Shown here: positions 1-64,000 of the stretch, one piece after another | Numbering within the stretch: the stretch's first letter is position 1 | How the letters are laid out: every line of letters begins with the position of its first letter | Notes under the pieces: generated by a model | Told to the model about the DNA's origin: nothing | The model's input: the letters and a program-made list of their open reading frames with translations, nothing else | Database searches by the model: none | Source: Eggerthella sp. YY7918 | GTDB lineage: Bacteria > Actinomycetota > Coriobacteriia > Coriobacteriales > Eggerthellaceae | DNA length: 64,000 nt | Assembly: GCF_000270285.1 (NCBI RefSeq) | Contig: NC_015738.1 | Span: 124,001-188,000, forward strand | Direction: 5' to 3' | Program-made: the position numbers and the translations under genes

Positions 1-657
1 TTGGTAAGCCTGGAAGATCCCGTTGAGTACAACATCGACGGGGTAAACCAAGTACAGATCAACGAGAAAACGGGCATGACCTTTGCAAGCGGTCTGCGCG
101 CCATTTTGCGCCAAGACCCCGATATCGTTGCGGTGGGCGAGATTCGCGATGGCGAAACGGCCGAGATTGCTACGCGCGCCGCCATCACGGGCCACCTGGT
201 GCTTTCCACTGTGCACACCTACGATGCGGCATCCACTATCGACCGCTTGATCGATATCGGAGTGGAGCCCTACCTCATTGCCAGTGGGCTGCGCGGCATC
301 GTCTCGCAGCGCTTGGTGCGTCTGGTTTGCCCGCATTGCCGTCAGGAATACCAACCCGATCCTGAGGAATTTGAGGCGGTCGGGCTGCCCTACGACCCAA
401 CGGTAAAGTTCTTCCGAGGTACGGGATGTCCCATGTGCTTTGGCACAGGCTACCGCGGACGTACGGGTGTGTTCGAAATTCTGCTGATCGATCGCGAACT
501 GCGCACTTCCATTACCGGTGGGGCGACGCGCGACGAACTGAAGGCGGCCATTTTGCGCTCCGGCTTCAAAACCATGGAAGATGCCTGCCGCGACCTGGTG
601 TTGGCGGGAACTACCACCGTGGAAGAGGCTCGAAAAACCATCAACTCCTTGGAATAG
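1..657 (+). CDS. pilB: Type IV pilus extension ATPase PilB/GspE, C-terminal part
   Basis: This is the C-terminal 218 residues of the cytoplasmic ATPase that powers pilus assembly. The reading frame is open at the window edge, so the TTG at base 1 is not the true start and the Walker A half lies outside. Visible are the Asp-box EDPVEY, the Walker B region [12 protein letters not shown], a His-box ([10 protein letters not shown]), and two CxxC pairs (CPHC near residue 110, CPMC near 142) that form the zinc site typical of PilB/GspE and absent from PilT. pilT follows 14 bases later in the same operon. Secretion GspE cannot be excluded from this part alone, but the pilT and pilM-N-O neighbours favour a pilus. 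Confidence 0.93.
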
Positions 658-671
658 GGGGAAGGCGTAGC

Positions 672-1727
672 ATGAACATAGAACAGCTGATAGCCTTGGC
701 TCATGAGGTGAACGCCTCCGACGTCCACCTGGTGTGCGGTCTGCCAGTGAAGTTTCGCGTGGGGGGTCGCCTGCTGGATGCGGGCGTGGCGGGCGATGCG
801 CCGCTCTCCCATGAGGACTGCGAGCGATTCGCCCACGAGCTGGCCGGAAACGACTTCGTGCACATTGAGCGTACAGGCGAGCTTGACCGCGCGGAAACCA
901 TCGCTGGCGTGCGTGTGCGTATTAACCTGTTTCGCCAGCAGGGGCATGTGAGTGCCGCGCTGCGCTTGCTGTCCGATGTCATTCCGCCGCTGGAGTCGCT
1001 CGGCCTGCCTCCGGCGGTCATGGATTTCCCGAAAATTCAACGTGGCATCGTGGTGGTCACGGGCGAAACGGGCAGCGGCAAGTCGACCACGCTGGCGGCG
1101 CTTATCGATGCCATCAATCACACGCGCGCTGAAAACATCATCACGATGGAAGACCCTATCGAATACATTTATACGCCCGACCGCTCCATCATCTCGCAAC
1201 GCGAGATTGGCCAGGACACGGCAAGCTACCACAACGCGTTGCGTGCGGTGCTGCGCGAAGATCCCGACATCATTCTCATTGGCGAGATGCGCGATCTCGA
1301 CACCATCCAAACCGCGCTGACCGCTGCCGAGACGGGCCACTTTGTGCTGGCCACGCTGCATACGAAGTCGGCTGCCGATTCCATCGACCGTATGGTGGAC
1401 GTGTTTCCGGAAGGGTTGCAGCGCCAGGTGCGCATGCAGCTGTCAACGTGCTTGGTGGCGGTGCTTTCCCAGCAGCTTCTTCCGCGTCGCGACGGCAGCG
1501 GTCGCGCGCTTGCCTGCGAGCTCATGATGGTGACGCCTGCCATCCGCAACCTCATTCGTGAAGGCAAGACGCCGCAAATCGCCAGCAGCTTGGCAACCTC
1601 GGCTGCCGCGGGAAGCATCACTATGGACAACGCCCTTATTGCGCTTGCGCGCTCGCGCACTATCGATGCGCAAACGGCAATAGACGCTGCTCACGATGTT
1701 GACTACGTACGCAGGAGCGTGCGCTGA
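672..1727 (+). CDS. pilT: Type IV pilus retraction ATPase PilT
   Basis: 351-residue hexameric ATPase that depolymerises the pilus and so drives twitching. The ATG at 672 sits behind a GGGGGAAGG-type ribosome site; a longer in-frame extension starting at 426 would overlap pilB and is unlikely. Walker A GETGSGKST is at residues 131-139, followed by the Asp box MEDPIEY, Walker B DPDIILIGEMRD and the His box GHFVLATLHT. It lacks the PilB zinc cysteines, and its length is normal for PilT. The stop codon overlaps the pilC start by one base, which indicates translational coupling. Confidence 0.95.
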   Translation: MNIEQLIALAHEVNASDVHLVCGLPVKFRVGGRLLDAGVAGDAPLSHEDCERFAHELAGNDFVHIERTGELDRAETIAGVRVRINLFRQQGHVSAALRLLSDVIPPLESLGLPPAVMDFPKIQRGIVVVTGETGSGKSTTLAALIDAINHTRAENIITMEDPIEYIYTPDRSIISQREIGQDTASYHNALRAVLREDPDIILIGEMRDLDTIQTALTAAETGHFVLATLHTKSAADSIDRMVDVFPEGLQRQVRMQLSTCLVAVLSQQLLPRRDGSGRALACELMMVTPAIRNLIREGKTPQIASSLATSAAAGSITMDNALIALARSRTIDAQTAIDAAHDVDYVRRSVR

Positions 1728-2935
1728 TGCCGGCTTACACCTACGTTGGCATTTCCGATTCCGGCGAGCGCGTCGACGGCGTGGTCGAGGCGTTCGACGA
1801 GATTGAGGCAATGGAGAAGGCGCGCGAACTGTGCCGTGTGGTGCAAAGCGTCAAGCAGGTGCGCGAAAGTAAGAACCTGCTGTCCATGGACATCACGAAG
1901 CCCAAAGCCAAGCCCAAAAATCTTGCCATCATGTGCGCGCAGTTCTCCACCATTTTGAAGGCAGGGCTCTCCATCGCGCGTGCGGTGTCGCTTGTGGCTG
2001 AACAGACCACCGATAAATATCTCAAGCGTGTGCTTGTTGACGTGGCGACCGATGTGGCAAGTGGACATGGGTTGGCCGACAGTTTTCAAAGCAAGGGCGA
2101 GAACCTGCCACGCGTGTTCATCGAAACGGTGCGCGCAGGCGAGGAAAGCGGTCACTTGCCGGAAAGCTTCGTGCGGCTGCACTCCTATTACGACAAGCGT
2201 TCCAAGGTGGCCGCGAAGGTTGCCAGCGCACTGACGTATCCCATTTTCGTGCTGGTCATTGCCGTGGTCGTGGTCGCAGTCATGATGACGATGGTGATTC
2301 CAGCCATTGCCGGCATGGTGTCGTCGTTGGGTACCGAGATGCCGGGCATTACGCAGTTTCTGATCGACGCGTCCAGTTGGGTTTCGGCGAATATCCTGAT
2401 TATTCTGGTGGTAGTTGTGCTCGTGTTCGTGGGCGTGCGGCTGTTTATGCGGACCGAGAACGGCAAAACCATGCTGGCGAAAGCCAAGCTGAAGGCTCCG
2501 GTGCTGGGTGTGGTGGGCACGTATTCGGGAGCGTCGCAGTTCGCGAACACCATGTCGATGCTTATTGCCGCCGGTCTTCCCATCACGCGCGCTGTGTCAA
2601 TAACGTCGCGTGTCATGGGCAACTATGTGCTCTCGCGCGAAGTGGGGCGTATGGAAGCAGGGCTTGAAGAGGGCCGCACGCTCGGCGAATGTTTGGAGGA
2701 GTGCCGCTATTTGCCGCGCACGCTCATCGAGATGACTACGGTGGGCGAGCAAACCGGCGAGCTAGAAGAGACGCTAGAAACCATGGGCGAGTTCTACGAC
2801 AGCGAAACGCAGCGCGTGACCGATCGCGCGCTTTCGCTCATGGAGCCGACACTGCTCGTGCTGATGGCACTGTTTGCTGGATTTATTGTGATCGCGCTGT
2901 ATCTGCCCCTATTTACGATGTACGCGTCGATGTAA
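1727..2935 (+). CDS. pilC: Type IV pilus inner-membrane platform protein PilC/GspF
   Basis: 402-residue polytopic membrane protein that connects the ATPases to the growing pilus. Two T2SSF domains are visible (about residues 65-190 and 265-390). Each has the cytoplasmic helical bundle with a conserved GE-x-SG/TG motif (RAGEESGHLPE, VGEQTGELEE) followed by hydrophobic segments: residues 170-200, a second near 215-240, and a C-terminal helix ending the protein. Length is standard. Start and stop are coupled to pilT upstream, and the prepilin gene follows after a 117-base gap containing a hairpin. Confidence 0.93.
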   Translation: MPAYTYVGISDSGERVDGVVEAFDEIEAMEKARELCRVVQSVKQVRESKNLLSMDITKPKAKPKNLAIMCAQFSTILKAGLSIARAVSLVAEQTTDKYLKRVLVDVATDVASGHGLADSFQSKGENLPRVFIETVRAGEESGHLPESFVRLHSYYDKRSKVAAKVASALTYPIFVLVIAVVVVAVMMTMVIPAIAGMVSSLGTEMPGITQFLIDASSWVSANILIILVVVVLVFVGVRLFMRTENGKTMLAKAKLKAPVLGVVGTYSGASQFANTMSMLIAAGLPITRAVSITSRVMGNYVLSREVGRMEAGLEEGRTLGECLEECRYLPRTLIEMTTVGEQTGELEETLETMGEFYDSETQRVTDRALSLMEPTLLVLMALFAGFIVIALYLPLFTMYASM

Positions 2936-2957
2936 AAAAGGGTTCTTTTTCGTTCAT

Positions 2958-2983
2958 CGATGTGGCATTATGGAACCACATCG
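2958..2983. promoter_or_regulatory. Hairpin in the pilC-pilA gap
   Basis: An 8-bp perfect inverted repeat (CGATGTGG / CCACATCG) with a 10-base loop lies between the pilC stop and the prepilin start. No T-run follows, so it is not a standard terminator. It may act as an RNA processing site or a 5' stabiliser that raises pilin transcript levels relative to the assembly genes; that role is inference. Confidence 0.4.
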
Positions 2984-3052
2984 TGCGGCTATACGTAATG
3001 GCATGTGCCTAAAGCCAAGAAGGTGCTTAAGGCTCAAAGAAAGGAACAAACG

Positions 3053-3490
3053 ATGAAGGAAATGATCAAGAGGATTCGCGAGGAGCGCGGTGGCTTCACG
3101 CTCGCCGAGCTGCTGATTGTCGTCGCAATCGTGCTCGTGCTGGTAGCGATCGCTGTGCCGGTTTACACCGGAGCAATGGACAACGCCAATAAGGCCGTTG
3201 GCCAGTCGGCTGCTCGTGCAGTAAAGGGCGAAGCGGTTGCTGCGTATGCGCTGGGAAATGATAAGACTGCGACAACCTTTACGGCTACGGTTAAGAAAAA
3301 TGGCGATGTTATTGACTTGAAACCCGGCGATGGTGGTACCCCGGTTAACGATCTTAACGATGAGCAGGCTATTGATCTAGGTCAGAAGATTTCCTCTACC
3401 GACGCAGGGGTTGCTGTCACAGTTACTCTTACTCCTCAGGATCTAACGCCGACACCTGATAACACCGGCGGCACCGGTGGCAGCAACTAG
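3053..3490 (+). CDS. pilA: Type IV prepilin (major or minor pilin)
   Basis: 145-residue prepilin. The ATG at 3053 is preceded by AAAGGA at the right distance; an in-frame GTG at 3005 would add 16 residues without a better ribosome site. It has a short basic leader ending in GG, cleavage expected before FTLAELLIVV, and Glu at mature position 5. The hydrophobic N-terminal helix is typical of class III signal peptides. The C-terminal half is polar, rich in Thr, Asp and Gly, with no cysteine pair, and ends in a Thr/Pro/Gly/Ser tail. The gene for its processing enzyme follows 4 bases later. Being alone, it is probably the main pilin, but other pilins could lie outside the window. Confidence 0.9.
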   Translation: MKEMIKRIREERGGFTLAELLIVVAIVLVLVAIAVPVYTGAMDNANKAVGQSAARAVKGEAVAAYALGNDKTATTFTATVKKNGDVIDLKPGDGGTPVNDLNDEQAIDLGQKISSTDAGVAVTVTLTPQDLTPTPDNTGGTGGSN

Positions 3491-3494
3491 TTAG

Positions 3495-4397
3495 TTGTCT
3501 CTCCCGCTCCACATCTTCACACCAGTACAGGCGGCGATCCTTTTGGGGATCGCCGCTTTACTCGGCGCCGTTATGGGCAGCTTCATCAATTGCTTCGCGT
3601 GGCGGCACGCCCACGGCGAAAGCGTGCTGGCGGGGCGTAGCCACTGCACCAGCTGCAACCACGTGCTGGGTCCGCTCGACTTGGTGCCCATCGTATCGTG
3701 GCTGGCGCTGCGCGGACGGTGCCGTCACTGCGGCCAGCGCATCAGCCCGCGCTACGTTGTCGTCGAAGTTATCATGGCGGTGCTGTTCGCGGTCCTTGTC
3801 GTGCGCTTCGGTCTGGGTGCCCAGACCTTCACCTATGCGGTGCTCGTGTGCATCCTTATGGCAATAGCCCTTGTTGACCTTGAAACGTTCACCATCCCCA
3901 ACGGGTTTATCGTCGCGCTGTGTGCTCTGTGGCTGGTCAGCATCTGGTTTATGCCTACGCCCCAGCCCGGCGTGTTCATGGTAGGAAGCCTGTTTGCAGG
4001 GCTCGTGCATCCTGGCGGAGCGGTGGCGCTTGACGGCGTAGTGGGCGCGGTGGCGGTGGGCGGCGGCATCTTGGTGTTTTCGCTCGTATTCGATGCCATC
4101 ACCAAAAAGCGCTCGCTCGGCGGAGGCGATGTGAAGCTGTTGTTTGCGGTGGGCCTGTTCTTGGGCTTGGCGGGATCGCTGCTTAATCTGCTGGTAGCGT
4201 GCATTGTCGGTTTGATATTCGCCTTTGTTCCGGGGTTTTCGTCTTCGTCCGCTTCCGCTGGCGACGAGGCTCACAAGACGGATGATAAAAACCTCCAAAC
4301 AAAGGCGATTCCCTTTGGGCCTGCCATCGCGGCAGCAACCTGCTTCACGTTGCTGGCAGGTTCCGCTATCCTTACGTGGTACGCCGGATTGTTCTAA
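3495..4397 (+). CDS. pilD: Prepilin peptidase / N-methyltransferase
   Basis: 300-residue bifunctional membrane aspartic protease that cleaves the prepilin leader and methylates the new N-terminus. An N-terminal cytoplasmic zinc domain shows two CxxC pairs (CTSC near 53, CRHC near 75). The catalytic aspartates are visible in DLETFTIPN and in the GGGDVK motif. Around eight hydrophobic segments are present. The best in-frame start is TTG at 3495, four bases after the pilin stop and with a poor ribosome site, so the start is uncertain. A polar Ser-rich cytoplasmic loop near residues 250-275 is longer than usual. Confidence 0.92.
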   Translation: MSLPLHIFTPVQAAILLGIAALLGAVMGSFINCFAWRHAHGESVLAGRSHCTSCNHVLGPLDLVPIVSWLALRGRCRHCGQRISPRYVVVEVIMAVLFAVLVVRFGLGAQTFTYAVLVCILMAIALVDLETFTIPNGFIVALCALWLVSIWFMPTPQPGVFMVGSLFAGLVHPGGAVALDGVVGAVAVGGGILVFSLVFDAITKKRSLGGGDVKLLFAVGLFLGLAGSLLNLLVACIVGLIFAFVPGFSSSSASAGDEAHKTDDKNLQTKAIPFGPAIAAATCFTLLAGSAILTWYAGLF

Positions 4398-4436
4398 CAT
4401 AACGCAACGCGGAACTATTGAAAGGATGCGCGTCGT

Positions 4437-5429
4437 ATGGGTAAAGCATACACGGGCGTTGACATAGGCGACAGCAGCATCAAATTGGCTGTATGCGAAG
4501 ATAACGCAATTAAAAACGTGGTGATAGAGGCACTCCCCGAGGGGCTGATTGCTGAGGGACGCATCGTCAGTCGCGATGCGATGGCGGACTTCATTAAAAG
4601 TGTGGCCAAGCGCACGGGTGGCATCGCGAAAAATGTCGCCTTGGTGCTGCCTTCAGCCGACAGCCTCACGCGTCGGCTCACTCTTCCCGTCATGACCGAG
4701 AAGGAACTTGTTCTCAATCTGCCTTACGAGTTTCGCGACTACATTTCGCAGGGCAAAGACCGCTACTACTACGATTATGCGGTGCTGTCGATAGAAGAAG
4801 ATGCCAGCGGCGCACCGGAAAGCATGGATTTGCTGGCTGCGGCGTGTCCTAAGCAAACCATCGAAGACTATCAAGAGCTGTTCCGCCGAGCGGGAATGCG
4901 CTTGCGGGCAGCGTTGCCCGAGCAGGCGGCGTTACAAAACCTGGTGGGCGGAAATGCGAATGCGCTTGCGAATTGTTGCGTTATCGACTTTTCGCATCGA
5001 ACCACCAAACTGCATTTTTTTGCAAATGGTACCTACGACGTGGTTCGTACCATCGATATTGGCGGCGTTGATATCGACCGCGCCATTGCGCAGGACCGCG
5101 GCGTGGACGAGCATATCGCCGCCAACTACAAGTTGTCCGATTTCGAGGGTGCTCAAACCTCCCAAGCGGCCATGAGCGTGTACGATGCAATTGCGATTGA
5201 AATGGGCCGCGCCCTGAACTTTTACGGCTTCAACAACCCCGACACGGTCATCGAAGTGGGGTATTACTGCGGGGGCGGGTCGCTTCTGCAGCCGCTTATG
5301 GATGCGGTGCGCTCCCATGTGGATGTCGAGCTGATTCCTCTTGCCGATATCATGCCGCCCGCACGCGGCAACGAAGATGTTCGTGCGCTGTGCCCTGCTG
5401 CGGTGGGCGCTACGTTGGGATTGAGGTGA
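4437..5429 (+). CDS. pilM: Type IV pilus assembly protein PilM
   Basis: 330-residue actin-like cytoplasmic protein that binds the N-terminus of PilN and links the PilN-PilO alignment complex to the ATPases. The N-terminal phosphate-1 motif GVDIGDSSIKLAV is clear, and a second nucleotide-binding segment (VIDFSHRTTKLHFF) lies near residue 180. An AAAGGA ribosome site 10 bases before ATG 4437 supports the start. pilN starts 6 bases downstream. Confidence 0.9.
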   Translation: MGKAYTGVDIGDSSIKLAVCEDNAIKNVVIEALPEGLIAEGRIVSRDAMADFIKSVAKRTGGIAKNVALVLPSADSLTRRLTLPVMTEKELVLNLPYEFRDYISQGKDRYYYDYAVLSIEEDASGAPESMDLLAAACPKQTIEDYQELFRRAGMRLRAALPEQAALQNLVGGNANALANCCVIDFSHRTTKLHFFANGTYDVVRTIDIGGVDIDRAIAQDRGVDEHIAANYKLSDFEGAQTSQAAMSVYDAIAIEMGRALNFYGFNNPDTVIEVGYYCGGGSLLQPLMDAVRSHVDVELIPLADIMPPARGNEDVRALCPAAVGATLGLR

Positions 5430-5434
5430 GCGCC

Positions 5435-6091
5435 ATGGATTTGAAGCAGCCTATTTCCTTGAAAACGCTGGGCGGCAAGAAGCCGGCTGCTATACCCACC
5501 AAAACGTCCATCAACTTGGCGGCGATTGAGCGGGCGCAGAGCAATGTGGTTGCCAATATCGGCCTGTTCCTTGTTGCTCTGGTGCTCATTGGAATATTCG
5601 CGAAATTTGCCGTGATCGATCCCTTGGCGCAAGGCATGGCCAGCAGTAACGAGGTCGCCTTGGCGCAAGCCCACTTGGAGGCGCTCGAACAAGCCAACGC
5701 CGACTATGTCGAGCTCAATCAGCAATACGCACGCTATGTGGTCACCGGCTTAACCGAGGAAGAGCAAAACCTGACGGATCGCGACACCATCCTCGATCTC
5801 TTGCAGGAAAAGGTGCTCAACGTAGGATATCTGTCCTCCCTGAAGGTGACCGACAATACGGCGATTGTCACCTGTTTAGGCGTCGACCTGGCGAAAGTAT
5901 CCAGTCTTGTGCAGGACGTGGAAAGCGACAGACGGGTTGCTCACGTAACCGTGTCGACCGCTCAGGGTGAAAACGACGCGACGACTTCGGCCACCATAAA
6001 CATCACCTTCAAAGGAGCGCTTGATGCACAGGCTGAAGACGAGGTGATGGGCGCGCTGTCAGAGGCAGCGGGGAAGGAGGCTGCACAATGA
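5435..6091 (+). CDS. pilN: Type IV pilus alignment protein PilN
   Basis: 218-residue bitopic protein with a roughly 50-residue cytoplasmic N-terminus (PilM-binding), one membrane segment (about 47-66), a coiled-coil-like region (about 70-105) and a ferredoxin-like extracytoplasmic domain. Sequence similarity is weak, as usual for PilN, and the call rests on position after pilM, topology and length. The start at ATG 5435 has GAGGTGA five bases upstream; an earlier in-frame start inside pilM is unlikely. The stop overlaps pilO (ATGA). Confidence 0.82.
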   Translation: MDLKQPISLKTLGGKKPAAIPTKTSINLAAIERAQSNVVANIGLFLVALVLIGIFAKFAVIDPLAQGMASSNEVALAQAHLEALEQANADYVELNQQYARYVVTGLTEEEQNLTDRDTILDLLQEKVLNVGYLSSLKVTDNTAIVTCLGVDLAKVSSLVQDVESDRRVAHVTVSTAQGENDATTSATINITFKGALDAQAEDEVMGALSEAAGKEAAQ

Positions 6092-6687
6092 CGCGCCGCA
6101 GTATTTTGAACAGATCGTTTAGCACGCGCGAAAAAGTCCTCATGCTCATTTTGGTGGGGGTGGTGTTGGTTGCGTGCTACTACTTCTTGGTCGTGAAAAA
6201 CGTTGCCGATACGATGGCTGCCAACCAGGCGCAGCTCGAAGAAATTCAATTGCAAACCGACACTCAAACGGCGCTTGCGGCGGCTCGTTCCCGCATGGAA
6301 AACGAACTTGCCGAGCTTGGCGACAAAGGCAACTTGCCCGAGGTGGCCACCTACGACAATCTGCGAGCCGAACTGGACGAGCTGAATGCGCTCATGGCAT
6401 CCGCAAAAACCTACGATGTGAAGTTCAGCGAGCCCACGCTCGACGGGCAGCTGGTTCGTCGTCCCGTGTCGGTAGCCTTTACGACGGCGGATTACGCGAC
6501 GGCGCTGAACATGGTACGTGCTCTGGAAAATGGGTCGTTTCGCTGCGAGATTACCGATTTCTCGATGGCGGGCAAGATGCTGGCCGACGGCAGCGTGGAA
6601 TCCGTGTCGTCCACCATCAACGTGACGTACTTGGAAACGACAAACGGAGCGTCGAACCTGACAGGACTTACCGAAGCCGAGAACTAG
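6088..6687 (+). CDS. pilO: Type IV pilus alignment protein PilO
   Basis: 199-residue bitopic partner of PilN: basic N-terminus, one membrane helix (about 14-33), a coiled coil (about 40-80) and a small extracytoplasmic domain. The start overlaps the pilN stop by 4 bases. It is the last gene of the pilus operon seen here. The next gene is convergent, with a long palindromic repeat between them. No PilQ secretin is present, as expected for a monoderm cell. Confidence 0.82.
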   Translation: MTRRSILNRSFSTREKVLMLILVGVVLVACYYFLVVKNVADTMAANQAQLEEIQLQTDTQTALAAARSRMENELAELGDKGNLPEVATYDNLRAELDELNALMASAKTYDVKFSEPTLDGQLVRRPVSVAFTTADYATALNMVRALENGSFRCEITDFSMAGKMLADGSVESVSSTINVTYLETTNGASNLTGLTEAEN

Positions 6688-6699
6688 CAGAGCTTTAAT

Positions 6700-6820
6700 G
6701 TCATCCTGAGCGGAGGTCGCGAAGCGACCGTAGTCGAAGGATCCCCTTCGGTGATAGCAGGAAGTCTTACGGCTGGCACCGCACGGGATCCTTCGACTCG
6801 CTTTGCTCGCTCAGGATGAC
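6700..6820. repeat. Palindromic intergenic repeat between convergent genes
   Basis: A 121-bp inverted-repeat element. The outer 13-bp arms GTCATCCTGAGCG (6700) and its complement (to 6820) match exactly, and the inner arms TCGAAGGATCC (6734) and GGATCCTTCGA (6786) also pair. It lies between the 3' ends of pilO and the diguanylate cyclase gene and may act as a bidirectional transcription barrier. Partial copies occur at 13259 and inside hypF at 43396, so it is a dispersed family rather than a one-off. Confidence 0.8.
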
Positions 6821-6832
6821 AAGCTGAGCGAA

Positions 6833-9460
6833 TCAGCATTCCGTGAATTTTTCAATCGCGAAGCGGTTTTTGCCCTCGCTCTTGATGCGATAGAGCACCT
6901 GGTCGGCCTGGTGATAGGCGGCCTCGTAGTCCGTCGCCTTTTCGCTCAGTTCCACGCCACCCAAGCTGAGCGTGATGGTGTGCTCCACGTTGTTCTGGTC
7001 TAGAAACGTTATGCCGTGTTCGATAATGGACTTGCAGCGCTCCAAAAGCTTCTCGTGGTCGATGGGGCCATCGATGCAAATAGCAAATTCGTCGCCACCC
7101 AGACGGCCAATTAAATCCTGCGGACGGAAGGCCCCGGCAAGGGCGGCAGCCGTGTTTTGCAGCGCCCGGTCCCCCGCAAGGTGGCCATAGGTGTCGTTGA
7201 CCAATTTGAAGTCGTCGGTATCGGCAATAAGCAACGCTCCGGCCTTGCCCTGCTGCAAAAGCTCGGTCGCAGCCTCCTGGAAAGTTTCCCAGTTCAAAAG
7301 CCCGGTGAGTCCATCGTGGCAGGCGCGCTTTGAAAGGTCGAGCTTTTCGCGCATCTCTACATCGATGTTGGTAACCTTTCCGATAATGGAAATGGGTTTG
7401 CCGTCGTCGCCCCGCACATAGTGCGACAAAATGCGCAGCCATTGCTGTGTACCATCACCGCTTACGTGGTGTACCTCAACACTGGTTTCGCTGGGATTCA
7501 TTATCGTATCGAACACTTCAGGTTCGGTGTTGCGTCGCAGCGTTTCTTTACCATTGCGAACAATGCAGTACGCACCTTCCTCGGAGGGTTGTGCGATATC
7601 GCTCAGACCGCGTAGAGGAAACATTTCTGCAGGGCTGGATATAGTGAAAAGGTCGTCTTTGATGGTGTATTCAAAAAACTCCTCGCTTGCCAAACTGTAC
7701 AGCTTTCGGAAGCGGCGGTTTTCATCGCGTACGGTGCGGGCAGCTGCCATGCGCGTACGGAAATACAACGCTAAAAGCACTAGGAAAACTACCAAAATGA
7801 CAATGCAAATGAGAGTGAATTCCAGCAAGTGGTTTTGTATAAACCGTCCAACCTCTTCTTCTTTGTCGATGAAGGCGCTGTCGTACACCAAGGCGTCTAA
7901 TTCCGTTGATGAAAGACTGCGCAAAGATTTGTTGACGATGCTCAAAAGCTCCGGCTCAACGGGTTGCACGATGCCAAGACACACATTCATTGAACTGCCC
8001 GACACCGGCAACGACAGGAGGTTCTCAAATCTGTTAAGACTGGTGTAGTAGGGTAGCGTATAAGAAGATCCGTACGTGTAATCGGCAGAGCCGTCATTGA
8101 CCGCTTTGAAGCATTCTTCTAGCGATTGATATTCAACTATTTCGGCATCCATATTGAGAGCGCCTGAAGCCAATTCCCATGGAAGTGCAAGCTTTTTGTT
8201 AGTAAGATTTTCGGGATTGACCGTTTTATTGTAGACCAGCTGCCTCGATGTGGTTATGTACGGTGCGCTGAGCGATACGCCCAACAATGAAGAAACCGTC
8301 AGGTTATCATCGATGCCGGCTATGATATCAATATTTTCGTCGCGCATAGCGCGGTACAGGTCGTCGGTGGGATTAATGCGTACCACTTCAAAGGCAAGGC
8401 CCGTGTGCTCTGAAAGATAGTCCAAGATGCCTTTGGTAACGCCTTCAAGTTCGCCCGTTTCTTTGTCGAAGGTCTGCAACGGGGCCTTTTCGGCGGCAAT
8501 ACCTACGCGTAGCGTCTTGTGTTGCTTTGCGAAAGCAAGTTCCTCGTCGGTAAGAGGATAGTTGGACGGAGTTTTTTGGAAATAGGTATTGTACAGCGTG
8601 GATTGCAGCGTGGGATTGCTTTCGTTGATACGCTGGATGGTTTTGTCTATCTCGTCAATGATCTCGCGCTGACCTTTTGGGGCGGCAAAAAAGTATGGTC
8701 GTGCGACAAACGATGTCAGGATGGTAAATCCTTCGTGTGCGTTTACGTCGATTTCCAGAAAGGCATCGGCTTCGCCCGAGGATGTTTTGCTTTTAAGTTC
8801 ATCAATCGAGGAACACTCGATTGTGGTCAGATGAATGTCGCTTTTTTCGCAAAAGTATTCCAGTTCTTCGCGCCGCTGTTTTGCACTTGAAAGAAGAGCT
8901 ACGTTTAGTGAACCCTTGGCTATGTAGTCGGTTGGCGAAACCGAAGCATTCGCTTCTGGGATAAACAGCGCCGTATGAGCCATTCCATAGCTGTTCAGGG
9001 GATATTCGAACATTTCAGCCAAAGCAGAGCTGTAGAGCATGCCGCCTTCAATATCCACCTGGCCGGATTCAAGCATTTCAAGCAAATTGGTGGCTTTGTC
9101 GTTGCTAGTGGCGCCCTGCGCTTCTACGAACTCGTAGGTCCATCCCGTAAATTGAGCGATGCGAACCAGATAGTCGTAGGTGTAGCCTTCAAATTTGTCG
9201 TCTTCGGTACGCGAAAAAACGCCCTTCTGGTCCATGTAACCCACTTTAACAACGCGCTTTTCGGAATTTGAAGCCGACTCAGTGCTTTGCGAAGGCTGCG
9301 AAGAGGGTTCCGTTGTCGATTGATCGTTCGTGGAGGTTTCCGCGAACGCGGAGGTGGCTGGTGCAAAGGAAAGCGGCAGCAACGCAAAAGCGATTGCGAA
9401 AGTGAGAAAACAACGTAGGCACGTTTGTCCCACCGATGTGTGGTAGTTTGCGTTTTCCAT
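6833..9460 (-). CDS. Diguanylate cyclase with two periplasmic solute-binding sensor domains
   Basis: 875-residue exported-sensor GGDEF protein that should make c-di-GMP. It has a signal peptide (residues 1-40), two SBP_bac_3-type amino-acid-binding-like domains in tandem (about 70-295 and 315-540), one membrane helix (about 565-590), a PAS-like region (about 600-715) and a GGDEF domain. The catalytic motif GGDEF is intact at 788-792, and the inhibitory RxxD site (RPQD) lies five residues before it, so product inhibition is expected. No EAL domain is present. It probably couples an extracytoplasmic ligand, perhaps an amino acid, to c-di-GMP. Its position beside the pilus operon suggests control of pili, but that is inference. 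Confidence 0.9.
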   Translation of the reverse strand: MENANYHTSVGQTCLRCFLTFAIAFALLPLSFAPATSAFAETSTNDQSTTEPSSQPSQSTESASNSEKRVVKVGYMDQKGVFSRTEDDKFEGYTYDYLVRIAQFTGWTYEFVEAQGATSNDKATNLLEMLESGQVDIEGGMLYSSALAEMFEYPLNSYGMAHTALFIPEANASVSPTDYIAKGSLNVALLSSAKQRREELEYFCEKSDIHLTTIECSSIDELKSKTSSGEADAFLEIDVNAHEGFTILTSFVARPYFFAAPKGQREIIDEIDKTIQRINESNPTLQSTLYNTYFQKTPSNYPLTDEELAFAKQHKTLRVGIAAEKAPLQTFDKETGELEGVTKGILDYLSEHTGLAFEVVRINPTDDLYRAMRDENIDIIAGIDDNLTVSSLLGVSLSAPYITTSRQLVYNKTVNPENLTNKKLALPWELASGALNMDAEIVEYQSLEECFKAVNDGSADYTYGSSYTLPYYTSLNRFENLLSLPVSGSSMNVCLGIVQPVEPELLSIVNKSLRSLSSTELDALVYDSAFIDKEEEVGRFIQNHLLEFTLICIVILVVFLVLLALYFRTRMAAARTVRDENRRFRKLYSLASEEFFEYTIKDDLFTISSPAEMFPLRGLSDIAQPSEEGAYCIVRNGKETLRRNTEPEVFDTIMNPSETSVEVHHVSGDGTQQWLRILSHYVRGDDGKPISIIGKVTNIDVEMREKLDLSKRACHDGLTGLLNWETFQEAATELLQQGKAGALLIADTDDFKLVNDTYGHLAGDRALQNTAAALAGAFRPQDLIGRLGGDEFAICIDGPIDHEKLLERCKSIIEHGITFLDQNNVEHTITLSLGGVELSEKATDYEAAYHQADQVLYRIKSEGKNRFAIEKFTEC

Positions 9461-9549
9461 AGCCCCGATGACCTAGTCTTCATTGGTCTAGCCTACTTCT
9501 GCCTAGTCCAATGTACGTAACTCCGATACTCTTTTGCAAACAATGTCTT

Positions 9550-9585
9550 ATTATACCGCTCTCTACCTGCGAAAGCGGTAGAGAG
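9550..9585 (-). promoter_or_regulatory. Putative promoter and hairpin upstream of the diguanylate cyclase
   Basis: On the minus strand a perfect -10 TATAAT (9550-9555) lies about 90 bases before the start codon. Just upstream is a 9-bp perfect inverted repeat (CTCTCTACC / GGTAGAGAG, 9559-9585) that occupies the -35 region and could be an operator. No good -35 hexamer is visible. Confidence 0.45.
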
Positions 9586-9648
9586 GGCCTCTTTCTGTGC
9601 CAAAAATGGGGATGGCACGAAATAGTGCGAAATAGGGCCGTATGGTGC

Positions 9649-9677
9649 TTGACCCGAACACGGACGACCGGTAGAAT
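9649..9677 (+). promoter_or_regulatory. Promoter of tRNA-Phe
   Basis: TTGACC and TAGAAT hexamers with a 17-base spacer, ending 31 bases before the mature tRNA 5' end. Confidence 0.65.
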
Positions 9678-9708
9678 ATCGTTTCACGTCCTGAGGGGCG
9701 TTTGGTGT

Positions 9709-9784
9709 GGTCGGGTAGCTCAGTTGGTAGAGCAGCGGACTGAAAATCCGCGTGCCGAGGGTTCAAGTCCCCCTCCGACCACCA
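9709..9784 (+). tRNA. tRNA-Phe (GAA)
   Basis: A 76-base cloverleaf with encoded CCA. Acceptor 5' GGTCGGG pairs with 3' TCCGACC with one G-U; the D arm contains AGCTCAGTTGGTAGAGC; the anticodon loop CTGAAAA has anticodon GAA; the T loop is TTCAAGT. One A-C mismatch is seen in the T stem. Its 3' end is the apparent integration point of a small island. Confidence 0.97.
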
Positions 9785-9800
9785 TGGAATATCAGGTCAG
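9754..9800 (+). other. Putative attL: tRNA-Phe 3' end
   Basis: This 47-base stretch covers the T arm, acceptor and CCA of tRNA-Phe plus the start of its terminator. It aligns without gaps to 12142-12188 (35 of 47 identical). The flanked 2.4 kb is AT-rich and carries a transposase remnant and a PIN cassette. No integrase gene remains, so the element would be a decayed one. Confidence 0.5.
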
Positions 9801-9823
9801 CCGTCAAGGTTGGCCTTTTTTAT
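9794..9823 (+). terminator. Terminator of tRNA-Phe
   Basis: A 9-bp stem (AGGTCAGCC / GGTTGGCCT, two G-U pairs) with a 5-base loop, followed by a T-rich run. Confidence 0.75.
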
Positions 9824-9843
9824 TGGTCAAATCAGGGTTATAA

Positions 9844-9905
9844 GGGTTATAGGCCAAAATGTGTACCCTAAGTGGGGTTATAGGCCAAAATGTGTACCCT
9901 AAGTG
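9844..9905. repeat. Two exact tandem copies of a 31-bp sequence
   Basis: Copies at 9844-9874 and 9875-9905 are identical and adjoin the 3' end of the truncated transposase gene, ending 2 bases before its stop codon. They begin GGGTTATAGGCCAAAATGTG. They may be a duplicated insertion-sequence end, which is inference from position. Confidence 0.7.
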
Positions 9906-9907
9906 AT

Positions 9908-10597
9908 TTAGTAATCAATACGATATGGTCTACTCATATGCAGGTCGCTCCATTGAATGGCGCCGCCCCATTGAGCTACAACTTCGTCTTTATGATTGGT
10001 GTTGCTTGCTGCTTGATAAAGTTGTGTAATGGTTGCGTCGGTGGGCATCTCTTTCAGAATGTCTGCAGGCGCGAGTGGACATTCGGTATGCATATAGCAC
10101 CACCAGAACACGGCTTTGATACGCCGGTCGAGGCGAAGCCCTCGGTGTTCTTTGAGAACAATCCTTAACTGAGCGTTCACTCCGCCTTCTATCATATTGT
10201 TCGTTGCGGGAATAAACCCCTCTTGCGTCAGATCCTCCTCCAGATACGTGAACAACGTGCCGGCTCGCGCGAGCTTTTCAAGTCCTCTTCGCGCACGGCG
10301 CAGACGTTCGTGCTTAAACTGGATCCTGCCGTCTATAATGGTCTTCTCCTTGAGAAACTCATCCCAGCGTGTGCACCAGTTGGAAAAGGAAGCGAGCCAC
10401 TCTGCTGCGCCGTTGAGATCGTTGACATGTAAGAGATCTTTAGCGATTCCATAGAGCTCTACGCCGGCTTGGAGCTTTGGTCTTGTGGCCGCCTGACGCT
10501 TCACCTGCTCAAAGGCGTGGAAGGTGCACCTCTGCACGCGGGTGTGAGGGCTATACCTCTGCTCTGCAGAATAAAGTTTTAAATCATTGTATAGTTT
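9908..10597 (-). pseudogene. Truncated transposase, IS256 family IS1249-like, C-terminal part
   Basis: About 230 residues of a DDE transposase C-terminus. The segment TNNMIEGGVNAQLR holds the final catalytic Glu, and the following RRIKAVFWWCYMHTE resembles IS1249-group transposases as I remember them. The frame is open to about 10597 but has no plausible start, and the N-terminal two thirds, with the first catalytic residues, are missing. A tandem 31-bp repeat marks the 3' side. It is probably inactive and lies within the tRNA-Phe island. Confidence 0.8.
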
Positions 10598-10687
10598 CTA
10601 GGTAGTAGATGTTTGTCCTATCTGTGGGATACTTGTCCAAAGCTAAAGAAATATCATGTATTTCAAATTCTCGATACGATAGTGAGA

Positions 10688-10714
10688 TTGACAACAACTA
10701 TATAAGATTAATAC
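10688..10714 (+). promoter_or_regulatory. Possible promoter of the PIN cassette
   Basis: A perfect -35 TTGACA (10688-10693) is followed by TAATAC (10709-10714) with a short 15-base spacer. The first gene starts 84 bases further on. The surrounding sequence is strongly AT-rich. Confidence 0.35.
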
Positions 10715-10797
10715 TGGGCATCTTTTCAATACAACAGCAATTGCATACTAAGCATATTTAAGTGTTAAACTGAGATCGCGTGAAGGGAGGGGCGAAG

Positions 10798-11532
10798 ATG
10801 GACGAATCTAGAAGCATAAAATTTCATATCAGTGAAGACGTGCTTCCAGCAGATGAATTAAAGGGTTGTGTCGCTGAGTTTTTGGATTTGCTTAAGGATG
10901 CGACTAATGACTGCATGAGCGATATTCAATGGTTTGCGTCCGTAAAAAACGGGTCTATAGCTTTGGCTGCTTATCCAGATTCTTCCACAGAAACAAATAC
11001 CGAAATAGACGAGTGCTTGTCTGCGATTCATAATGATTTTGTATGTATTCGTGGAGGAAAACCGCCCGCTCTTTTTTCCGATAAAACGCTTGATCGATAC
11101 CAACGGTTAGTAAAAATACTAACAATCAATGGCAAGCTAAAAGGAGAACCTACCATACAAGTCGTATCTCCTAAAATCAAAAACCAAGCTCCTGTGTCTA
11201 TGGGCCCTATGATTGTGAAAAAAACCGAGCCAATTAAAGCTTTTGGTACTGCATATGGGATCGTGAAGTCTCTCAGTGCTGTAGGTACTCAATACCTTGC
11301 GCTTTATGACGAGGTGACTAAACAACGGATCAAAGTATTTTATGACGATAATATGATTGATGAAGTTCGCAAAAGCTATAAGAATAGAGTGAGAGTAACT
11401 GGGGAAATTCTTTACTCAGAAGATGGAATTAAAAAGGAAATCAAGGCTTTCGAAATAAAGCTAGAGGATGAGGACGATATCCCTGTGCGCTTTCTTGATT
11501 TGTTTGGAATTCTGGGAGGGGATACCCGATGA
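10798..11532 (+). CDS. Hypothetical protein, first gene of a PIN-domain cassette
   Basis: 244 residues; not recognised. ATG 10798 follows AGGGAGGGG by five bases, which decides it over the GTG at 10780. There is no signal peptide or membrane segment. The N-terminal part (1-110) is mixed alpha/beta and acidic. A Pro/Lys-rich linker (about 110-140) leads to a C-terminal segment (about 142-232) with alternating short strands and the pattern KNRVRVTGEILYS, which could be an OB-like or SH3-like fold. The stop overlaps the PIN gene start (ATGA), so the two are made together. Codon use and AT content differ from the neighbourhood, which suggests acquisition. It may be an antitoxin-like partner, but it is longer than usual VapB proteins and no DNA-binding motif is evident. 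Confidence 0.75.
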   Translation: MDESRSIKFHISEDVLPADELKGCVAEFLDLLKDATNDCMSDIQWFASVKNGSIALAAYPDSSTETNTEIDECLSAIHNDFVCIRGGKPPALFSDKTLDRYQRLVKILTINGKLKGEPTIQVVSPKIKNQAPVSMGPMIVKKTEPIKAFGTAYGIVKSLSAVGTQYLALYDEVTKQRIKVFYDDNMIDEVRKSYKNRVRVTGEILYSEDGIKKEIKAFEIKLEDEDDIPVRFLDLFGILGGDTR

Positions 11533-12020
11533 AACATGTTTATTGGGATGCATGTTGCTTTATTGATTATTTGGAAGGAAACGAACGGGGGAGACAAGTT
11601 CGGGGAGTGCTGGAAAAAGCCCAAAATGGAGAACTTGTAATTGTTACCTCAGTTTTATCACTTATAGAGGTTTTGGGCGATAAAGATGCTTCAGAAAAGG
11701 AAAGACAGAAAATCAAAGAAGCCATGCGGCCCCAATGCGGAATTCAGTTGGTTGATCTAACCAGACATCTTGCCGAGTCTGCCAGAGAATTCGTTTGGCA
11801 ATATAGTTACCATAAGCACTCAAAAGATGCTGTGCACCTTGCGACCGCGCTATACGTGACAAAGTATCAGACGATTGATGAAATTCATTCTTTTGATAAC
11901 GATCTGCTAAAACTTGACGGTCGCGTAGGTATTCGAATAGTGCAACCTTCACTTGAAAACTACCCCGAATCGCCAAAGCCGCTTTTTGACGAGAACGGTT
12001 ATCCCACAAATGAGCAATAG
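11529..12020 (+). CDS. PIN-domain protein, possible VapC-like ribonuclease
   Basis: 163 residues with a PIN fold. The four acidic residues expected for metal binding are present: Asp7 (YWDACCFIDYL), Glu47 (SLIEVLG), Asp100 (SKDAVHLATAL) and Asp123 or Asp125 (FDNDLL). It is somewhat longer than typical VapC because of a Pro-rich C-terminal tail. It overlaps the upstream gene by four bases. The AT-rich pair lies beside a transposase remnant and between tRNA-Phe repeats. Family knowledge suggests an RNase toxin; which RNA it cuts, and whether the upstream protein inhibits it, cannot be told from sequence. Confidence 0.85.
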   Translation: MKHVYWDACCFIDYLEGNERGRQVRGVLEKAQNGELVIVTSVLSLIEVLGDKDASEKERQKIKEAMRPQCGIQLVDLTRHLAESAREFVWQYSYHKHSKDAVHLATALYVTKYQTIDEIHSFDNDLLKLDGRVGIRIVQPSLENYPESPKPLFDENGYPTNEQ

Positions 12021-12141
12021 ATATCGATTAAGCGTAGACAAATAGTAAGCTAATTACCGGTTTGGAGCTTCCTTCAAACTTCGCGTCCTCCCTCTATTTG
12101 CACTTAGCTTACTGTGTTGTGCTGTATCTCTTGAGAGGTGT

Positions 12142-12188
12142 GTCGAGGGTTCAGGTCTCCCTTCGAATGCCATGAGATTTAAGGCCAG
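12142..12188 (+). other. Putative attR: decayed copy of the tRNA-Phe 3' end
   Basis: Ungapped match to 9754-9800 with 35 of 47 identities, including GAGGGTTCA and the CCATG around the CCA end. Weaker similarity continues into the terminator-like sequence. The 5' half of a tRNA is absent, so this is not a second tRNA gene. Confidence 0.5.
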
Positions 12189-12213
12189 ATGTTAAGTCTG
12201 ACCCTTTGGCTCA

Positions 12214-12276
12214 GGGCTCGTGAGCCCGCCCCGCGCGCGAAGCGCGTGGGGCAATAAACCACCCGCTATGCGGGTG
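12214..12276. repeat. Cluster of three GC-rich hairpins downstream of the island
   Basis: Successive inverted repeats: GGGCTC/GAGCCC (12214-12227), CCCCGCGCG/CGCGTGGGG (12229-12251) and CACCCGC/GCGGGTG (12260-12276). No T-run follows. The 505-base stretch from 12021 to 12526 holds no gene that I can support beyond these hairpins, the attR-like sequence and the purE leader. Confidence 0.55.
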
Positions 12277-12526
12277 CGCATCGAAGGTTATACCCTTGCA
12301 AATAAATGACCGCCAACCAAAGCTTAAGATACATCAGCAGGGTGGTTCAGGGGGTTTAGGGCGCGATCCTGTAAGGGGGCTAGCGATTCAAACTCATCCC
12401 TGTCGATAATCCCTATATTCTGGTGTTGAGGTCGGTTGTTGTTTCTTCGGAACGCTACACTGGTCAGGTGAGAGAAACGAGGCGCTTGCGCGTAGTGCGT
12501 CGGTGCCACGAGTAAAGGAGATCCAC

Positions 12527-12997
12527 ATGTCTTGCGAATCGAAAAACCCGGTCATCGGCATTATCATGGGTTCGGAAAGCGACATGCCCGCCATGGAGCC
12601 GTGCATGAAGCAGCTCGACGAGTTTGGCGTTCCCTATGAGGTGAAAGTGGCCAGCGCGCATCGCAAGCCGGCTGAGGTGCACGAATGGGCATCCACTGCA
12701 CACGAGCGCGGTATCCGCGTGATCATCGCGGCGGCGGGCAAGGCAGCTCACCTGGGTGGCGTCGTGGCGGCCTACACCCCTAACCCCGTCATCACCGTGC
12801 CTATGAAGACAAGCGACCTGGGCGGCCTCGATTCGTTGCTGTCTATGGTGCAGATGCCTTCTGGCGTGCCGGTGGCTTGCGTGGCCATCAACGGCGCGAA
12901 GAACGCCGCCATCCTGGCCGTGCAGATCATGGGCACCGGTTGCGACGGTGCTCGTCAGAAGATTATCGACTTCAAGAAGGCCATGGCTGAGGCGTAG
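12527..12997 (+). CDS. purE: N5-carboxyaminoimidazole ribonucleotide mutase (class I PurE)
   Basis: 156-residue enzyme of purine synthesis that converts N5-CAIR to CAIR. The N-terminal IGIIMGSESDMP binds the phosphate; SAHRKP carries the catalytic His; AAAGKAAHLGGVVA and the closing residues are typical. AAAGGAG seven bases before ATG 12527 fixes the start over the in-frame GTG at 12503. It stands alone, without purK or other pur genes nearby. A TACACT -10-like sequence lies about 70 bases upstream, but no clear -35 is seen and no purine riboswitch is recognisable. Confidence 0.95.
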   Translation: MSCESKNPVIGIIMGSESDMPAMEPCMKQLDEFGVPYEVKVASAHRKPAEVHEWASTAHERGIRVIIAAAGKAAHLGGVVAAYTPNPVITVPMKTSDLGGLDSLLSMVQMPSGVPVACVAINGAKNAAILAVQIMGTGCDGARQKIIDFKKAMAEA

Positions 12998-13036
12998 ATT
13001 TTGATCTAGATGCTTTTGTGCCGAATCCTGAAATAT

Positions 13037-13165
13037 GGCAGAGATTGACGGGTATGGCATAAATTCGGCATCTTTCCGAGCGCAGTTTGCTGCTATTGTC
13101 CAAGAAAGGCCAGGTCGCATTTTCTCTGTAGTGCGACCTGGCTGCCACACCCGTCAATCTCTGCC
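13037..13165. repeat. Nested inverted-repeat element downstream of purE
   Basis: The outer arms are 23 bp with one mismatch (13037-13059 against 13143-13165, beginning GGCAGAGATTGACGGG), and the inner arms are 11 bp perfect (GCCAGGTCGCA 13109-13119 against 13132-13142). The result is a large forked hairpin. It occupies most of the 303-base gene-free gap and holds no ORF. It could be a small non-autonomous element or a structured transcript end; no T-run follows. Confidence 0.75.
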
Positions 13166-13258
13166 AAAAATCGGCGTGTCTATACTAAACCACCATTGAT
13201 AGTTCTCTGCTCGCACGTTATACCATTCCGGGCACGCGCCGAACCGGACCTCTCTTGT

Positions 13259-13296
13259 CATCCCGAGCGAGCAGAGCGAGTCAAAGGATTCCGGGT
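13259..13296. repeat. Partial copy of the GTCATCC...GAGCG dispersed repeat
   Basis: The sequence TCATCCCGAGCGAGCAGAG, continuing into a variant of TCGAAGGATCC, matches the arm of the palindromic element at 6700-6820. The second arm is not present. Confidence 0.55.
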
Positions 13297-13301
13297 GGTA
13301 C

Positions 13302-13631
13302 CTAGTCGCCGAATTCGAACAGATCGCTCAAGAAATCGCCGCGCTTCTTCTTTTTGTGAGGCTTCTTGTAGTAATCGTCATCGTAATGATCTTTGTAGCG
13401 CTTTTCGTCGTAGCGCTTCTCTTCGTAACGACGCGGCGCTTCTGCAAACGAAACGGGGGCTGCAACAGGCGCGGCCGTAGGCACTGGGGCCGCTGCAGCG
13501 TTCGCGCGCTCAATGATTTTGTCGAGCTCGCCACGATCGAGCCAGACGCCGCGGCACTGCGGACAGTAGTCAATCTCGATGCCTTGGCGCTCGCTCATGA
13601 CCAGGTCGACATTGCAGAGGGGACATTTCAT
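13302..13631 (-). CDS. TFIIB-type zinc-ribbon protein
   Basis: 109 residues. The N-terminus has a zinc ribbon with CPLC at residues 3-6 and CPQC near 25-28, separated by about 18 residues and followed by RGVWLDRGEL, the hallmark of the zf-TFIIB family (PF13453 type) of small bacterial proteins. An Ala/Pro linker and a strongly basic Lys/Tyr/Asp-rich tail end in an acidic FLSDLFEFGD. Start ATG 13631 has AGCAGG eight bases upstream; a GTG start at 13640 would add three residues. Function is unknown; a nucleic-acid or protein contact role is possible. Confidence 0.8.
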   Translation of the reverse strand: MKCPLCNVDLVMSERQGIEIDYCPQCRGVWLDRGELDKIIERANAAAAPVPTAAPVAAPVSFAEAPRRYEEKRYDEKRYKDHYDDDYYKKPHKKKKRGDFLSDLFEFGD

Positions 13632-14016
13632 AAAGAACACCTGCTCTCTCTCGAAGGGCGTGTTGGTCGCAGTCTAGCAAACGAACTATCGGCTCGCCCG
13701 ACCTGTTTCGAGATTTTTACAATGCCGCGTGTGCCCGAGCGTTTCGCACCTCGTCCAAAAATCGCATGCGGTATCTGCGCTTCGCATTCGGCCCCCGCGT
13801 TCGCTCATTTGTGCGTCCCGTATCCGTGAATACGCTCTGCGCTCGTGTCCCGTTCCGCGTATTGCGCCTGCGTCCGCACTCGCTCACTTGTGCTCCTTCG
13901 CCTCCCCTTGCGGATATCGTGCGCTTGCCAAGCGCGCATTTGCTATCATGGTTCGAAAGAGCGTTTGAGTGTTTCACGTGAAACATTTGTTTGCGAAAGA
14001 CGGGCGAGCGAACATT
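13632..14016. promoter_or_regulatory. Gene-free gap between divergent genes with an extended -10
   Basis: This 385-base divergent region contains no supportable gene. TGCTATCAT (TATCAT at 13944-13949) is a possible extended -10 for iorA. A parS palindrome follows at 13970. The left part is pyrimidine-rich and contains short imperfect direct repeats (CGCTCATTTGTG and CGCTCACTTGTG). Confidence 0.4.
13970..13985. promoter_or_regulatory. parS site 1 (upstream of iorA)
   Basis: Perfect 16-bp palindrome TGTTTCACGTGAAACA, the known bacterial ParB-binding consensus, between the putative promoter and the iorA start. Confidence 0.9.
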
Positions 14017-16098
14017 ATGACGAAGAAACTCCTGATGGGAAATGAGGCGTTCGCACATGCGGCGCTTGAAGCGGGCGTGCGCGTGGTGGCGGGCTATCCG
14101 GGAACGCCGTCGTCGGAGCTCATTGAGACGGTGGCGAAGTTGCATGCGGCCGGTGCCGCGCGCGGCGTACATGTGGAGTGGTCCACGAACGAGAAGGCCG
14201 CTTTGGAACTGTTGGCAGGCGCGTCTTACACGGGTGCGCGCTGTTTATTCACGTGCAAGCAGGTGGGGCTCAATGTGGCGAGCGACGCGCTTATGAGCTT
14301 GAACTACGTGGGCGTGAAGGGCGGCATGGTGTTGTTCGTGGCCGACGACCCGGGCCCCATCTCCTCGCAAACCGAACAGGATACGCGCCGCTTCGCGTCT
14401 TTTGCGAAGTTGCCGGTGTTTGATCCGTCCACGCCGGACGAGGGCTTTGCTATGATGCAGGCTGCGTTCGACCTGTCCGAGCGCTATCATACGCCCGTCA
14501 TTGTGCGACCCACTACGCGCATTAACCACGCATCGACGTTTTTCGATATTGCAGACACGACCGACGCACGGCCGGTGCCTGAGGAAGGTTTTGAGCGCGA
14601 TCCAAAGTGGGTTATCTTCCCGCGCCGCGCCTACCAAGCGCACGGCGAGATCAACGAGCGCTTGCGCGACATCGCTTGCGACTTCGCCCATGAACCTGCC
14701 TTGGCTGCCTTCAATCCCATGATTGAAGGCGGAGAAGGCCTCGCACCGCAAGCGAATGTTTCACGTGAAACAGGGGCCGTGCACGGGGGCGCCTCGGATC
14801 GTCACCCAAATGTTTCACGTGAAACATTTGATGATGAAAAGAATCAACAAATAAGTGAATTGCAGGATGTTTCAGGGGCCACAGCAGTCGCTCGCTCTCC
14901 TCGGCTCGGCATTGTGGCGGGCGGCGTTTCGGCGGCGTATGTGCGCGAAGCGTTGCGCATGGTCGAGGCGCACGCGGCTGAGGAAGACCTCGTGGTACCA
15001 GCGTATCGATTCTGGAGGGTGGGAACGCCCTATCCCTTCCCGGAGGAAACGGCGGCGCAATTTGCGGAAGGTCTCGAGCAGATTCTTGTGTTGGAAGAAC
15101 TCGATCATGTGCTTGAAGACGAGCTGCTCGCTTTTGCGGGCCGCACCCATGCGACGTTCGACGTGCGCGGCAAGTTGACCGGCGATGCGCGCGACCGCGG
15201 TGAAAACGACGTCGACGATATAGCTTCTAGAATTGCGCTGTTTTTCGGCTTCAATTCTCAAACAGATGTTTCACGTGAAACATCTGCGTTCGCTCCTGTT
15301 GAAAATCTTCCCGTTCGTCCGCCGGTTCTTTGTGCCGGATGTCCGCACCGCGGCAGCTTCTATGCGGTCAAATGTGCGCTTGGGAAAACGCCGGCCGTGT
15401 TGTGCGGTGATATCGGATGCTACACGCTGGGTAACGCCATGCCGCTTGATGCCGTGGATACGTGCCTGTGCATGGGCGCGGGCATCACGATGGCGCAGGG
15501 CTTCGCCGTAGCCGAGTCGCACAAGAAGGCGCTCGCGTTTGTGGGCGATTCGACGTTCTTTGCGAGCGGTCTTACCGGCATCGTGAATGCTGTGTACAAC
15601 GGCCACGATATTACCGTGTGTGTGCTCGACAATGCCACCACCGCCATGACTGGTTCGCAGCCACACCCCGGCACTGGTGTGACGCTTATGGGTCCGCGTC
15701 GTACGCCGGTGTCCATCGAGCGTGTTTTGGAAGCGGTAGGCTTCGAGTGCATTGTGCACGCCAATCCTCTTGATCTGGAAGCGTCGACGTCCGCTGCTCG
15801 TGAGGCTATTGAGTTCGCTGGCCCGTCGGCTATCTTATTTGAATCGCCCTGCATTCAGCTGGTGAAACCCGGCGCACCCGCCACCGTAAACGCGGATACC
15901 TGCACCGGCTGCAAGAAGTGCATCACCGAAATCGGCTGTCCTGCCATCGGTTTTGACGCGGATGCTCGTGGCCCCAAGAGCAAAGAGCGCGGCCAGGCCT
16001 ACGTGGACTCCAGTCTCTGCAACGGCTGTGGCCTCTGCACCCAAGTGTGTCCCTTCGATGCACTCGGTGTTCCGTCGGAAGGAGGTTCTCATGCGTAA
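14017..16098 (+). CDS. iorA: Indolepyruvate:ferredoxin oxidoreductase, alpha subunit
   Basis: 693-residue thiamine-diphosphate enzyme that oxidatively decarboxylates arylpyruvates to arylacetyl-CoA and reduces ferredoxin. The N-terminal pyruvate-oxidoreductase-like domain has the GYPGTPSSE motif; the TPP-binding half contains GDIGCYTLGNAMP and GDSTFFASGL. The C-terminus holds two ferredoxin motifs (CTGCKKC and CNGCGLC) for 4Fe-4S clusters. ATG 14017 is preferred to the GTG at 13969, which would translate the parS site. Unusual: the linker around residues 245-290 carries two parS sites and another insert near 415-420 carries a third, each read as VSRET. iorB overlaps the 3' end. Confidence 0.93.
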   Translation: MTKKLLMGNEAFAHAALEAGVRVVAGYPGTPSSELIETVAKLHAAGAARGVHVEWSTNEKAALELLAGASYTGARCLFTCKQVGLNVASDALMSLNYVGVKGGMVLFVADDPGPISSQTEQDTRRFASFAKLPVFDPSTPDEGFAMMQAAFDLSERYHTPVIVRPTTRINHASTFFDIADTTDARPVPEEGFERDPKWVIFPRRAYQAHGEINERLRDIACDFAHEPALAAFNPMIEGGEGLAPQANVSRETGAVHGGASDRHPNVSRETFDDEKNQQISELQDVSGATAVARSPRLGIVAGGVSAAYVREALRMVEAHAAEEDLVVPAYRFWRVGTPYPFPEETAAQFAEGLEQILVLEELDHVLEDELLAFAGRTHATFDVRGKLTGDARDRGENDVDDIASRIALFFGFNSQTDVSRETSAFAPVENLPVRPPVLCAGCPHRGSFYAVKCALGKTPAVLCGDIGCYTLGNAMPLDAVDTCLCMGAGITMAQGFAVAESHKKALAFVGDSTFFASGLTGIVNAVYNGHDITVCVLDNATTAMTGSQPHPGTGVTLMGPRRTPVSIERVLEAVGFECIVHANPLDLEASTSAAREAIEFAGPSAILFESPCIQLVKPGAPATVNADTCTGCKKCITEIGCPAIGFDADARGPKSKERGQAYVDSSLCNGCGLCTQVCPFDALGVPSEGGSHA
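14757..14772. promoter_or_regulatory. parS site 2 (inside iorA)
   Basis: Perfect TGTTTCACGTGAAACA, read in frame as VSRET in a polar linker of IorA. Confidence 0.9.
14811..14826. promoter_or_regulatory. parS site 3 (inside iorA)
   Basis: Perfect 16-bp parS palindrome 54 bases after site 2, again translated as VSRET. Confidence 0.9.
15267..15282. promoter_or_regulatory. parS site 4 (inside iorA)
   Basis: Perfect 16-bp parS palindrome, translated as VSRET just before the second TPP-binding half of IorA (LCAGCPHRG). Confidence 0.9.
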
Positions 16099-16690
16099 TG
16101 TGCTTTTAGCGGGCGTGGGCGGACAGGGCACCGTGCTTGCGGCGAAGGTGTTGGCCCAGGCTGCGCAGGAAAAGGGCTGGCAGGTGCGTACGGCTGAGAC
16201 CATCGGCATGGCGCAGCGTGGCGGTAACGTGGTGTCGCACGTGCGCATGGGCGATGGCGGGGAAGAGGTGTTCGCGCCGCTTGTCGCCCAAGGCACAGCC
16301 GACCTTATCGTGGCGTTTGAGCCCGCCGAGGCCGCACGCGTGCTGTCGTATCTCGCCCCCCGGGGGACCCTCGTCACGGCGACGACGGCAATTCAACCGG
16401 TTACCGCGGCATTGTCGAAGGAACCATATCGTGCTGCCGATATCGTAGCGCACATAGAAACCCAGCTCAGCGGTACCGGGGCAACGTTCGTTCCTATTGA
16501 CGATGCGGCGCTCACGGGGCGCGTCGGCAGTCGCAAAGCGCTCAATACGCTGCTGCTTGCCAGGGCCTTGTCCACGGGCTGTATTCCTCTTGACCTGGAC
16601 GATCTCCGCAGCGCCATTCAAGCCTGTGTTAAGCCTCGCTTCGTCGATCTCAACCTTGCCGCCATCAATGCGGCGTGTTTCGTCGGCTGA
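16091..16690 (+). CDS. iorB: Indolepyruvate:ferredoxin oxidoreductase, beta subunit
   Basis: 199-residue gamma-type (POR gamma domain) subunit of the arylpyruvate oxidoreductase. The N-terminal VLLAGVGGQGTVLAAKVLA and the segment ETIGMAQRGGNVVSHVRMG are characteristic. ATG 16091 has GGAGG five bases upstream and overlaps the iorA stop by 8 bases, so production is coupled. The next gene starts 12 bases after its stop with its own GGAGGA site, which makes a three-gene operon. Confidence 0.94.
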   Translation: MRNVLLAGVGGQGTVLAAKVLAQAAQEKGWQVRTAETIGMAQRGGNVVSHVRMGDGGEEVFAPLVAQGTADLIVAFEPAEAARVLSYLAPRGTLVTATTAIQPVTAALSKEPYRAADIVAHIETQLSGTGATFVPIDDAALTGRVGSRKALNTLLLARALSTGCIPLDLDDLRSAIQACVKPRFVDLNLAAINAACFVG

Positions 16691-16702
16691 TTCGGAGGAA
16701 GC

Positions 16703-17011
16703 GTGCGAATAGCGTACGACACCAAGTTGCGGGAATACATGCTGCGCAAGGGTGCGCCGCATATCGTTGTGGATGCGTGTTACGCGAAAACTTGAGCGGG
16801 CTCCATCGCCGAGCTGGATGTTCGGCTAGTTGATGAAGCGCACGCTGACGAGCTGCGCCCACAGGCTCGTGCTGTCTATGCGGGGGATGTGGGCGATGTG
16901 CTCATTATGGCTCGCGAGCTGGACATAGACGAGCAGGTCACCTTCCGACTCAAACGCTTTCTCGGCCTCAAAGAGGTGGCCGTCGAAGGCATTCGAACCT
17001 ATCGCTTTTAA
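16703..17011 (+). CDS. Candidate selenoprotein (HesB-like / CC-Se motif type) with in-frame TGA
   Basis: Read through one TGA (codon 31, 16793-16795), this frame encodes 102 residues and ends at TAA 17009. GTG 16703 follows GGAGGA at proper spacing, 12 bases after iorB. The residues around the TGA are DACYAKT-U-AGSIAEL, with Cys at codon 26. The frame stays coherent after the TGA: hydrophobic/charged periodicity, then VGDVLIMARELD and KRFLGLKEVAVEGI, a pattern I associate with small HesB-like selenoproteins. A hairpin with a 9-base loop begins 12 bases after the TGA, where a bacterial SECIS should be. Alternatives are a nonsense-mutated pseudogene or a 30-residue peptide. Family assignment is from memory and should be held loosely. 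Confidence 0.62.
16808..16826 (+). promoter_or_regulatory. Candidate bacterial SECIS element
   Basis: The stem GCCGA / TCGGC encloses the loop GCTGGATGT. The loop starts 17 bases after the TGA and its first base is G, within the range reported for bacterial SECIS hairpins. CATC (16804-16807) and GATG (16832-16835) could add four outer pairs with a bulge on the 3' side. Confidence 0.45.
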
Positions 17012-17326
17012 TCCCCATATGCGTCGAAGCTTCATCGGAGCGCGCAGCAAAAGGACGCTATTCGCAAAAATAGATTGTCCTTCAATCTTGATTTGAATGT
17101 AACGACGGGAGTACTATGTCTTCAAGGCAAACCTGCCGGAAGGCAGCGGCGCAAAGCTAAAGGGGCCCATTCTAAGAAGAAGGCCAGCCAGTTGCACGTG
17201 AATTTTCGCCTGTGATTCGCCTATCGGCCCTCTTTTCTTTTTGGGTTCAACACGTCTTAGATTTCGGGTGAGACGCGCTACATGCGCGCTCGTTCTTGTA
17301 TCTAAGGACGCGGAAAGGAATTGCAT
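17012..17326. other. Gene-free gap before the surface protein
   Basis: 315 bases without a supportable gene. A short hairpin CTGCC/GGCAG lies near 17132 with no T-run. No confident promoter hexamers were found; the transcription start of the surface protein gene is presumably in the right half. Confidence 0.4.
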
Positions 17327-20300
17327 ATGAAACGCAGCATCTACGCCAGTAAGATTTTGGCCGTCTTTCTGTCACTCGTTCTTATTGCTTCGTGCAATGT
17401 GCCCCTTGCCTGGGGCGAGGCCATTGGTGGCGATTCCGTTTCTGCAGCCGGGGCTAACCAAGAAACTGCCTCGAATGAGGAAATCCCGTCCGGAACTGAT
17501 GAATCAGATTCCAACACTGAAACAACGGGCACTGATCCTTCTTCCGAAGAAGGGACGACCGACAACAAGAGTGAAGATACCCCTACGGTCGAGACCACCA
17601 ACGAGACGGTGGCCTCCTTGCTCTCTAGCGCTCGCAGCCTAGCCTCCGAGCCGAAGGCAACGACGCCGGTGGCGGAAGTGGTCAATGCGGATGGCACCGT
17701 GGCGGCTCAGTATACCTTGCTGGCCAACGCTCTTCGTGATGGAGCGGGTAAGACGGTTCGGCTCTTGCAAGACGTTTCTAGCAGTAGTACCCAATACGAC
17801 ATCGATGAATCAATGACGCTTGACTTAAATAGTCATAGCATTTTTAGCAAAAAGAATTACACGGTAAAGGCAAATGCCGCTAGTAACAAGGAAATTGAAG
17901 TCATCATTAAGAACGGTACGATACGCAACGCCTTTACTGGAACCGATTATGCATCAGCGGTCTTTGCTCGACAAGGTGGCAACATAACGCTTGAAGATGT
18001 GACGCTTGAGGCAAATTCAAGTTACGGCTATGGCGTGAAGATTGGTCAGGACGGAGATAAGCAGCAACCGACAGTCACCGTTCAAGGTTCAAGTACACGT
18101 ATCTACGGAACAATCGCAGGCGCAGCGATTATGGGCAACAGCGAAACCGGCGATAAGCCGACGCTCGTTCTGAACGAGGGCACCATCCAAGGCGAGTGGT
18201 ATGGCATTGCTGGTAACGGTAGCATTGACAATACTTCTATCACCATCAAAGGGGGTGTTGTAAAGGCGCTCGAGCCCACTGACGCAAAAGGAATTTACCA
18301 TCCCCAAGACGGCGATCTAACCATTGACGGTGGTAAGGTGCAGGGTCCAGGTGGGGTCCAGTACTGCGGTGCGGGCACATTGAAAATCGCCGGTGGCGAA
18401 CTGCGAGCCACGGAAGCATTGGTAGATCCCGCCATCCAGAAAGGTGACGGTTCTGTCGAGGATGGCGCGGCGTTGTCGCTTGTTTCGCGTGGTGGCGGCT
18501 ACGGTGCGGCGGGAAGCGCGAACGTTTCCATTACGGGAGGGTCGCTCATAAGCGATCATAACGTGGCGCTCCTCGAATATGGGGTCGAGGGAATTGAGAG
18601 CCTCGTCGGTACTCTTGCCATCGGGGGGGGGTCAGACCTTCTCATAGCGGGTGGTGAAGGCAAGGATGCCGTACAGTTTAACAAGCTCACCGGTCGTACC
18701 GCCCAGGCGATAGCGGGTGGTCTCTTCTCAAGTAAAGTTCCCGTTGAGTACTGTGCGCCGGGCTATGTGCCAACCGATGTGCTGGATAACGGTCGGTACA
18801 GCGTGCAGAAGCCTGCGATTCAGGTGTGGAACGACTTCGGTAGCCCGATCAGCAGCGCCCATGGTTCGCTGAGCGACGCTTTTGCTGCCGCAGCCGCCCA
18901 GCAGCCAAAGCATATCGTGGCCATTGTGGGCGACTATACACTTGAGAGCAACACAAGCATTCCCGAGAACACCTATCTTGATGTGCGAGACGGCGCAACG
19001 CTCACGGTTCCGAGTGGTGTGACCTTGACGGTCCCCGATAATTGCATGCGTCTCGGCATCTGGAGCGGTGGCACGCTGAATATCGAAGACGGCGGCAAAG
19101 TGCTTATTAAAAAGGGCTCCGCATCGACAGGCAATATGCATGGTTTTGTAATGCTCCAAGAGGGGAGTACGCTGAATGGCGAACTGAGCGTGCCGGAGGG
19201 TTGTTTCCTCGATAAGAACGGAACGAACTATGTAGCAAGCGAGCTAAGTAATGCGGTAGCGAAATTGGTAAAGCCCGATGGCTCTGTGACGTATGCGACG
19301 CAAAAGAATTTTGCCAACCTTGACTATGCCGACGGTGAAACGCTTGTCTTGTTGAAAAATGTTACTTCGCCGCTCTTCTCTTCAGTCCCCATAACGTTGG
19401 ATTTGAACGGATTTACACTGACTTGCAGCGATGAGTGGACTGGTTCCGTCATAAACGCGTCGGACAATCTTGTTATAAAGAATGGCACTGTTAAAGCGGG
19501 GGCAGTCTGCGAAAACGTTGTGCAAATTGTTGGCGGCTCGCTTACGATTGAATCGGATGCCACGATCGACGGCGGGCAAACTCTCGGAATATTCGTCGAT
19601 TACGAGTCCGGCCTGGTTGTAAACGGAACGGTGAAGAGTACCAACGACTGCGCCATCTCCGGCAATGGTAACGGCGGGTCTGACAATACGACCATCACCA
19701 TCAACGAAGGTGCAACGGTAACGTCCGAGAACGAACCAGCCATCTTTCATCCGCAAATCGGCACCATTGATGTTCTTGGCGGAACCATCAGGGGCATCAC
19801 AGGCATCGAAATGCGTTCGGGCGATCTGAATGTATCGGGCGGCATTATCGAGGCCACGGCCGATTCATTCTTGTCCTCGGAGAACGGGAATGGTACAACA
19901 TCAACCGGTGTCGGCATCGCGGTCGCTCAGCACACGACGGGACATCCCATCAACGTGAACATCACCGGTGGCAATATCTCCGGCATCTACGCCCTGCATG
20001 AAAGCAACCCTCAGAATAACGATGATACCGTCATCGCCCAGGTGAAACTCAGCATTTCCGGCGGAACGTTCAAGGCCATCAAGGGCGGTACGGATGCTGT
20101 CTCCAGCAAGGATGTTTCTAATTTCATCACGGGCGGCACGTTCAACACGGTCGTGCCAACCACTTATTACGACACTGACCGGTACGCGCAAAATGCGCAG
20201 GGTGCCGCGGCCGATCCGGGGAAGATTGTCCCCCGCGAGTTCTCCCTGACCTATGATCTCAAACAGGGCGCGCTCCCGTCTGGCAAAAGCAATCCTGCAA

Positions 20301-21682
20301 CCTACACGTGCCTTGACGAGGTGACGCTCGTCAATCCCGAGCGCGCCGGCTATACCTTCACTGGCTGGACAGGCGGAGGGCTTTCCCAGGCAACCGTGAA
20401 CGTGACCATCCCCAAGGATTCGAAGGGCAATCGCGCTTACGTTGCCACCTGGACGGCGAATCCTGCGAGCATCGTTTTCGAAACGAACGGCGGCGCGAAG
20501 ATTGATGCTCTTGAGGGTGTGACCGATGACACGGTAACCGGCACGCTGTTGACTCCTGTTCGTGCCGGTTTCAAGTTCGCCGGCTGGTTCGACAATGCGG
20601 CGCTGACTGGCAATGCGGTAACGTCGCTGCCCGCAACGTTTCCTGCAGATACCACCACCTTCTATGCGAAGTGGACCAAAGAGGTTGTTGAAGGTAACGC
20701 AACCATCGTCGTAGAGCTGCCCGGCGTTGTGGGCGACGACGTGTCTGCTACGGTCGTCGAGGATGCGGCTGACAGAGCGCTTGACAATGCCAAAAGCGCA
20801 CTTGACACCTTGAAGGCGGGCGGGATCCCTGACGGCGTGAGCGCGCAAGACGCCGCGAAACTGAAGGCGGCACTGGCTGATACGAGCAAAAATGTGGTGG
20901 TGAAGGTGACGCTCGGCATCGAGCGTATTGATGGGTCTGTAAGCGGGGACGAGAAAGCCGCCATCGAAAACAAGAAAGAAGGCCACGAAGAGGTGGCGGC
21001 ATTCTTCGATCTGTCTGTTTTGATGACCGTTGAGGTGATTGATCCCGCGACTGGTCATCCAGTTGGTGATGCTACAACGGTGTCGCTTTCGTCCGTTGAT
21101 AAGCCGCTGCTTTTCGAGCTGCGCGTCGATCCCGACTCCATCGCGGGGAAGAGTGTGCGCATTGCACACGTACATGACGGTGCAACCGAGATTATCTACC
21201 CCGAATCCGTTGATCGTGCAGCGGGTACGGTGCGCTTCTTCGGGTACAAGTTCTCGACGTATGCACTTCTCACATCATCTCAAGTGACAGTGCATTTCGA
21301 TCCTGCTGGTGGCGCGTTTGCGAACGCTTCTGATGCAACGCAGATAGTTGCGTTCGGTGCGCAGGCGGTGCCACCGACCGCACCGACGCGTGCGGGATAC
21401 CAATTTACCGGCTGGTTTACGGATACGAGTTACGCGCAGCCTTTCGACTTCTCGAAGGGTGTCGAAAACACGACGACGGTCTATGCGGGCTGGGTGCAGA
21501 AGAGTGGTGGATCGGGTGCTCTTGTAGATAACCCTGACAAGAAGAAACCTCCCTTTGGCACGCTTGTGTCGACCGGCGACAAGGGCGACGTACTGATTGA
21601 GACGACCATCGCCTTTGCGCTTGTGGCTGGTCTGATTGCATGTGCTGTGGCGGTGCATCGTCGCAGGAGGGGTGAGCGGTAG
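17327..21682 (+). CDS. Large cell-surface protein with beta-helix-like region and InlB-type repeats
   Basis: 1451 residues. ATG 17327 has AAAGGA seven bases upstream. A signal peptide (1-32) leads to a Ser/Thr/Glu-rich region (35-100). A long body (about 110-950) is rich in short repeating phrases such as VNGTV, LTIDGGKVQG and NVNITGGNISG, typical of right-handed beta-helix adhesins. Three Listeria-Bacteroides (InlB B) repeats follow, recognised by GYTFTGWT, GFKFAGWF and GYQFTGWF. The C-terminus has LVSTGD, a membrane helix and a basic RRRRGER tail. This is a sorting-signal layout but without a canonical LPxTG, so sortase anchoring is uncertain. A G9 tract at 18623-18631 could allow on/off switching. 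Likely role: adhesion or matrix contact. Confidence 0.88.
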   Translation: MKRSIYASKILAVFLSLVLIASCNVPLAWGEAIGGDSVSAAGANQETASNEEIPSGTDESDSNTETTGTDPSSEEGTTDNKSEDTPTVETTNETVASLLSSARSLASEPKATTPVAEVVNADGTVAAQYTLLANALRDGAGKTVRLLQDVSSSSTQYDIDESMTLDLNSHSIFSKKNYTVKANAASNKEIEVIIKNGTIRNAFTGTDYASAVFARQGGNITLEDVTLEANSSYGYGVKIGQDGDKQQPTVTVQGSSTRIYGTIAGAAIMGNSETGDKPTLVLNEGTIQGEWYGIAGNGSIDNTSITIKGGVVKALEPTDAKGIYHPQDGDLTIDGGKVQGPGGVQYCGAGTLKIAGGELRATEALVDPAIQKGDGSVEDGAALSLVSRGGGYGAAGSANVSITGGSLISDHNVALLEYGVEGIESLVGTLAIGGGSDLLIAGGEGKDAVQFNKLTGRTAQAIAGGLFSSKVPVEYCAPGYVPTDVLDNGRYSVQKPAIQVWNDFGSPISSAHGSLSDAFAAAAAQQPKHIVAIVGDYTLESNTSIPENTYLDVRDGATLTVPSGVTLTVPDNCMRLGIWSGGTLNIEDGGKVLIKKGSASTGNMHGFVMLQEGSTLNGELSVPEGCFLDKNGTNYVASELSNAVAKLVKPDGSVTYATQKNFANLDYADGETLVLLKNVTSPLFSSVPITLDLNGFTLTCSDEWTGSVINASDNLVIKNGTVKAGAVCENVVQIVGGSLTIESDATIDGGQTLGIFVDYESGLVVNGTVKSTNDCAISGNGNGGSDNTTITINEGATVTSENEPAIFHPQIGTIDVLGGTIRGITGIEMRSGDLNVSGGIIEATADSFLSSENGNGTTSTGVGIAVAQHTTGHPINVNITGGNISGIYALHESNPQNNDDTVIAQVKLSISGGTFKAIKGGTDAVSSKDVSNFITGGTFNTVVPTTYYDTDRYAQNAQGAAADPGKIVPREFSLTYDLKQGALPSGKSNPATYTCLDEVTLVNPERAGYTFTGWTGGGLSQATVNVTIPKDSKGNRAYVATWTANPASIVFETNGGAKIDALEGVTDDTVTGTLLTPVRAGFKFAGWFDNAALTGNAVTSLPATFPADTTTFYAKWTKEVVEGNATIVVELPGVVGDDVSATVVEDAADRALDNAKSALDTLKAGGIPDGVSAQDAAKLKAALADTSKNVVVKVTLGIERIDGSVSGDEKAAIENKKEGHEEVAAFFDLSVLMTVEVIDPATGHPVGDATTVSLSSVDKPLLFELRVDPDSIAGKSVRIAHVHDGATEIIYPESVDRAAGTVRFFGYKFSTYALLTSSQVTVHFDPAGGAFANASDATQIVAFGAQAVPPTAPTRAGYQFTGWFTDTSYAQPFDFSKGVENTTTVYAGWVQKSGGSGALVDNPDKKKPPFGTLVSTGDKGDVLIETTIAFALVAGLIACAVAVHRRRRGER
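18623..18631 (+). repeat. G9 homopolymer inside the surface-protein gene
   Basis: Nine consecutive G read as GGG GGG GGG (residues about 433-435, AIGGGSD). A one-base slip would truncate the product to about 30 percent of its length, with loss of the repeats and the membrane anchor. Confidence 0.9.
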
Positions 21683-21705
21683 TAAGGGCGTATGCGCTTG
21701 TTTGG

Positions 21706-21745
21706 CCGGCTCGGAAGCTTCGCCGACGCAAAGCTTCCGAGCCGG
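21706..21745 (+). terminator. Terminator of the surface-protein gene
   Basis: A 15-bp perfect stem CCGGCTCGGAAGCTT with a 10-base loop, followed by the T-rich TTGTTGTTC, 24 bases after the stop codon. Confidence 0.85.
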
Positions 21746-21820
21746 TTGTTGTTCAGGGTACGAAACGGTGTCCCCAGAACATATCGTATGAGCGAAGCAT
21801 AAAAAATTCCCGCTTCGCCT

Positions 21821-21848
21821 TTGCATCGGTGAACCCTTCGCCTACAAT
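21821..21848 (+). promoter_or_regulatory. Promoter of phenylacetate-CoA ligase
   Basis: TTGCAT and TACAAT with a 16-base spacer. It implies a leader of roughly 190 bases before the paaK start. Confidence 0.6.
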
Positions 21849-21923
21849 ATTGGACATGACATTTGTATTGAACATCTCTACCTCGCAAGCCGTGCCAATG
21901 GGTTCGGCTGGTCGATGGCTTTA

Positions 21924-21954
21924 GCTTCAAGACTCGCAACGGCGAGCTTGAAGC
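21924..21954 (+). promoter_or_regulatory. Strong hairpin in the paaK leader
   Basis: GCTTCAAG pairs with CTTGAAGC, with an inner CTCG/CGAG pair, one bulged A and the loop CAACGG. No T-run follows. It could be an RNA control element or a stabilising structure. Confidence 0.45.
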
Positions 21955-22046
21955 ATATTCGTATTTTCCGCGTGATAGCGCACGAACCGGGTATCCGTCG
22001 CGCGGCACGCCTTCTGTAAAAAGCCATCACCTGAAAGAGGACTCCC

Positions 22047-23282
22047 ATGGACATGACTCCCGATCAACTTGATAGTATCAAACAACAATTCACCACGCTC
22101 AAAGAGCGCTCGTCCTTCTACGCCGCCAAGTTCGAAGGCATCGACCTCACCGATGTCCAAACGCAGGAGGACTTCGAGAAGCTTCCGTTCTCCGAGAAAG
22201 ACGACCTGCGTAACGCCTACCCCCTGGGCCTGCAAGCCGTACCCGACGAGGAAATCGTGCGCATCCACTCGTCCAGCGGCACCACGGGCACGCCGGTCGT
22301 CATTCCCTACACGCAGCAGGACGTGATCGACTGGGCCATCCAGTTCGCACGCTGCTACGAAACGGCCGGCATCACGAACACTGACCGCATCCAGATTACC
22401 CCTGGTTACGGCCTATGGACCGCCGGTATCGGCTTTCAGCTGGGTGCCGAGCGGCTGGGCGCTATGGCCATTCCTATGGGCCCCGGCAACACCGAAAAGC
22501 AGCTGAAGATGATGCAGGACCTCAAATCCACTGTGCTCTGCGCTACGAGTTCCTATGCGCTTTTGCTGGCTGAAGAAATTGCCGAGCGTGGCATTCGCGA
22601 CCAAATCCACCTGCGCAAGGGCGTCATTGGCTCCGAGCGTTGGGGCGATAAAATGCGTCAGCGCATCGCCGGCGAGCTGGGCGTGGAGATCTTCGACATC
22701 TACGGCCTCACCGAGGTGTACGGACCCGGCATCGGCATCTCGTGCAGCGAGCACCACGGCATGCACGTGTGGGCCGATTACGTGTACGTGGAAGTGGTCG
22801 ATCCGAAAACGGGCGCCTCGCTGCCCGACGGCGAAGTGGGCGAGCTGGTGCTGACCACGCTGCGCAAGCAGGGCGCGCCACTCATCCGTTACCGCACGCA
22901 CGACCTCACGCGCATCATCCCCGGCGACTGCGCCTGCGGCCTCAAGCACCCGCGCATCGACACCCTCACCGGCCGCACCGACGACATGTTCAAGGTGAAG
23001 GGCTGCAACATCTTCCCTGCTCAGGTGGAGGAAGTCATCGCAGCCACCGGTGGCACATCAAGCGAGTATCAGGTGATGATCGAAAACATCAGCGGCAAAG
23101 ACGTGCTCACTGTGCTTTTTGAAACCCCGCTCGAAGGCGAGGCGAAAGAACGCGCGCAGGAGGAACTAGCCCTCATTTTCAAGGCGAAATGCGGTTGCAC
23201 CCCCGACGCCATCGGCGTCCCCATGGGTGAACTTCCGCGTTCGGAAAAGAAGACGAAGCGCATCTTCGACAGCCGCTACTAG
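22047..23282 (+). CDS. paaK: Phenylacetate-CoA ligase (AMP-forming)
   Basis: 411-residue member of the ANL superfamily. It activates phenylacetate, or a related arylacetate, to the CoA thioester through an acyl-adenylate. The P-loop-like SSSGTTGTPVV is at about residues 74-84; DIYGLTEVYGPG is the second adenylation motif; LIRYRTHDLTRI contains the adenine/ribose contact; the C-terminal lid contains KVKGCNIFPAQVEE. Length is typical of anaerobic PaaK. ATG 22047 has AAAGAGG upstream. With IorAB it could interconvert arylpyruvate, arylacetyl-CoA and arylacetate, in either direction, for aromatic amino-acid fermentation; that link is inference from proximity. Confidence 0.92.
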   Translation: MDMTPDQLDSIKQQFTTLKERSSFYAAKFEGIDLTDVQTQEDFEKLPFSEKDDLRNAYPLGLQAVPDEEIVRIHSSSGTTGTPVVIPYTQQDVIDWAIQFARCYETAGITNTDRIQITPGYGLWTAGIGFQLGAERLGAMAIPMGPGNTEKQLKMMQDLKSTVLCATSSYALLLAEEIAERGIRDQIHLRKGVIGSERWGDKMRQRIAGELGVEIFDIYGLTEVYGPGIGISCSEHHGMHVWADYVYVEVVDPKTGASLPDGEVGELVLTTLRKQGAPLIRYRTHDLTRIIPGDCACGLKHPRIDTLTGRTDDMFKVKGCNIFPAQVEEVIAATGGTSSEYQVMIENISGKDVLTVLFETPLEGEAKERAQEELALIFKAKCGCTPDAIGVPMGELPRSEKKTKRIFDSRY

Positions 23283-23287
23283 GAGTA

Positions 23288-23324
23288 AAAGGTTCCGCTG
23301 GCTTACAGCTGGCGGAACCTTTTT
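23288..23324 (+). terminator. Terminator of paaK
   Basis: The stem AGGTTCCGC / GCGGAACCT is closed by an inner GC pairing, followed by TTTTT, directly after the paaK stop. Confidence 0.85.
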
Positions 23325-23330
23325 AGGGTT

Positions 23331-23488
23331 GCTTGGCCCCGAATCGGAGGCTGTGGCAAAGTTCGCTTTCCCTCTGTCTTAATAAAAGCTGATGTGAGAT
23401 TAGCGATCTGGGGTTTTGCTGAGAACCCAAGAAGAGTTTGTTCGCAAGGGGTGTGAAAATTGCCACAGCCCTTGTTTTGAGGCCAAGC
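23331..23488. repeat. Nested inverted-repeat element between paaK and the symporter gene
   Basis: Outer arms GCTTGGCC (23331-23338) and GGCCAAGC (23481-23488); inner arms GGCTGTGGCAA (23349-23359) and TTGCCACAGCC (23460-23470), all perfect. It resembles the element at 13037 in architecture but not in sequence. The remaining gap to 23896 contains no gene I can support; a 27-codon frame ending near 23641 is too weak to call. Confidence 0.65.
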
Positions 23489-23861
23489 GAGCGCATTTTG
23501 GTTCGAAGAAACATTTTTTTCGCAGAAAAACTGCTCTACTGTGGTAAAGTGATCGGCGTGAAAAATCTTGAGGAACAGAACGTCTTTGTCTTTGCCGCCG
23601 ATCCGGTGGCCATTTCCTATTATTCCTATCGATACCTGTAGCACATGGGTTTGCCCGTGGTGCTTGCGCGCTATTCGCGTGGTCTCCACAACCGGCAAAG
23701 TCATGTGCGCCCTTTGTGTCTCTCGCAGGTCTCGCAAAGTCAGTGAAACGCTTTGCGGTGCGTGAGATTGGCCTGTTGTGCGGCTGAACGTGCTTTTGCA
23801 CGTGAAGGTAAGCACAAAAAGGCCAAGATCATGTGCCCCAAAGCGTTGCAACGTCGAGTTC

Positions 23862-23890
23862 TTCCGTCGTTCGGAAGAACGACGGAAAGG
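23862..23890 (+). promoter_or_regulatory. Hairpin overlapping the ribosome site of the symporter gene
   Basis: An 11-bp perfect stem TTCCGTCGTTC / GAACGACGGAA with the tetraloop GGAA (23862-23887). The 3' arm contains the first half of the Shine-Dalgarno GGAAAGG (23884-23890), six bases before the ATG. The structure could limit translation initiation. Confidence 0.6.
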
Positions 23891-23896
23891 TTAATC

Positions 23897-25435
23897 ATGA
23901 TCGAAAAAATATGTATGGTGCTCATCTTCGTCGGCGTGGCGGTGGGTGTTGGCATCTACTGCCGACGACACACCGGCACCGTTGACGGCTTCATCCTAGG
24001 CGGGCGCAACGTCGGCCCATGGCTTTCGGCGTTCGCGTTCGGGACCAGCTACTTCTCGGCGGTCATCTTCGTAGGGTATGCCGGGCAGTTTGGCTGGAAG
24101 TACGGCATTGCGGCCACGTGGATTGGCATCGGCAACGCCATCCTTGGCAGCTTGCTGGCCTGGTGGGTGCTCGGGCCGCGCACGCGCGAGATGACGCACC
24201 GCCTGGGCGCGTCCACGATGCCCGAGTTCTTCGGCGCGCGTTTCCAGTCGAAGGGTTTGCGCATCGCGGCCGCGGCCATCATCTTTGTGTTCCTCATCCC
24301 ATACACGGCCAGCGTCTACAATGGCTTGTCGCGACTGTTCGGCATGGCGTTCGGGCTGCCGTACGAGTGGTGTGTCATCGGCATGGCGGTCATCACCTGC
24401 ATCTACGTGGTGTTGGGCGGTTACATGGCCACCGTCATGAACGACTTCATCCAGGGCATCGTTATGCTGCTGGGCATCGTGGCTGTCATCGTGGCGGTGC
24501 TCGTGAACAACGGCGGCTTCACCGAGGCCATCACCACGCTGTCGCTCATCCCGGCCGAAGGCTCCGAAATGGCTGGCCCCTTCGTGAGCTTCTTCGGCCC
24601 GAACCTACCCGACCTCATCGGCGTTATCATCCTCACCAGCCTGGGCACCTGGGGTCTGCCGCAGATGGTGCAGAAGTTCTACGCCATCAAGAGCGGCCCG
24701 GCCATCAAGCAGGGCGCCATCATCTCCACCGTGTTCGCGCTGATCGTGGCCGGCGGCAGTTACTTCCTCGGTGGCTTCGGGCGGCTTTACGGCGGCCAGG
24801 TGGAAATGACCGCGGCCGGCACGCCCGTGTACGACTCCATCATCCCTACCATGCTGTCCACGCTGCCCGATCTGCTCATCGGTATCGTTATCGTGTTGGT
24901 ACTGAGTGCGTCCATGTCCACGCTGTCGTCACTTGTGCTCACGTCGTCATCCACCCTCACGCTCGATCTCATCAAGGACAACCTAGTAAAGGATATGAGC
25001 GAGAAAAAGCAGCTCTCCTACATGCGCGTGTTGCTGGTGGTGTTCATCGTGATTTCGGCGGTGCTCGCGCTCGTGCAGTACAACTCGTCCATCACGTTCA
25101 TCGCCCAGCTCATGAGTATCTCTTGGGGTGCGCTGGCCGGCTCGTTCCTCGGTCCCTTCTTCTGGGGACTGTTCTCGCGCCGTATCTCGCGCCCGGCTGT
25201 GTGGGCCAGCTTTATTGTGGGCGTGGGCCTGACCACGGGCAACATGATTGCCGGATTCGTCGGCACGCCGTTCATTGCCAGCCCCATCAACTGCGGTGCC
25301 ATTGCTATGGTGCTGTCGCTGATCATCGTGCCGCTGGTGAGCTTAGTCACGAAGCGCGTGGAATTCGAGGTTGACCCGCCCCACGTAGAAGGCGCCATCG
25401 ACCGCGAATACGAGCAGGAGTTGGCGGGAGAATAG
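23897..25435 (+). CDS. Sodium:solute symporter family protein
   Basis: 512-residue integral membrane protein of the SSS family (13 or so helices), which couples Na+ entry to uptake of an organic solute. Typical features are GFILGGRNVGPWLSAFAFGTSYFSA in the first helices and the conserved stretch GGYMATVMNDFIQG around helix 5-6. The start at ATG 23897 uses GGAAAGG; an upstream in-frame extension to 23753 covers the hairpin and is unlikely. The substrate cannot be read from sequence; proline, pantothenate or a carboxylate are all possible. It lies downstream of paaK after a 614-base gap. Confidence 0.88.
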   Translation: MIEKICMVLIFVGVAVGVGIYCRRHTGTVDGFILGGRNVGPWLSAFAFGTSYFSAVIFVGYAGQFGWKYGIAATWIGIGNAILGSLLAWWVLGPRTREMTHRLGASTMPEFFGARFQSKGLRIAAAAIIFVFLIPYTASVYNGLSRLFGMAFGLPYEWCVIGMAVITCIYVVLGGYMATVMNDFIQGIVMLLGIVAVIVAVLVNNGGFTEAITTLSLIPAEGSEMAGPFVSFFGPNLPDLIGVIILTSLGTWGLPQMVQKFYAIKSGPAIKQGAIISTVFALIVAGGSYFLGGFGRLYGGQVEMTAAGTPVYDSIIPTMLSTLPDLLIGIVIVLVLSASMSTLSSLVLTSSSTLTLDLIKDNLVKDMSEKKQLSYMRVLLVVFIVISAVLALVQYNSSITFIAQLMSISWGALAGSFLGPFFWGLFSRRISRPAVWASFIVGVGLTTGNMIAGFVGTPFIASPINCGAIAMVLSLIIVPLVSLVTKRVEFEVDPPHVEGAIDREYEQELAGE

Positions 25436-25499
25436 GTATCGAATAGCCACTCTGCCTTGTGGTGGTTTTAGTGACGTTGCAGCCGAGCATGCTGCAACG

Positions 25500-26972
25500 T
25501 CACTGATCTTCGGTTTGAAAATGAGCGACCTTATCAATCAATTCTTGTTTAGTGTGAATGCCAAGCTTTTGATAAATGCGTCGTTTATGGGTGTTGACGG
25601 TGTTAACGCCGATAAGCAATTCGCTACTTATATAGGGAGAAGTTCTTCCTTGTGCAAGCAATAGAAAAATGTCCGTTTCACGATCAGTGAGACCATGTGT
25701 CTGTCCTATTGTCATTACTGCGCGCCGAAAACCGCCGTCTGTTTCGGCTTCTCGTGAATGGGCATCTGAGGTGGCCCGAGCTTTCATCATGGCCCAGACA
25801 TTGTTATCGCTGTGGGTGTCGAGAATCATCATGGTTGCAATGACGAGAATACAGACAGACGATGAAAGAATGCTTTGCATCTGCAAGGTGTTTGCAGTGA
25901 ATCCGTCCCGCGCAATAACAACTAGGAGTGTTCCTATCAAAAGGCCTGCTGCTGAGAGAAGTCTTGCGGCTCCTACGGTTGCTCCGGCGTCTGTTTTTCG
26001 TATTCTCATGGTCTCAAATACAATGGCCCAGGTCATACACTCAAAAAATCCGTATGCCATGTGAGCGATAAAGCCTGCGGCGAACCCGCCATTCGACCCA
26101 AAAATGGGTACTAAAACCAATCCAACAAGAACAAGAGAAGTAGAGAGACGGTAGGCGGTATGAGGTTTCCAAGAAAAAACGCAGAGTCCAACGAAGAATA
26201 TTACAGCAGCAAGCGCTCGACCGCCTTGTTGAAAGTCCATCAGAACAGAGTCTAGAAGCGGCTGTGGGTCAGAAAAGTTCTGCATGATGCCGAATACGAA
26301 TCCGAATGCGGCAAACCAGAACGCAACATTGCAAGGAAAGCCCATGACCCGAACGGTATCAGTAAGGCTTCCTTCTTCATTCTTGTCCCGCGTGACGATT
26401 CTTCGTTCAGATTTAGCGGGAACCGAAAAGTCTTTGCAAGGTTTAAGAAGCGCGCAGCTTATTAAGGGAAGAATCGCTACGGCAATGATTCTCATCCAAT
26501 CCGAAAGTTCTACAGCAACTAAATAAAGAGGGAAAGAGAGGGCTATCGATCCCGCGACCCAAACGTAGCCTCTTTTTTGTAAATCAGACGCGTAGTCTTC
26601 GGCCCAGAGAAGTACGATCGCCCCCATTCCCAAACCGATAAGAGCAAGACCTACGGTCATGGTGCCTATTGAGAATATACCCTCGGTGCTTACTAAAAAC
26701 GTACCCACTGAAGCAACGGCGGCAATGGTCCACTTGAAAGAACGCGAAAGAACGCATCGATATAGTGCTGGCGAGAGATAACAAAGCAAATAGGTTACGA
26801 TGCAGAAGAGGACGGAGATCATCGAGGTTAAGTCGCCAAACAGCGTGTTTTGGGCAACATTTCTGGCTAAGGGAACTCCGACGAGAGCAGCGTCAATCCA
26901 AGCCCAAAACAGAGAGAATCCGATAATGGGTCGGATAGATGATGCGTCGATATGGGTTCCGATAACCTTCAT
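25500..26972 (-). CDS. Membrane-embedded LuxR-family transcriptional regulator
   Basis: 490 residues. About twelve hydrophobic segments (residues 15-400) make an MFS-like membrane domain. A cytoplasmic C-terminal LuxR helix-turn-helix (about 425-490) includes GLTDRETDIFLLLAQGRTSP and GVNTVNTHKRRIYQKLGI. Start ATG 26972 has a strong AAGGAGGGGG site. Proteins of this layout are abundant in Eggerthellaceae, usually next to the reductase or transporter they control. Here it lies downstream of and codirectional with the Tat flavoprotein gene, its likely target. The ligand is unknown. The gene is less GC-rich than its neighbours. Confidence 0.9.
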   Translation of the reverse strand: MKVIGTHIDASSIRPIIGFSLFWAWIDAALVGVPLARNVAQNTLFGDLTSMISVLFCIVTYLLCYLSPALYRCVLSRSFKWTIAAVASVGTFLVSTEGIFSIGTMTVGLALIGLGMGAIVLLWAEDYASDLQKRGYVWVAGSIALSFPLYLVAVELSDWMRIIAVAILPLISCALLKPCKDFSVPAKSERRIVTRDKNEEGSLTDTVRVMGFPCNVAFWFAAFGFVFGIMQNFSDPQPLLDSVLMDFQQGGRALAAVIFFVGLCVFSWKPHTAYRLSTSLVLVGLVLVPIFGSNGGFAAGFIAHMAYGFFECMTWAIVFETMRIRKTDAGATVGAARLLSAAGLLIGTLLVVIARDGFTANTLQMQSILSSSVCILVIATMMILDTHSDNNVWAMMKARATSDAHSREAETDGGFRRAVMTIGQTHGLTDRETDIFLLLAQGRTSPYISSELLIGVNTVNTHKRRIYQKLGIHTKQELIDKVAHFQTEDQ

Positions 26973-27072
26973 GTCCCCCTCCTTTTCCGCACAAAGTATA
27001 CGCTCATGCTGTTCTTTGCTAGCTGAAGGGCCGCCCAGATTTCCTCTGCAGTTTAACGTAAAGCAGAAGCGA

Positions 27073-27110
27073 GCAAAGCGCCACAAGGAGGGGAATAGGT
27101 GGCGCTTTGC
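27073..27110. terminator. Hairpin between the flavoprotein and LuxR genes
   Basis: A 12-bp perfect stem GCAAAGCGCCAC / GTGGCGCTTTGC with a 14-base loop. On the plus strand it is followed by CGCTTTT; on the minus strand the downstream run is T-rich but interrupted. It probably separates the two minus-strand genes transcriptionally. Confidence 0.6.
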
Positions 27111-27191
27111 CGCTTTTAGGAGTGGCCTTCCGTACACTGACGTGCTTTTAGCTGGCTTCTCGGCAAAGACGAGCGTTTGCGATGGTGAAAC

Positions 27192-28784
27192 CTATTGGAT
27201 GTCACTTGCTATCTGTTGAGCTGCAGTGCGGCCTGAGTAGGTGCAGTAACCATTCATGCCGCCAGATATTTGATAATTATAAGTATCTTGGTAAAGGCTG
27301 CATGACGTTACGCCCGAACTATAAAGGCCGGGAATTACTTCATTTTCTGCGTTGAGCACTTGCATGCGTCGGTTAATGCCAATACCTCCGAATGTAGTCA
27401 GTACAGACAGATCGGTGTGAACAGCGTAGTAAGGTCCAGTGTTGACGGCATTCATGTATTCGGCATCCTTGCCGAAATCTTCGTCAACTCCTCCTGCACA
27501 CAGTTCGTTGTATCGCTCAATTGTGGCAGTGAGCTTCGCCGGATCAGCGCCCATATCAGCAGCAAGTTCTTCGAGTGTTTCGCCCTTAAAGACCACTCGA
27601 TAACCTGTTGCTTGAACACCTTTTTCCAACTGTTCACGCAAGCCGGGAAGCTTGTCACCTGGTTTGACTTCCAAATTCCCAACGTAACTGCCGCGGCCAT
27701 TCTCCAGTAACTCTATAAAATCGTTATCGAAGAACGTATAGGTGCCAGAAAGCTGCGAACGCTGAGCATTAATAACAAGAGCGTAAAGCTTTTTCATATG
27801 CAGATCTTCTGCCATAAAGCGTTCGCCATCGCCATTAATGTATAAACCAGGCTGAATGCATGAAGCCATGGATATCGCATCGCGGATGACGAATCCATCC
27901 ACACCAAGGCACGGCAAAATAGAAATATCGGTCTCCTTTGCCCCGATTGCCCAAGCCATTTTATGGCCATCACCGACGTTGGGCAGCGGAAACTCAGGCT
28001 TTGCGTGTTCCGTATCAATCCCAGTTTTTTCTTGCAAAAGTTCAAGGTCGTTTCCGATGCCTCCGCACGCAAGCAGCACGGCCTTTGCGTTCACTTCTAC
28101 AATTTTTTCGTCGTCTGTTTTAGCGTACACGCCAACAACAGTGCCGTCTTCTATTTTGAGGTCGATCGCCGCTGTAGCTGGGCGTGTTTCAATACCCATC
28201 TCTTCAATCTTCGCCAGCATTGCGGCCATGAAGCTTGTGCCTATCTTTCCTTCCCACCAATGGGCAGTGGGAAAAGCGCTTACTCCACGATAGTCGTCAA
28301 CAGAGTCGAATACGACGCCTTGTTCTTGTAGCCAATCGATATCTTCACCGGAGTGTTCCACATAATCGCCCCACAGAAGGGGATCGCTGTGGTAGTTCGT
28401 ATAAGTGAGCTCTTCGTCCACGACCTGGTAACGATAGGGCAGTTCAACCCCCGCTTCTTTTTGCATGGCAGATCCGAGGCCAAAGATAACCTCCGTGGCA
28501 AAGGAGGAGCCTCCCAACTCACTCGATTTTTCTAACAAGACCACATTGAGACCGAGATTAGTGGCTTCAATGGCAGCGCACATACCCGAATTTCCTGCAC
28601 CAACAATGGCAACATCGGCGGTGATGCTTTCGTCCGGAGTGTAAGACGTTGGCTCAGGTGCTGTCTCGCTATTGGAAGCGGGCTGAGACTCGGCATTGGA
28701 AGCGCAACCTGCAAGTCCTGCAACCATGGCTCCTGCACCAACAAGACCGGCACTTTTCAGAAAACTGCGACGTGATAGCTCCAT
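27192..28784 (-). CDS. Tat-exported FAD-dependent reductase (fumarate reductase flavoprotein-like)
   Basis: 530-residue flavoprotein. The N-terminus has a twin-arginine motif SRRSFLK and a lipobox LAGC (Cys27), suggesting a Tat-exported lipoprotein. The FAD-binding fold starts at DVAIVGAGNSGMCAA (residues 58-71), and the rest matches the FAD_binding_2 / flavocytochrome c family, with a C-terminal TFGGIGINRRMQVLN and a modified end. ATG 28784 follows AGGAGGG. No heme motif (CxxCH) is present, so electrons must come from a separate donor. Such paralogues in this family of bacteria reduce diverse organic acceptors (fumarate, urocanate, cinnamates, drugs); the substrate here is not readable. Confidence 0.88.
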   Translation of the reverse strand: MELSRRSFLKSAGLVGAGAMVAGLAGCASNAESQPASNSETAPEPTSYTPDESITADVAIVGAGNSGMCAAIEATNLGLNVVLLEKSSELGGSSFATEVIFGLGSAMQKEAGVELPYRYQVVDEELTYTNYHSDPLLWGDYVEHSGEDIDWLQEQGVVFDSVDDYRGVSAFPTAHWWEGKIGTSFMAAMLAKIEEMGIETRPATAAIDLKIEDGTVVGVYAKTDDEKIVEVNAKAVLLACGGIGNDLELLQEKTGIDTEHAKPEFPLPNVGDGHKMAWAIGAKETDISILPCLGVDGFVIRDAISMASCIQPGLYINGDGERFMAEDLHMKKLYALVINAQRSQLSGTYTFFDNDFIELLENGRGSYVGNLEVKPGDKLPGLREQLEKGVQATGYRVVFKGETLEELAADMGADPAKLTATIERYNELCAGGVDEDFGKDAEYMNAVNTGPYYAVHTDLSVLTTFGGIGINRRMQVLNAENEVIPGLYSSGVTSCSLYQDTYNYQISGGMNGYCTYSGRTAAQQIASDIQ

Positions 28785-28867
28785 GTTCCCTCCTATACGT
28801 ATGAAACTGCTCTTCCTTTTTGAAAGGCAGTTCGATCGTATGGTTGGGAAGAGTGCATTGTCGACCT

Positions 28868-28895
28868 CTCTTTCAGAGGTTTGCCGCTGAAAGAG
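28868..28895. promoter_or_regulatory. Inverted repeat upstream of the flavoprotein gene
   Basis: CTCTTTCAG / CTGAAAGAG with a 10-base spacer, about 85-110 bases before the start codon in a divergent intergenic region. It is a plausible operator for the neighbouring LuxR regulator; only position supports this. Confidence 0.4.
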
Positions 28896-29034
28896 GTCAC
28901 CTGTTTTGTAGGACCTAGGCCGTTTCCCCTCATTAATCTTGATTCTACTTTTAAAAAATGAACAGTTCGGCAATAGGGAAATGCGAGCGTTATACTGTTT
29001 GCAATGTTGTCTTATTCCAAAACTGGAAGTACCT

Positions 29035-30022
29035 ATGTTGATCCAGCTTGTACTCACATATTTTCCGGCCATCGTGTTTGGGTGGCTGTTTTGGCGTAAT
29101 TATCGCAAGGAGCCGCGGCAGTTTCGCAACGCGCTGTACCTCCTCTCTCTGGGGGTTGTCTATCCAGTTCAATCTGCCATGGCTTGTGCTTTTGGGGTTT
29201 GCGTTTGTTCCCTTCGGGACGATGGCGCTCATCGTGTTTCTTGCTGCCAACGCTATCGTGGTGGTGAAGCGCGAAGGCCTCTCGCTCTCGCACCTCTTGC
29301 CGGGATTGCTTGCGCTCGCCATTGTGGTGGTGTGCGTTGGTCTGCCTCTTCTTATGTTTTCAGTTCCTACAACGCCTGTTTTCGCATTCGCCATGCTCAT
29401 ACTCATGGAGGGTTCCTATATCGCGTTTACCTTCACGGCGCTGCTGTTGTATTCATGGCTGTATCGTAAGCTGCCGAAACGCTGCGATTACGACTACATC
29501 GTGGTACACGGTGCCGGTCTTTCGGGTACCAAGCCGACGCCGCTGCTTGCCGCGCGCCTTAACAAGGGGGTCGAGCTGTGGGAGGCGGGCGGTTGTCGCG
29601 CTCTTATCATCGCATCTGGCGGCCAAGGCCCTGACGAAGAAGTTTCGGAAGCTCGTGCCATGCGTGACTATCTGGTGAACGAGCGTCACGTGCCCGCCGA
29701 TGCCATCATCGAAGAGGATGGTTCCGCTACCACGATGGAAAACCTCCGCAACAGTAAAGCGATCATGGATGCCCGCTCGGGTATGAACGCCTATCGCGCT
29801 GCTGTGGTTACGAGTGATTATCACGTGTTCCGCACTGCCGAATACGCCCACAAGATTGGCCTTGAGGCGGACGGTGTGGGCAGCGCGACCGCACGGTATT
29901 TTTGGCCGACGGCCTTCATTCGTGAATACGTGGCCGTGTCTAACGCCCATCGTTGGCCGTTCGTGGTCATTTTCGTGCTCTGGTTGACTCCCGTGCTGTT
30001 GTTTTCGTTGTTCGTACGTTAA
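29035..30022 (+). pseudogene. YdcF/ElyC-SanA family membrane protein gene with a frameshift
   Basis: The N-terminus (MLIQLVLTYFPAIVFGWLFW, from ATG 29035 behind GGAAG) and the C-terminal 280 residues lie in different frames. The switch falls at the run CTCTCTCTGGGGG (G5 at 29151-29155); removing one G restores a continuous protein of about 328 residues with several membrane helices and a DUF218 domain (YDYIVVHGAGL, VTSDYHVFRTAEYA). DUF218 proteins are linked to envelope maintenance and vancomycin sensitivity. The break could be a real mutation, a switchable tract or an assembly error. If the downstream frame alone is used, translation would begin at a weak TTG at 29048. Confidence 0.75.
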
Positions 30023-30037
30023 AAGAACCGGTATACT
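30008..30037 (+). promoter_or_regulatory. Promoter of the NhaC-type antiporter gene
   Basis: TTGTTC and TATACT with an 18-base spacer, overlapping the end of the upstream gene. Confidence 0.5.
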
Positions 30038-30130
30038 AAGCGAATTACGTTGCGTGCAGCCGCGTGGACACATGGCTGATCGTCTGTTCGCGCGATTGTG
30101 CGCCGGCCCGCAACAACAAGGGGGACGCAT

Positions 30131-31789
30131 ATGGAAGGTTTCGACCTTATCAGCACAGGCGTGTGGTCTATCATTCCGCCTCTTTTGGCGCTAGCGCTGG
30201 CGCTCATCACGAAGGAGGTGTATTCCTCGCTTGCCATCGGTGTGTTCACGGGTATGATTATCTATCAGTTCACGCTGAACGGAGCCGGGTTCGAGCAACT
30301 TGTCGACTCGTTCACCATGGTGCCCCAGATGATGGCGGAACAGATTGCCGGCAACGGGGCGCTGCTGTTGTTCCTTGCGCTTTTGGGGGCGCTCGTGGTA
30401 GTCATTGCGGCCGCGGGCGGTTCGCGCGCCTACGCCGAATGGGTGTCCACCCACATCAAGAACGCGCGAATGGCCCAGATTCTCACGGCAGTTCTCGGCA
30501 TCATCATCTTTGTGGACGACTACTTCAACTGTCTGACGGTGGGCGCAGTCATGCGTCCCGTCACGGATCGTTTCCATATCAGTCATGAGAAGCTGGCATG
30601 GATCATCGACTCCACTGCGGCACCTATCTGCATTATCGCGCCGGTGTCATCGTGGGCTGTGGCTGTGGGTGGCTATTTGGGCGAAGGCGGCTTCACCACG
30701 TTTGTCCAGTCCATCCCCTACAACTTCTACGCGTTGCTCACCATCGTGTTCGTGTTCTTCATGTGCGCCACCAAGAAAGACTTCGGTCCCATGCGTGTGG
30801 CCGAGGCCGAAGTGCAAAAACCGGTCGAACAACAGCATCGCATTCCTCCACGCGAAAGCGCTCTTGAAGCGATGGCGACAGCGGGGCTTTCCGATCCAAA
30901 GCAGGCTGATCAATTGCCACTTGAAATGGATACGGTCATTGCTGAGGAAGACGAGCTGGATGAGGCGGCGCAGATTGCCCTCGAAGAGTTCAAGGGCATG
31001 AAGATATCCGACAAGGGGCGTGTGTTCGACCTTATCGTACCCATTATCGTGCTCATCATCTTCTCGATTCTGGGCATGCTGTATGCGGGCGGTTTCTTCC
31101 AGGGCGTCGACTTCGCCACGGCGGTGGGTGAGAATCCGGTCTTCGGCCTGTGCATCGGCGTGTGCGTGGCGCTGGTCGTGACGGCACTTATGTTCCTGCC
31201 GCGCAAGCTTATGACGCTGTCGGGTTACATGGACGGCGTGGCCGAGGGCGTGCGTTCCATGGTGGGTGCCATCATGATTCTTGTGCTGGCGTGGAGCCTC
31301 GGCGGCACGTGCCGTTACCTTTTGGGCACGGGCGAGTTCGTCAGCGGCTTTTTGAACAGCATCGGCGTGGGGCTCGCGCTTCTGCCGGCCGTTATCTTTG
31401 TCGTAGCGGCGTTTATCGGTTTTGCCATGGGTACGTCGTGGGGCACTATCGCGCTCATTCTGCCCATCGTCATCGGCGTGTTCCCGCCCGACAGCCCGCT
31501 GTTCCTGGTGGCTATCGGCGCAACGTTGGGCGGCGCGGTGTATGGCGATCATGTATCGCCCATATCCGACACGACCATTCTCTCGTCGGCGGGTGCTCAG
31601 TGTAACCACCTGCGCCATGTGGCCACGCAGCTGCCCTATGCGTCGGTGGTGGCGGTAGTGTGTCTGGTGGGATACGTGGTCGCCGGCTTTACGGGCAACC
31701 CGTGGATATCGCTGGTAGTGGGCGCTGTTCTTATGGTGGCAGCCGTGATGGTGCTGAGTAAAACTAAGTACGGCGCTGTAAAAGAATAA
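30131..31789 (+). CDS. NhaC-family Na+/H+ antiporter
   Basis: 552-residue membrane protein of the Na_H_antiporter family. The characteristic IIIFVDDYFNCLTVGAVMRP (about residues 137-156) and GTSWGTIALILPI are present, as is the late AVYGDHVSPISDTTILSSAG. A charged cytoplasmic insert near residues 225-300 separates two bundles of helices. ATG 30131 follows AAGGGGG. Proteins of this kind exchange Na+ for H+ or sometimes amino acids (malate-lactate, arginine-ornithine types); a plain antiporter is the simplest reading. A terminator follows directly. Confidence 0.88.
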   Translation: MEGFDLISTGVWSIIPPLLALALALITKEVYSSLAIGVFTGMIIYQFTLNGAGFEQLVDSFTMVPQMMAEQIAGNGALLLFLALLGALVVVIAAAGGSRAYAEWVSTHIKNARMAQILTAVLGIIIFVDDYFNCLTVGAVMRPVTDRFHISHEKLAWIIDSTAAPICIIAPVSSWAVAVGGYLGEGGFTTFVQSIPYNFYALLTIVFVFFMCATKKDFGPMRVAEAEVQKPVEQQHRIPPRESALEAMATAGLSDPKQADQLPLEMDTVIAEEDELDEAAQIALEEFKGMKISDKGRVFDLIVPIIVLIIFSILGMLYAGGFFQGVDFATAVGENPVFGLCIGVCVALVVTALMFLPRKLMTLSGYMDGVAEGVRSMVGAIMILVLAWSLGGTCRYLLGTGEFVSGFLNSIGVGLALLPAVIFVVAAFIGFAMGTSWGTIALILPIVIGVFPPDSPLFLVAIGATLGGAVYGDHVSPISDTTILSSAGAQCNHLRHVATQLPYASVVAVVCLVGYVVAGFTGNPWISLVVGAVLMVAAVMVLSKTKYGAVKE

Positions 31790-31815
31790 CGCGTTTTGTA
31801 CGTTTGAGGGGAAGC

Positions 31816-31860
31816 GCGAGCGGTCCTGTGTTCGTAAGGGCACGGGGCCGCTCGCATTTT
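31816..31860 (+). terminator. Terminator of the NhaC-type gene
   Basis: The stem GCGAGCGG..CC / GG..CCGCTCGC, with a long loop, is followed by ATTTTAG, 27 bases after the stop. Confidence 0.7.
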
Positions 31861-31978
31861 AGTTGAGGCTTCCGCCAACAATGATGCTCAGATCTTTATT
31901 AATCCGAGTCACTGAACGGGTAGTTTGCATAAACGTAACTGTTTTTATTCGATTTGACCCATAAGCCCAACATTTGTC

Positions 31979-32006
31979 TTGTCATATTTGTTGCGGACTG
32001 TATACT
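31979..32006 (+). promoter_or_regulatory. Promoter of the Rrf2 regulator gene
   Basis: TTGTCA and TATACT with a 16-base spacer. The leader to GTG 32161 would be about 150 bases. The rest of the 371-base gap holds the terminator above and no gene. Confidence 0.65.
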
Positions 32007-32160
32007 CACGGGAAAGTTACATGGATCGACGGAAAGAGAAGGCGCAACGCTTCACAGGACAAAGGCAAAGCCGCGCGTTCTTTCCCTGAAAGATCTGCTG
32101 CACGACCCGCATTATGTAGTTTATCGAAGTTCCTATCCGGTACGACAAGAGGAGGCACCA

Positions 32161-32634
32161 GTGCAACTCAAAGCATCGACCGATTATGGTATGCGCGCCA
32201 TCCTGTACTTGGCTGCAGAAGGAAAAACATGTTCGTCGAAAGACATCGCAAACGACATGTCCATTCCCCGCGACTATCTTATCCAGCTGGCCCAATTGCT
32301 GCGCAATGCGGGCATTATCGAGGCGCGGCCAGGCAAACATGGTGGCTATCAGCTGGCAAAAGATCCCGCAGACATCACTGTTTTGGAGATCCTCAACGCC
32401 CTTGACGACGACACGAAGCAGTCCACGCGGGAAAAGCGCAGCGCGCGTAAAGACGGTGCGATGGTTCAAGAGATCAAGCGAACCTATGAACTCATCGGAG
32501 AGAGTATGGACGCCTTTTTGTCCAGCCTTACGGTGGAAACGCTTCTTGAATGCACGCGCAACGCCGACAACAGCAAGAAGTTCCTTGCGGAGCGCCTTGA
32601 AAATGAAGGGCGCCGCTTAGCGAAAGCCAAGTAG
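32161..32634 (+). CDS. Rrf2-family transcriptional regulator
   Basis: 157 residues starting at GTG 32161 behind AAGAGGAGG. The N-terminal winged helix shows LKASTDYGMRAILYLA, SIPRDYLIQLAQLLRNAG and ARPGKHGGYQLA, all typical of Rrf2. The three clustered cysteines that hold an Fe-S cluster in IscR/NsrR (around residue 90-110) are absent; only isolated Cys residues occur, so this is probably not a classical Fe-S sensor. An ORF extended upstream to 31954 is not supported by a ribosome site. Its target is unknown; it lies between the antiporter gene and the convergent Mg-transport operon. Confidence 0.9.
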   Translation: MQLKASTDYGMRAILYLAAEGKTCSSKDIANDMSIPRDYLIQLAQLLRNAGIIEARPGKHGGYQLAKDPADITVLEILNALDDDTKQSTREKRSARKDGAMVQEIKRTYELIGESMDAFLSSLTVETLLECTRNADNSKKFLAERLENEGRRLAKAK

Positions 32635-32662
32635 GGCACCCCGCCGCGTCGTCATCAGCTCC

Positions 32663-34078
32663 TTAGCCGATGCCCAGCACCTGCATGCCCAGAAGCACGA
32701 TTGTGAGCACCGTGACGATGCCGACCGCAAGCCAGATAAGTACGCGTGATAGCGGGCGCAAGCGATATGCGCCCATCACGCGTTTATCTGCGGCAATGAT
32801 TGCCATGAATACCAGCAGCACGGGCAAGATAAGGCCGTTTACAAACTGAGCAGTCAGCATGACGCCCATAAGGTCGATCTGCGGTATGAGGACGACCACG
32901 GCCGAAAACACGATGACAAAGGTGAATATGCTCTTGAACAGCGGCGCTTCCTTCCATTTGAAGGACACGCCCGCCTCCCAGCCAAACGCCTCGCAAATGA
33001 CAAACGCCGTGGTCAGGGGCAAAACGCAGGCGGCCAAAAACGATGCCGCCACCAATCCGATAGCAAACAGCGCCTCTGCGTAAGGCCCGGCGAACGGTGC
33101 GAGCGCACGAGCAGCATCGGCCGCCGATTCAATTTCAATGCCCTGAGGGAATAAAACCGCCCCGGTAGTTACAATGATGAACCACGCCACTAAACATGCG
33201 GCGATGGTGCCAGCAATCACATCGACCTTCTGTGAGAACATATCTTTGACGGTGACGCCCTTTTCCACCACATTGCTCTGGTTGAAAAACATCATCCAAG
33301 GGGCAATGGTGGTACCAATCATGGCAATGACCAGCGAGAAGAAACTTTGATTTTGGATAATGTGCGGCATGGCCGTGCTGGTAAGGGCGCTTTCCCAATC
33401 GGGTTCAGCCAGAAACGCCGCCACAATGTAGGTCACGAAAACCAGCGACAGGACAAGAAACACCTTCTCGACGCGTTTATAGCTTCCTCCTACAACCAAC
33501 AGCCACACCGCCACAACGGCCACCGGAACGGCGAGATACTTCGACACCCCGAACATTTCCATGCCGCTTGCGATGCCCGCAAATTCCGAAAAAGTGGTGC
33601 ATACATTGCCGATGAGCAGTGCCAACATAGCCAGCGCGGTCAGCCGAATGCCAAAGCGCTCGCGGATAAGTGCAGCGAAACCTTTGCCGGTGACCGCACC
33701 CATGCGCGCTGCAGTCATTTCCACCACAATAAGCAGTATGCACATGACGGGGATGACCCACAACGTCGCAAAGCCGAACTTCGCTCCCACGGTGGAGTAG
33801 GTGGAAATGCCGCCCGCATCGTTGCCGGCCATCGCGGTAACGATGCCCGGGCCGAGGGCCGCCAGCGCAAGCCAGAGCTTGCTCGGTTTCTTGGCGGTCT
33901 TTTCGGCTACGTCCTCGGTGGTGGTCAAATCCAGCGCTTCGTTGGGCGCAGGGCGTGTGGAAGGCGCTTCGGATGTTTTGCTATGCGCACGCAGGGCGGT
34001 CTTCTCGGTAATGCTTCCCGTTTTGAAGCTGCCCCATTCGCGCTGCTTGGTTTTTTGTGGTGTGTTCTTCGGCGTCAT
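32663..34078 (-). CDS. NRAMP-related magnesium transporter (NRMT type)
   Basis: 471-residue SLC11-fold protein with a 65-residue polar N-terminus and about eleven helices. In TM1 the canonical DPGN of Mn/Fe NRAMPs is replaced by MAGNDAGG (residues 83-90), and in TM6 the metal-binding Met of the MPH motif is replaced: IAPWM (Ala259). These changes match the NRMT clade, for which an Eggerthella lenta member was shown to move Mg2+ but not to couple protons. So Mg2+ (or Mn2+) uptake is expected rather than iron. It starts 3 bases after the stop of an MgtE-like sensor gene, in one operon. Confidence 0.85.
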   Translation of the reverse strand: MTPKNTPQKTKQREWGSFKTGSITEKTALRAHSKTSEAPSTRPAPNEALDLTTTEDVAEKTAKKPSKLWLALAALGPGIVTAMAGNDAGGISTYSTVGAKFGFATLWVIPVMCILLIVVEMTAARMGAVTGKGFAALIRERFGIRLTALAMLALLIGNVCTTFSEFAGIASGMEMFGVSKYLAVPVAVVAVWLLVVGGSYKRVEKVFLVLSLVFVTYIVAAFLAEPDWESALTSTAMPHIIQNQSFFSLVIAMIGTTIAPWMMFFNQSNVVEKGVTVKDMFSQKVDVIAGTIAACLVAWFIIVTTGAVLFPQGIEIESAADAARALAPFAGPYAEALFAIGLVAASFLAACVLPLTTAFVICEAFGWEAGVSFKWKEAPLFKSIFTFVIVFSAVVVLIPQIDLMGVMLTAQFVNGLILPVLLVFMAIIAADKRVMGAYRLRPLSRVLIWLAVGIVTVLTIVLLGMQVLGIG

Positions 34079-34081
34079 GGC

Positions 34082-35434
34082 TTACCCCCACGTAAAGCCC
34101 ATGATCTGGAACAACACGAGCGTGTAGAGTGCAAGGAACAGTACTGCGGCCAACGCTATGCCCACCGCTTTGAGCACGGTGGTTTTGGTCTTGTCGCCGC
34201 TCACGTCTTCTTCGATGGCATCCCACGCGTCGTCGACCGTGACGATGCCTAGAAGTACGCCGTGTTCGTCGACTACCGGCATAGCCGGCAGGTCGTACTT
34301 GAAGATGTCGGCCGCTACGTCCTCTTCCTCCTCGTCGGGCGCAACGGAAATAACGTCGTCGTACATAATCTGTCCCACCGGCTTGCTGTCGTCGGTCAGA
34401 ACAAGGGTGCGCAGCGAAAGGACGCCGACGAAGCGATCGTATTCGTCAAGCACATATACGTAATGCACGGTGGGGTGGTCGTCGTCCAGTTCGCGTAAGA
34501 CTTCGATGGTTTCTCCCACGGTATCGTCGTCGTGAACCGCCACGAACTGCGTGGTCATCATGCCGCCTGCCGTGCCGTCCCGATAGCCCAGAAGACGACG
34601 AATTTCGGTGGCGTCTTCCACGCCCATGAGGCGCAGCAGCGTTTCGGCTTTTTCGTAAGACAGGTCGCGTACAATGTCGGCAGCGTCGTCGGGGTCCATG
34701 TTGCCCAAAAGACCCGCAGCGCGGGCGTCGTCCAGGTCTTCGATGAAGTCGGCCTGATACTCGTCTTCCATCTCCGAGATGGCCTCGGTGGCCTGTGCGT
34801 CGTCAAGATGCTGAAACACGTTTGCGCGCTGCTGAGGATCCAGCTGCTCCAAAATATCGGCCACGTCGGCGGGATGCAGCTCGTCAAGGCGCTTGTGCGT
34901 GACTGACAGCTGCACTTCCGACAGGTCGCGATCGAGCAGGTCCATGTAGTTCCACGCAATAATCTGCTCGTCAATCTTCTTGTTGAAAAGCTTTGCGATG
35001 GCGACAGCGGCCCGTTCGATGAGCGGCGAAAGTCCGCGAAGAATGCCGCGCGTGCCCACTTCGGCGCCCAGAAGGCGCAACTGCGATCCGGAAATGGACA
35101 GTTTGAGGTCGTTTACGCGCACAACCTTCATGCCTTGCGTATCCACAATCTGACGATTCAGCAGGTCGCGTGCCAGCAGAACCTCGTCAGGTTGTAGATA
35201 GCTGAAGCGAATGTCATGGCTTTCCACCGAAAGCGAAATACCGTCTTCATCGAACTCGTTGACGTACTTACGCCACGAGATCATGAACGGTACTTTGCCC
35301 GGTCCCTGAAAGGCAAGGCTTGTGATGCGCGGGAACACCTCGCCGGTGGAGATGGCCAGATCCGAGATCGTGCCGATTTTTTCGCCGGTCGCATCAACGA
35401 CGGGCTTTCCCAGCATTTGAGAGAGGTAGAGCAT
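34082..35434 (-). CDS. MgtE-like Mg2+ sensor: PRC barrel, MgtE N-domain, CBS pair, one membrane helix
   Basis: 450 residues. Residues 1-75 look like a PRC-barrel (GKPVVDATGEKIGTISDLA). About 185-295 is an MgtE N-type superhelix (LHPADVADILEQLDPQQRA, MDPDDAADIVRDL). About 300-425 is a CBS pair with the linker RDGTAGGMMTTQFV. The last 25 residues form a single membrane helix, where true MgtE channels have five. It thus has the Mg2+-sensing part of MgtE without the pore. Directly upstream of the NRMT gene, it probably gates or stabilises that transporter in response to cytoplasmic Mg2+; this is inference. Confidence 0.88.
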   Translation of the reverse strand: MLYLSQMLGKPVVDATGEKIGTISDLAISTGEVFPRITSLAFQGPGKVPFMISWRKYVNEFDEDGISLSVESHDIRFSYLQPDEVLLARDLLNRQIVDTQGMKVVRVNDLKLSISGSQLRLLGAEVGTRGILRGLSPLIERAAVAIAKLFNKKIDEQIIAWNYMDLLDRDLSEVQLSVTHKRLDELHPADVADILEQLDPQQRANVFQHLDDAQATEAISEMEDEYQADFIEDLDDARAAGLLGNMDPDDAADIVRDLSYEKAETLLRLMGVEDATEIRRLLGYRDGTAGGMMTTQFVAVHDDDTVGETIEVLRELDDDHPTVHYVYVLDEYDRFVGVLSLRTLVLTDDSKPVGQIMYDDVISVAPDEEEEDVAADIFKYDLPAMPVVDEHGVLLGIVTVDDAWDAIEEDVSGDKTKTTVLKAVGIALAAVLFLALYTLVLFQIMGFTWG

Positions 35435-35670
35435 GATAATCCCTTACTGTCGTGCTCCATGCCCTATGCCGACCGCACCTCTGCATGAGCACAAAGCTCC
35501 TACACGTGCACGATCAGATTAAGCACCGAGCTGCCGCAGCCGTCCTTCGACTGCCGGCGTAAGGGAAGTCGAAGAAGGCTACTTACTGTGAGGTTTCGGT
35601 TTTCGAACCTTCAAGTACGTTCCTTTCCTTCGATCACAAAGGCGGCGCTGTGCGCCGAAAACATAAAAAG
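35435..35670 (-). other. Leader region of the Mg-transport operon
   Basis: 236 bases between the tRNA-Leu gene and the sensor gene hold no ORF. TTCGACT (35549) and AGTCGAA (35569) form a hairpin. I looked for the conserved M-box (ykoK) start and did not find it, so control by a known Mg riboswitch is not supported. Confidence 0.35.
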
Positions 35671-35754
35671 TGGTGCCCGAGGCGAGAGTCGAACTCGCAC
35701 GTCGTTAGACAACGGTTTTTGAGACCGCCGCGTCTGCCATTCCGCCACTCGGGC
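35671..35754 (-). tRNA. tRNA-Leu (CAA)
   Basis: 84 bases on the minus strand including CCA. Acceptor GCCCGAG pairs with CTCGGGC; the anticodon loop CTCAAAA gives CAA; a long variable arm (GTTGTCTAACGAC) and the T loop TTCGACT are typical of class II leucine tRNAs. Confidence 0.96.
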
Positions 35755-35764
35755 GCAACCTGAG

Positions 35765-35770
35765 ATTATA
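35765..35770 (-). promoter_or_regulatory. -10 element of tRNA-Leu
   Basis: A perfect TATAAT on the minus strand, 11 bases before the tRNA 5' end. The -35 is not clear. Confidence 0.5.
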
Positions 35771-36024
35771 CCCGAAGCGAACAGGTGCGTCGAGAAGAAA
35801 ATAAAGTCCAATGTGGATTTGCGGATTGAAAGACCTAACGTCACAAGTCGCCGAAGGGATATTCATATGCCGCGCGCTTCCTTGCAGAAGCGACAATCAC
35901 TCAACATAACGATGATGGGCTGGCGCGGTGTTGCGATAAGAAGCATAATGAACGGTACGCAGCTCGGAGGGTCCCCTGTCCTCCGGCATCATATACCACA
36001 CGCGACCAAGAGTCGGGAGGCAGT

Positions 36025-37452
36025 ATGAAGCACGAAGAACTGACCAAAAAAATCGATACCTACCTTGAAGAAAACTGGGACGCAATGGTGGGGGACATCG
36101 AAACGCTCGTCCGCATTCCCAGTTTCCAAGAGAATGACAAAAAAGCCGAGGGTGCACCCTTCGGCCCTGGTCCGAAAAAGGCGCTGACGGCTGCGCTCAA
36201 GCTGGCTAGCGACATGGGTTTCGCCTCTCATGATGCCGAGGGGTATATCGGATTCGCCGACTTCGCTGGCCAAAGCGACACACAGATTGGCATTATCGGC
36301 CACATGGACGTTGTTCCGGCAGGTCCCGGCTGGACGTTTGAACCTTACGCCGTCACGCGCAAGGAAGGCTACCTTATCGGTCGCGGCACGCTTGACGACA
36401 AGGGTCCCAGCGTGGTGGCGCTGCATGCCATGAAGTTCTGGAAGGATTTGCAAGATGCAGGGGAGGCGCCCCAGTTTCCCTATACCATCCGCTTCCTGTT
36501 CGGCGCGAACGAGGAATCTGGCATGGCCGATGTGGCGTACTATCACGAGCACTACGACGATCCGGCCTTCCTGTTCACGCCCGACGCGGAATTTCCCGTG
36601 TGTTACGGCGAAAAGGGCGGCTATGACGGCCAGATAACCAGCAAGCCTCTTGATGCAAGCTCTCGCATAGTGGTTGAATTTGAAGGCGGCGCGGCCACCA
36701 ACGCCGTGCCGGGCATTGCTCATGCGGTCGTGAAAGCCGATGCGGCTGCGCTGCCTGCGGCTGATCGCATCACCGTTACCGAAGCCGGTGCGGGTCTTGC
36801 GCGCATTGAGGCCAAGGGTAAGGGCGCGCACGCTTCAACGCCCGACGAGGGCATCAACGCCATCGGCCTTATTGTGAACTATCTGCTGGCCAACGATCTG
36901 TGTTCGCCCGACGAGCGCGCATTCTTCGAGCTTGACCAGAAGCTGCTGAATCATTCGGACGGTAGCGGTCTTGGCATCAAGACAGAAGATGAGTACTTCG
37001 GCCCGCTCACCATTATCGGCGGCACCATCAAGTTGGAAGACGACCGCTTCGTCCAGACGCTCGACAGTCGCTTCCCCACGTCTATTACCGCCGATGAAAT
37101 CACCGAGCATGTGCGTCAACTGGCCGACGAGATTGGAGCAACGTTTGAAAACACGCTGCTCATGGAGCCGTTCTTGGTAAAGCCGGACAGCCCGGTCATC
37201 CAAGCGCTGCTTGACGCATACAACGAGGCCACCGGCGAGGATGCCAAGCCCTTCACCATGGGCGGCGGCACCTACGCTCGCGAATTTAAGAGCGGAGCAA
37301 GCTTCGGTCCCGAAAAGCCGTGGATTAAAGACCCCGAGTGGGTGGGCATGATGCACGGTCCCGACGAGGGCGTGAGCGAGGAGCTTTTGAAGCAGTCGTT
37401 CAAGATTTATGCGCTCACCATCGAGAAGCTTATGCAGCTTGACTTGAAGTAG
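36025..37452 (+). CDS. M20-family metallopeptidase (dipeptidase PepV-like)
   Basis: 475-residue cytosolic zinc peptidase. Metal and catalytic motifs are in order: GHMDVVP (residue 92 region), GTLDDKGPSV (about 115), NEESG (about 157), and a late GGGTYARE. A dimerisation/lid insert fills the centre (about 190-330). ATG 36025 follows GGGAGG. PepV-type enzymes trim dipeptides with broad specificity, which fits amino-acid fermentation. The gene stands alone between tRNA-Leu and a convergent rubrerythrin gene. Confidence 0.9.
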   Translation: MKHEELTKKIDTYLEENWDAMVGDIETLVRIPSFQENDKKAEGAPFGPGPKKALTAALKLASDMGFASHDAEGYIGFADFAGQSDTQIGIIGHMDVVPAGPGWTFEPYAVTRKEGYLIGRGTLDDKGPSVVALHAMKFWKDLQDAGEAPQFPYTIRFLFGANEESGMADVAYYHEHYDDPAFLFTPDAEFPVCYGEKGGYDGQITSKPLDASSRIVVEFEGGAATNAVPGIAHAVVKADAAALPAADRITVTEAGAGLARIEAKGKGAHASTPDEGINAIGLIVNYLLANDLCSPDERAFFELDQKLLNHSDGSGLGIKTEDEYFGPLTIIGGTIKLEDDRFVQTLDSRFPTSITADEITEHVRQLADEIGATFENTLLMEPFLVKPDSPVIQALLDAYNEATGEDAKPFTMGGGTYAREFKSGASFGPEKPWIKDPEWVGMMHGPDEGVSEELLKQSFKIYALTIEKLMQLDLK

Positions 37453-37543
37453 GCGCGAGGCGTACACAGGAACTGAAGCAGAAGGCCGGGGACAAAACCC
37501 CGGCCTTCGTACGTAAGGTTAAGCGGTTGTGCGCGCGGAGTTC

Positions 37544-38311
37544 CTAGTAAGCGGTAAACGAGGATTTCGGCGCCATGCAGATGGGGCAGGAGACGAAGTT
37601 CTCGCCCTTGTGGATATAGCCGCATACGGGGCACAGATAGTACGGGCCGTCGTAGGGGGTGTCGATGGTGGTGTAGGCATCCATGTACAACTTGGCATGG
37701 TAGGCTTCGGCCAGCTTCGCGCGGGTGAACACCTGCACGGCTTTGTTCTCGCCTTCCTCTTGCGCCTTCTTGATAAAGGAGGGATACATGTCCGAGGTCT
37801 CATAAATTTCGCCATTGGCACCGGAGATGAGGTTGATGTCGCTTTCGTGCTCTTCGACGGCAGGCGGCTCGGGCTTTTGCGTGTCGGGATTCATCTCAAC
37901 AGCCAAATCGTATTCGAGTTTGATGTGAATCTTTTCGGCATCGGCCGTGCATTGGAACAGACGGGCGATCGTGTCGAAACCTTCCTGCTTCGCAACCTTG
38001 GAATAGGCTTCGTACTTCGTGGTTGCGCCCGTTTCGCCCGTGATGGCGGTCAGGAGGTTCTCGTAGGTGGTACCGACGGTCGTGGTGCTTTCGGGGACTA
38101 CGTTGAAGTTGCTTGCTGTTTCAACATCGGGGACGGTCTGGGGATCGAGTACTTCGGCGACGTATTCGGAGCTTGGCTCGGTCGAAGCCTTGCTCTCATC
38201 GCTTTTTGCTTCCGGCTGGCCCGAACAAGCGGCAAGGATGCCGAGCGTCGACACGGACGCGGCACCAACAGCGGCGCCTTTGAGTAGATCTCGCCTGGAT
38301 AAGCTAGACAT
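37544..38311 (-). CDS. Tat-exported rubrerythrin lipoprotein
   Basis: 255 residues. A Tat motif LSRRDLLKG and lipobox LAAC (Cys29) predict export and lipid anchoring. A ferritin-like di-iron domain (about 80-200) contains ETGATTKYEAYSKVAKQEG and the AEKIH motif. The C-terminal rubredoxin-like finger has CPVC (about 227) and CPIC (about 243). Rubrerythrins reduce hydrogen peroxide and are usually cytoplasmic; an exported form would act at the outer face of the membrane. A strong GGGAGG site precedes ATG 38311. The promoter contains a palindrome between its hexamers, so repression by a Fur/PerR-like protein is plausible. Confidence 0.9.
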   Translation of the reverse strand: MSSLSRRDLLKGAAVGAASVSTLGILAACSGQPEAKSDESKASTEPSSEYVAEVLDPQTVPDVETASNFNVVPESTTTVGTTYENLLTAITGETGATTKYEAYSKVAKQEGFDTIARLFQCTADAEKIHIKLEYDLAVEMNPDTQKPEPPAVEEHESDINLISGANGEIYETSDMYPSFIKKAQEEGENKAVQVFTRAKLAEAYHAKLYMDAYTTIDTPYDGPYYLCPVCGYIHKGENFVSCPICMAPKSSFTAY

Positions 38312-38360
38312 AAGTTACCTCCCTCGTCTGAGACGGATCCTCCTCCGTCTTGTTAACGAT

Positions 38361-38393
38361 ATAATATACTTATTGAGATTAATAATCAATAAG
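38361..38393 (-). promoter_or_regulatory. Rubrerythrin promoter with embedded operator palindrome
   Basis: On the minus strand, -35 TTGATT (38384-38389) and -10 TATTAT (38361-38366) have a 17-base spacer. The palindrome CTTATTGA / TCAATAAG (38369-38376 and 38386-38393) covers the -35 and spacer. It is AT-rich and of Fur-family character. Confidence 0.65.
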
Positions 38394-38581
38394 AAAATGT
38401 GCCAGAGATGTGTCGTAAGGCGGCCATGCTGCATACTTTGCATGGTTGATCGGGCGATTTCTTCGATATAACAATTTGGGATAAAGAGGCTGCTTTTCGA
38501 AGTTGCGAGGGGTCGTTTGCTAGAATGGGGTACACGTTCGTATCTAGAAGTGTGCAATGCCGCAAGAAAAGGGAGCTCAGT

Positions 38582-39454
38582 GTGAATACCAACGATTTTT
38601 CGCCCGCTTTTGGTGTTGTTGATGCGGAAGGGACCGAAAACGCCTCTGACGGTCATATTGAACTTAAAGGCCTCCCGAACACACGTGATGTAGGCGGTAT
38701 GGCTGCAGCCGATGGGCGATTCATTAAGCATGCGCGTCTGCTTCGCTCGGGCGCTTTGGGTCACGCTGAAACCACCGATATCAAGGTGCTTCTTGACGAT
38801 TTTGATGTGCGTACCGTCATCGATCTGCGCACCGAAGAGGAGCGTCGCGAAAATCCCGACCCTGAAGATGCCATGCAGGGAGTTCGTTTTGTCGATGCTC
38901 CGATCCTCAGCACGTCGACCTTCGGCGTTACCCGCGAAGGCGGCACATTGAAGGCGCTTAAAATGTTGCGTACATTGCGAAAAAATCCTGCGAGCATCAT
39001 GGAAGAGGTGTACGAACGCATGATGCTTGATGAGGAAAGTCAGCGAGGTTTCGAACGTTTCTTCAACGAGGTGCTTGCGACCGAAAACGGCGCCGTATTG
39101 TGGCACTGCACGGTGGGCAAAGACCGTGCCGGTTTGGCAGCGGCCCTTCTTTTGCATGCGCTCGGCGTGTCGCGCGAAGCTATAGAGCAGGACTATTTGG
39201 TTACGAATCGCTATGTGGAGTCCGAGACGCAAAACATTGCCGACGCGCTGGCTGCACATGGCTTGGCTGACAAACTGGACCAAAGCATTCGTGTGCTGAA
39301 TTCGGCAGACCTGCGCTTTCTGCATGCGGCATTCGATGCTGTCGACCGCACCTACGGTGGGCTGGACAACTATCTTCGCACGCAGCTCAACGTTACCGAT
39401 GAGCAGCGGTCTCTTCTCCGTGAGCGCTACTTGACCGACGATCCTCAGGGATAA
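38582..39454 (+). CDS. Tyrosine-protein phosphatase-like protein (HCxxGKDR type)
   Basis: 290 residues starting at GTG 38582 behind GGGAG. The phosphatase loop HCTVGKDRAG places the catalytic Cys at 176 with the Lys/Asp/Arg of the bacterial Y_phosphatase3 group (IphP, MptpB). The N-terminal NTRDVGGM and VIDLRTEEER are also typical of this group. No signal peptide is visible, so it should act in the cytosol on phosphotyrosine or perhaps phosphoinositide substrates. No kinase gene is adjacent. Confidence 0.88.
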   Translation: MNTNDFSPAFGVVDAEGTENASDGHIELKGLPNTRDVGGMAAADGRFIKHARLLRSGALGHAETTDIKVLLDDFDVRTVIDLRTEEERRENPDPEDAMQGVRFVDAPILSTSTFGVTREGGTLKALKMLRTLRKNPASIMEEVYERMMLDEESQRGFERFFNEVLATENGAVLWHCTVGKDRAGLAAALLLHALGVSREAIEQDYLVTNRYVESETQNIADALAAHGLADKLDQSIRVLNSADLRFLHAAFDAVDRTYGGLDNYLRTQLNVTDEQRSLLRERYLTDDPQG

Positions 39455-39534
39455 AACTGACAGGTAGTTCTTACGCTCGACGCTCTGTTTGCTTCACATA
39501 TCAGGCTTTCGTGCGCTTTCGGCTTCCCTTGCTT

Positions 39535-39540
39535 TATAAT
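39535..39540 (+). promoter_or_regulatory. -10 element of the LytTR regulator gene
   Basis: A perfect TATAAT 48 bases before the GTG start. TGCGCT at 17-base spacing is a poor -35. Confidence 0.45.
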
Positions 39541-39587
39541 GCTTACCATTACAACGTGCATAAAGCGCAGAGGCTAGGAGGCATAGA

Positions 39588-40301
39588 GTGTTGAAAGCGA
39601 TGATCGTCGACGATGAGGCTCCTGCGCGCTCGGAACTCAAATTCCTGCTTGATGAGCTCGGACAGACCGAGGTCGTGGCTGAGGCTGCCAGCGTGCGTGA
39701 AGCGATCGAGAAACTCAAGGAATACCCCTGTGACGTCATGTTTCTTGATGTCAACATGCCCGAGGCAACGGGGCTGCAGTTGGCCGAGGCTCTTCAGCAT
39801 CTCAAGTTCCCTCCGGCGGTTGTGTTCGTGACGGCCTACAGCGAATTTGCGCTCGATGCGTTTAAGGTTAACGCCATCGACTACTTGGTGAAGCCGGTTG
39901 AGACGGACCGCTTGGCTCAGGCGATCGCGCGCGTGCGCGAGCATGTGTCGCTGCATGTGCAGGCGCAAAAATCCGAACGCATTCCCGTTGAAAAAGGCGG
40001 CAAGAAAATTCTTATCGGCATCGATAAGATCCGCTTCGTCATGGCGCGCGATGACTACGCCTATCTGCAGACGGATACCGATCGCTACTTCTCCACGGTC
40101 AGCCTTGCGCAGCTTGAGAAGCGTCTTGACGGCCATGGCTTTTTCCGCGTACACCGCGGTTACCTGGTGAACCTGTCTCTGGTTGAAGAGATTGAGTCGG
40201 TGTCGGGCGGCACGCTGTTGCTCACGCTTAACGGTGTGGACGAAAAAATCCCCGTGTCGCGTCGACGTGTTTCGGCTTTGAAGAAAGCTCTGGGGCTGTA
40301 G
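39588..40301 (+). CDS. LytTR-family response regulator
   Basis: 237 residues. The receiver domain (1-120) has the acidic pair DDE, phospho-acceptor Asp54 (VMFLDVNMP), Thr in VFVTAYSE and Lys in LVKPVE. The LytTR DNA-binding domain (about 135-235) includes FFRVHRGYLVNLSLVEEIE. GTG 39588 sits six bases after AGGAGG. No histidine kinase gene is adjacent, so it is an orphan here. Confidence 0.92.
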   Translation: MLKAMIVDDEAPARSELKFLLDELGQTEVVAEAASVREAIEKLKEYPCDVMFLDVNMPEATGLQLAEALQHLKFPPAVVFVTAYSEFALDAFKVNAIDYLVKPVETDRLAQAIARVREHVSLHVQAQKSERIPVEKGGKKILIGIDKIRFVMARDDYAYLQTDTDRYFSTVSLAQLEKRLDGHGFFRVHRGYLVNLSLVEEIESVSGGTLLLTLNGVDEKIPVSRRRVSALKKALGL

Positions 40302-40352
40302 GCTCGCCCTGCGCGGTACGCGTTGCTGCCGTTTGCTCAACATATCATTTTT

Positions 40353-40376
40353 AGTGCCGGCCGCAGCGCCGGCACT
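40353..40376. terminator. Hairpin downstream of the LytTR gene
   Basis: The stem AGTGCCGG / CCGGCACT with an 8-base loop, about 50 bases after the stop. T residues precede rather than follow it, so it is at best a weak terminator. Confidence 0.35.
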
Positions 40377-40481
40377 GCTGTACTTGTACACAAGTCCATC
40401 ACAAAGAACCCTGGTGCTTCAGCATGCGCGTGTGGCGTTTGCTAAAATAGCGAGACTTACTCACGTTTGAAAGAAGGTCAT

Positions 40482-42206
40482 ATGCTGTCGGGCGATATGG
40501 AAAAGATGTATCCTTCAGCAAAAACACTGGTGAAGGAATGTGTTGCCAGCCGCATACATGCCAAGGACGCAAGCCTCTACGACTTTTCCGATGAGGCGCG
40601 CTCAAAAGCCGAAGAGTACATGGGATGGACGGACCTTGCCAGCAATCCGCCCTATCCGTTGCGGGATATTCAGGCATTTGCGGATTCCATCATTGCGCAA
40701 GGCTTGAAAACGGTGGTGCTCATCGGGCAGGGTGGTTCGACGCAGGCGCCTATGACCATTACGAAATACAACAAGCCCGACTCGTCGATGGTGACGTTTA
40801 AAACGCTTGACTCGGATTCGCCGGTGCGTGTGCGTGCGATTCTTGCCGAGGCGAAGCCCGAGACGACCCTTTTTGTCATTTCTTCGAAGAGCGGCGGAAC
40901 CATCGAGCCTCGATTAGCGCTTCAGGCCGTGCGCGACGCCGTGGTGGCTTCGGGCCGTTTGAGCGAAGAAGAGCTGGTGCAGCATCTGGTTGCTATCACC
41001 GATCCCGGCTCGGACCTCGAGCGCCAAGCGCGTGAGGAAGGGTGGGCTGCGATTTTCTCGGGAGAGCCTTCAGTGGGCGGCCGTTTCTCCGCGTTGTCGG
41101 TGTTTGGGCTGTTGCCCGCTGCGCTGGTGGGTATCGATCTGGACGATTTCATGGCCCATGCCGTCGAAGCGGAACGTCAATGCAGCGAAGACGCTATCGA
41201 CAATCCGGCCATCGGACTGGCGGCGTTTTTGTACGATAACTATTTGCAGGGGCGCAACAAGTTCTCGTTTTTAACTCCTAAGCGCGGCCGCGTGCTGGGT
41301 CTATGGATTGAGCAGCTGGTCGCCGAGAGCTTGGGCAAAGAGGGACAGGGTATCCTTCCCAATATCGAAATTGACTCGCTGCTGCTGACGAACGATCCCG
41401 GCGATCGTAGCGTCATCATGTACCAGACGAAAAACGACCTATGGGACGAGCGCCGCAACTTCGAGATGAGCCTGTCGTATATCGACCCGGTTATCCCGCG
41501 CGCGAATTTCAAGATTGACACCGTGGAGGAGCTGGCCGAGCACTTCGTGATGTGGGAATACGCCATCGCGATGTGCGGATACCTTATGAAGGTGTGCCCC
41601 TTCGATCAGCCCGACGTAGCCTCGGCCAAGGCGGTTGTGCTCGAGATTCTGAAGGAGGGTCAGCCCGCGCCCGACTTCGTGCAGGACTTCATCGACGACG
41701 TTCACATGGGCGAGGTGGAAGTGCGTCTCTCGCCGTGCTTCAAGGACTGCACCGACGTGCGCAGCGCTTTGCGGGCGCTTCTGGCCAGCATCCAGCCGGG
41801 CGACTTCTTTGCGCTCAACGCGTTTTTGCCGTTCACCGGCGAGGGTCGGCGCGAGGCGCTTGAGACGATTCGTCACGGGGTGGCTGACAAACGCGGCGTG
41901 GTATCGTGCTTGGAAGTGGGGCCACGCTATTTGCATTCCACGGGGCAGCTGCACAAGGGCGGGCCGAATTGCGGTGTGTTCCTTATCTTGTCGGCTGACG
42001 AGCTGAAGGACATTCCGCTTAAGCAAGAAGCCGAAAGCTTGGGCTCGCTTGCGAAGGCGCAGGCATCGGGCGACTTGATGACCCTTGCCGATCGTGGGCG
42101 GCGCTGTGTGCATCTGCACCTGCCGGACAACTCGGGCGTGACGCTGCGTGGATTGGCTGAAGTGGTTACGGACATCCTCGAAGACCTCGAGGCGTCAACG
42201 CGCTAA
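40482..42206 (+). CDS. pgi: Glucose-6-phosphate isomerase (long actinobacterial/TalPgi type)
   Basis: 574-residue sugar isomerase linking glucose-6-P and fructose-6-P. The SIS folds show VVLIGQGGSTQAPM and VISSKSGGTIEP (phosphate loop) and a C-terminal STGQLHKGGPN. The sequence resembles the isomerase half of transaldolase-isomerase fusions more than E. coli Pgi, but no transaldolase domain is attached. ATG 40482 has AAGAAGG upstream; a TTG at 40467 is less likely. A TAAAAT -10-like element lies at 40442. Confidence 0.88.
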   Translation: MLSGDMEKMYPSAKTLVKECVASRIHAKDASLYDFSDEARSKAEEYMGWTDLASNPPYPLRDIQAFADSIIAQGLKTVVLIGQGGSTQAPMTITKYNKPDSSMVTFKTLDSDSPVRVRAILAEAKPETTLFVISSKSGGTIEPRLALQAVRDAVVASGRLSEEELVQHLVAITDPGSDLERQAREEGWAAIFSGEPSVGGRFSALSVFGLLPAALVGIDLDDFMAHAVEAERQCSEDAIDNPAIGLAAFLYDNYLQGRNKFSFLTPKRGRVLGLWIEQLVAESLGKEGQGILPNIEIDSLLLTNDPGDRSVIMYQTKNDLWDERRNFEMSLSYIDPVIPRANFKIDTVEELAEHFVMWEYAIAMCGYLMKVCPFDQPDVASAKAVVLEILKEGQPAPDFVQDFIDDVHMGEVEVRLSPCFKDCTDVRSALRALLASIQPGDFFALNAFLPFTGEGRREALETIRHGVADKRGVVSCLEVGPRYLHSTGQLHKGGPNCGVFLILSADELKDIPLKQEAESLGSLAKAQASGDLMTLADRGRRCVHLHLPDNSGVTLRGLAEVVTDILEDLEASTR

Positions 42207-42218
42207 CGGCGTTGCAAA

Positions 42219-42234
42219 TGTTTCACGTGAAACA
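42219..42234. promoter_or_regulatory. parS site 5 (between pgi and hypF)
   Basis: Perfect TGTTTCACGTGAAACA, 12 bases after the pgi stop. Confidence 0.9.
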
Positions 42235-42311
42235 TTCGATCATCTGTCGCCACTAACGATCCGACGTGGAGAGTACGATACTTTCGATTGAAGGCCAAGC
42301 GGAGGCGACTC

Positions 42312-45086
42312 ATGATTGAAGCGCTTGATATACAGGTTAAAGGCATTGTGCAAGGGGTGGGGTTTCGCCCCTTTGTGTACCGAATGGCGAAAAAGTACCT
42401 GATCAACGGATGGGTGCTCAACGCTACTGACGGCGTGTTCATCCACGCGGAGGCCGAGTCGAAGCTGCTTGACGAATTTGTGCTGGAGCTGTCCGAGAAT
42501 CCGCCTGCCGCTTCGCGCGTCGAAAAGATCGAACTCAAAGAAGTGCCGCTGGAGGATTTCGACTCGTTTGAGATTCGCTTTTCCGATTCCGGTGCAGTGG
42601 AAAAGACCACGCTCGTGTCGCCCGACTTGGCCACGTGCGACGACTGCGCGAACGAGCTGTTCAATCCCAATGATCGGCGTTTTCGTTATCCGTTCATCAA
42701 CTGCACGAACTGCGGGCCACGTTTCACTATCATCGAGAAACTGCCTTACGATCGTAAAAGCACATCGATGAAGGACTTTCCCATGTGCGAGCGCTGCGCC
42801 GCGGAATACGGCGACCCGCTCGACCGACGTTTTCATGCGCAGCCCGATGCGTGCTTCGAGTGCGGTCCGCACCTCAGCTGGCGCGAACACGAAGGTTTGC
42901 CGGATGCGTCGGATGTGCCGGATACGCAGGCGGGTGTTTCACGTGAAACACGGGAGGCGACCGATGCGATTAATGCGTCGCTGGGGCCGGTGACGTGGGG
43001 AATCACGCGTGAAGAGAGCGATGCGATTCTGGCGCGTGCGGTGGAGCTGCTGCTGGCGGGCAAAATTTTGGCCGTTAAGGGGCTTGGCGGGTTTCATCTG
43101 GTGTGCGACGCGAACAACGCCGATGCGGTGGCGCTTTTGCGCACGCGCAAGCGGCGCGAAGGCAAGGCGTTCGCGGTCATGATGGGCTCGGTAGATGACG
43201 TGCGGCGCGTGTGTTCTGTGAATGATGCGGAAGAAGCTGCGCTCACCGGTTCGCAGCGTCCCATCGTGCTGTTGAAGAAGCGCGCCGACGCGCTGTTTGC
43301 GCCGGGATTGGCCGACGATCTTCCCGAACTCGGCGTCATGCTGCCCTACACCCCTCTGCAACATCTGTTGCTGCACGATTTTGAAGAAGCTACTTGTCAT
43401 CCAGAGCCTTCAACAGCCCAGTGGGCAGTTGAACCCCGAGCACCGCGAAGCGGAGCGCAAGGGAACTGCACAAGCGGCAGCGAAGCCGAAGGATCCTGTG
43501 CGGTGACAGCAGTGCCGCCCATGCTGGTGATGACGTCGGGCAACATCCATGACGAGCCCATCGTTATCGACGACGAAGATGCCTACGAGAAGCTGTTTGG
43601 GGTGGCTGATGCCTTCCTAGGACACGACCGGGCCATTCGTGCGCGCTATGACGATTCGGTCGTGCGCATCATTCGCGCTGGCAGCGCCGGAGATGCCATC
43701 CAGTTCATCCGACGCGCACGCGGTTATGCCCCGCTTCCTGTTTCGTTGGCTTGCCAGCCAACGAAACAAGCTGACTGCTGCGACGCAAAGCTAGTCCCTT
43801 CCATCTTTGCTACGGGTCCCGAGCAAAAAAACACGTTTACGCTCACGCGCGATTCCGAGGCGTTCGTGTCGCAACATATCGGCGACATGGAAAATGCCGA
43901 GACCTATGATGCCTGGTTGGCGGCAAAGCAACGCTACGAAACGCTCTTTGAAATCAACCCCACACGTATTGCCTGCGACCTTCACCCCGAGTATCTCACG
44001 TCGAAGTGGGCGCACGATCAGGCTCGTACAACGGGCGTCCCCCTTACCGAGGTGCAGCATCATCACGCGCACATTGCGGCCGTTATGGGCGAGCATGGCT
44101 TGACCGATGCGGTGTGCGGCATTGCCTTTGATGGTACGGGCTATGGCATGGATGGTGCCATATGGGGCGGGGAAGTGCTGCTCGCGAATCTTCGCGCGTT
44201 CGAGCGATTTGCAAACTTCGCCTATGTACCTATGCCGGGCGGTGCGGCGGCGGTGAAGCATCCGCTGCGCATGGCCTACGGGGTGCTGTGGGCGTTCGAC
44301 CTTCTGGATCATCCCGGGGCAGCGCGGGCGCTTGAAGCGCTTGGTTCGCAAGCCGCCGTGTGCGACCAGATGATCGAACAGGGCATCAACACGCCCATGA
44401 CTTCCTCGGTCGGCCGTCTGTTCGATGCGGCAAGCGCGCTTCTGAGCATCTGTAGCGAACCTGCCTACGAAGGCGAACCCGCCATTTTGCTGGAAGCTGC
44501 GATGGGAAGCGCCGCCGACGGACAAAATACACAAACGAATGTTTCACGTGAAACATTTGCAGCGTCCCAATCTGAAGTTGCTTCCGCGACCCAAAGCGAG
44601 GCTGCGACTCGGGCCGAAACCGAAGCTGCCCCTCAAGCTCAAGCCGAGGATAACGCCGCTGATCAGGTGGACGAACGCTACGCTATCGCCGTGGTGAAAA
44701 ATACGGCCACGGCAGAAAGCACGGCACAAGACACCTCGGTCGTGCTGTTCGACGCGGCTCCTACATTCGCGGCGCTGCTGGACGATCTTGCGGCAGGCGT
44801 GCCGGTTTCCGTTATTGCACGGCGATTCCACGACGCGTTTGTGCAGGCTATCGTCATGGCAGCCGAGCTTGTCCGCAGCCTGTACGGCATCGAAACCGTC
44901 GCGCTTTCCGGCGGCGTGTTCATGAACCGCTATGTGGTGGAGCACACGCTTTCAGCGTTGGAAGAAAGTGGGTTCACGGCCGCTGTCAACCGTGATCTAC
45001 CGCCTAACGACGGCTGCATTTCATTTGGGCAAGCTGTGGTAGCATGGGCCACGAACGAAGAGAGCGCCGCCACGGACGACGCATAA
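42312..45086 (+). CDS. hypF: [NiFe]-hydrogenase maturation carbamoyltransferase HypF
   Basis: 924 residues. HypF makes the carbamoyl group that becomes the cyanide ligands of [NiFe] hydrogenase. Domains in order: acylphosphatase (GIVQGVGFRPFVYR, 12-25), two zinc fingers with CxxC pairs (about 109-190), YrdC-like (about 235-480, KGLGGFHLVCDA) and the Kae1-like transferase (EVQHHHAHIAAVM, ALSGGVFMNRY). ATG 42312 has GGAGG six bases upstream. It is longer than usual because of three inserts: a parS-bearing linker near 205-220, a repeat-derived Cys/Ser/Glu-rich stretch near 360-402, and an Ala/Glu/Ser-rich stretch near 740-800 with a second parS. hypC and hypD follow. Confidence 0.94.
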   Translation: MIEALDIQVKGIVQGVGFRPFVYRMAKKYLINGWVLNATDGVFIHAEAESKLLDEFVLELSENPPAASRVEKIELKEVPLEDFDSFEIRFSDSGAVEKTTLVSPDLATCDDCANELFNPNDRRFRYPFINCTNCGPRFTIIEKLPYDRKSTSMKDFPMCERCAAEYGDPLDRRFHAQPDACFECGPHLSWREHEGLPDASDVPDTQAGVSRETREATDAINASLGPVTWGITREESDAILARAVELLLAGKILAVKGLGGFHLVCDANNADAVALLRTRKRREGKAFAVMMGSVDDVRRVCSVNDAEEAALTGSQRPIVLLKKRADALFAPGLADDLPELGVMLPYTPLQHLLLHDFEEATCHPEPSTAQWAVEPRAPRSGAQGNCTSGSEAEGSCAVTAVPPMLVMTSGNIHDEPIVIDDEDAYEKLFGVADAFLGHDRAIRARYDDSVVRIIRAGSAGDAIQFIRRARGYAPLPVSLACQPTKQADCCDAKLVPSIFATGPEQKNTFTLTRDSEAFVSQHIGDMENAETYDAWLAAKQRYETLFEINPTRIACDLHPEYLTSKWAHDQARTTGVPLTEVQHHHAHIAAVMGEHGLTDAVCGIAFDGTGYGMDGAIWGGEVLLANLRAFERFANFAYVPMPGGAAAVKHPLRMAYGVLWAFDLLDHPGAARALEALGSQAAVCDQMIEQGINTPMTSSVGRLFDAASALLSICSEPAYEGEPAILLEAAMGSAADGQNTQTNVSRETFAASQSEVASATQSEAATRAETEAAPQAQAEDNAADQVDERYAIAVVKNTATAESTAQDTSVVLFDAAPTFAALLDDLAAGVPVSVIARRFHDAFVQAIVMAAELVRSLYGIETVALSGGVFMNRYVVEHTLSALEESGFTAAVNRDLPPNDGCISFGQAVVAWATNEESAATDDA
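42935..42950. promoter_or_regulatory. parS site 6 (inside hypF)
   Basis: Perfect 16-bp parS palindrome, translated as VSRET between the zinc-finger and YrdC-like domains. Confidence 0.9.
43396..43507. repeat. Dispersed repeat inserted in frame within hypF
   Basis: Begins GTCATCC and ends with CCGAAGGATCC...CGGTGAC, like the left arm of the element at 6700-6820. It encodes a Cys/Ser/Glu-rich segment between HLLLHDF and MLVMTSGN, two stretches that are almost adjacent in ordinary HypF. Confidence 0.6.
44540..44555. promoter_or_regulatory. parS site 7 (inside hypF)
   Basis: Perfect 16-bp parS palindrome, translated as VSRET at the start of the Ala/Glu-rich insert of the Kae1-like domain. Confidence 0.9.
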
Positions 45087-45132
45087 GGCGCCTCGTTCGA
45101 AGGCGCCGCCACGATGAAAGAGGGCATGAACC

Positions 45133-45405
45133 ATGTGCTTGGCCATACCTGCGAAAATCACTGAGATCAAAAACGACAGTCTGGCAACGGTCGACATTCT
45201 TGGCGTAACGCGCGACATTGCGCTCGACCTCACGCCGAATGCCGGCGTTGGCGACTTCGTGTTGGTGCACGCCGGCTTCGCCATTGAAGTGGTGGATCCC
45301 GAATATGCCCAAGAAACCATCGACCTTGTCAAGCAATTCCCCGAATTGATTGGCGCCGAACTACCTTCTGCAGAAGTTTCCGCACGTGAGGAAACTCTAC
45401 GATGA
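45133..45405 (+). CDS. hypC: Hydrogenase maturation chaperone HypC
   Basis: 90-residue chaperone that carries the Fe(CN)2CO precursor with HypD. The N-terminal MCLAIP provides the essential Cys2 after Met removal, and GDFVLVHAGFAIE is conserved. The C-terminal tail is a little longer than usual and contains VSAREET, encoded by an expanded parS-like palindrome. The stop overlaps the hypD start (ATGA). Confidence 0.95.
   Translation: MCLAIPAKITEIKNDSLATVDILGVTRDIALDLTPNAGVGDFVLVHAGFAIEVVDPEYAQETIDLVKQFPELIGAELPSAEVSAREETLR
45375..45396. other. Expanded parS-like palindrome at the hypC 3' end
   Basis: 22 bp, 10 of 11 pairs symmetric: AGTTTC-CGC-ACGT-GAG-GAAACT. It equals parS with three bases added on each side of the ACGT core. 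A true parS lies 38 bases downstream. ParB binding is doubtful because the half-site spacing is altered. Confidence 0.4.
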
Positions 45406-46568
45406 CCAGCTCAAACACCAATCCAGAAGAGAATGTTTCACGTGAAACAGCGCACGAAGGCTCTGCGGTTGATCCGGCCACGATGGAGGCCGAGCTCGCG
45501 GCGTTTAAGGACCCGAAGCTTGCGCGCGGTCTCATCGAATCTATCAACAAGCTCGCTCCTGCGGGCGAAGCGACGCTTATGGAGGTGTGCGGCACCCATA
45601 CGGTAGCCATCGCACGCAACGGCATCCGCAACCTCATGCCTGCAAACATCCGCTTGGCTTCGGGTCCCGGCTGCCCGGTGTGCGTCACGTCGAATCACGA
45701 TATCGATACCGTTATCGCGCTCGCGCGCGTGCCCGGCGTCACCATCGCGACGTTTGGCGATATGACGCGCGTGCCCGGTTCTACCTCAAGCTTACTGGCC
45801 GAGCAGGCCGCAGGCCGAAGCGTGGAAATCGTCTATTCGCCGCTTGATGCACTGCGTCTGGCCCAAGACCATCCTGATCGCGAGATTGTATTTGTGGGTG
45901 TGGGCTTCGAAACGACCACGCCGCTTGTAGCTATGGCTATCAAACGCGCGGCGGCCGCCGGTCTCACAAACTTCAGCGTGTTTGGTGCACACAAGAATAT
46001 GCCCGGTGCGCTTGAGGCTATTATCAACGACCCGCAGCTCAAACTCGATGCGCTCATTCTGCCCGGTCACGTGAGCACCATCATCGGAGCTGAACCTTAT
46101 CGGTTCCTCGCCGAGAAGTATGGGATTCCGGGCGTTATTACGGGCTTTGAGCCGGTAGACGTGCTGCAGGGCATCGCCATGATCATGCGCCAGCTCCACG
46201 AAGGTCGCGCCGAGATCGAGATTGCCTATGCGCGCGGTGTTATGCCCGAGGGCAACCCGGTAGCACTTGCCGCCATTGATGAGGTGTTTGAAACGTGTCC
46301 CGCCCTCTGGCGTGGTTTGGGGGAGATTCCCGGTTCCGGCTATCGCATTCGCGAACAGTTCGCGCAGTTCGATGCGGTGCGCCGTTTCAATCCCGACGTC
46401 GAACCCACCCAGGATCCTAAGGGATGCCGCTGCGGCGATGTTTTGCGTGGCATCATGGCTCCGAACGAGTGCCCGCTTTTCCGAAAGGTGTGCACTCCCG
46501 AAAATCCTGTAGGTCCCTGCATGGTTTCCAGCGAAGGCAGCTGCGCCGCGTACTATCGGTACTATTAG
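45402..46568 (+). CDS. hypD: Hydrogenase maturation protein HypD
   Basis: 388-residue Fe-S scaffold for the Fe(CN)2CO ligand group. The conserved motifs MEVCGTHT and SGPGCPVCVT are present, and the C-terminal part carries the cluster cysteines (GCRCGDVL, CPLF, CTPENPVGPC). The first 25 residues form a polar extension that includes a parS-coded VSRET. It overlaps hypC by four bases. hypE, which normally follows, is absent; a 680-base gap with repeats comes next. Confidence 0.95.
   Translation: MTSSNTNPEENVSRETAHEGSAVDPATMEAELAAFKDPKLARGLIESINKLAPAGEATLMEVCGTHTVAIARNGIRNLMPANIRLASGPGCPVCVTSNHDIDTVIALARVPGVTIATFGDMTRVPGSTSSLLAEQAAGRSVEIVYSPLDALRLAQDHPDREIVFVGVGFETTTPLVAMAIKRAAAAGLTNFSVFGAHKNMPGALEAIINDPQLKLDALILPGHVSTIIGAEPYRFLAEKYGIPGVITGFEPVDVLQGIAMIMRQLHEGRAEIEIAYARGVMPEGNPVALAAIDEVFETCPALWRGLGEIPGSGYRIREQFAQFDAVRRFNPDVEPTQDPKGCRCGDVLRGIMAPNECPLFRKVCTPENPVGPCMVSSEGSCAAYYRYY
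45434..45449. promoter_or_regulatory. parS site 8 (inside hypD)
   Basis: Perfect 16-bp parS palindrome, translated as VSRET in the N-terminal extension of HypD. Confidence 0.9.
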
Positions 46569-46740
46569 AGCCAGCAGCGAATCGGCCCGCGATCAAGAAA
46601 GTCGTACTGCAGCGCCAAGCGAGTCCTACGGGGCGTCGGTACTACTGATATTAGAGCCAAAGCATATTGACCCTGCGAACAAGAGGCGCTCGTACGACTA
46701 CGCCAAGCAAGCGCCCGTGGGGCGCGCCGTGTGCCACTGG
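46564..46740 (+). repeat. Two imperfect tandem repeats downstream of hypD
   Basis: Copies begin ATTAGAGCCA at 46564 and 46650 (period 86) and share CGCCAAGC, GGGGCG and TCGTAC blocks in the same order, with many substitutions between. Each can form a CGCC/GGCG stem. They could be a structured RNA pair or remnants of duplicated DNA. This is the left part of a 679-base gap without a supportable gene. Confidence 0.5.
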
Positions 46741-46765
46741 TAGTATGCGCGGCAGGGGCAAGGTT

Positions 46766-46816
46766 AACCGGCGAACTATGTTTTTTCAAAAAAGTCCAAA
46801 ACGGACACCGCCGGTT
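46766..46816 (+). terminator. Forked hairpin, possible hyp operon terminator
   Basis: The outer stem AACCGGCG / CGCCGGTT encloses a smaller GTCC/GGAC hairpin and a T6 run; TTATTG follows. It is the only terminator-like structure between hypD and the next gene. Confidence 0.4.
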
Positions 46817-47038
46817 TATTGTGCAAAAATGGCCCGGTATTCGAACAGTTCTTTACCTAACGTTTGTGGATGAAGTGACAGTTTGATTCCGTTTTATGCA
46901 AAACGATGGCATCAACCCAAGAAATTATTCAGTATAGATACTAAACCGATGCGCAAACGCTTTTCAGAGCTGCATTAGAAATTGTGCAACTGAACAACTA
47001 GAGGTACAAAACTGCCTAATTCTATTCGTAAATTTCTA

Positions 47039-47067
47039 TTGCAAGTGAACAAAAAAGGTGATATAAA
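47039..47067 (+). promoter_or_regulatory. Promoter of the amidinotransferase gene
   Basis: TTGCAA and TATAAA with a 17-base spacer in an AT-rich stretch, giving a leader of about 175 bases. Confidence 0.65.
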
Positions 47068-47210
47068 TGCGTCATCGGCAAATCTGGCAGATATGCCACG
47101 GTAGGATTCCGAGGAGCGCCTATGAAGCGTCAGTCTCCAAAGCATTCCTGCAGCCGCGGCCTTCGTGCCAGGAAAAAGCTGCAGTAGTAATGTAGTTGTG
47201 CCACCCAACC

Positions 47211-47230
47211 GGTAGCGCAGAAACGCTACC
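47211..47230 (+). promoter_or_regulatory. Hairpin just before the amidinotransferase ribosome site
   Basis: GGTAGCG / CGCTACC with a 6-base loop, ending immediately before the Shine-Dalgarno AAAGAAAGGAG. Earlier in the leader are shorter hairpins. No known riboswitch class was recognised. Confidence 0.45.
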
Positions 47231-47247
47231 AAAGAAAGGAGACTGTC

Positions 47248-48396
47248 ATGGCGAAGATAGTCAATTCATGGAACGACTGGGATCCGCTGAAGCGCGTCAT
47301 CGTTGGTCGTTGCGACAACTCGATGATTCCTCCCGAGGAGCCCGCAACGTCTGAGAAGGTGCCTGTTGACTCCGAGATGCGCGGCATGTGGGGCCTTCGT
47401 CCTCTCGCCACCGTCGAGCGCGGCAACGAGTGCCTCGAAAACCTCGTGAAGATCCTCGAAGACCGCGGCGTCGTCGTCGACCGTCCTACCCCGTTGCAGT
47501 GGAACCAGGCCATCGGTACGCCTGACTTCCGTAACGACTCCATGATGACCTGCATGCCGCCTCGCGACATCCTGCTCACCGTTGGCAACGAGATCATGGC
47601 TTCCGCCAATTCCTTCCGCTGCCGCTACTTCGAGTATCTGGCCTACTGGCCGCTCATGAAGCAGTACTTCGACGAGGATCCCGAGTTCAAGTGGACCCAG
47701 GCTCCGCGTCCCCGTCTGACCGACGCTTCCTACAAGCACAACTACTACGACGAGAAGATCACGCTGGAGGAGCGCCTCGTGCGTACCGCCAACAAAGACT
47801 TCGTCACGACCGAAGTCGAGCCGATGTGGGATGCCGCTGACGTTATGCGCATGGGCAAGGACCTGTTCATTCAGCATGGTCTGACCACGAACCGTACGGC
47901 TATGGATTGGTTCCAGCGCTACTATCCCGAGTACCGCGTACATGCGGTGAACTTCCCGGGCGACCCGTATCCCATCCACATCGACGCCACCTTCGTGCCG
48001 CTGCGTCCGGGTCTGATCATTAACAACCCGCACCGCAAGCTGCCTGAAGAGCAGCGCGCCATCTTCGAGGCAAACGATTGGCAGATCGTCGAAGCTGCTC
48101 AGCCGGCTCACGACGAGCCGCCGGCGCTGTGCTACAGCTCCGTCTGGCTGTCCATGAACTGCCTCGTGCTCGACCCGAAGACGGTCATCGTGGAGGCCTC
48201 CGAGGTCTACCAGCAGGAGCAGATGGACAAGCTCGGCATGAACGTTATCCCGTGCGACCTGCGCGACGCCTATCCGTTCGGCGGCGGCCTGCATTGCTCC
48301 ACCGCAGACGTCTACCGCGAGGGCGAGTGCCTCGACTACTTCCCGAATCGCGTCAAGGATCCCACCCTGGTGCGTCCGGAGATGTGGAACGACTAG
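47248..48396 (+). CDS. Amidinotransferase (glycine amidinotransferase-like)
   Basis: 382 residues of the pentein fold, closest by eye to L-arginine:glycine amidinotransferase, which moves the amidino group of arginine to an amine acceptor and releases ornithine. The catalytic triad aligns with the human enzyme in spacing: Asp195 (MWDAADVMRMGKD), His244 (YPIHIDATF) and Cys350 (GGGLHCSTAD). The strong site AAAGGAG precedes ATG 47248. In bacteria such enzymes make guanidino compounds (guanidinoacetate, or parts of antibiotics and toxins); the acceptor here is unknown. It lies upstream of a DMT-type transporter gene that may export the product or import the substrate. Confidence 0.88.
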   Translation: MAKIVNSWNDWDPLKRVIVGRCDNSMIPPEEPATSEKVPVDSEMRGMWGLRPLATVERGNECLENLVKILEDRGVVVDRPTPLQWNQAIGTPDFRNDSMMTCMPPRDILLTVGNEIMASANSFRCRYFEYLAYWPLMKQYFDEDPEFKWTQAPRPRLTDASYKHNYYDEKITLEERLVRTANKDFVTTEVEPMWDAADVMRMGKDLFIQHGLTTNRTAMDWFQRYYPEYRVHAVNFPGDPYPIHIDATFVPLRPGLIINNPHRKLPEEQRAIFEANDWQIVEAAQPAHDEPPALCYSSVWLSMNCLVLDPKTVIVEASEVYQQEQMDKLGMNVIPCDLRDAYPFGGGLHCSTADVYREGECLDYFPNRVKDPTLVRPEMWND

Positions 48397-48447
48397 TCGC
48401 GTAACTCGATCGTTTACCTCTGACAGGTAACGTTACACGGTAGAAAG

Positions 48448-48489
48448 AAAGGGGGTTCGGTTTGCGAAGGCACTCCGGATCCCCTTTTT
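48448..48489 (+). terminator. Terminator of the amidinotransferase gene
   Basis: The GGGG-TTCGG / CCGGA-TCCCC stem with one small mismatch is followed by TTTTTC, about 55 bases after the stop. Confidence 0.75.
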
Positions 48490-48522
48490 CGTTTTAGATC
48501 GATTCACCGGTACAAGCAATCG

Positions 48523-48575
48523 GTCATGGGGATTAAAGGCGCGATGTAGTTCGTCCTGCATTCAATCCCCATGAC
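48523..48575 (+). promoter_or_regulatory. 12-bp inverted repeat in the leader of the DMT transporter gene
   Basis: GTCATGGGGATT / AATCCCCATGAC, perfect, with a 29-base loop, followed by AGAGGCCTTTTAGC. It may be an attenuator or a second terminator. Confidence 0.5.
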
Positions 48576-48639
48576 AGAGGCCTTTTAGCAAGGGCTTAGG
48601 TGAGTCATTCCTTTTTTGCTACTGGTTTAAGGAGGACCA

Positions 48640-50394
48640 ATGGCAGACAATAAAACTATACAGCCGAGTCCCGGCAAAGATACCGGAGGCTCTGGCGGCT
48701 ACGAAATGAGAGTGGGCTGGGGCACCATCGCCATGCTCATCTCCGCTACCGGCATGGGTTTGGTACCGCTGTTCAGTCGCTGGGCGACGCGCACCGATAT
48801 GTTCGACGGTGCAGCAGGTCTTAACGCCGGCGACTCAATCGGAGCTCTTATGGCCGTGGGGCGCATGGGCATGGGCCTATTGTTCTTCCTGGTCATTATG
48901 GTGGCCACCCGCAAGGTGCACGTATTTCGGAAGCTGAAGCTTACCCCGGCCATTGCGCTGGGCGGTCTTATGATCGGCATGTCGCTGGCGTGCTACGTAA
49001 CGTCCACGCTTCTGACCACGGTATCCAACGCGGTTCTGTTCATTTACATCGGCCCTGTTATCTGCGTATTGCTGGCACGCATATTCCGCAAAGAACCGAT
49101 GTCCATTCTGCAATGGGTATGCTTGGGCGCTGTGTTCGTCGGCATGCTGTTCGGCGAAGGCTTGTTGGGCTTTGGCGTTGGCGGTCAGGCGTTTGGCTTT
49201 GACTTCAACCTGGTCCCTGCCACGCCGGAGTTCCCTCAAAAAGCGCTTGGTGACGCATTCGGCCTCGCGTCCGGTTTCTTCTATGGCGCTTCGATGTTCT
49301 TCAACGGCTATCGCAAAGATGCCGACACCACGGCCCGCGGCGTGTGGAACTTCATCTTCGCGGTGATTGGTGCCGGAGCTATCACTATTGTGCTCAACTC
49401 GCTCGGCGCCAATCCGGGCATGGAAAATTGGGCCCTCAACGTGCACTTCACCACCTTTAACTGGATCGGCGCGGTGCTTTTGTGGATCATCTGCGGTCCC
49501 TTGGCTTTGGGCTTTTTGCTGGTTGCCGGTCGTAATCTTCCGGCTGCTGACTACGGCACCATCGCCTACTGGGAAGTTCCGGTGGCTATCTTCACCGGCC
49601 TTGTGGTATTCGGCGAACCGCTGACCATCAACACCATTCTCGGCGGTATTCTCATCATCGGCGGCGGCGCCATTCCCTCCATTAGGGGTATGGTTGCCGG
49701 GCGCAAGCACGAACAAGAAGTCGAAATTCGCGAAAATCTTACGGCACGGTTGGCCGAGGGCGCATCCGGCGATGTTCAGACGAAACCGGCAGCTGTTCCG
49801 GCAATGGCACTGACTGCGGCTACGGAAACCTCTACGAAGATCACCGAGAATTTGACGCATATTGCAACGCCCGTAAAGCTTGAGCCGGCACAGTCGGAAG
49901 AGCAGCTGAAGGCGGTATTCGCCCAGCATGGCTTGAAGGGCTTCCCTGCCGAGCTTGACATCATGGAGCGTACCGAGGACCACGTACAGATGGTGAAGCT
50001 TGACGAGATGCTTGAGTTTGCAAAAACTTCGGGCGTCAACGCCATTACCTACGACGTGACGTACTTCCCGCATGCGGACCATGCTGAAGTCGTCTATCAG
50101 CTCAATCAGCTGGCCCGTGATCTTGGGTTGAGCGCAGAGGTTATTCGCGATTTGTGCAAGGAAGAGATCGAGGAATATCTGGCGCTTGATGCCAAGCGTG
50201 ATGCGAGTCTGCCCGTACACAGCATTGTGGAAGCCTACATTGGAGGTACTGCGTTTGCGTGGTACGGCATGAACGACTATCCGCGTCTCAAGCGTGTCAT
50301 CCTTCGTAAATTGGCCGAAGGCGGGCAAGACGCGAAGCACTCATTCATCATGCAGGCGAGCAAGGCTCAGGTAGATTTGCTCGAAGACTACTGA
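48640..50394 (+). CDS. DMT-superfamily (EamA-like) transporter fused to an unknown C-terminal domain
   Basis: 584 residues. Residues 25-355 form about ten helices in two EamA-like halves (MGLVPLFSRWATRTD; LLTTVSNAVLFIYIGPVICVLL; YGTIAYWEVPVAIFTGLVVFGEP). A long cytoplasmic part follows: an Ala/Thr-rich linker (about 360-425) and a compact domain (about 425-584) with KAVFAQHGLKGFPAELD and ITYDVTYFPHADHAEVVYQ that I do not recognise. Plain EamA proteins end near residue 300-350, so this is a fusion. A GGAGG site precedes ATG 48640. Together with the amidinotransferase it may form a guanidino-compound module; that is inference. Confidence 0.83.
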   Translation: MADNKTIQPSPGKDTGGSGGYEMRVGWGTIAMLISATGMGLVPLFSRWATRTDMFDGAAGLNAGDSIGALMAVGRMGMGLLFFLVIMVATRKVHVFRKLKLTPAIALGGLMIGMSLACYVTSTLLTTVSNAVLFIYIGPVICVLLARIFRKEPMSILQWVCLGAVFVGMLFGEGLLGFGVGGQAFGFDFNLVPATPEFPQKALGDAFGLASGFFYGASMFFNGYRKDADTTARGVWNFIFAVIGAGAITIVLNSLGANPGMENWALNVHFTTFNWIGAVLLWIICGPLALGFLLVAGRNLPAADYGTIAYWEVPVAIFTGLVVFGEPLTINTILGGILIIGGGAIPSIRGMVAGRKHEQEVEIRENLTARLAEGASGDVQTKPAAVPAMALTAATETSTKITENLTHIATPVKLEPAQSEEQLKAVFAQHGLKGFPAELDIMERTEDHVQMVKLDEMLEFAKTSGVNAITYDVTYFPHADHAEVVYQLNQLARDLGLSAEVIRDLCKEEIEEYLALDAKRDASLPVHSIVEAYIGGTAFAWYGMNDYPRLKRVILRKLAEGGQDAKHSFIMQASKAQVDLLEDY

Positions 50395-50422
50395 TCGTTT
50401 ATGCGGTTGTAGACTGGGTGGC

Positions 50423-50452
50423 GAGTTGGTCGGTTTCGCGGCCGACCAACTC
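50423..50452 (+). terminator. Hairpin downstream of the DMT transporter gene
   Basis: An 11-bp perfect stem GAGTTGGTCGG / CCGACCAACTC with an 8-base loop, 29 bases after the stop. No T-run follows directly. The 308-base gap to 50702 otherwise holds only the promoter below. Confidence 0.5.
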
Positions 50453-50562
50453 GGGCCCTCGGAAGTGTCGAGCAGATTTTGAGCGCAAAGGGCTACCGGT
50501 GTGTGCTTTGATGAGCCGTTTTCCCCTTTTACTACAACCGCATGTAGAAAGTAACAGGTTGA

Positions 50563-50591
50563 TTGACAACCAACAAAGCGAGGTATGATAA
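50563..50591 (+). promoter_or_regulatory. Promoter of the MFS transporter gene
   Basis: A perfect -35 TTGACA and TGATAA with a 17-base spacer, leading to a leader of about 105 bases. Confidence 0.65.
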
Positions 50592-50702
50592 CCTTGCTAG
50601 TAGGCGTTTACCCGACTGATAGGGGGCTTCAATTGGAGCAACTGATACGCCAGCGGCTTATCCGCGACATAAGCGAAGCCGTTCATTTCTTAGGGGATTA
50701 TC

Positions 50703-52055
50703 ATGGAACAAAACACTAAGGCTGCAAGCAGTGCGGTTGATGATCTGGCTATTTCTGAAGAAGAAAAGCATCGCACACTCAAGCGGGTAACCGGTTCTTC
50801 GTTCTTGGGGAACTTTATCGAATGGTTCGACTATGCGAGCTATTCGTATCTGGCAACCGTCATCGCGCTCGTGTTCTTCCCGGGTGAAGATCGTACGGTG
50901 GCTGTTATGAGCACGTTTGCCGTGTTCGCTCTTTCCTTCCTCGTGCGACCCATCGGCGCTATTTTCTGGGGAAATATGGGTGATAAGAAGGGTCGTAAAT
51001 GGGCCTTGTCCATCTCCATTCTCATGATGAGCGGCGCGACTTTCCTTATCGGGTGTTTGCCGGGTTATGCGATTCTTGGCATAGGCGCTCCCATTTTGCT
51101 GCTGTTGCTGCGTATGGTGCAAAGCTTCTCGGCGGCAGGCGAATACGCCGGTGCCGCAACGTTTATTGCGGAATATGCGCCGAAGAACCACCGCGGTTTC
51201 TACTGCTCGATGGTTCCTGCTTCGACGGCGACGGGTCTTTTGGTGGGTTCGCTGTTTGCCACGTTCATGTTCAATACTTGGGGCGCTTCGTCAGACTTTG
51301 TGGTGGACTGGGGCTGGCGTATCCCGTTCTGGCTGGCGGGTCCTCTGGGCTACATCACGCACTATATTCGAACGCACCTTGCGGACTCGCCGGTTTATGA
51401 GAAGATGCAGGAGCGCCTGCGCTTCCAGGGCGCAAAGGTCGAGCATCCCATCCGCACGCTGTTCAAGAATCACTTCCGCGTACTGGTTGTATCGTTTGGC
51501 GCCTGCGTGCTGAACGCCGTTGGTTTCTACGCCGTGCTGACGTATTTGCCAAACTATCTTGAGACGACGCTCAACTACGATCCGAGTGCCGCTTCCATCA
51601 TTACAACCATTGTGCTGGTGGTTTACATCCTGTTCATTTTCCTGTCAGGACGTATTTCCGACCGCTTTGGACGTAAGCGGATGCTGATTATTGCTTGCGT
51701 TGGGTTTATCGTGCTCACCATTCCGGCATTCATATTGCTCGGTACGCTGAACTTCTGGGTCATTCTGCTGGTTGAACTGGTGATGTGCCTGGTTCTGACC
51801 ATCAACGACGGTACGCTTTCCAGCTATCTGACCGAGACGTTCCCCACCGACGTACGCTACTCCGGATTCGCGCTGAGCTTCAACTTGGCCAACGCCATCT
51901 TCGGCGGCTCGGCTTCCTATATTTCGTTCTGGCTTATCTCGGTGACTGGCAGCGATATCGCACCGGCGTTCTACATGGTGTTTATTGCTGCGGTGGCGCT
52001 GGTGGCTATGATTCTGTCTCATGAACATACGGGGAAGGATTTGTCCGAGGTATAA
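50703..52055 (+). CDS. MFS transporter, metabolite:H+ symporter (ProP/ShiA-like)
   Basis: 450 residues with twelve helices. The opening TGSSFLGNFIEWFDYASYSYLA and the loop FWGNMGDKKGRKWAL are the signature of the MHS branch (ProP betaine, KgtP alpha-ketoglutarate, ShiA shikimate carriers). RMVQSFSAAGEYAGAATFIAEYAP is the helix 4-5 segment. ATG 50703 follows AGGGGA. The substrate is likely a small zwitterion or organic acid, but is not resolvable; the nearby amidinotransferase raises the possibility of a guanidino acid or betaine-like solute. A strong terminator follows. Confidence 0.9.
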   Translation: MEQNTKAASSAVDDLAISEEEKHRTLKRVTGSSFLGNFIEWFDYASYSYLATVIALVFFPGEDRTVAVMSTFAVFALSFLVRPIGAIFWGNMGDKKGRKWALSISILMMSGATFLIGCLPGYAILGIGAPILLLLLRMVQSFSAAGEYAGAATFIAEYAPKNHRGFYCSMVPASTATGLLVGSLFATFMFNTWGASSDFVVDWGWRIPFWLAGPLGYITHYIRTHLADSPVYEKMQERLRFQGAKVEHPIRTLFKNHFRVLVVSFGACVLNAVGFYAVLTYLPNYLETTLNYDPSAASIITTIVLVVYILFIFLSGRISDRFGRKRMLIIACVGFIVLTIPAFILLGTLNFWVILLVELVMCLVLTINDGTLSSYLTETFPTDVRYSGFALSFNLANAIFGGSASYISFWLISVTGSDIAPAFYMVFIAAVALVAMILSHEHTGKDLSEV

Positions 52056-52099
52056 GGGTTTTCTCGTTCGTGTAAGGCAGGAGTGAGAAGAAACGTATT

Positions 52100-52134
52100 G
52101 TGCCATCCGATTCGACGTGTGGATCGGATGGCAC
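52100..52134 (+). terminator. Terminator of the MFS gene
   Basis: A 12-bp perfect stem GTGCCATCCGAT / ATCGGATGGCAC with an 11-base loop, followed by CTTTGTG. Confidence 0.75.
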
Positions 52135-52194
52135 CTTTGTGTGCGGCGTGCTACGATATTCGCGAAGGGTCCAAGGACATAAACGGAGGATTCC

Positions 52195-52791
52195 ATGGCA
52201 GAAACGACCTCAACGCCGAAGTCTCTCAAAGCTCAGATTACGCGCACTTCGCTTGTACTGGCTGCTGCCGCGCTGTTGCGTGAGCAAGGTCCTAAGGCGG
52301 TTACGTATCGCAAAGTAGCAAAATGGGCCGGTGCTGCTTCGTCGTCGGTGGGGTATTACTTCGACTCTGTAACCCAGCTTTTGCATGAAGCGGGCCGTTA
52401 CAACATTCAGTTATGGGCCGAGCGTGCGGAAAGGGCTGCGGTCGCTGCAGAGAGTCTTTCGTCTGACGAGTGTCGCGCACGCGTAGTCGATCTGCTGATT
52501 CAAGCTTGTCTGCCTGACGAGTCCGTTGCGCTGACCGCGCACTACACGCAGCTTATCGCCGCTGCCGATTCGGACGTGGTGACCGAGGCCTATCAAAAGG
52601 GTCGCGTGCTGCTGGACGCTGCGGTGGGGCGCATTTTGGCCCATTCGGGCATCGATATGCCGCCGCGCATGGTGGGCACCATTGTCGACGGCGCGGCCGT
52701 GGCTGCCATTTCCGAAGGATATGACGTTCGGGAATTTGCATCGAACCTGCTTCGGGACACTATCGATATCTATGTAAAGGCTTCGGCCTAA
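52195..52791 (+). CDS. TetR-family transcriptional regulator
   Basis: 198 residues. The N-terminal helix-turn-helix (about 20-65) reads AAALLREQGPKAVTYRKVAKWAGAASSSVGYYFDS, close to the TetR pattern although the recognition turn is unusual. The C-terminal ligand domain is helical. ATG 52195 follows GGAGG. It lies directly upstream of the glutamate:GABA antiporter and decarboxylase genes and is the obvious candidate regulator of them. Confidence 0.88.
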   Translation: MAETTSTPKSLKAQITRTSLVLAAAALLREQGPKAVTYRKVAKWAGAASSSVGYYFDSVTQLLHEAGRYNIQLWAERAERAAVAAESLSSDECRARVVDLLIQACLPDESVALTAHYTQLIAAADSDVVTEAYQKGRVLLDAAVGRILAHSGIDMPPRMVGTIVDGAAVAAISEGYDVREFASNLLRDTIDIYVKASA

Positions 52792-52970
52792 TAACTGTCA
52801 ACATATCCCCCTTTTCACGCTTCGGCGACGGCAAGATGAACGCTTGCCGGGCCGCCGTATGGGCGCATCCTCGCTCTGTTAGAACAACCTAGCAATAAAA
52901 ACGTGTGCGACCGTGTCCTCCTTGTGGCGGTGCGGTCTTGCACCCATCGCTAGGAAAGGAGTGAAGGAGC

Positions 52971-55094
52971 ATGAGCGAATCTCGTCAGCAGGCGGTCGCA
53001 CCCGTGTCTGATCCCGGCCCCGTCGGGAAGGTCAGTCGCCCGTCATTTACGCGTACGTTGACGTTCTTCGGATTCTTCGCCATCACCGCATCTATGGTGA
53101 TGACGGTGTACGAGTATCCGTCGTTCGCTTCGTCCGGATTTCAGCTGGTGTTCTTCTTGATCATCGGCGGTCTTTTGTGGTTCCTGCCTGTGGCGCTGTG
53201 CGCGGCGGAAATGGCCACGGTTAAAGGATGGGAATCGGGCGGCATTTTTGCCTGGGTTGGAAACACGTTAGGAAGGCGTTGGGGTTTTGCGGCGCTGTTC
53301 TTCCAGTGGTTTCAGATCACCGTGGGTTTTGTAACCATGGCGTTTTTCATTTTGGCCGCATTTGCCTACGTTGTGAGGTGGGATGCGCTGTATAACAACC
53401 CGCTGGTCATGTTCTTCGGCGTGGCGGCCATCGTATGGCTGCTCACACTCACGCAGTTGGGCGGTACAAAGTACACGGCCCGTATTTCGAAGGTGGGCTT
53501 TGTGGGCGGCATTATTGTGCCGGTCATCGTGCTGCTTGTGGGCCTGATTATTTATTTTGCCACCGGCGGCGTTTCGCAGATCAACATTTCTCCGGCCACG
53601 TTTGTGCCTGACTTCGGCAAAGTGGACACCCTCGTGATTTTTGCATCGTTCATTCTGGCGTACATGGGCGTTGAGGCGTCCGCGTCGCATGTGAACGAAC
53701 TGAAAAATCCGAACCGTAACTATCCGCTGGCCATGATTGTGCTGGCCATTCTCACCATCGCGCTCGACGCGCTGGGCGGCCTTGCCGTAGCCACGACGCT
53801 TCCCGCAAGCGTGTTGGACGGCAACCTGTCGTTCGGTGTCATCGAGGCATTCCGTGCCATCTTCATACAGCACATCAGCCCCTCGCTGAGCTGGGTAGTG
53901 TTTGTGGTGGCGTTGCTTTTGGCGCTTGGCGTGCTTGCCGAGATTTCCGCATGGATTGTAGGACCGTCGCGTGCACTTTTGGATACGGCGCATGATGGCA
54001 TTATTCCGCCGTCGTTCAAGAAAGTGAACAAGCATGGCGTGAGCGTGCAGACCGTTGTTATCCAGGCCGTCATTGTGACGATATGGGATGCGGTGCTGTG
54101 CGGATCGATTGCCCTGTCCGGTGGATCAAGCTCGTCGGTGGGTTATCTGACGGCCATTGGTTTGACCGTAGTAATCTATTTGGTGGGCTATGTGATGTTC
54201 TTCTTGGGATACTTCTATCTCATTTTCAAAAAGAAGAACCTGCAGCGTTCGTTCCAGCTGCCGGGCGGCACGCCGTTTAAGGCCATCGTGGCAGGCGTGG
54301 GTCTTATCATGACCGTGGCAACCCTCATCATTTCGTTCTTCCCGTCGTCGAATCTGACGGCTCAGGCGAACCAGGTGTATCAGACGACGCTGGGGATCGC
54401 ATTTGTGATTTCGGTAGCCATTCCGTTCATCATCTATTCGCAGCGGCATCGTTGGACGCCGAAGCAGACCACGCCGGTTGGTACAACCGCAGGTGTTGGC
54501 ACCGGCGCCACGCAGGCAGGTGCGCATGCAGGCGTGAGTGCGGCGCAGGTACATCCTTCCACGCCGACGGCGGCCGACCCCAAGGTGGGCGCGGCTCCGG
54601 TGGCGACGTCAAGCACGCAAGATGAGGACGCACACACGGTCCAAGGTTCGGGAACGATCAATAAGCGAACTCGCGCCAAGGATAACCTACATGCCGGTAC
54701 TCAGGGTGCAGGCGAGACTCCTTCAGTGGGCGCTCAGCCTCAACCCAGCGGTGCAAGCGGCATAACTGCCGATACCGGTCTTGGCGGACGTGTGGCAAAC
54801 ACCATTTCTGCTGCGGTGGTCAGCGTGACCAGCCGTCCCGCCGGTCCTCTTTCGGTTGATGCCAAAGAGACTTCGACCACAGTCGATGCGCTGCGCACTC
54901 CCCGGTGCGACGCTGCTGCCCCCAAAGATGCGGCAGACGTGCGTGACGACTTGCTTGACCGCGAGGCAAAGGGCGATTTGCGATCCAGCGTAACCGAAGG
55001 CGTTGTGGGCGAAGGCGTGCCGCGCGCCGATCAGGATACGCCCGATCCTCAGCGCGAGACTGGTCCCGACACCAGCGGCCCGATCAATCATTAG
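52971..55094 (+). CDS. gadC: Glutamate:GABA antiporter-like APC transporter with a long polar tail
   Basis: 707 residues. Twelve helices (about 25-500) match the APC glutamate:GABA antiporter group, including the early YEYPSFASSG, LPVALCAAEMATVKGWESGGIFAWVG and FILAYMGVEASASHVNELKNP. Antiport of external glutamate for internal GABA would pair with the decarboxylase encoded next. The last about 200 residues are polar, Ala/Thr/Gly/Asp-rich and without hydrophobic helices; E. coli GadC has only a short C-terminal plug, so this tail is exceptional. ATG 52971 follows AAAGGAG...GGAG. The C-terminal extension could be a pH gate or a protein-binding region. Confidence 0.87.
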   Translation: MSESRQQAVAPVSDPGPVGKVSRPSFTRTLTFFGFFAITASMVMTVYEYPSFASSGFQLVFFLIIGGLLWFLPVALCAAEMATVKGWESGGIFAWVGNTLGRRWGFAALFFQWFQITVGFVTMAFFILAAFAYVVRWDALYNNPLVMFFGVAAIVWLLTLTQLGGTKYTARISKVGFVGGIIVPVIVLLVGLIIYFATGGVSQINISPATFVPDFGKVDTLVIFASFILAYMGVEASASHVNELKNPNRNYPLAMIVLAILTIALDALGGLAVATTLPASVLDGNLSFGVIEAFRAIFIQHISPSLSWVVFVVALLLALGVLAEISAWIVGPSRALLDTAHDGIIPPSFKKVNKHGVSVQTVVIQAVIVTIWDAVLCGSIALSGGSSSSVGYLTAIGLTVVIYLVGYVMFFLGYFYLIFKKKNLQRSFQLPGGTPFKAIVAGVGLIMTVATLIISFFPSSNLTAQANQVYQTTLGIAFVISVAIPFIIYSQRHRWTPKQTTPVGTTAGVGTGATQAGAHAGVSAAQVHPSTPTAADPKVGAAPVATSSTQDEDAHTVQGSGTINKRTRAKDNLHAGTQGAGETPSVGAQPQPSGASGITADTGLGGRVANTISAAVVSVTSRPAGPLSVDAKETSTTVDALRTPRCDAAAPKDAADVRDDLLDREAKGDLRSSVTEGVVGEGVPRADQDTPDPQRETGPDTSGPINH

Positions 55095-55184
55095 GTACTC
55101 TTCCGCGCGGTCGTCTTTGTGCAGGCCGCGCGGGTTTACCCCTTATAGGTTTCACTCATGTTCAATATATACAGGAGGTTCCTC

Positions 55185-56672
55185 ATGGAGCAATCAGCAA
55201 CCAGCAAAGTTCTTGACAGCATGGATGAAGGTACAAAGTACCTCACCCCGATTTTTGGTTCAGAATCATCCGACGCGCAGATGCCGCGTCTTACGATGAA
55301 CGATCAGCCGGTCGAGCCGCGTATCGCCTACGAGATGATCAAGGAGTATCTGTCTATTGAAGGCAACGCCACGCAGAACCTGACCACGTTCTGCCAGACC
55401 TACATGGAGCCCATGGCCACAAAGATCATGGCCGAAACCCTTGAGAAGAACGCCATCGACAAGGACGAATACCCCATGACGGCCGATCTGGAGAATCGTT
55501 GCGTCGCCATGATCGGCGACTTGTGGCACGCAAATCCCGACGAAGAGCCTATGGGCACGTCCACGGTCGGTTCGTCCGAGGCCTGCATGCTGGGCGGTTT
55601 GGCCATGCTCTTCCGCTGGAAGAAGCTCGCGAAGGACGCCGGTATTGACATCTACACCGCGCAGCGCCCGAATCTGGTCATTTCTGCCGGTTACCAGGTA
55701 TGCTGGGAAAAATTCTGCCGTTACTGGGACATCGAGATGCGCCTCGTGCCGCTTGAGAAGGACCACCTGTCGCTGAACATGGATACGGTCATGGACTATG
55801 TGGACGACCACACCATTGGCATCACGGCTATTCTCGGCATCACTTATACCGGTAAGTTTGACGACGTGAAGAAGCTCGACGAGTTGGTGGAGGCCTACAA
55901 CCAAGAGCACACAGACCTGCCCATCCGCATTCATGTGGACGGTGCTTCGGGCGCCATGGTGGCCCCGTTCGTGAACCCTGACTTGGAGTGGGACTTCCGT
56001 CTGAAGAATGTCTGGTCCATCAACACGTCCGGCCACAAGTACGGCCTGGTGTACCCCGGCATCGGCTGGGTCGTGTGGCGCAGCAAGGAAGCGCTGCCCG
56101 AGGACCTGATCTTCTGGGTGAGCTATCTGGGCGGCGAGCAGGCTACGATGGCCATCAACTTCTCGCGCTCGGCTTCACAGATCGTAGGTCAGTACTACGT
56201 GCTTATGCGCAACGGCTTCGAAGGCTTCAAGGAAATTCAGGAGCGCACGCTCGACGTGGCCCGCTATCTGGCGCTCGAACTGGACGAGATGGGTATCTTT
56301 GAGATCTATGAGGATGCGTCCAATATCCCGATCGTATGCTGGGGCCTCAAAGAGGATGCCGGTGTGGAGTGGTCGCTCTACGACCTGTCCGATCGCTTGC
56401 GCATGAGTGGCTGGCTGGTTCCGGCGTATCCGATGCCCGCCGACATGCAGGACACCACCGTCCAGCGTGTCGTGGCCCGCGCCGACTTCTCCATGCAGCT
56501 GGCTATCAAGCTGGTTGAAGATATGAAGAAGGAGATCGACACCCTGAACAAGGCAAAGTTTGTCACCGGCAATACCCAGGGCGTCATCCAGACCGGCTTC
56601 AACCACGGCGGTCGTGCCGCTGTTAACCACGGCGACAAAGAGCAGACGAAGGCCCCCACGCCCCAGAAGTAA
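55185..56672 (+). CDS. gadB: Glutamate decarboxylase
   Basis: 495-residue PLP enzyme that converts glutamate to GABA and CO2 with uptake of a proton. The PLP-binding Lys285 is in SGHKYGLVYPG; upstream, GTSTVGSSEACMLGG contacts the cofactor phosphate and HVDGASGAM carries the Asp contacting the pyridine nitrogen. Length is slightly greater than E. coli GadB. ATG 55185 follows AGGAGG by six bases. With the antiporter gene 90 bases upstream it makes a complete acid-resistance pair. A strong bidirectional terminator follows. Confidence 0.95.
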   Translation: MEQSATSKVLDSMDEGTKYLTPIFGSESSDAQMPRLTMNDQPVEPRIAYEMIKEYLSIEGNATQNLTTFCQTYMEPMATKIMAETLEKNAIDKDEYPMTADLENRCVAMIGDLWHANPDEEPMGTSTVGSSEACMLGGLAMLFRWKKLAKDAGIDIYTAQRPNLVISAGYQVCWEKFCRYWDIEMRLVPLEKDHLSLNMDTVMDYVDDHTIGITAILGITYTGKFDDVKKLDELVEAYNQEHTDLPIRIHVDGASGAMVAPFVNPDLEWDFRLKNVWSINTSGHKYGLVYPGIGWVVWRSKEALPEDLIFWVSYLGGEQATMAINFSRSASQIVGQYYVLMRNGFEGFKEIQERTLDVARYLALELDEMGIFEIYEDASNIPIVCWGLKEDAGVEWSLYDLSDRLRMSGWLVPAYPMPADMQDTTVQRVVARADFSMQLAIKLVEDMKKEIDTLNKAKFVTGNTQGVIQTGFNHGGRAAVNHGDKEQTKAPTPQK

Positions 56673-56737
56673 GCGCGTGAGGTAGTCGATCGTAAGGCCG
56701 AAAGTCTCATTTCTGGCCTGCCGAGTCTATTTAGCAT

Positions 56738-56770
56738 GTGAAAAGGCCATACATCGTGTGGCCTTTTCAC
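56738..56770. terminator. Terminator after gadB
   Basis: A 12-bp perfect stem GTGAAAAGGCCA / TGGCCTTTTCAC with a 9-base loop. The A/T blocks within the arms allow function in either direction. Confidence 0.75.
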
Positions 56771-56842
56771 GACTTTCCGTGCGGGCGACAGGGCGAGGGG
56801 CTCGTATGATTGACCGCGCCGATATATGTGAAGGAGCGCACG

Positions 56843-57532
56843 ATGAAGAAGATACTTGTTGCGGTTACCAACACGCCGACCTATGGACAAAAGAACGATG
56901 CCACCGGGCTCTGGCTGGGAGAGGCCGCCGAGTTCGTGAACGAAGTGAACCGGCGTGGTTTTGAAGTGGACTATGTGAGCCCGCAAGGCGGCTACGTGCC
57001 ACTTGATCCGCGCAGCATGAAGCGCGCATACGTGGATGCCGCGTCATTTACGCTCTATCGTTCGGCGGACTTTCAGCAGCGCGCCCTTGCGCACTCGCTA
57101 AGCCCTGACGATGTGGATGCAAACGACTATGTAGCGCTCTACTACACGGGTGGACACGGAGTGATGTGGGATTTCCCCACCAGCGAAGGCCTCGCGCACC
57201 TAGGCTTGCAGATCTACGACAATGGTGGCTATCTTGCTTCGGTGTGTCACGGCATTGCCGGCCTGCTGTTCCTCAAAGACGGCGACGCATCGTATTTGGT
57301 GGAAGGAAAAACCATTACCGGCTTTACGTCTACCGAGGAGTACCTGAGTGGCCACAGCGCCGACATCCCCTTCTGGAACGAGAAGGTCGCCAAAGAGCAC
57401 GGAGCTGTGTTCCACAAGAAGCGCCCCTTTGCGTCTTTTGCCATCCAAGACAGCCGGATTATCACCGGTCAAAATCCTCAATCCCCACGAGCCGTAGCCC
57501 TTCTATTGCTCAAAAATTTGTCGCACGATTAG
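56843..57532 (+). CDS. DJ-1/PfpI family (Hsp31-like) protein
   Basis: 229 residues. The nucleophile elbow is ASVCHGIAGL with Cys135-His136; Glu27 in LWLGEAAEF would complete the acid site as in Hsp31-type proteins, and YYTGGHGVMWD is also typical. Family members act as glyoxalases, deglycases or chaperones, and several are acid- or stress-linked. ATG 56843 follows GAAGGAG. The position behind gadB, across a terminator, hints at a stress role; the actual substrate is unknown. Confidence 0.88.
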   Translation: MKKILVAVTNTPTYGQKNDATGLWLGEAAEFVNEVNRRGFEVDYVSPQGGYVPLDPRSMKRAYVDAASFTLYRSADFQQRALAHSLSPDDVDANDYVALYYTGGHGVMWDFPTSEGLAHLGLQIYDNGGYLASVCHGIAGLLFLKDGDASYLVEGKTITGFTSTEEYLSGHSADIPFWNEKVAKEHGAVFHKKRPFASFAIQDSRIITGQNPQSPRAVALLLLKNLSHD

Positions 57533-57567
57533 AAACCAAGATAGCTCAGTGCATCCTTTTTTGCGAA

Positions 57568-57583
57568 TGTTTCACGTGAAACA
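57568..57583. promoter_or_regulatory. parS site 9 (between convergent genes)
   Basis: Perfect TGTTTCACGTGAAACA in the 109-base gap between the DJ-1 gene and the ABC permease gene. Confidence 0.9.
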
Positions 57584-57641
57584 ATACTGTAGAAGTCCAG
57601 AGGCGGGAGCCCCAGTCATACAACCAGGGCTTTTAGTCTGG

Positions 57642-58439
57642 TTAGATGCTCAGGTTGCGGCGGGAAAAGACCGCGATGGCAAGGACGAACAGTACAACGC
57701 CTGCTACCGCCAAGATCACAGCGCCCGTTGTGGCCGAGGCTTCATTGGCCGCCAGTCCGTAGGCATCGTAAAGGGTCAGCGGATTGACGGTATTGAGGAA
57801 TTCGAACTTGTCGCCCACCTGCGCCACCATCTGCATGAGGAAGAAGGCGATTCCCAAGCCGCCTCCCACCCACAGCGCACAGCCCGCGTTGGAAAACAGA
57901 CACGCCGAAAGAAAACACATGCCTGCCAGAAACAACCACAGCGCAAGAAGACCGGCATTGGCGCGCATAAGGGCTTCCGTATCCAGATCGTCGGGGAACA
58001 TGAACTCGCTACAACCCACCTCGCTCACGACGGTTACAGCAAACACCAGAACCATTGCAGCGATCATAACGCCGGCGAGGGTGGTGGCAATGCGCACGCG
58101 GCTGTTCGGCGTGGCCAGCAAATACGCCATCGTTCCACGGTCAAGGTAGCGCACCATCAGTTTGTTCGCCAGAATGAGGATAAGCACGAAGGGGAAGATG
58201 GTAAGCAAAAATCCGTACAGATAGTTGATCAGGTAATCGACGAGGGTGGTGGCCTGCGTTGCCATGCCGAATGCCGCAAACAATTCGGGCATGCTCTGCA
58301 TCATGGCATCCAGGCTTTGGTTGAGCTCCGGATCAAACATGCTTACGATAACGGCAACGTACATCACGATGACTGCGGCAATAATGACGGTGACGAACAG
58401 GTTGGCCCGCAGCTCTTTTGCAAACAGCGTTTTATTCAT
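57642..58439 (-). CDS. ABC transporter permease (ABC-2 type)
   Basis: 265 residues with about six helices and a cytoplasmic N-terminus (MNKTLFAKELRANLF). The pattern of two N-terminal helices around a long loop, then four helices, is typical of drug or antimicrobial-peptide exporters (BcrB/ABC2_membrane). The start overlaps the ATPase stop by 8 bases, behind AAGGGGG. The substrate is unknown. Confidence 0.85.
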   Translation of the reverse strand: MNKTLFAKELRANLFVTVIIAAVIVMYVAVIVSMFDPELNQSLDAMMQSMPELFAAFGMATQATTLVDYLINYLYGFLLTIFPFVLILILANKLMVRYLDRGTMAYLLATPNSRVRIATTLAGVMIAAMVLVFAVTVVSEVGCSEFMFPDDLDTEALMRANAGLLALWLFLAGMCFLSACLFSNAGCALWVGGGLGIAFFLMQMVAQVGDKFEFLNTVNPLTLYDAYGLAANEASATTGAVILAVAGVVLFVLAIAVFSRRNLSI

Positions 58440-59430
58440 GGGAACCCCCTTGTTGCGAAGAAGCGGCCGATGTGCCGTACAGGTGCAAAAACAGCTCTTC
58501 AAGCGATTGATCGCGCGTTGTAAGATCAGCGACGCGATAGGCGGCCAGATCTTTTACAAAGGCATCCATAGATCCCGCTATGGCCATCTGGACGCTCGCG
58601 CCGTCTGCGGGCTGCGCATCGGGGTGGAGTGTGGAGTACCGATCCCGCTCCGCACTATCGGCAAACGTGATGGCAAACAGGTGCAAGCGAGAGGCGCGTA
58701 CGTCGTCCATATGCTCGACAGCCGCCAGTTCCCCTGCGCGAATGAAGGCTACGCGGTCGCATGTGCGCTCAATTTCCTCGAACAGGTGAGATGAGAGGAG
58801 GATGGTTGCTCCGCGCTGTTTCTCGCTCAGCACGAGTTCGATAAAACGGTTCTGCATAAGCGGATCGAGTCCGCTTGTGGGTTCGTCAAGCAGTAGGATA
58901 TCGGGTTGACCCATAAACGCACACACAAGGCCTACCTTCTGCTTGGTTCCCTTCGACATCTTGCGAATTTTGCGTGCGGGATCAAGTTCAAAGTAATCGA
59001 TGAGCTCATGCATGCGTGTGCGGTCACGCAGTTTCTTCATGCGTGCCATGAATTCCAGAAACGCGCTGCCGGTCATCTCGTCCATACAGGCTATTTCGCC
59101 GGGCAGATAGCCGAGGCGCTGTTGAATACGTGCGCGGTCGTTGAAGCAATTCAGCCCTAAAATGCGTGCGGTGCCGCTGTCGGGCTTAATGAACCCCATA
59201 AGGTTGCGCATCGTTACGGTCTTGCCTGCTCCGTTGGGGCCTAAGAAGCCAAACACCTCGCCTGTCTCGACCGCAAATGACACGTTAAACACACCTCGCC
59301 CGCTGCCATAGTCTTTGGTAAGCGCGTTCAATTCAATGACGGGGGAGGCACTTGTTTTGCGTGCGGCGCATCCGCCTGCATCGCCCTGTGTCGCAGGCTG
59401 CGGCACCGGCTGCGCATTCGTTGTGCTCAT
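58432..59430 (-). CDS. ABC transporter ATP-binding protein
   Basis: 332 residues. Walker A is GPNGAGKT, the signature region is MSKGTKQKVGL (a divergent LSGGQ) and Walker B is ILLLDEPTSGLDP, followed by the His switch LLSSHLFEE. The C-terminal third is the extension seen in BcrA/CcmA-type exporters. A 45-residue polar N-terminal tail precedes the domain. ATG 59430 follows AAGGAGG and overlaps the regulator stop (ATGA). It works with the permease encoded next. Confidence 0.93.
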   Translation of the reverse strand: MSTTNAQPVPQPATQGDAGGCAARKTSASPVIELNALTKDYGSGRGVFNVSFAVETGEVFGFLGPNGAGKTVTMRNLMGFIKPDSGTARILGLNCFNDRARIQQRLGYLPGEIACMDEMTGSAFLEFMARMKKLRDRTRMHELIDYFELDPARKIRKMSKGTKQKVGLVCAFMGQPDILLLDEPTSGLDPLMQNRFIELVLSEKQRGATILLSSHLFEEIERTCDRVAFIRAGELAAVEHMDDVRASRLHLFAITFADSAERDRYSTLHPDAQPADGASVQMAIAGSMDAFVKDLAAYRVADLTTRDQSLEELFLHLYGTSAASSQQGGSHE

Positions 59431-60086
59431 CGGTATTCCTCCTTGTAAGCATATGTTTTCAGCATGTCGCACCAGCGGTCAAACTCATGTATAAGTTCGT
59501 CCATGTCGATGCGCTTGTTCAAGCTGAGTTGTTGATGCAGGTACCCATCCGCTATCCACACCATCATGTTCACCACGTACTTCGGGTCTACGTCCTCACG
59601 GAATTTGTCGAAGTTCACATGGCTAAAGTAGCGCTCGAACATGAAATCAATCTGATGCTGCATCCAGTCGTTCATCGTATGCTTGATGTCCTTATGCTGG
59701 GGATAAAACGCACGCACTGAATATTCCAGCAGGTAGGGGAACTTCTCAAACACGTCGCGTTTGCTGTAGGCCGCATAGCGAAACAGTTCGAAAAAATCGT
59801 CGATGGCGTAGTAGCCTTCGTCGATGACGAAGTGCTCTACCTTGTCCATCACGCGCTCCATCAGGTAAAGGTACAAATCGCTCTTGTTCTTGAAGTAGAA
59901 GAACAGAAGTCCTTTCGAGATGCCCGCTCGGCGCGCAATGTCTTCAGTGGAGGCGTTTTTGTAATCGTTAAGGCCGAACGTTTCAACGGCGGCATTCAAG
60001 AGAGCATCTTGGCGCTCTTGGGGAAGGCTTTCAAATTTTTCGTGGCGGTCCGTTGTTTTTAGACCGAGCGGGGGCTTCTTTTCCAT
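59427..60086 (-). CDS. TetR-family regulator of the ABC exporter operon
   Basis: 219 residues. The DNA-binding domain (about 25-70) includes ALLNAAVETFGLNDYKNASTEDIARRAGISKGLLFFYFKNK, a textbook TetR helix-turn-helix. The C-terminal part is rich in aromatic residues, as in multidrug-type regulators. The start ATG 60086 follows AAAGGAG. A perfect palindrome 17-34 bases upstream should be its operator, so the three-gene operon is probably autorepressed and induced by an unknown ligand. Confidence 0.93.
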   Translation of the reverse strand: MEKKPPLGLKTTDRHEKFESLPQERQDALLNAAVETFGLNDYKNASTEDIARRAGISKGLLFFYFKNKSDLYLYLMERVMDKVEHFVIDEGYYAIDDFFELFRYAAYSKRDVFEKFPYLLEYSVRAFYPQHKDIKHTMNDWMQHQIDFMFERYFSHVNFDKFREDVDPKYVVNMMVWIADGYLHQQLSLNKRIDMDELIHEFDRWCDMLKTYAYKEEYR

Positions 60087-60102
60087 AGGTATCGCTCCTT
60101 TT

Positions 60103-60120
60103 ATTGACCGGCCGGTCAAT
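60103..60120. promoter_or_regulatory. TetR-type operator
   Basis: Perfect 18-bp palindrome ATTGACCGGCCGGTCAAT; TGACCGGCCGGTCA is a common form of TetR-family operators. Its position before the regulator gene fits autorepression. Confidence 0.8.
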
Positions 60121-60210
60121 GATGCGAAACCCATGCTACCTCGTTGACTATTTTTGAGAAGCCTCTGCGCGTAAGTTTTTTAGCTGGTCCAAAACCGGCT
60201 GCAAACAAAA

Positions 60211-60234
60211 ACGGACCCGCATGGGCGGGTCCGT
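60211..60234 (-). terminator. Terminator of the hpf-acpP operon
   Basis: The stem ACGGACCCGC / GCGGGTCCGT with a 4-base loop. On the minus strand it is followed by TTTTTGTTTG, 27 bases after the acpP stop. Confidence 0.9.
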
Positions 60235-60261
60235 TTCAAAGCTGATAACAATCAGGTGCGT

Positions 60262-60480
60262 CTACAGCGAGTCGATGTAGCTTACCAGGTCGCCAACCGT
60301 TTGCAGCCCTTCGGGCTCGCCGAAGTCGACTTCGCATTTTTCTTCAAGATCGCAGATGAGCTCAACCATATCGAGTGAATCGATGCCGAGCGAATCGAAC
60401 GTTGCTTCGGCGTTGACCGTCTCCGGATCGATGTCGAGGTTCTCCTGCAGAACATCCTTGATGGTGTCGATGGTTGCCAT
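60262..60480 (-). CDS. acpP: Acyl carrier protein
   Basis: 72-residue acidic helical protein. The phosphopantetheine attachment Ser35 lies in GIDSLDMVEL. AGGAGG precedes ATG 60480. It is four bases downstream of the hibernation factor gene in the same operon, away from other fatty-acid genes, which is unusual. It may be the housekeeping ACP or a paralogue. Confidence 0.95.
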   Translation of the reverse strand: MATIDTIKDVLQENLDIDPETVNAEATFDSLGIDSLDMVELICDLEEKCEVDFGEPEGLQTVGDLVSYIDSL

Positions 60481-60484
60481 GAGG

Positions 60485-61063
60485 CTATTCCTCCTTCTGC
60501 TTTAGCAGGCCGTATCCGCCGTCATCACGACGATACAGCACGTTAACGAGGCTTGTGTCGCGGTCGGTATAAGCGAAGAAGTCGTGGCCCAAAAGATCGA
60601 TCTTAACGAGCGCTTCCTCTTCGGTCAGCGGTTCAAACTCAATTTCCTTCACGCGCAGCACTTCGTCTTCAGCCTCAAGCTCTTTCATAAGGCCGTCAAC
60701 GTCAAGGTTTGCCGGTTCGGTTGTATCAATGCGGATGGTTTCGCCCTCGGCGCGCAGCTTGCGATCGATGACCTTGGTCTTGTACTTGCGAAGCTGGCGA
60801 ACAACCTTGGCAGCAGCCACGTCGATGGCCGCGTACATGTCCTCTTCGCTCTCTTCAACGCGAATGATGTGGCCCTTGGTGTGCAGCGTGACTTCGCAGA
60901 CAGCGGGGCGCGGGTTGGCAGGGTTTTTCTCGACAAGCAGGACGACTTCGGCATCTAATGGATTAATGTCCATAACTTTCATCGAATTGCCGATTTTCTC
61001 CTCGGCGTACTGACGCAGTGCATCGGTTACAGGCATTTTGCGTCCGGTGACGGTAATGCTCAT
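60485..61063 (-). CDS. hpf: Ribosome hibernation promoting factor, long form
   Basis: 192 residues. The N-terminal domain (1-100) is the YfiA/HPF fold (MSITVTGRKMPVTDALRQYAEEK) that binds the small-subunit decoding site. The C-terminal domain (about 130-190), with DLLGHDFFAYTDRDTSLVNVLYRRDDGGYGLL, dimerises ribosomes to 100S particles. ATG 61063 follows AGAGGTG. The product silences translation under stress or stationary phase. Confidence 0.95.
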   Translation of the reverse strand: MSITVTGRKMPVTDALRQYAEEKIGNSMKVMDINPLDAEVVLLVEKNPANPRPAVCEVTLHTKGHIIRVEESEEDMYAAIDVAAAKVVRQLRKYKTKVIDRKLRAEGETIRIDTTEPANLDVDGLMKELEAEDEVLRVKEIEFEPLTEEEALVKIDLLGHDFFAYTDRDTSLVNVLYRRDDGGYGLLKQKEE

Positions 61064-61425
61064 GGCAATCACCTCTTATCTCGTGGCGAACAAAAAATCA
61101 GCCGTATTCAGGTTATCGTTGGCCGGGCAGCTAAAAGCATCAGATGCTTTGTTGTGCTCGCTCCAAGCCGACTCCCTTCGTCAAGCTGATAAGAACAGGA
61201 TAGCGCACTTTATGATGTTTTGGCTGTGCATTTTAAGCCACCTTGTGAATTCGGTTTAAAAACGCGTAACAGAGTGGTCGATGTGTCCCCTTCATAAGGG
61301 ATAATACGGCGAAACGACACGCGAGGTCGTCCGAGTTTTGCGACGCTCGCAAGGTGGCTCTGAAACTTTTGAGGCCCTCGTGCCTTGCAACGAGCAACCG
61401 TTGCTCTTAAACGGACAGGACGAAT
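61064..61425. promoter_or_regulatory. Divergent gap between hpf and nhaA
   Basis: 362 bases with no gene. GATAATAC near 61300 is a possible -10 for nhaA. A hairpin GAGCAA / TTGCTC (61392-61406) lies just before the weak nhaA ribosome site, and TTGCGA/TCGCAA forms another near 61340. Confidence 0.4.
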
Positions 61426-63249
61426 ATGGCAAACACGAACCAAGATGGTACCCAGCGCATTTTTATTTCGGAAGTGCAAGGCCATCAGGCACGATACAAG
61501 AAGCTGATCCAGTTTACGCACTCGTCCACGAAGGCGGCCGGCGCTATGCTGCTTGCTGCCGTCGTGGCGCTCATCGTGGCGAACACGGGCGCTTATGAGG
61601 CGTTTCTTGACTTTTGGCATACCGAGGTCGGCGTGTTTTTTGGCGACAAGCTGGCTGGCATGTCGATGGCTCATATCATCAACGATGTGTTCATGGCGAT
61701 ATTCTTCCTGTTGGTGGGTCTAGAAGTAAAATACGAGTTGACGGTGGGCGAGCTTACCAATATCCGTCAGGCGCTCTTGCCCATTATGGCGGCCGTTGGC
61801 GGCGTGGTTGCGCCTATTGGGATATATTTACTGTTCAATGCAAACAATCCTGAATCGGCACATGGCTGGGGTGTCCCCACCGCGACCGACATCGCGTTTG
61901 CTCTCGGCATCTTGGCTCTTTTGGGTAGCCGTGTACCCAGCGGTGTGCGCGTGTTTTTAAGCACGCTGGCCGTTGCTGACGACATTATCGCAATCCTTGT
62001 GATCGCCATTTTCTACGGCCACAGCCCGTCGTTTTTCTGGCTGGGCGCCGCTGCCGTCGTGCTTGTCATTCTGATACTGATGAATCGCAATCACATCTAT
62101 TCGCTCATTCCATATCTGCTGGTGGGTGTGGTGCTGTGGTACTGCGTATTCATGTCGGGCGTTCACTCTACCATCGCCGGCGTACTTTTGGCGTTCACTA
62201 TTCCTTCGGGATCGCGTGTGAACCTGAAGAGCTTTATTGCCTGGTCGGGCGGCAAGGTGCGTGAGGCGCGCGATGCGTTTCAGCCCGAGACGCCTGTCAT
62301 TGCGCAGGGCGAGTACATTGAAACCGTGCAGGACTTGAGCCGCGTGGCGCGTCAGGTGGTGCCGCCGGCGACGCGGTTGGAACATCGACTGTATCCGTGG
62401 GTGTACTTCGGCATTCTGCCGCTGTTTGCCCTGACCAATGCCGACGTGAGTTTTGCAGGCATGGATTTTGGCGCCATGCTGACCGATCCGGTGCTCTATG
62501 GCGTGTTGCTGGGTCTGTTAGTGGGCAAGCCGCTCGGCATTATGGCGATGAGCTTTCTGGTGGTGAAAACAAAGCTGGCTTCGCTGCCTGAAAACGTGAA
62601 CTGGCTCCATATGCTCGGTGCAAGCATTTTGGGTGGCGTCGGCTTCACGATGGCCATCTTTGTGGCAAATCTGGCTTTCGATAACGAAGCAATGATTGCC
62701 ACGGCCAAGTTGGGCATTTTGGCGGCGTCGCTTCTGGCGGGTGTGCTCGGCTTTGTGTTCCTGCTTCTGCAGGCAAAGGCCGCCCAGAAGCGCGGTGTCG
62801 CGTATCTGGCAACGTCGTCGGAGGATGAGAATCTGCAGACGGCCGACCTCGATGCGGTTCACGATCGCGAAGAGTTTCTGCGTGACCTTAACAGTCCCGA
62901 ATTGCAGGACGAACTGGAGGCGGCACGGAAGCGTCCCGGAGTGTTCGAGATTGTGGTTGATTTGGGACCGACGGGCCTGTTGGGCGGGGGCTCTATCGGA
63001 GACGTGCGTTCTGCCTTGCGCGACGAAGTGGTTCGCGTGTTGCGCGAGGAGGGCGAAGAAGATCTGTTGGAGAAGGTACAGGAGGAATTCCGCGAGAATA
63101 CCGATGTGCCTCCATTGGCGGGTGTGGTGGAAACTCTGCGTCGCGAAGGAGACGAGGAGCGCGTAGCCGACGCGCTTGGTCGCGAAGCGCAGGATGCCAC
63201 GGGCATGTCCGGACGTGATGCGGAGTCGGAAAAGGACGAACGCCATTAG
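61426..63249 (+). CDS. nhaA: Na+/H+ antiporter NhaA with C-terminal extension
   Basis: 607 residues. Residues about 30-430 are the NhaA fold: IINDVFMAIFFLLVGLEVK, PTATDIAFALGIL and the ion-binding pair in LAVADDIIAILVIA, then late GGVGFTMAIFVANLAF. It exports Na+ in exchange for protons at alkaline pH. The last about 160 residues are a charged, Glu/Arg/Asp-rich cytoplasmic extension, lacking a thioredoxin domain, that is absent from E. coli NhaA (about 388 residues). The middle loop (residues about 275-315) is also expanded. ATG 61426 has only a weak site (GGACAGGA). Confidence 0.93.
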   Translation: MANTNQDGTQRIFISEVQGHQARYKKLIQFTHSSTKAAGAMLLAAVVALIVANTGAYEAFLDFWHTEVGVFFGDKLAGMSMAHIINDVFMAIFFLLVGLEVKYELTVGELTNIRQALLPIMAAVGGVVAPIGIYLLFNANNPESAHGWGVPTATDIAFALGILALLGSRVPSGVRVFLSTLAVADDIIAILVIAIFYGHSPSFFWLGAAAVVLVILILMNRNHIYSLIPYLLVGVVLWYCVFMSGVHSTIAGVLLAFTIPSGSRVNLKSFIAWSGGKVREARDAFQPETPVIAQGEYIETVQDLSRVARQVVPPATRLEHRLYPWVYFGILPLFALTNADVSFAGMDFGAMLTDPVLYGVLLGLLVGKPLGIMAMSFLVVKTKLASLPENVNWLHMLGASILGGVGFTMAIFVANLAFDNEAMIATAKLGILAASLLAGVLGFVFLLLQAKAAQKRGVAYLATSSEDENLQTADLDAVHDREEFLRDLNSPELQDELEAARKRPGVFEIVVDLGPTGLLGGGSIGDVRSALRDEVVRVLREEGEEDLLEKVQEEFRENTDVPPLAGVVETLRREGDEERVADALGREAQDATGMSGRDAESEKDERH

Positions 63250-63261
63250 CCGCTGAAGGCG

Positions 63262-63289
63262 TTCCGCGTGCGAGCGCTGCTGGTATACT
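63262..63289 (+). promoter_or_regulatory. Promoter of glmU
   Basis: TTCCGC and TATACT with a 16-base spacer, about 70 bases before the glmU start. Confidence 0.5.
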
Positions 63290-63358
63290 TGAGGCGCAGC
63301 TGTTGGTGTGACCGACGGTTGCGCTTTGAGGTTGAGAGAATTCGTTCGAAGGAAGACC

Positions 63359-64000
63359 ATGGAAGCTGCTGCTATCGTTTTAGCTGCCGGTGCTGGCACC
63401 CGCATGAAGTCCAAAAAGCCGAAGGTCGCTCACGAAGTGCTCGGTAAGCCGCTTGTTCGCTGGGTGGTTGATGCCGCGCGCGAAGCGGGGGTAGACCGCG
63501 TGGTGTCGGTGGTTGGACATGCGCGCGAACAGGTGGAACCCCTGGTTCAGGACACTCAGACGGTGGTGCAGCACGAGCAGAACGGCACGGCTGGAGCGGT
63601 GGCTGTGTGTGCCGATGCGCTTGCCGACTTCGATGGTTCGCTCGTGGTACTTTCGGGTGATTGCCCGCTCATCACGTCCGATACGATCACGCAGCTCATT
63701 CGCGCCCGTGAAGAGGCTGATGCCGCCGTGGTGGTGCTGACGATGCAGATGGACGACCCCTTCGGCTACGGGCGCATCGTGCGCGACGAGAACGGTGCGG
63801 TCGCGCGCATTGTCGAGCAGAAGGATGCTTCCCCTGAAGAGGCCGCGCTTTGCGAGTGCAATTCCGGTTTCTACTGCTTCGATGCGCGTGCGTTGTTCGA
63901 TGCGCTCAAACAGGTGAGCAACGACAACGCCCAGGGCGAGTTCTACCTGACCGACGTGCTTGAGATTTGTCGCAATGCAGGACGACCCGTATTGGGGCTG
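63359..64000 (+). CDS. glmU: Bifunctional GlmU, N-terminal uridylyltransferase part
   Basis: The first 214 residues of the enzyme that makes UDP-N-acetylglucosamine for cell-wall synthesis; the gene runs off the window, so the acetyltransferase half is not seen. The nucleotide-binding AAIVLAAGAGTRMKS with KPK just after, the substrate contacts QNGTAGAV and LSGDCPLI, and YGRIVRDENG are intact. ATG 63359 has AAGGAAG upstream. Confidence 0.93.
   Translation, partial: MEAAAIVLAAGAGTRMKSKKPKVAHEVLGKPLVRWVVDAAREAGVDRVVSVVGHAREQVEPLVQDTQTVVQHEQNGTAGAVAVCADALADFDGSLVVLSGDCPLITSDTITQLIRAREEADAAVVVLTMQMDDPFGYGRIVRDENGAVARIVEQKDASPEEAALCECNSGFYCFDARALFDALKQVSNDNAQGEFYLTDVLEICRNAGRPVLGL

What the first reader, a model, noticed from the sequence alone, without database searches (positions are those of the whole stretch)
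16703..17011. Probable selenoprotein gene in the iorAB operon, hidden by an in-frame TGA
A GTG with a strong ribosome site, 12 bases after iorB, opens a frame of 102 codons interrupted only by TGA at codon 31. The downstream part keeps protein-like composition and ends cleanly. A SECIS-like hairpin (loop 17 bases after the TGA) is present. Cys at codon 26 makes a C-x4-U pair. A small selenoprotein tied to a ferredoxin-dependent oxidoreductase would suggest a redox or metal-delivery role for IorAB. The HesB-like family link is from memory.
Basis: partly seen in the sequence, partly recalled or inferred. Interest (0 to 1): 0.85.

Follow-up and report, generated by a model that had tools for sequence, protein, structure and literature searches.

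The report
Unannotated selenoprotein beside iorAB genes
A gut-type bacterium carries a small, unannotated gene whose apparent stop codon almost certainly codes for the rare amino acid selenocysteine, giving a protein predicted to be shaped like iron-sulfur carrier proteins but missing part of their metal-binding residues.

Summary
Window 16703-17011 is a 102-codon frame with one in-frame TGA (codon 31), 12 nt after iorB. It is almost certainly a selenoprotein gene. The genome has SelA, SelB, SelD, YedF and tRNA-Sec, and its SelD and an FdhA-like gene also carry in-frame TGA at their Sec positions. A 73%-identical relative has TGC at codon 31. In a 33-row family alignment the column is Cys in 20 rows, TGA in 6 and other residues in 7. 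All 6 TGA rows are followed by a strict SECIS-like hairpin, against 3 of 27 other rows and 10% of 1905 other TGAs in the window. Downstream of the TGA, substitutions fall 9/10/43 by codon position: protein selection.

The protein matches no Pfam or NCBIfam model at E<=1 (TIGR01911, HesB-like selenoprotein, included). Its predicted structure, and a relative's, match HesB/IscA/SufA folds best, with Sec31 at the first ligand Cys; the C-terminal CxC ligands are absent. It is distantly linked to the CC/Se-motif family (NF041239).

The IorAB link is weak: besides the window, 1 of 19 regions around relatives has ior, while 56 of 60 genomes have IorB-like matches. Function is inferred: most likely a selenolate that binds a metal, cluster or chalcogen.

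The parts
16703..17011 (+). Selenoprotein gene, 102 codons plus TAA, GTG start; product with U at residue 31
   Evidence: Frame; 73% identical relative without the TGA; codon-position bias 9/10/43 after the TGA
16793..16795 (+). In-frame TGA, read as selenocysteine (codon 31); TGC in the nearest relative
16800..16839 (+). Bacterial SECIS-like hairpin, apical loop UGGAU at 16815-16819, 19 nt after the TGA
   Evidence: criteria from PMC13188914
16694..16698 (+). GGAGG ribosome-binding site
16088..16690 (+). iorB, indolepyruvate ferredoxin oxidoreductase beta subunit (upstream neighbour; co-transcription inferred from spacing)
   Evidence: Best NCBIfam hits E 7e-45, under their cut-offs; PF01558 over cut-off
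13969..16098 (+). iorA ORF, indolepyruvate ferredoxin oxidoreductase alpha subunit with C-terminal 4Fe-4S domains (true start probably a little downstream)
   Evidence: TIGR03336 637.6 bits, cut-off 650.9; Fer4 domains
22047..23282 (+). paaK-type aryl-CoA ligase (name recalled); lies close to ior in many relatives
   Evidence: tblastn finds it in 19 of 30 fetched ior loci

Best explanation
The gene is translated through UGA by SelB, Sec-tRNA-Sec and the SECIS-like hairpin at 16800-16839, giving a 102-residue selenoprotein. The protein has the predicted fold of A-type iron-sulfur carriers (HesB/IscA/SufA). Its Sec31 lies between strands beta2 and beta3, where those proteins carry their first, invariant ligand Cys; the second ligand pair (the C-terminal CxC) is missing. 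The most likely mechanism is that the Sec31 selenolate acts as a soft ligand for a metal, an Fe-S cluster or a sulfur/selenium atom, perhaps bridging two subunits of a dimer, in a bacterial class that almost lacks canonical A-type carriers. Supported here by computation: Sec decoding, family conservation, predicted fold. Inferred: ligand role, dimer, substrate. My split: Sec decoding 0.96, HesB fold 0.9, ligand (rather than purely redox) role about 0.5.
Confidence: 0.55

Rival explanations
1. A genuine selenoprotein of the same fold that works as a selenol/thiol redox enzyme, Sec31 being catalytic with a resolving Cys nearby, rather than as a metal or cluster ligand.
For: The authors of PMC13188914 think it likely that most uncharacterised prokaryotic selenoproteins serve redox functions. 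A second Cys often lies near the column: next to it in the CC and CU rows, 3 before in CKTC/CKSC/CKSU rows, 5 before in the window. Members in L070 lie beside a gene with flavodiiron-, flavodoxin- and rubredoxin-type domains; one in L069 has a cytochrome c552 gene about 360 nt upstream.
Against: The position of the second Cys is not conserved; C-x4-C/U occurs in 2 of 33 rows. The predicted fold is that of ligand-binding carriers.
Confidence: 0.33
2. A maturation or metal-delivery factor dedicated to IorAB, co-expressed with it.
For: 12-nt spacing to iorB; IorA carries 4Fe-4S domains; the 73% identical relative also lies between ior and paaK.
Against: IorB-like matches in 56 of 60 genomes (39 at E<1e-40), the family in 16 of 100. 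Only 1 of 19 regions around other members holds ior (several are short contigs). In the same-genus G001 no relative was found and the ior-paaK gap holds a GGDEF-type gene (GGDEF named by eye).
Confidence: 0.08
3. TGA is a real stop: a decayed gene or a 30-residue peptide, with the rest non-coding or restarted.
For: TGA is one step from TGC; G405 may be such a case (short copy, no SelB found).
Against: Protein selection after the TGA; Sec machinery present; all six TGAs of the family in one column with a strict hairpin. No TAA or TAG interrupts any of the 32 class matches.
Confidence: 0.03

Closest known systems
CC/Se motif family (seleno)protein, NF041239 (first predicted in Moorella thermoacetica)
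   Same: Similar length and N-terminal pattern, a Cys/Sec followed by Gly or beside Cys; profile-profile 85%, E 6e-6 (one comparison), aligned at the Cys/Sec; one NF041239-like gene under the cut-off has a TGA there (L084)
   Different: The window protein gives no NF041239 match; of seven relatives tested three score 13.5-17.8 bits against a cut-off of 40 and four give none. Motif CxxxxU instead of the listed CxxU
HesB-like selenoprotein, TIGR01911
   Same: HesB-type fold with Sec near the first ligand position (recall, and the UxGP motif)
   Different: TIGR01911 does not match; UAGS instead of UxGP
A-type Fe-S carriers IscA/SufA/HesB, PF01521
   Same: Predicted fold; Cys/Sec31 aligned to the invariant first Cys
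   Different: C-terminal CxC ligands absent; no PF01521 match; PF01521 proteins nearly absent in the class (3 of 197 genomes at E<=0.1, 1 over cut-off)
DsrR of Allochromatium vinosum (2k4z), HesB fold
   Different: DsrR is recalled to lack the ligand Cys altogether; the window protein has Sec at the first of them

Membership tests
Bacterial selenoproteins (SelB/SECIS decoded) | Sec machinery in the genome (SelA, SelB, SelD, tRNA-Sec) | tested here: met
Bacterial selenoproteins (SelB/SECIS decoded) | In-frame TGA with Cys or TGA at that column in homologues | tested here: met
   20 Cys, 6 TGA, 7 other of 33 rows
Bacterial selenoproteins (SelB/SECIS decoded) | bSECIS hairpin 16-37 nt downstream, G in the first two loop positions, stem 4-16 bp, MFE <= -7.5 | tested here: met
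   criteria from PMC13188914 section 5
Bacterial selenoproteins (SelB/SECIS decoded) | Se in the protein | not testable with these tools
   Needs 75Se labelling or mass spectrometry
HesB-like selenoprotein TIGR01911 | Match to the TIGR01911 model (cut-off 66.35 bits) | tested here: not met
   No match in the protein (E<=1) or the genome (E<=0.001)
CC/Se motif family NF041239 | Match to the model (cut-off 40 bits) | tested here: not met
   No match for the window protein or genome; 3 of 7 relatives at 13.5-17.8 bits
CC/Se motif family NF041239 | Distant homology, Cys/Sec aligned | tested here: met
   hhalign 85%, E 6.1e-6 against 12 NF041239-type rows, 7 of them under that model's cut-off; unrelated control 0.4%
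A-type carriers PF01521 (HesB/IscA/SufA) | Fold | tested here: met
   Two predicted models, leading matches all of this fold; not a solved structure
A-type carriers PF01521 (HesB/IscA/SufA) | Match to the Pfam model | tested here: not met
A-type carriers PF01521 (HesB/IscA/SufA) | Three ligand Cys: one central, two in a C-terminal CxC | tested here: not met
   Central position is Sec31; the window protein's only Cys is Cys26, no C-terminal CxC; invariant Cys of PF01521 rows
A-type carriers PF01521 (HesB/IscA/SufA) | Binds and passes on Fe-S clusters | not testable with these tools
   Needs purified protein

The most novel reading that the evidence does not exclude
In Coriobacteriia, which almost lack canonical A-type carriers, this family is a selenium-based stand-in: HesB-fold proteins that hold a metal, cluster or chalcogen through one Sec (or Cys) instead of three Cys, in the window at the ior-paaK locus where it may serve IorAB and other Fe-S oxidoreductases.
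Probability: 0.12. Interest if true: 0.75.

Novelty: new variant of a known kind. Interest (0 to 1): 0.55.

Why it matters
The ordinary genetic code ends this gene at 30 residues, and the library models tested miss it, so annotation pipelines would probably overlook it. The family shows repeated Sec/Cys exchange and links CC/Se-motif selenoproteins, for which the sources seen give no function, to the HesB/IscA fold. That gives a testable idea for a group described so far mainly by its motif: Sec in place of the first A-type-carrier ligand.

Tried and rejected
HesB-like selenoprotein membership by sequence: TIGR01911 and PF01521 gave no match. Solved-structure sequence searches with two family profiles gave nothing (A1) or only chance matches (A5). 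DNA similarity in plasmids: no match. The first genome-contig scan with the single protein found 148 pattern matches but no relative; a narrower alignment then found 10 loci, three of them near-identical Neisseriaceae MAG loci. VIA-align lists no thioredoxin-like fold among its rows; that is no proof of absence. Decay of the downstream half was tested and rejected. The hairpin as stand-alone proof was rejected: 22% of other TGAs meet the general model, and one search counted the strict form by a slightly different rule (9.4%), so it was redone with the same rule (10.0%). SelD's TGA failed my hairpin test. An association of the family with metal P-type ATPases was considered: they adjoin in 2 of 19 regions (L063, L064), and the member in L064 has Ser at the column; too thin to use. 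A Fic-family gene lies divergent to the gene in L054 and L066, but the two Fic proteins are only 28% identical. TGA with SelB: 5 of 6 TGA-bearing genomes have SelB, 15 of 25 family-bearing genomes overall; too few to be decisive.

Rows dropped before counts: the 33-row alignment uses 31 of the 32 places (one G321 paralogue without a locus left out) plus L004 and L090; two of the 31 enter through the named contigs L086 and L089, judged the same as G337 and G395 contigs by length. TGA was written as C for aligning, which favours placing it on a Cys column.

Full report
Observation. The frame is as described: GTG 16703, TAA 17009-17011, one internal TGA at codon 31. It starts 12 nt after the iorB stop and has GGAGG upstream. 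IorA and IorB are the best family matches of the two genes upstream, though IorA falls just under the TIGR03336 cut-off (637.6 of 650.9 bits) and IorB under those of its NCBIfam models.

Can this genome decode UGA as Sec? Yes, by gene content. The window lies at 124001-188000 of a 3.12-Mb single-contig genome. It holds SelB (378 bits) and, right beside it, tRNA-Sec (71 bits), both over cut-off. The same stretch encodes SelA (541 bits), FdhD, YedF, a cysteine desulfurase related to SclA but under that cut-off, and SelD. SelD itself has an in-frame TGA in the motif UAAK, and a formate-dehydrogenase-like gene (TIGR01553 160 bits, under cut-off) has one in UHAP. So UGA is evidently used for Sec in at least two other genes.

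Is the downstream half real? The nearest relative (G024, 73% identical over 102 residues, no stop) has TGC at codon 31. After the TGA the two genes differ at 9, 10 and 43 first, second and third codon positions (a chi-square by hand gives p about 1e-8), dN 0.15 and dS 2.4 (near saturation). Before it the counts are 7, 5 and 11, dN 0.22 and dS 0.79. The part after the TGA is clearly under protein selection.

Family. A search of 396 genomes of the class with a 19-row profile gave 32 places in 23 genomes. Only TGA, never TAA or TAG, interrupts any of them, and that in six. In a 33-row alignment all six TGAs fall in the codon-31 column, where the other rows have Cys (20) or A, S, S, E, E, E, H (TGA was aligned as C). 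The six are in the window's genome, G042, G060, G069, G077 and G405. The first five genomes have SelB; G405 (79% complete) shows none and its copy is short, so it may be a nonsense mutant or an incomplete assembly. Within one genus, G300 and G379 have CKSCGG where G405 has CKSUGG. On a tree the Sec label needs five changes, at least three forced by well-supported branches; it is no more clustered than shuffled labels.

SECIS. The hairpin has a 7-bp upper stem and loop UGGAU, 19 nt after the TGA, -18.5 kcal/mol, z -1.6. It meets the published limits (PMC13188914 section 5). A control on 1905 other TGAs of the window shows how permissive the model is: 22% pass, 10.0% with GG/GU, 2.4% with GG/GU and spacing 16-20 (9.4% under the slightly different rule). 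Against the family the hairpin is telling: 6 of 6 TGA rows pass the strict form, all with spacing 16-19; 3 of 27 other rows pass, two of them with spacing 32-33 (p = 7.6e-5 if rows were independent). The nearest Cys relative lacks it. FdhA of the same genome passes with spacing 18; SelD does not.

How far does sequence support this? The family profile aligns to NF041239-type proteins at 85% (E 6e-6), and those align to PF01521 proteins at 91% (E 1e-6). The family aligns to PF01521 directly at only 29% (E 6e-4), with codon 31 on the invariant Cys of GGC[SA]G. An unrelated profile gave 0.4% (E-values for one comparison each; seven of the twelve NF041239-type rows were under that model's cut-off). 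A PF01521 match in G117 has its own in-frame TGA in VKUAG, which looks like the same Cys position. So the family probably belongs with HesB-fold proteins at a distance, keeps the first ligand as Cys or Sec in 26 of 33 rows, and lacks the C-terminal CxC.

How does it work? Decoding is as for other bacterial selenoproteins, as far as sequence can show. The chemical role is inferred. In A-type carriers three Cys hold metal or cluster (established knowledge). With one Sec, a dimer could bridge a metal or cluster, or one selenolate could carry sulfur or selenium. The class almost lacks PF01521 proteins (3 of 197 genomes at E<=0.1, one over cut-off, none in this genome), while 35 of 60 genomes drawn from the phylum have one. 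A redox role with a nearby Cys remains a close rival. For the HesB-like selenoprotein of Methanococcus maripaludis the function is likewise said to be unclear (PMC11097638, passages).

The ior link. In G024 the gene also lies between ior and paaK, but a Fic-type gene separates it from iorB, and in the window a putative surface-protein gene separates it from paaK. In the same-genus G001 no relative was found and the ior-paaK gap holds a GGDEF-type gene (named by eye). None of the other 18 fetched regions around family members has an ior match (several are short contigs); the neighbours examined vary: AzlCD, P-type ATPases, CstA, MurB, a flavodiiron-type protein and others. IorB-like matches are found in 56 of 60 genomes, 39 of them at E<1e-40, the weaker ones perhaps other oxidoreductase subunits. 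So the position suggests co-expression here, not a shared function throughout the family.

In print. A 2026 review with a table of 119 prokaryotic selenoprotein families (PMC13188914: abstract, section 5 and parts 1-2 of 3 of section 7 read) lists HesB-like (UxGP) and CC/Se-motif (CxxU, NF041239); I saw no other entry named as HesB-type and none with CxxxxU. Searches for selenoprotein with HesB-like, Eggerthella, Moorella thermoacetica, Coriobacter or indolepyruvate ferredoxin oxidoreductase, and for selenocysteine with HesB and IscA, showed no title on this gene among the rows listed (9 of 9, 12 of 23, 8 of 21, 12 of 25, 3 of 3 and 1 of 1; open-access library only, most papers not opened). 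PMC1794560 and PMC9312934 were seen in passages only.

Noticed in passing
window 13970, 14757, 14811, 15267, 42219, 42935, 44540, 45434, 57568; whole genome: The palindrome TGTTTCACGTGAAACA (the ParB parS consensus by recall) occurs 9 times perfectly in the window (0.04 expected) and 110 times at up to one mismatch over the whole 3.12-Mb chromosome (all rows of the capped list perfect), spread along all of the listed length, with none for the reversed control. Four copies lie in the iorA ORF; ior loci of relatives carry some too. So many dispersed parS-like sites would be unusual.
   Followed up: partly
window 17116-17199 (+): A c-di-GMP-I riboswitch (52.9 bits) upstream of a 1453-aa putative surface protein (ORF 17321-21682). 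Rfam finds no such riboswitch in the ior loci L054, L096 and L100 of relatives (L096 and L100 reach only about 1.5 kb past iorB).
   Followed up: partly
L128 (G117), match 1501-1755 (-): A PF01521 (HesB) match over cut-off with an in-frame TGA at what looks like the first ligand Cys (VKUAG): a probable HesB-like selenoprotein in another family of the class.
   Followed up: no
L090, L091, L092: Relatives of this Coriobacteriia family in ruminant Neisseriaceae MAGs, nearly identical to each other: transfer across phyla or misbinned contigs.
   Followed up: no
L084 (G679), match 1501-1767 (+): An NF041239-like gene (27.3 bits, under the cut-off of 40) with in-frame TGA and a strict SECIS-like hairpin in another actinobacterial genome.
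   Followed up: partly
L054 7674-8399 (-) and L066 6965-7744 (-): A Fic-family gene lies divergent to the family member in both loci; the two Fic proteins are only 28% identical.
   Followed up: partly
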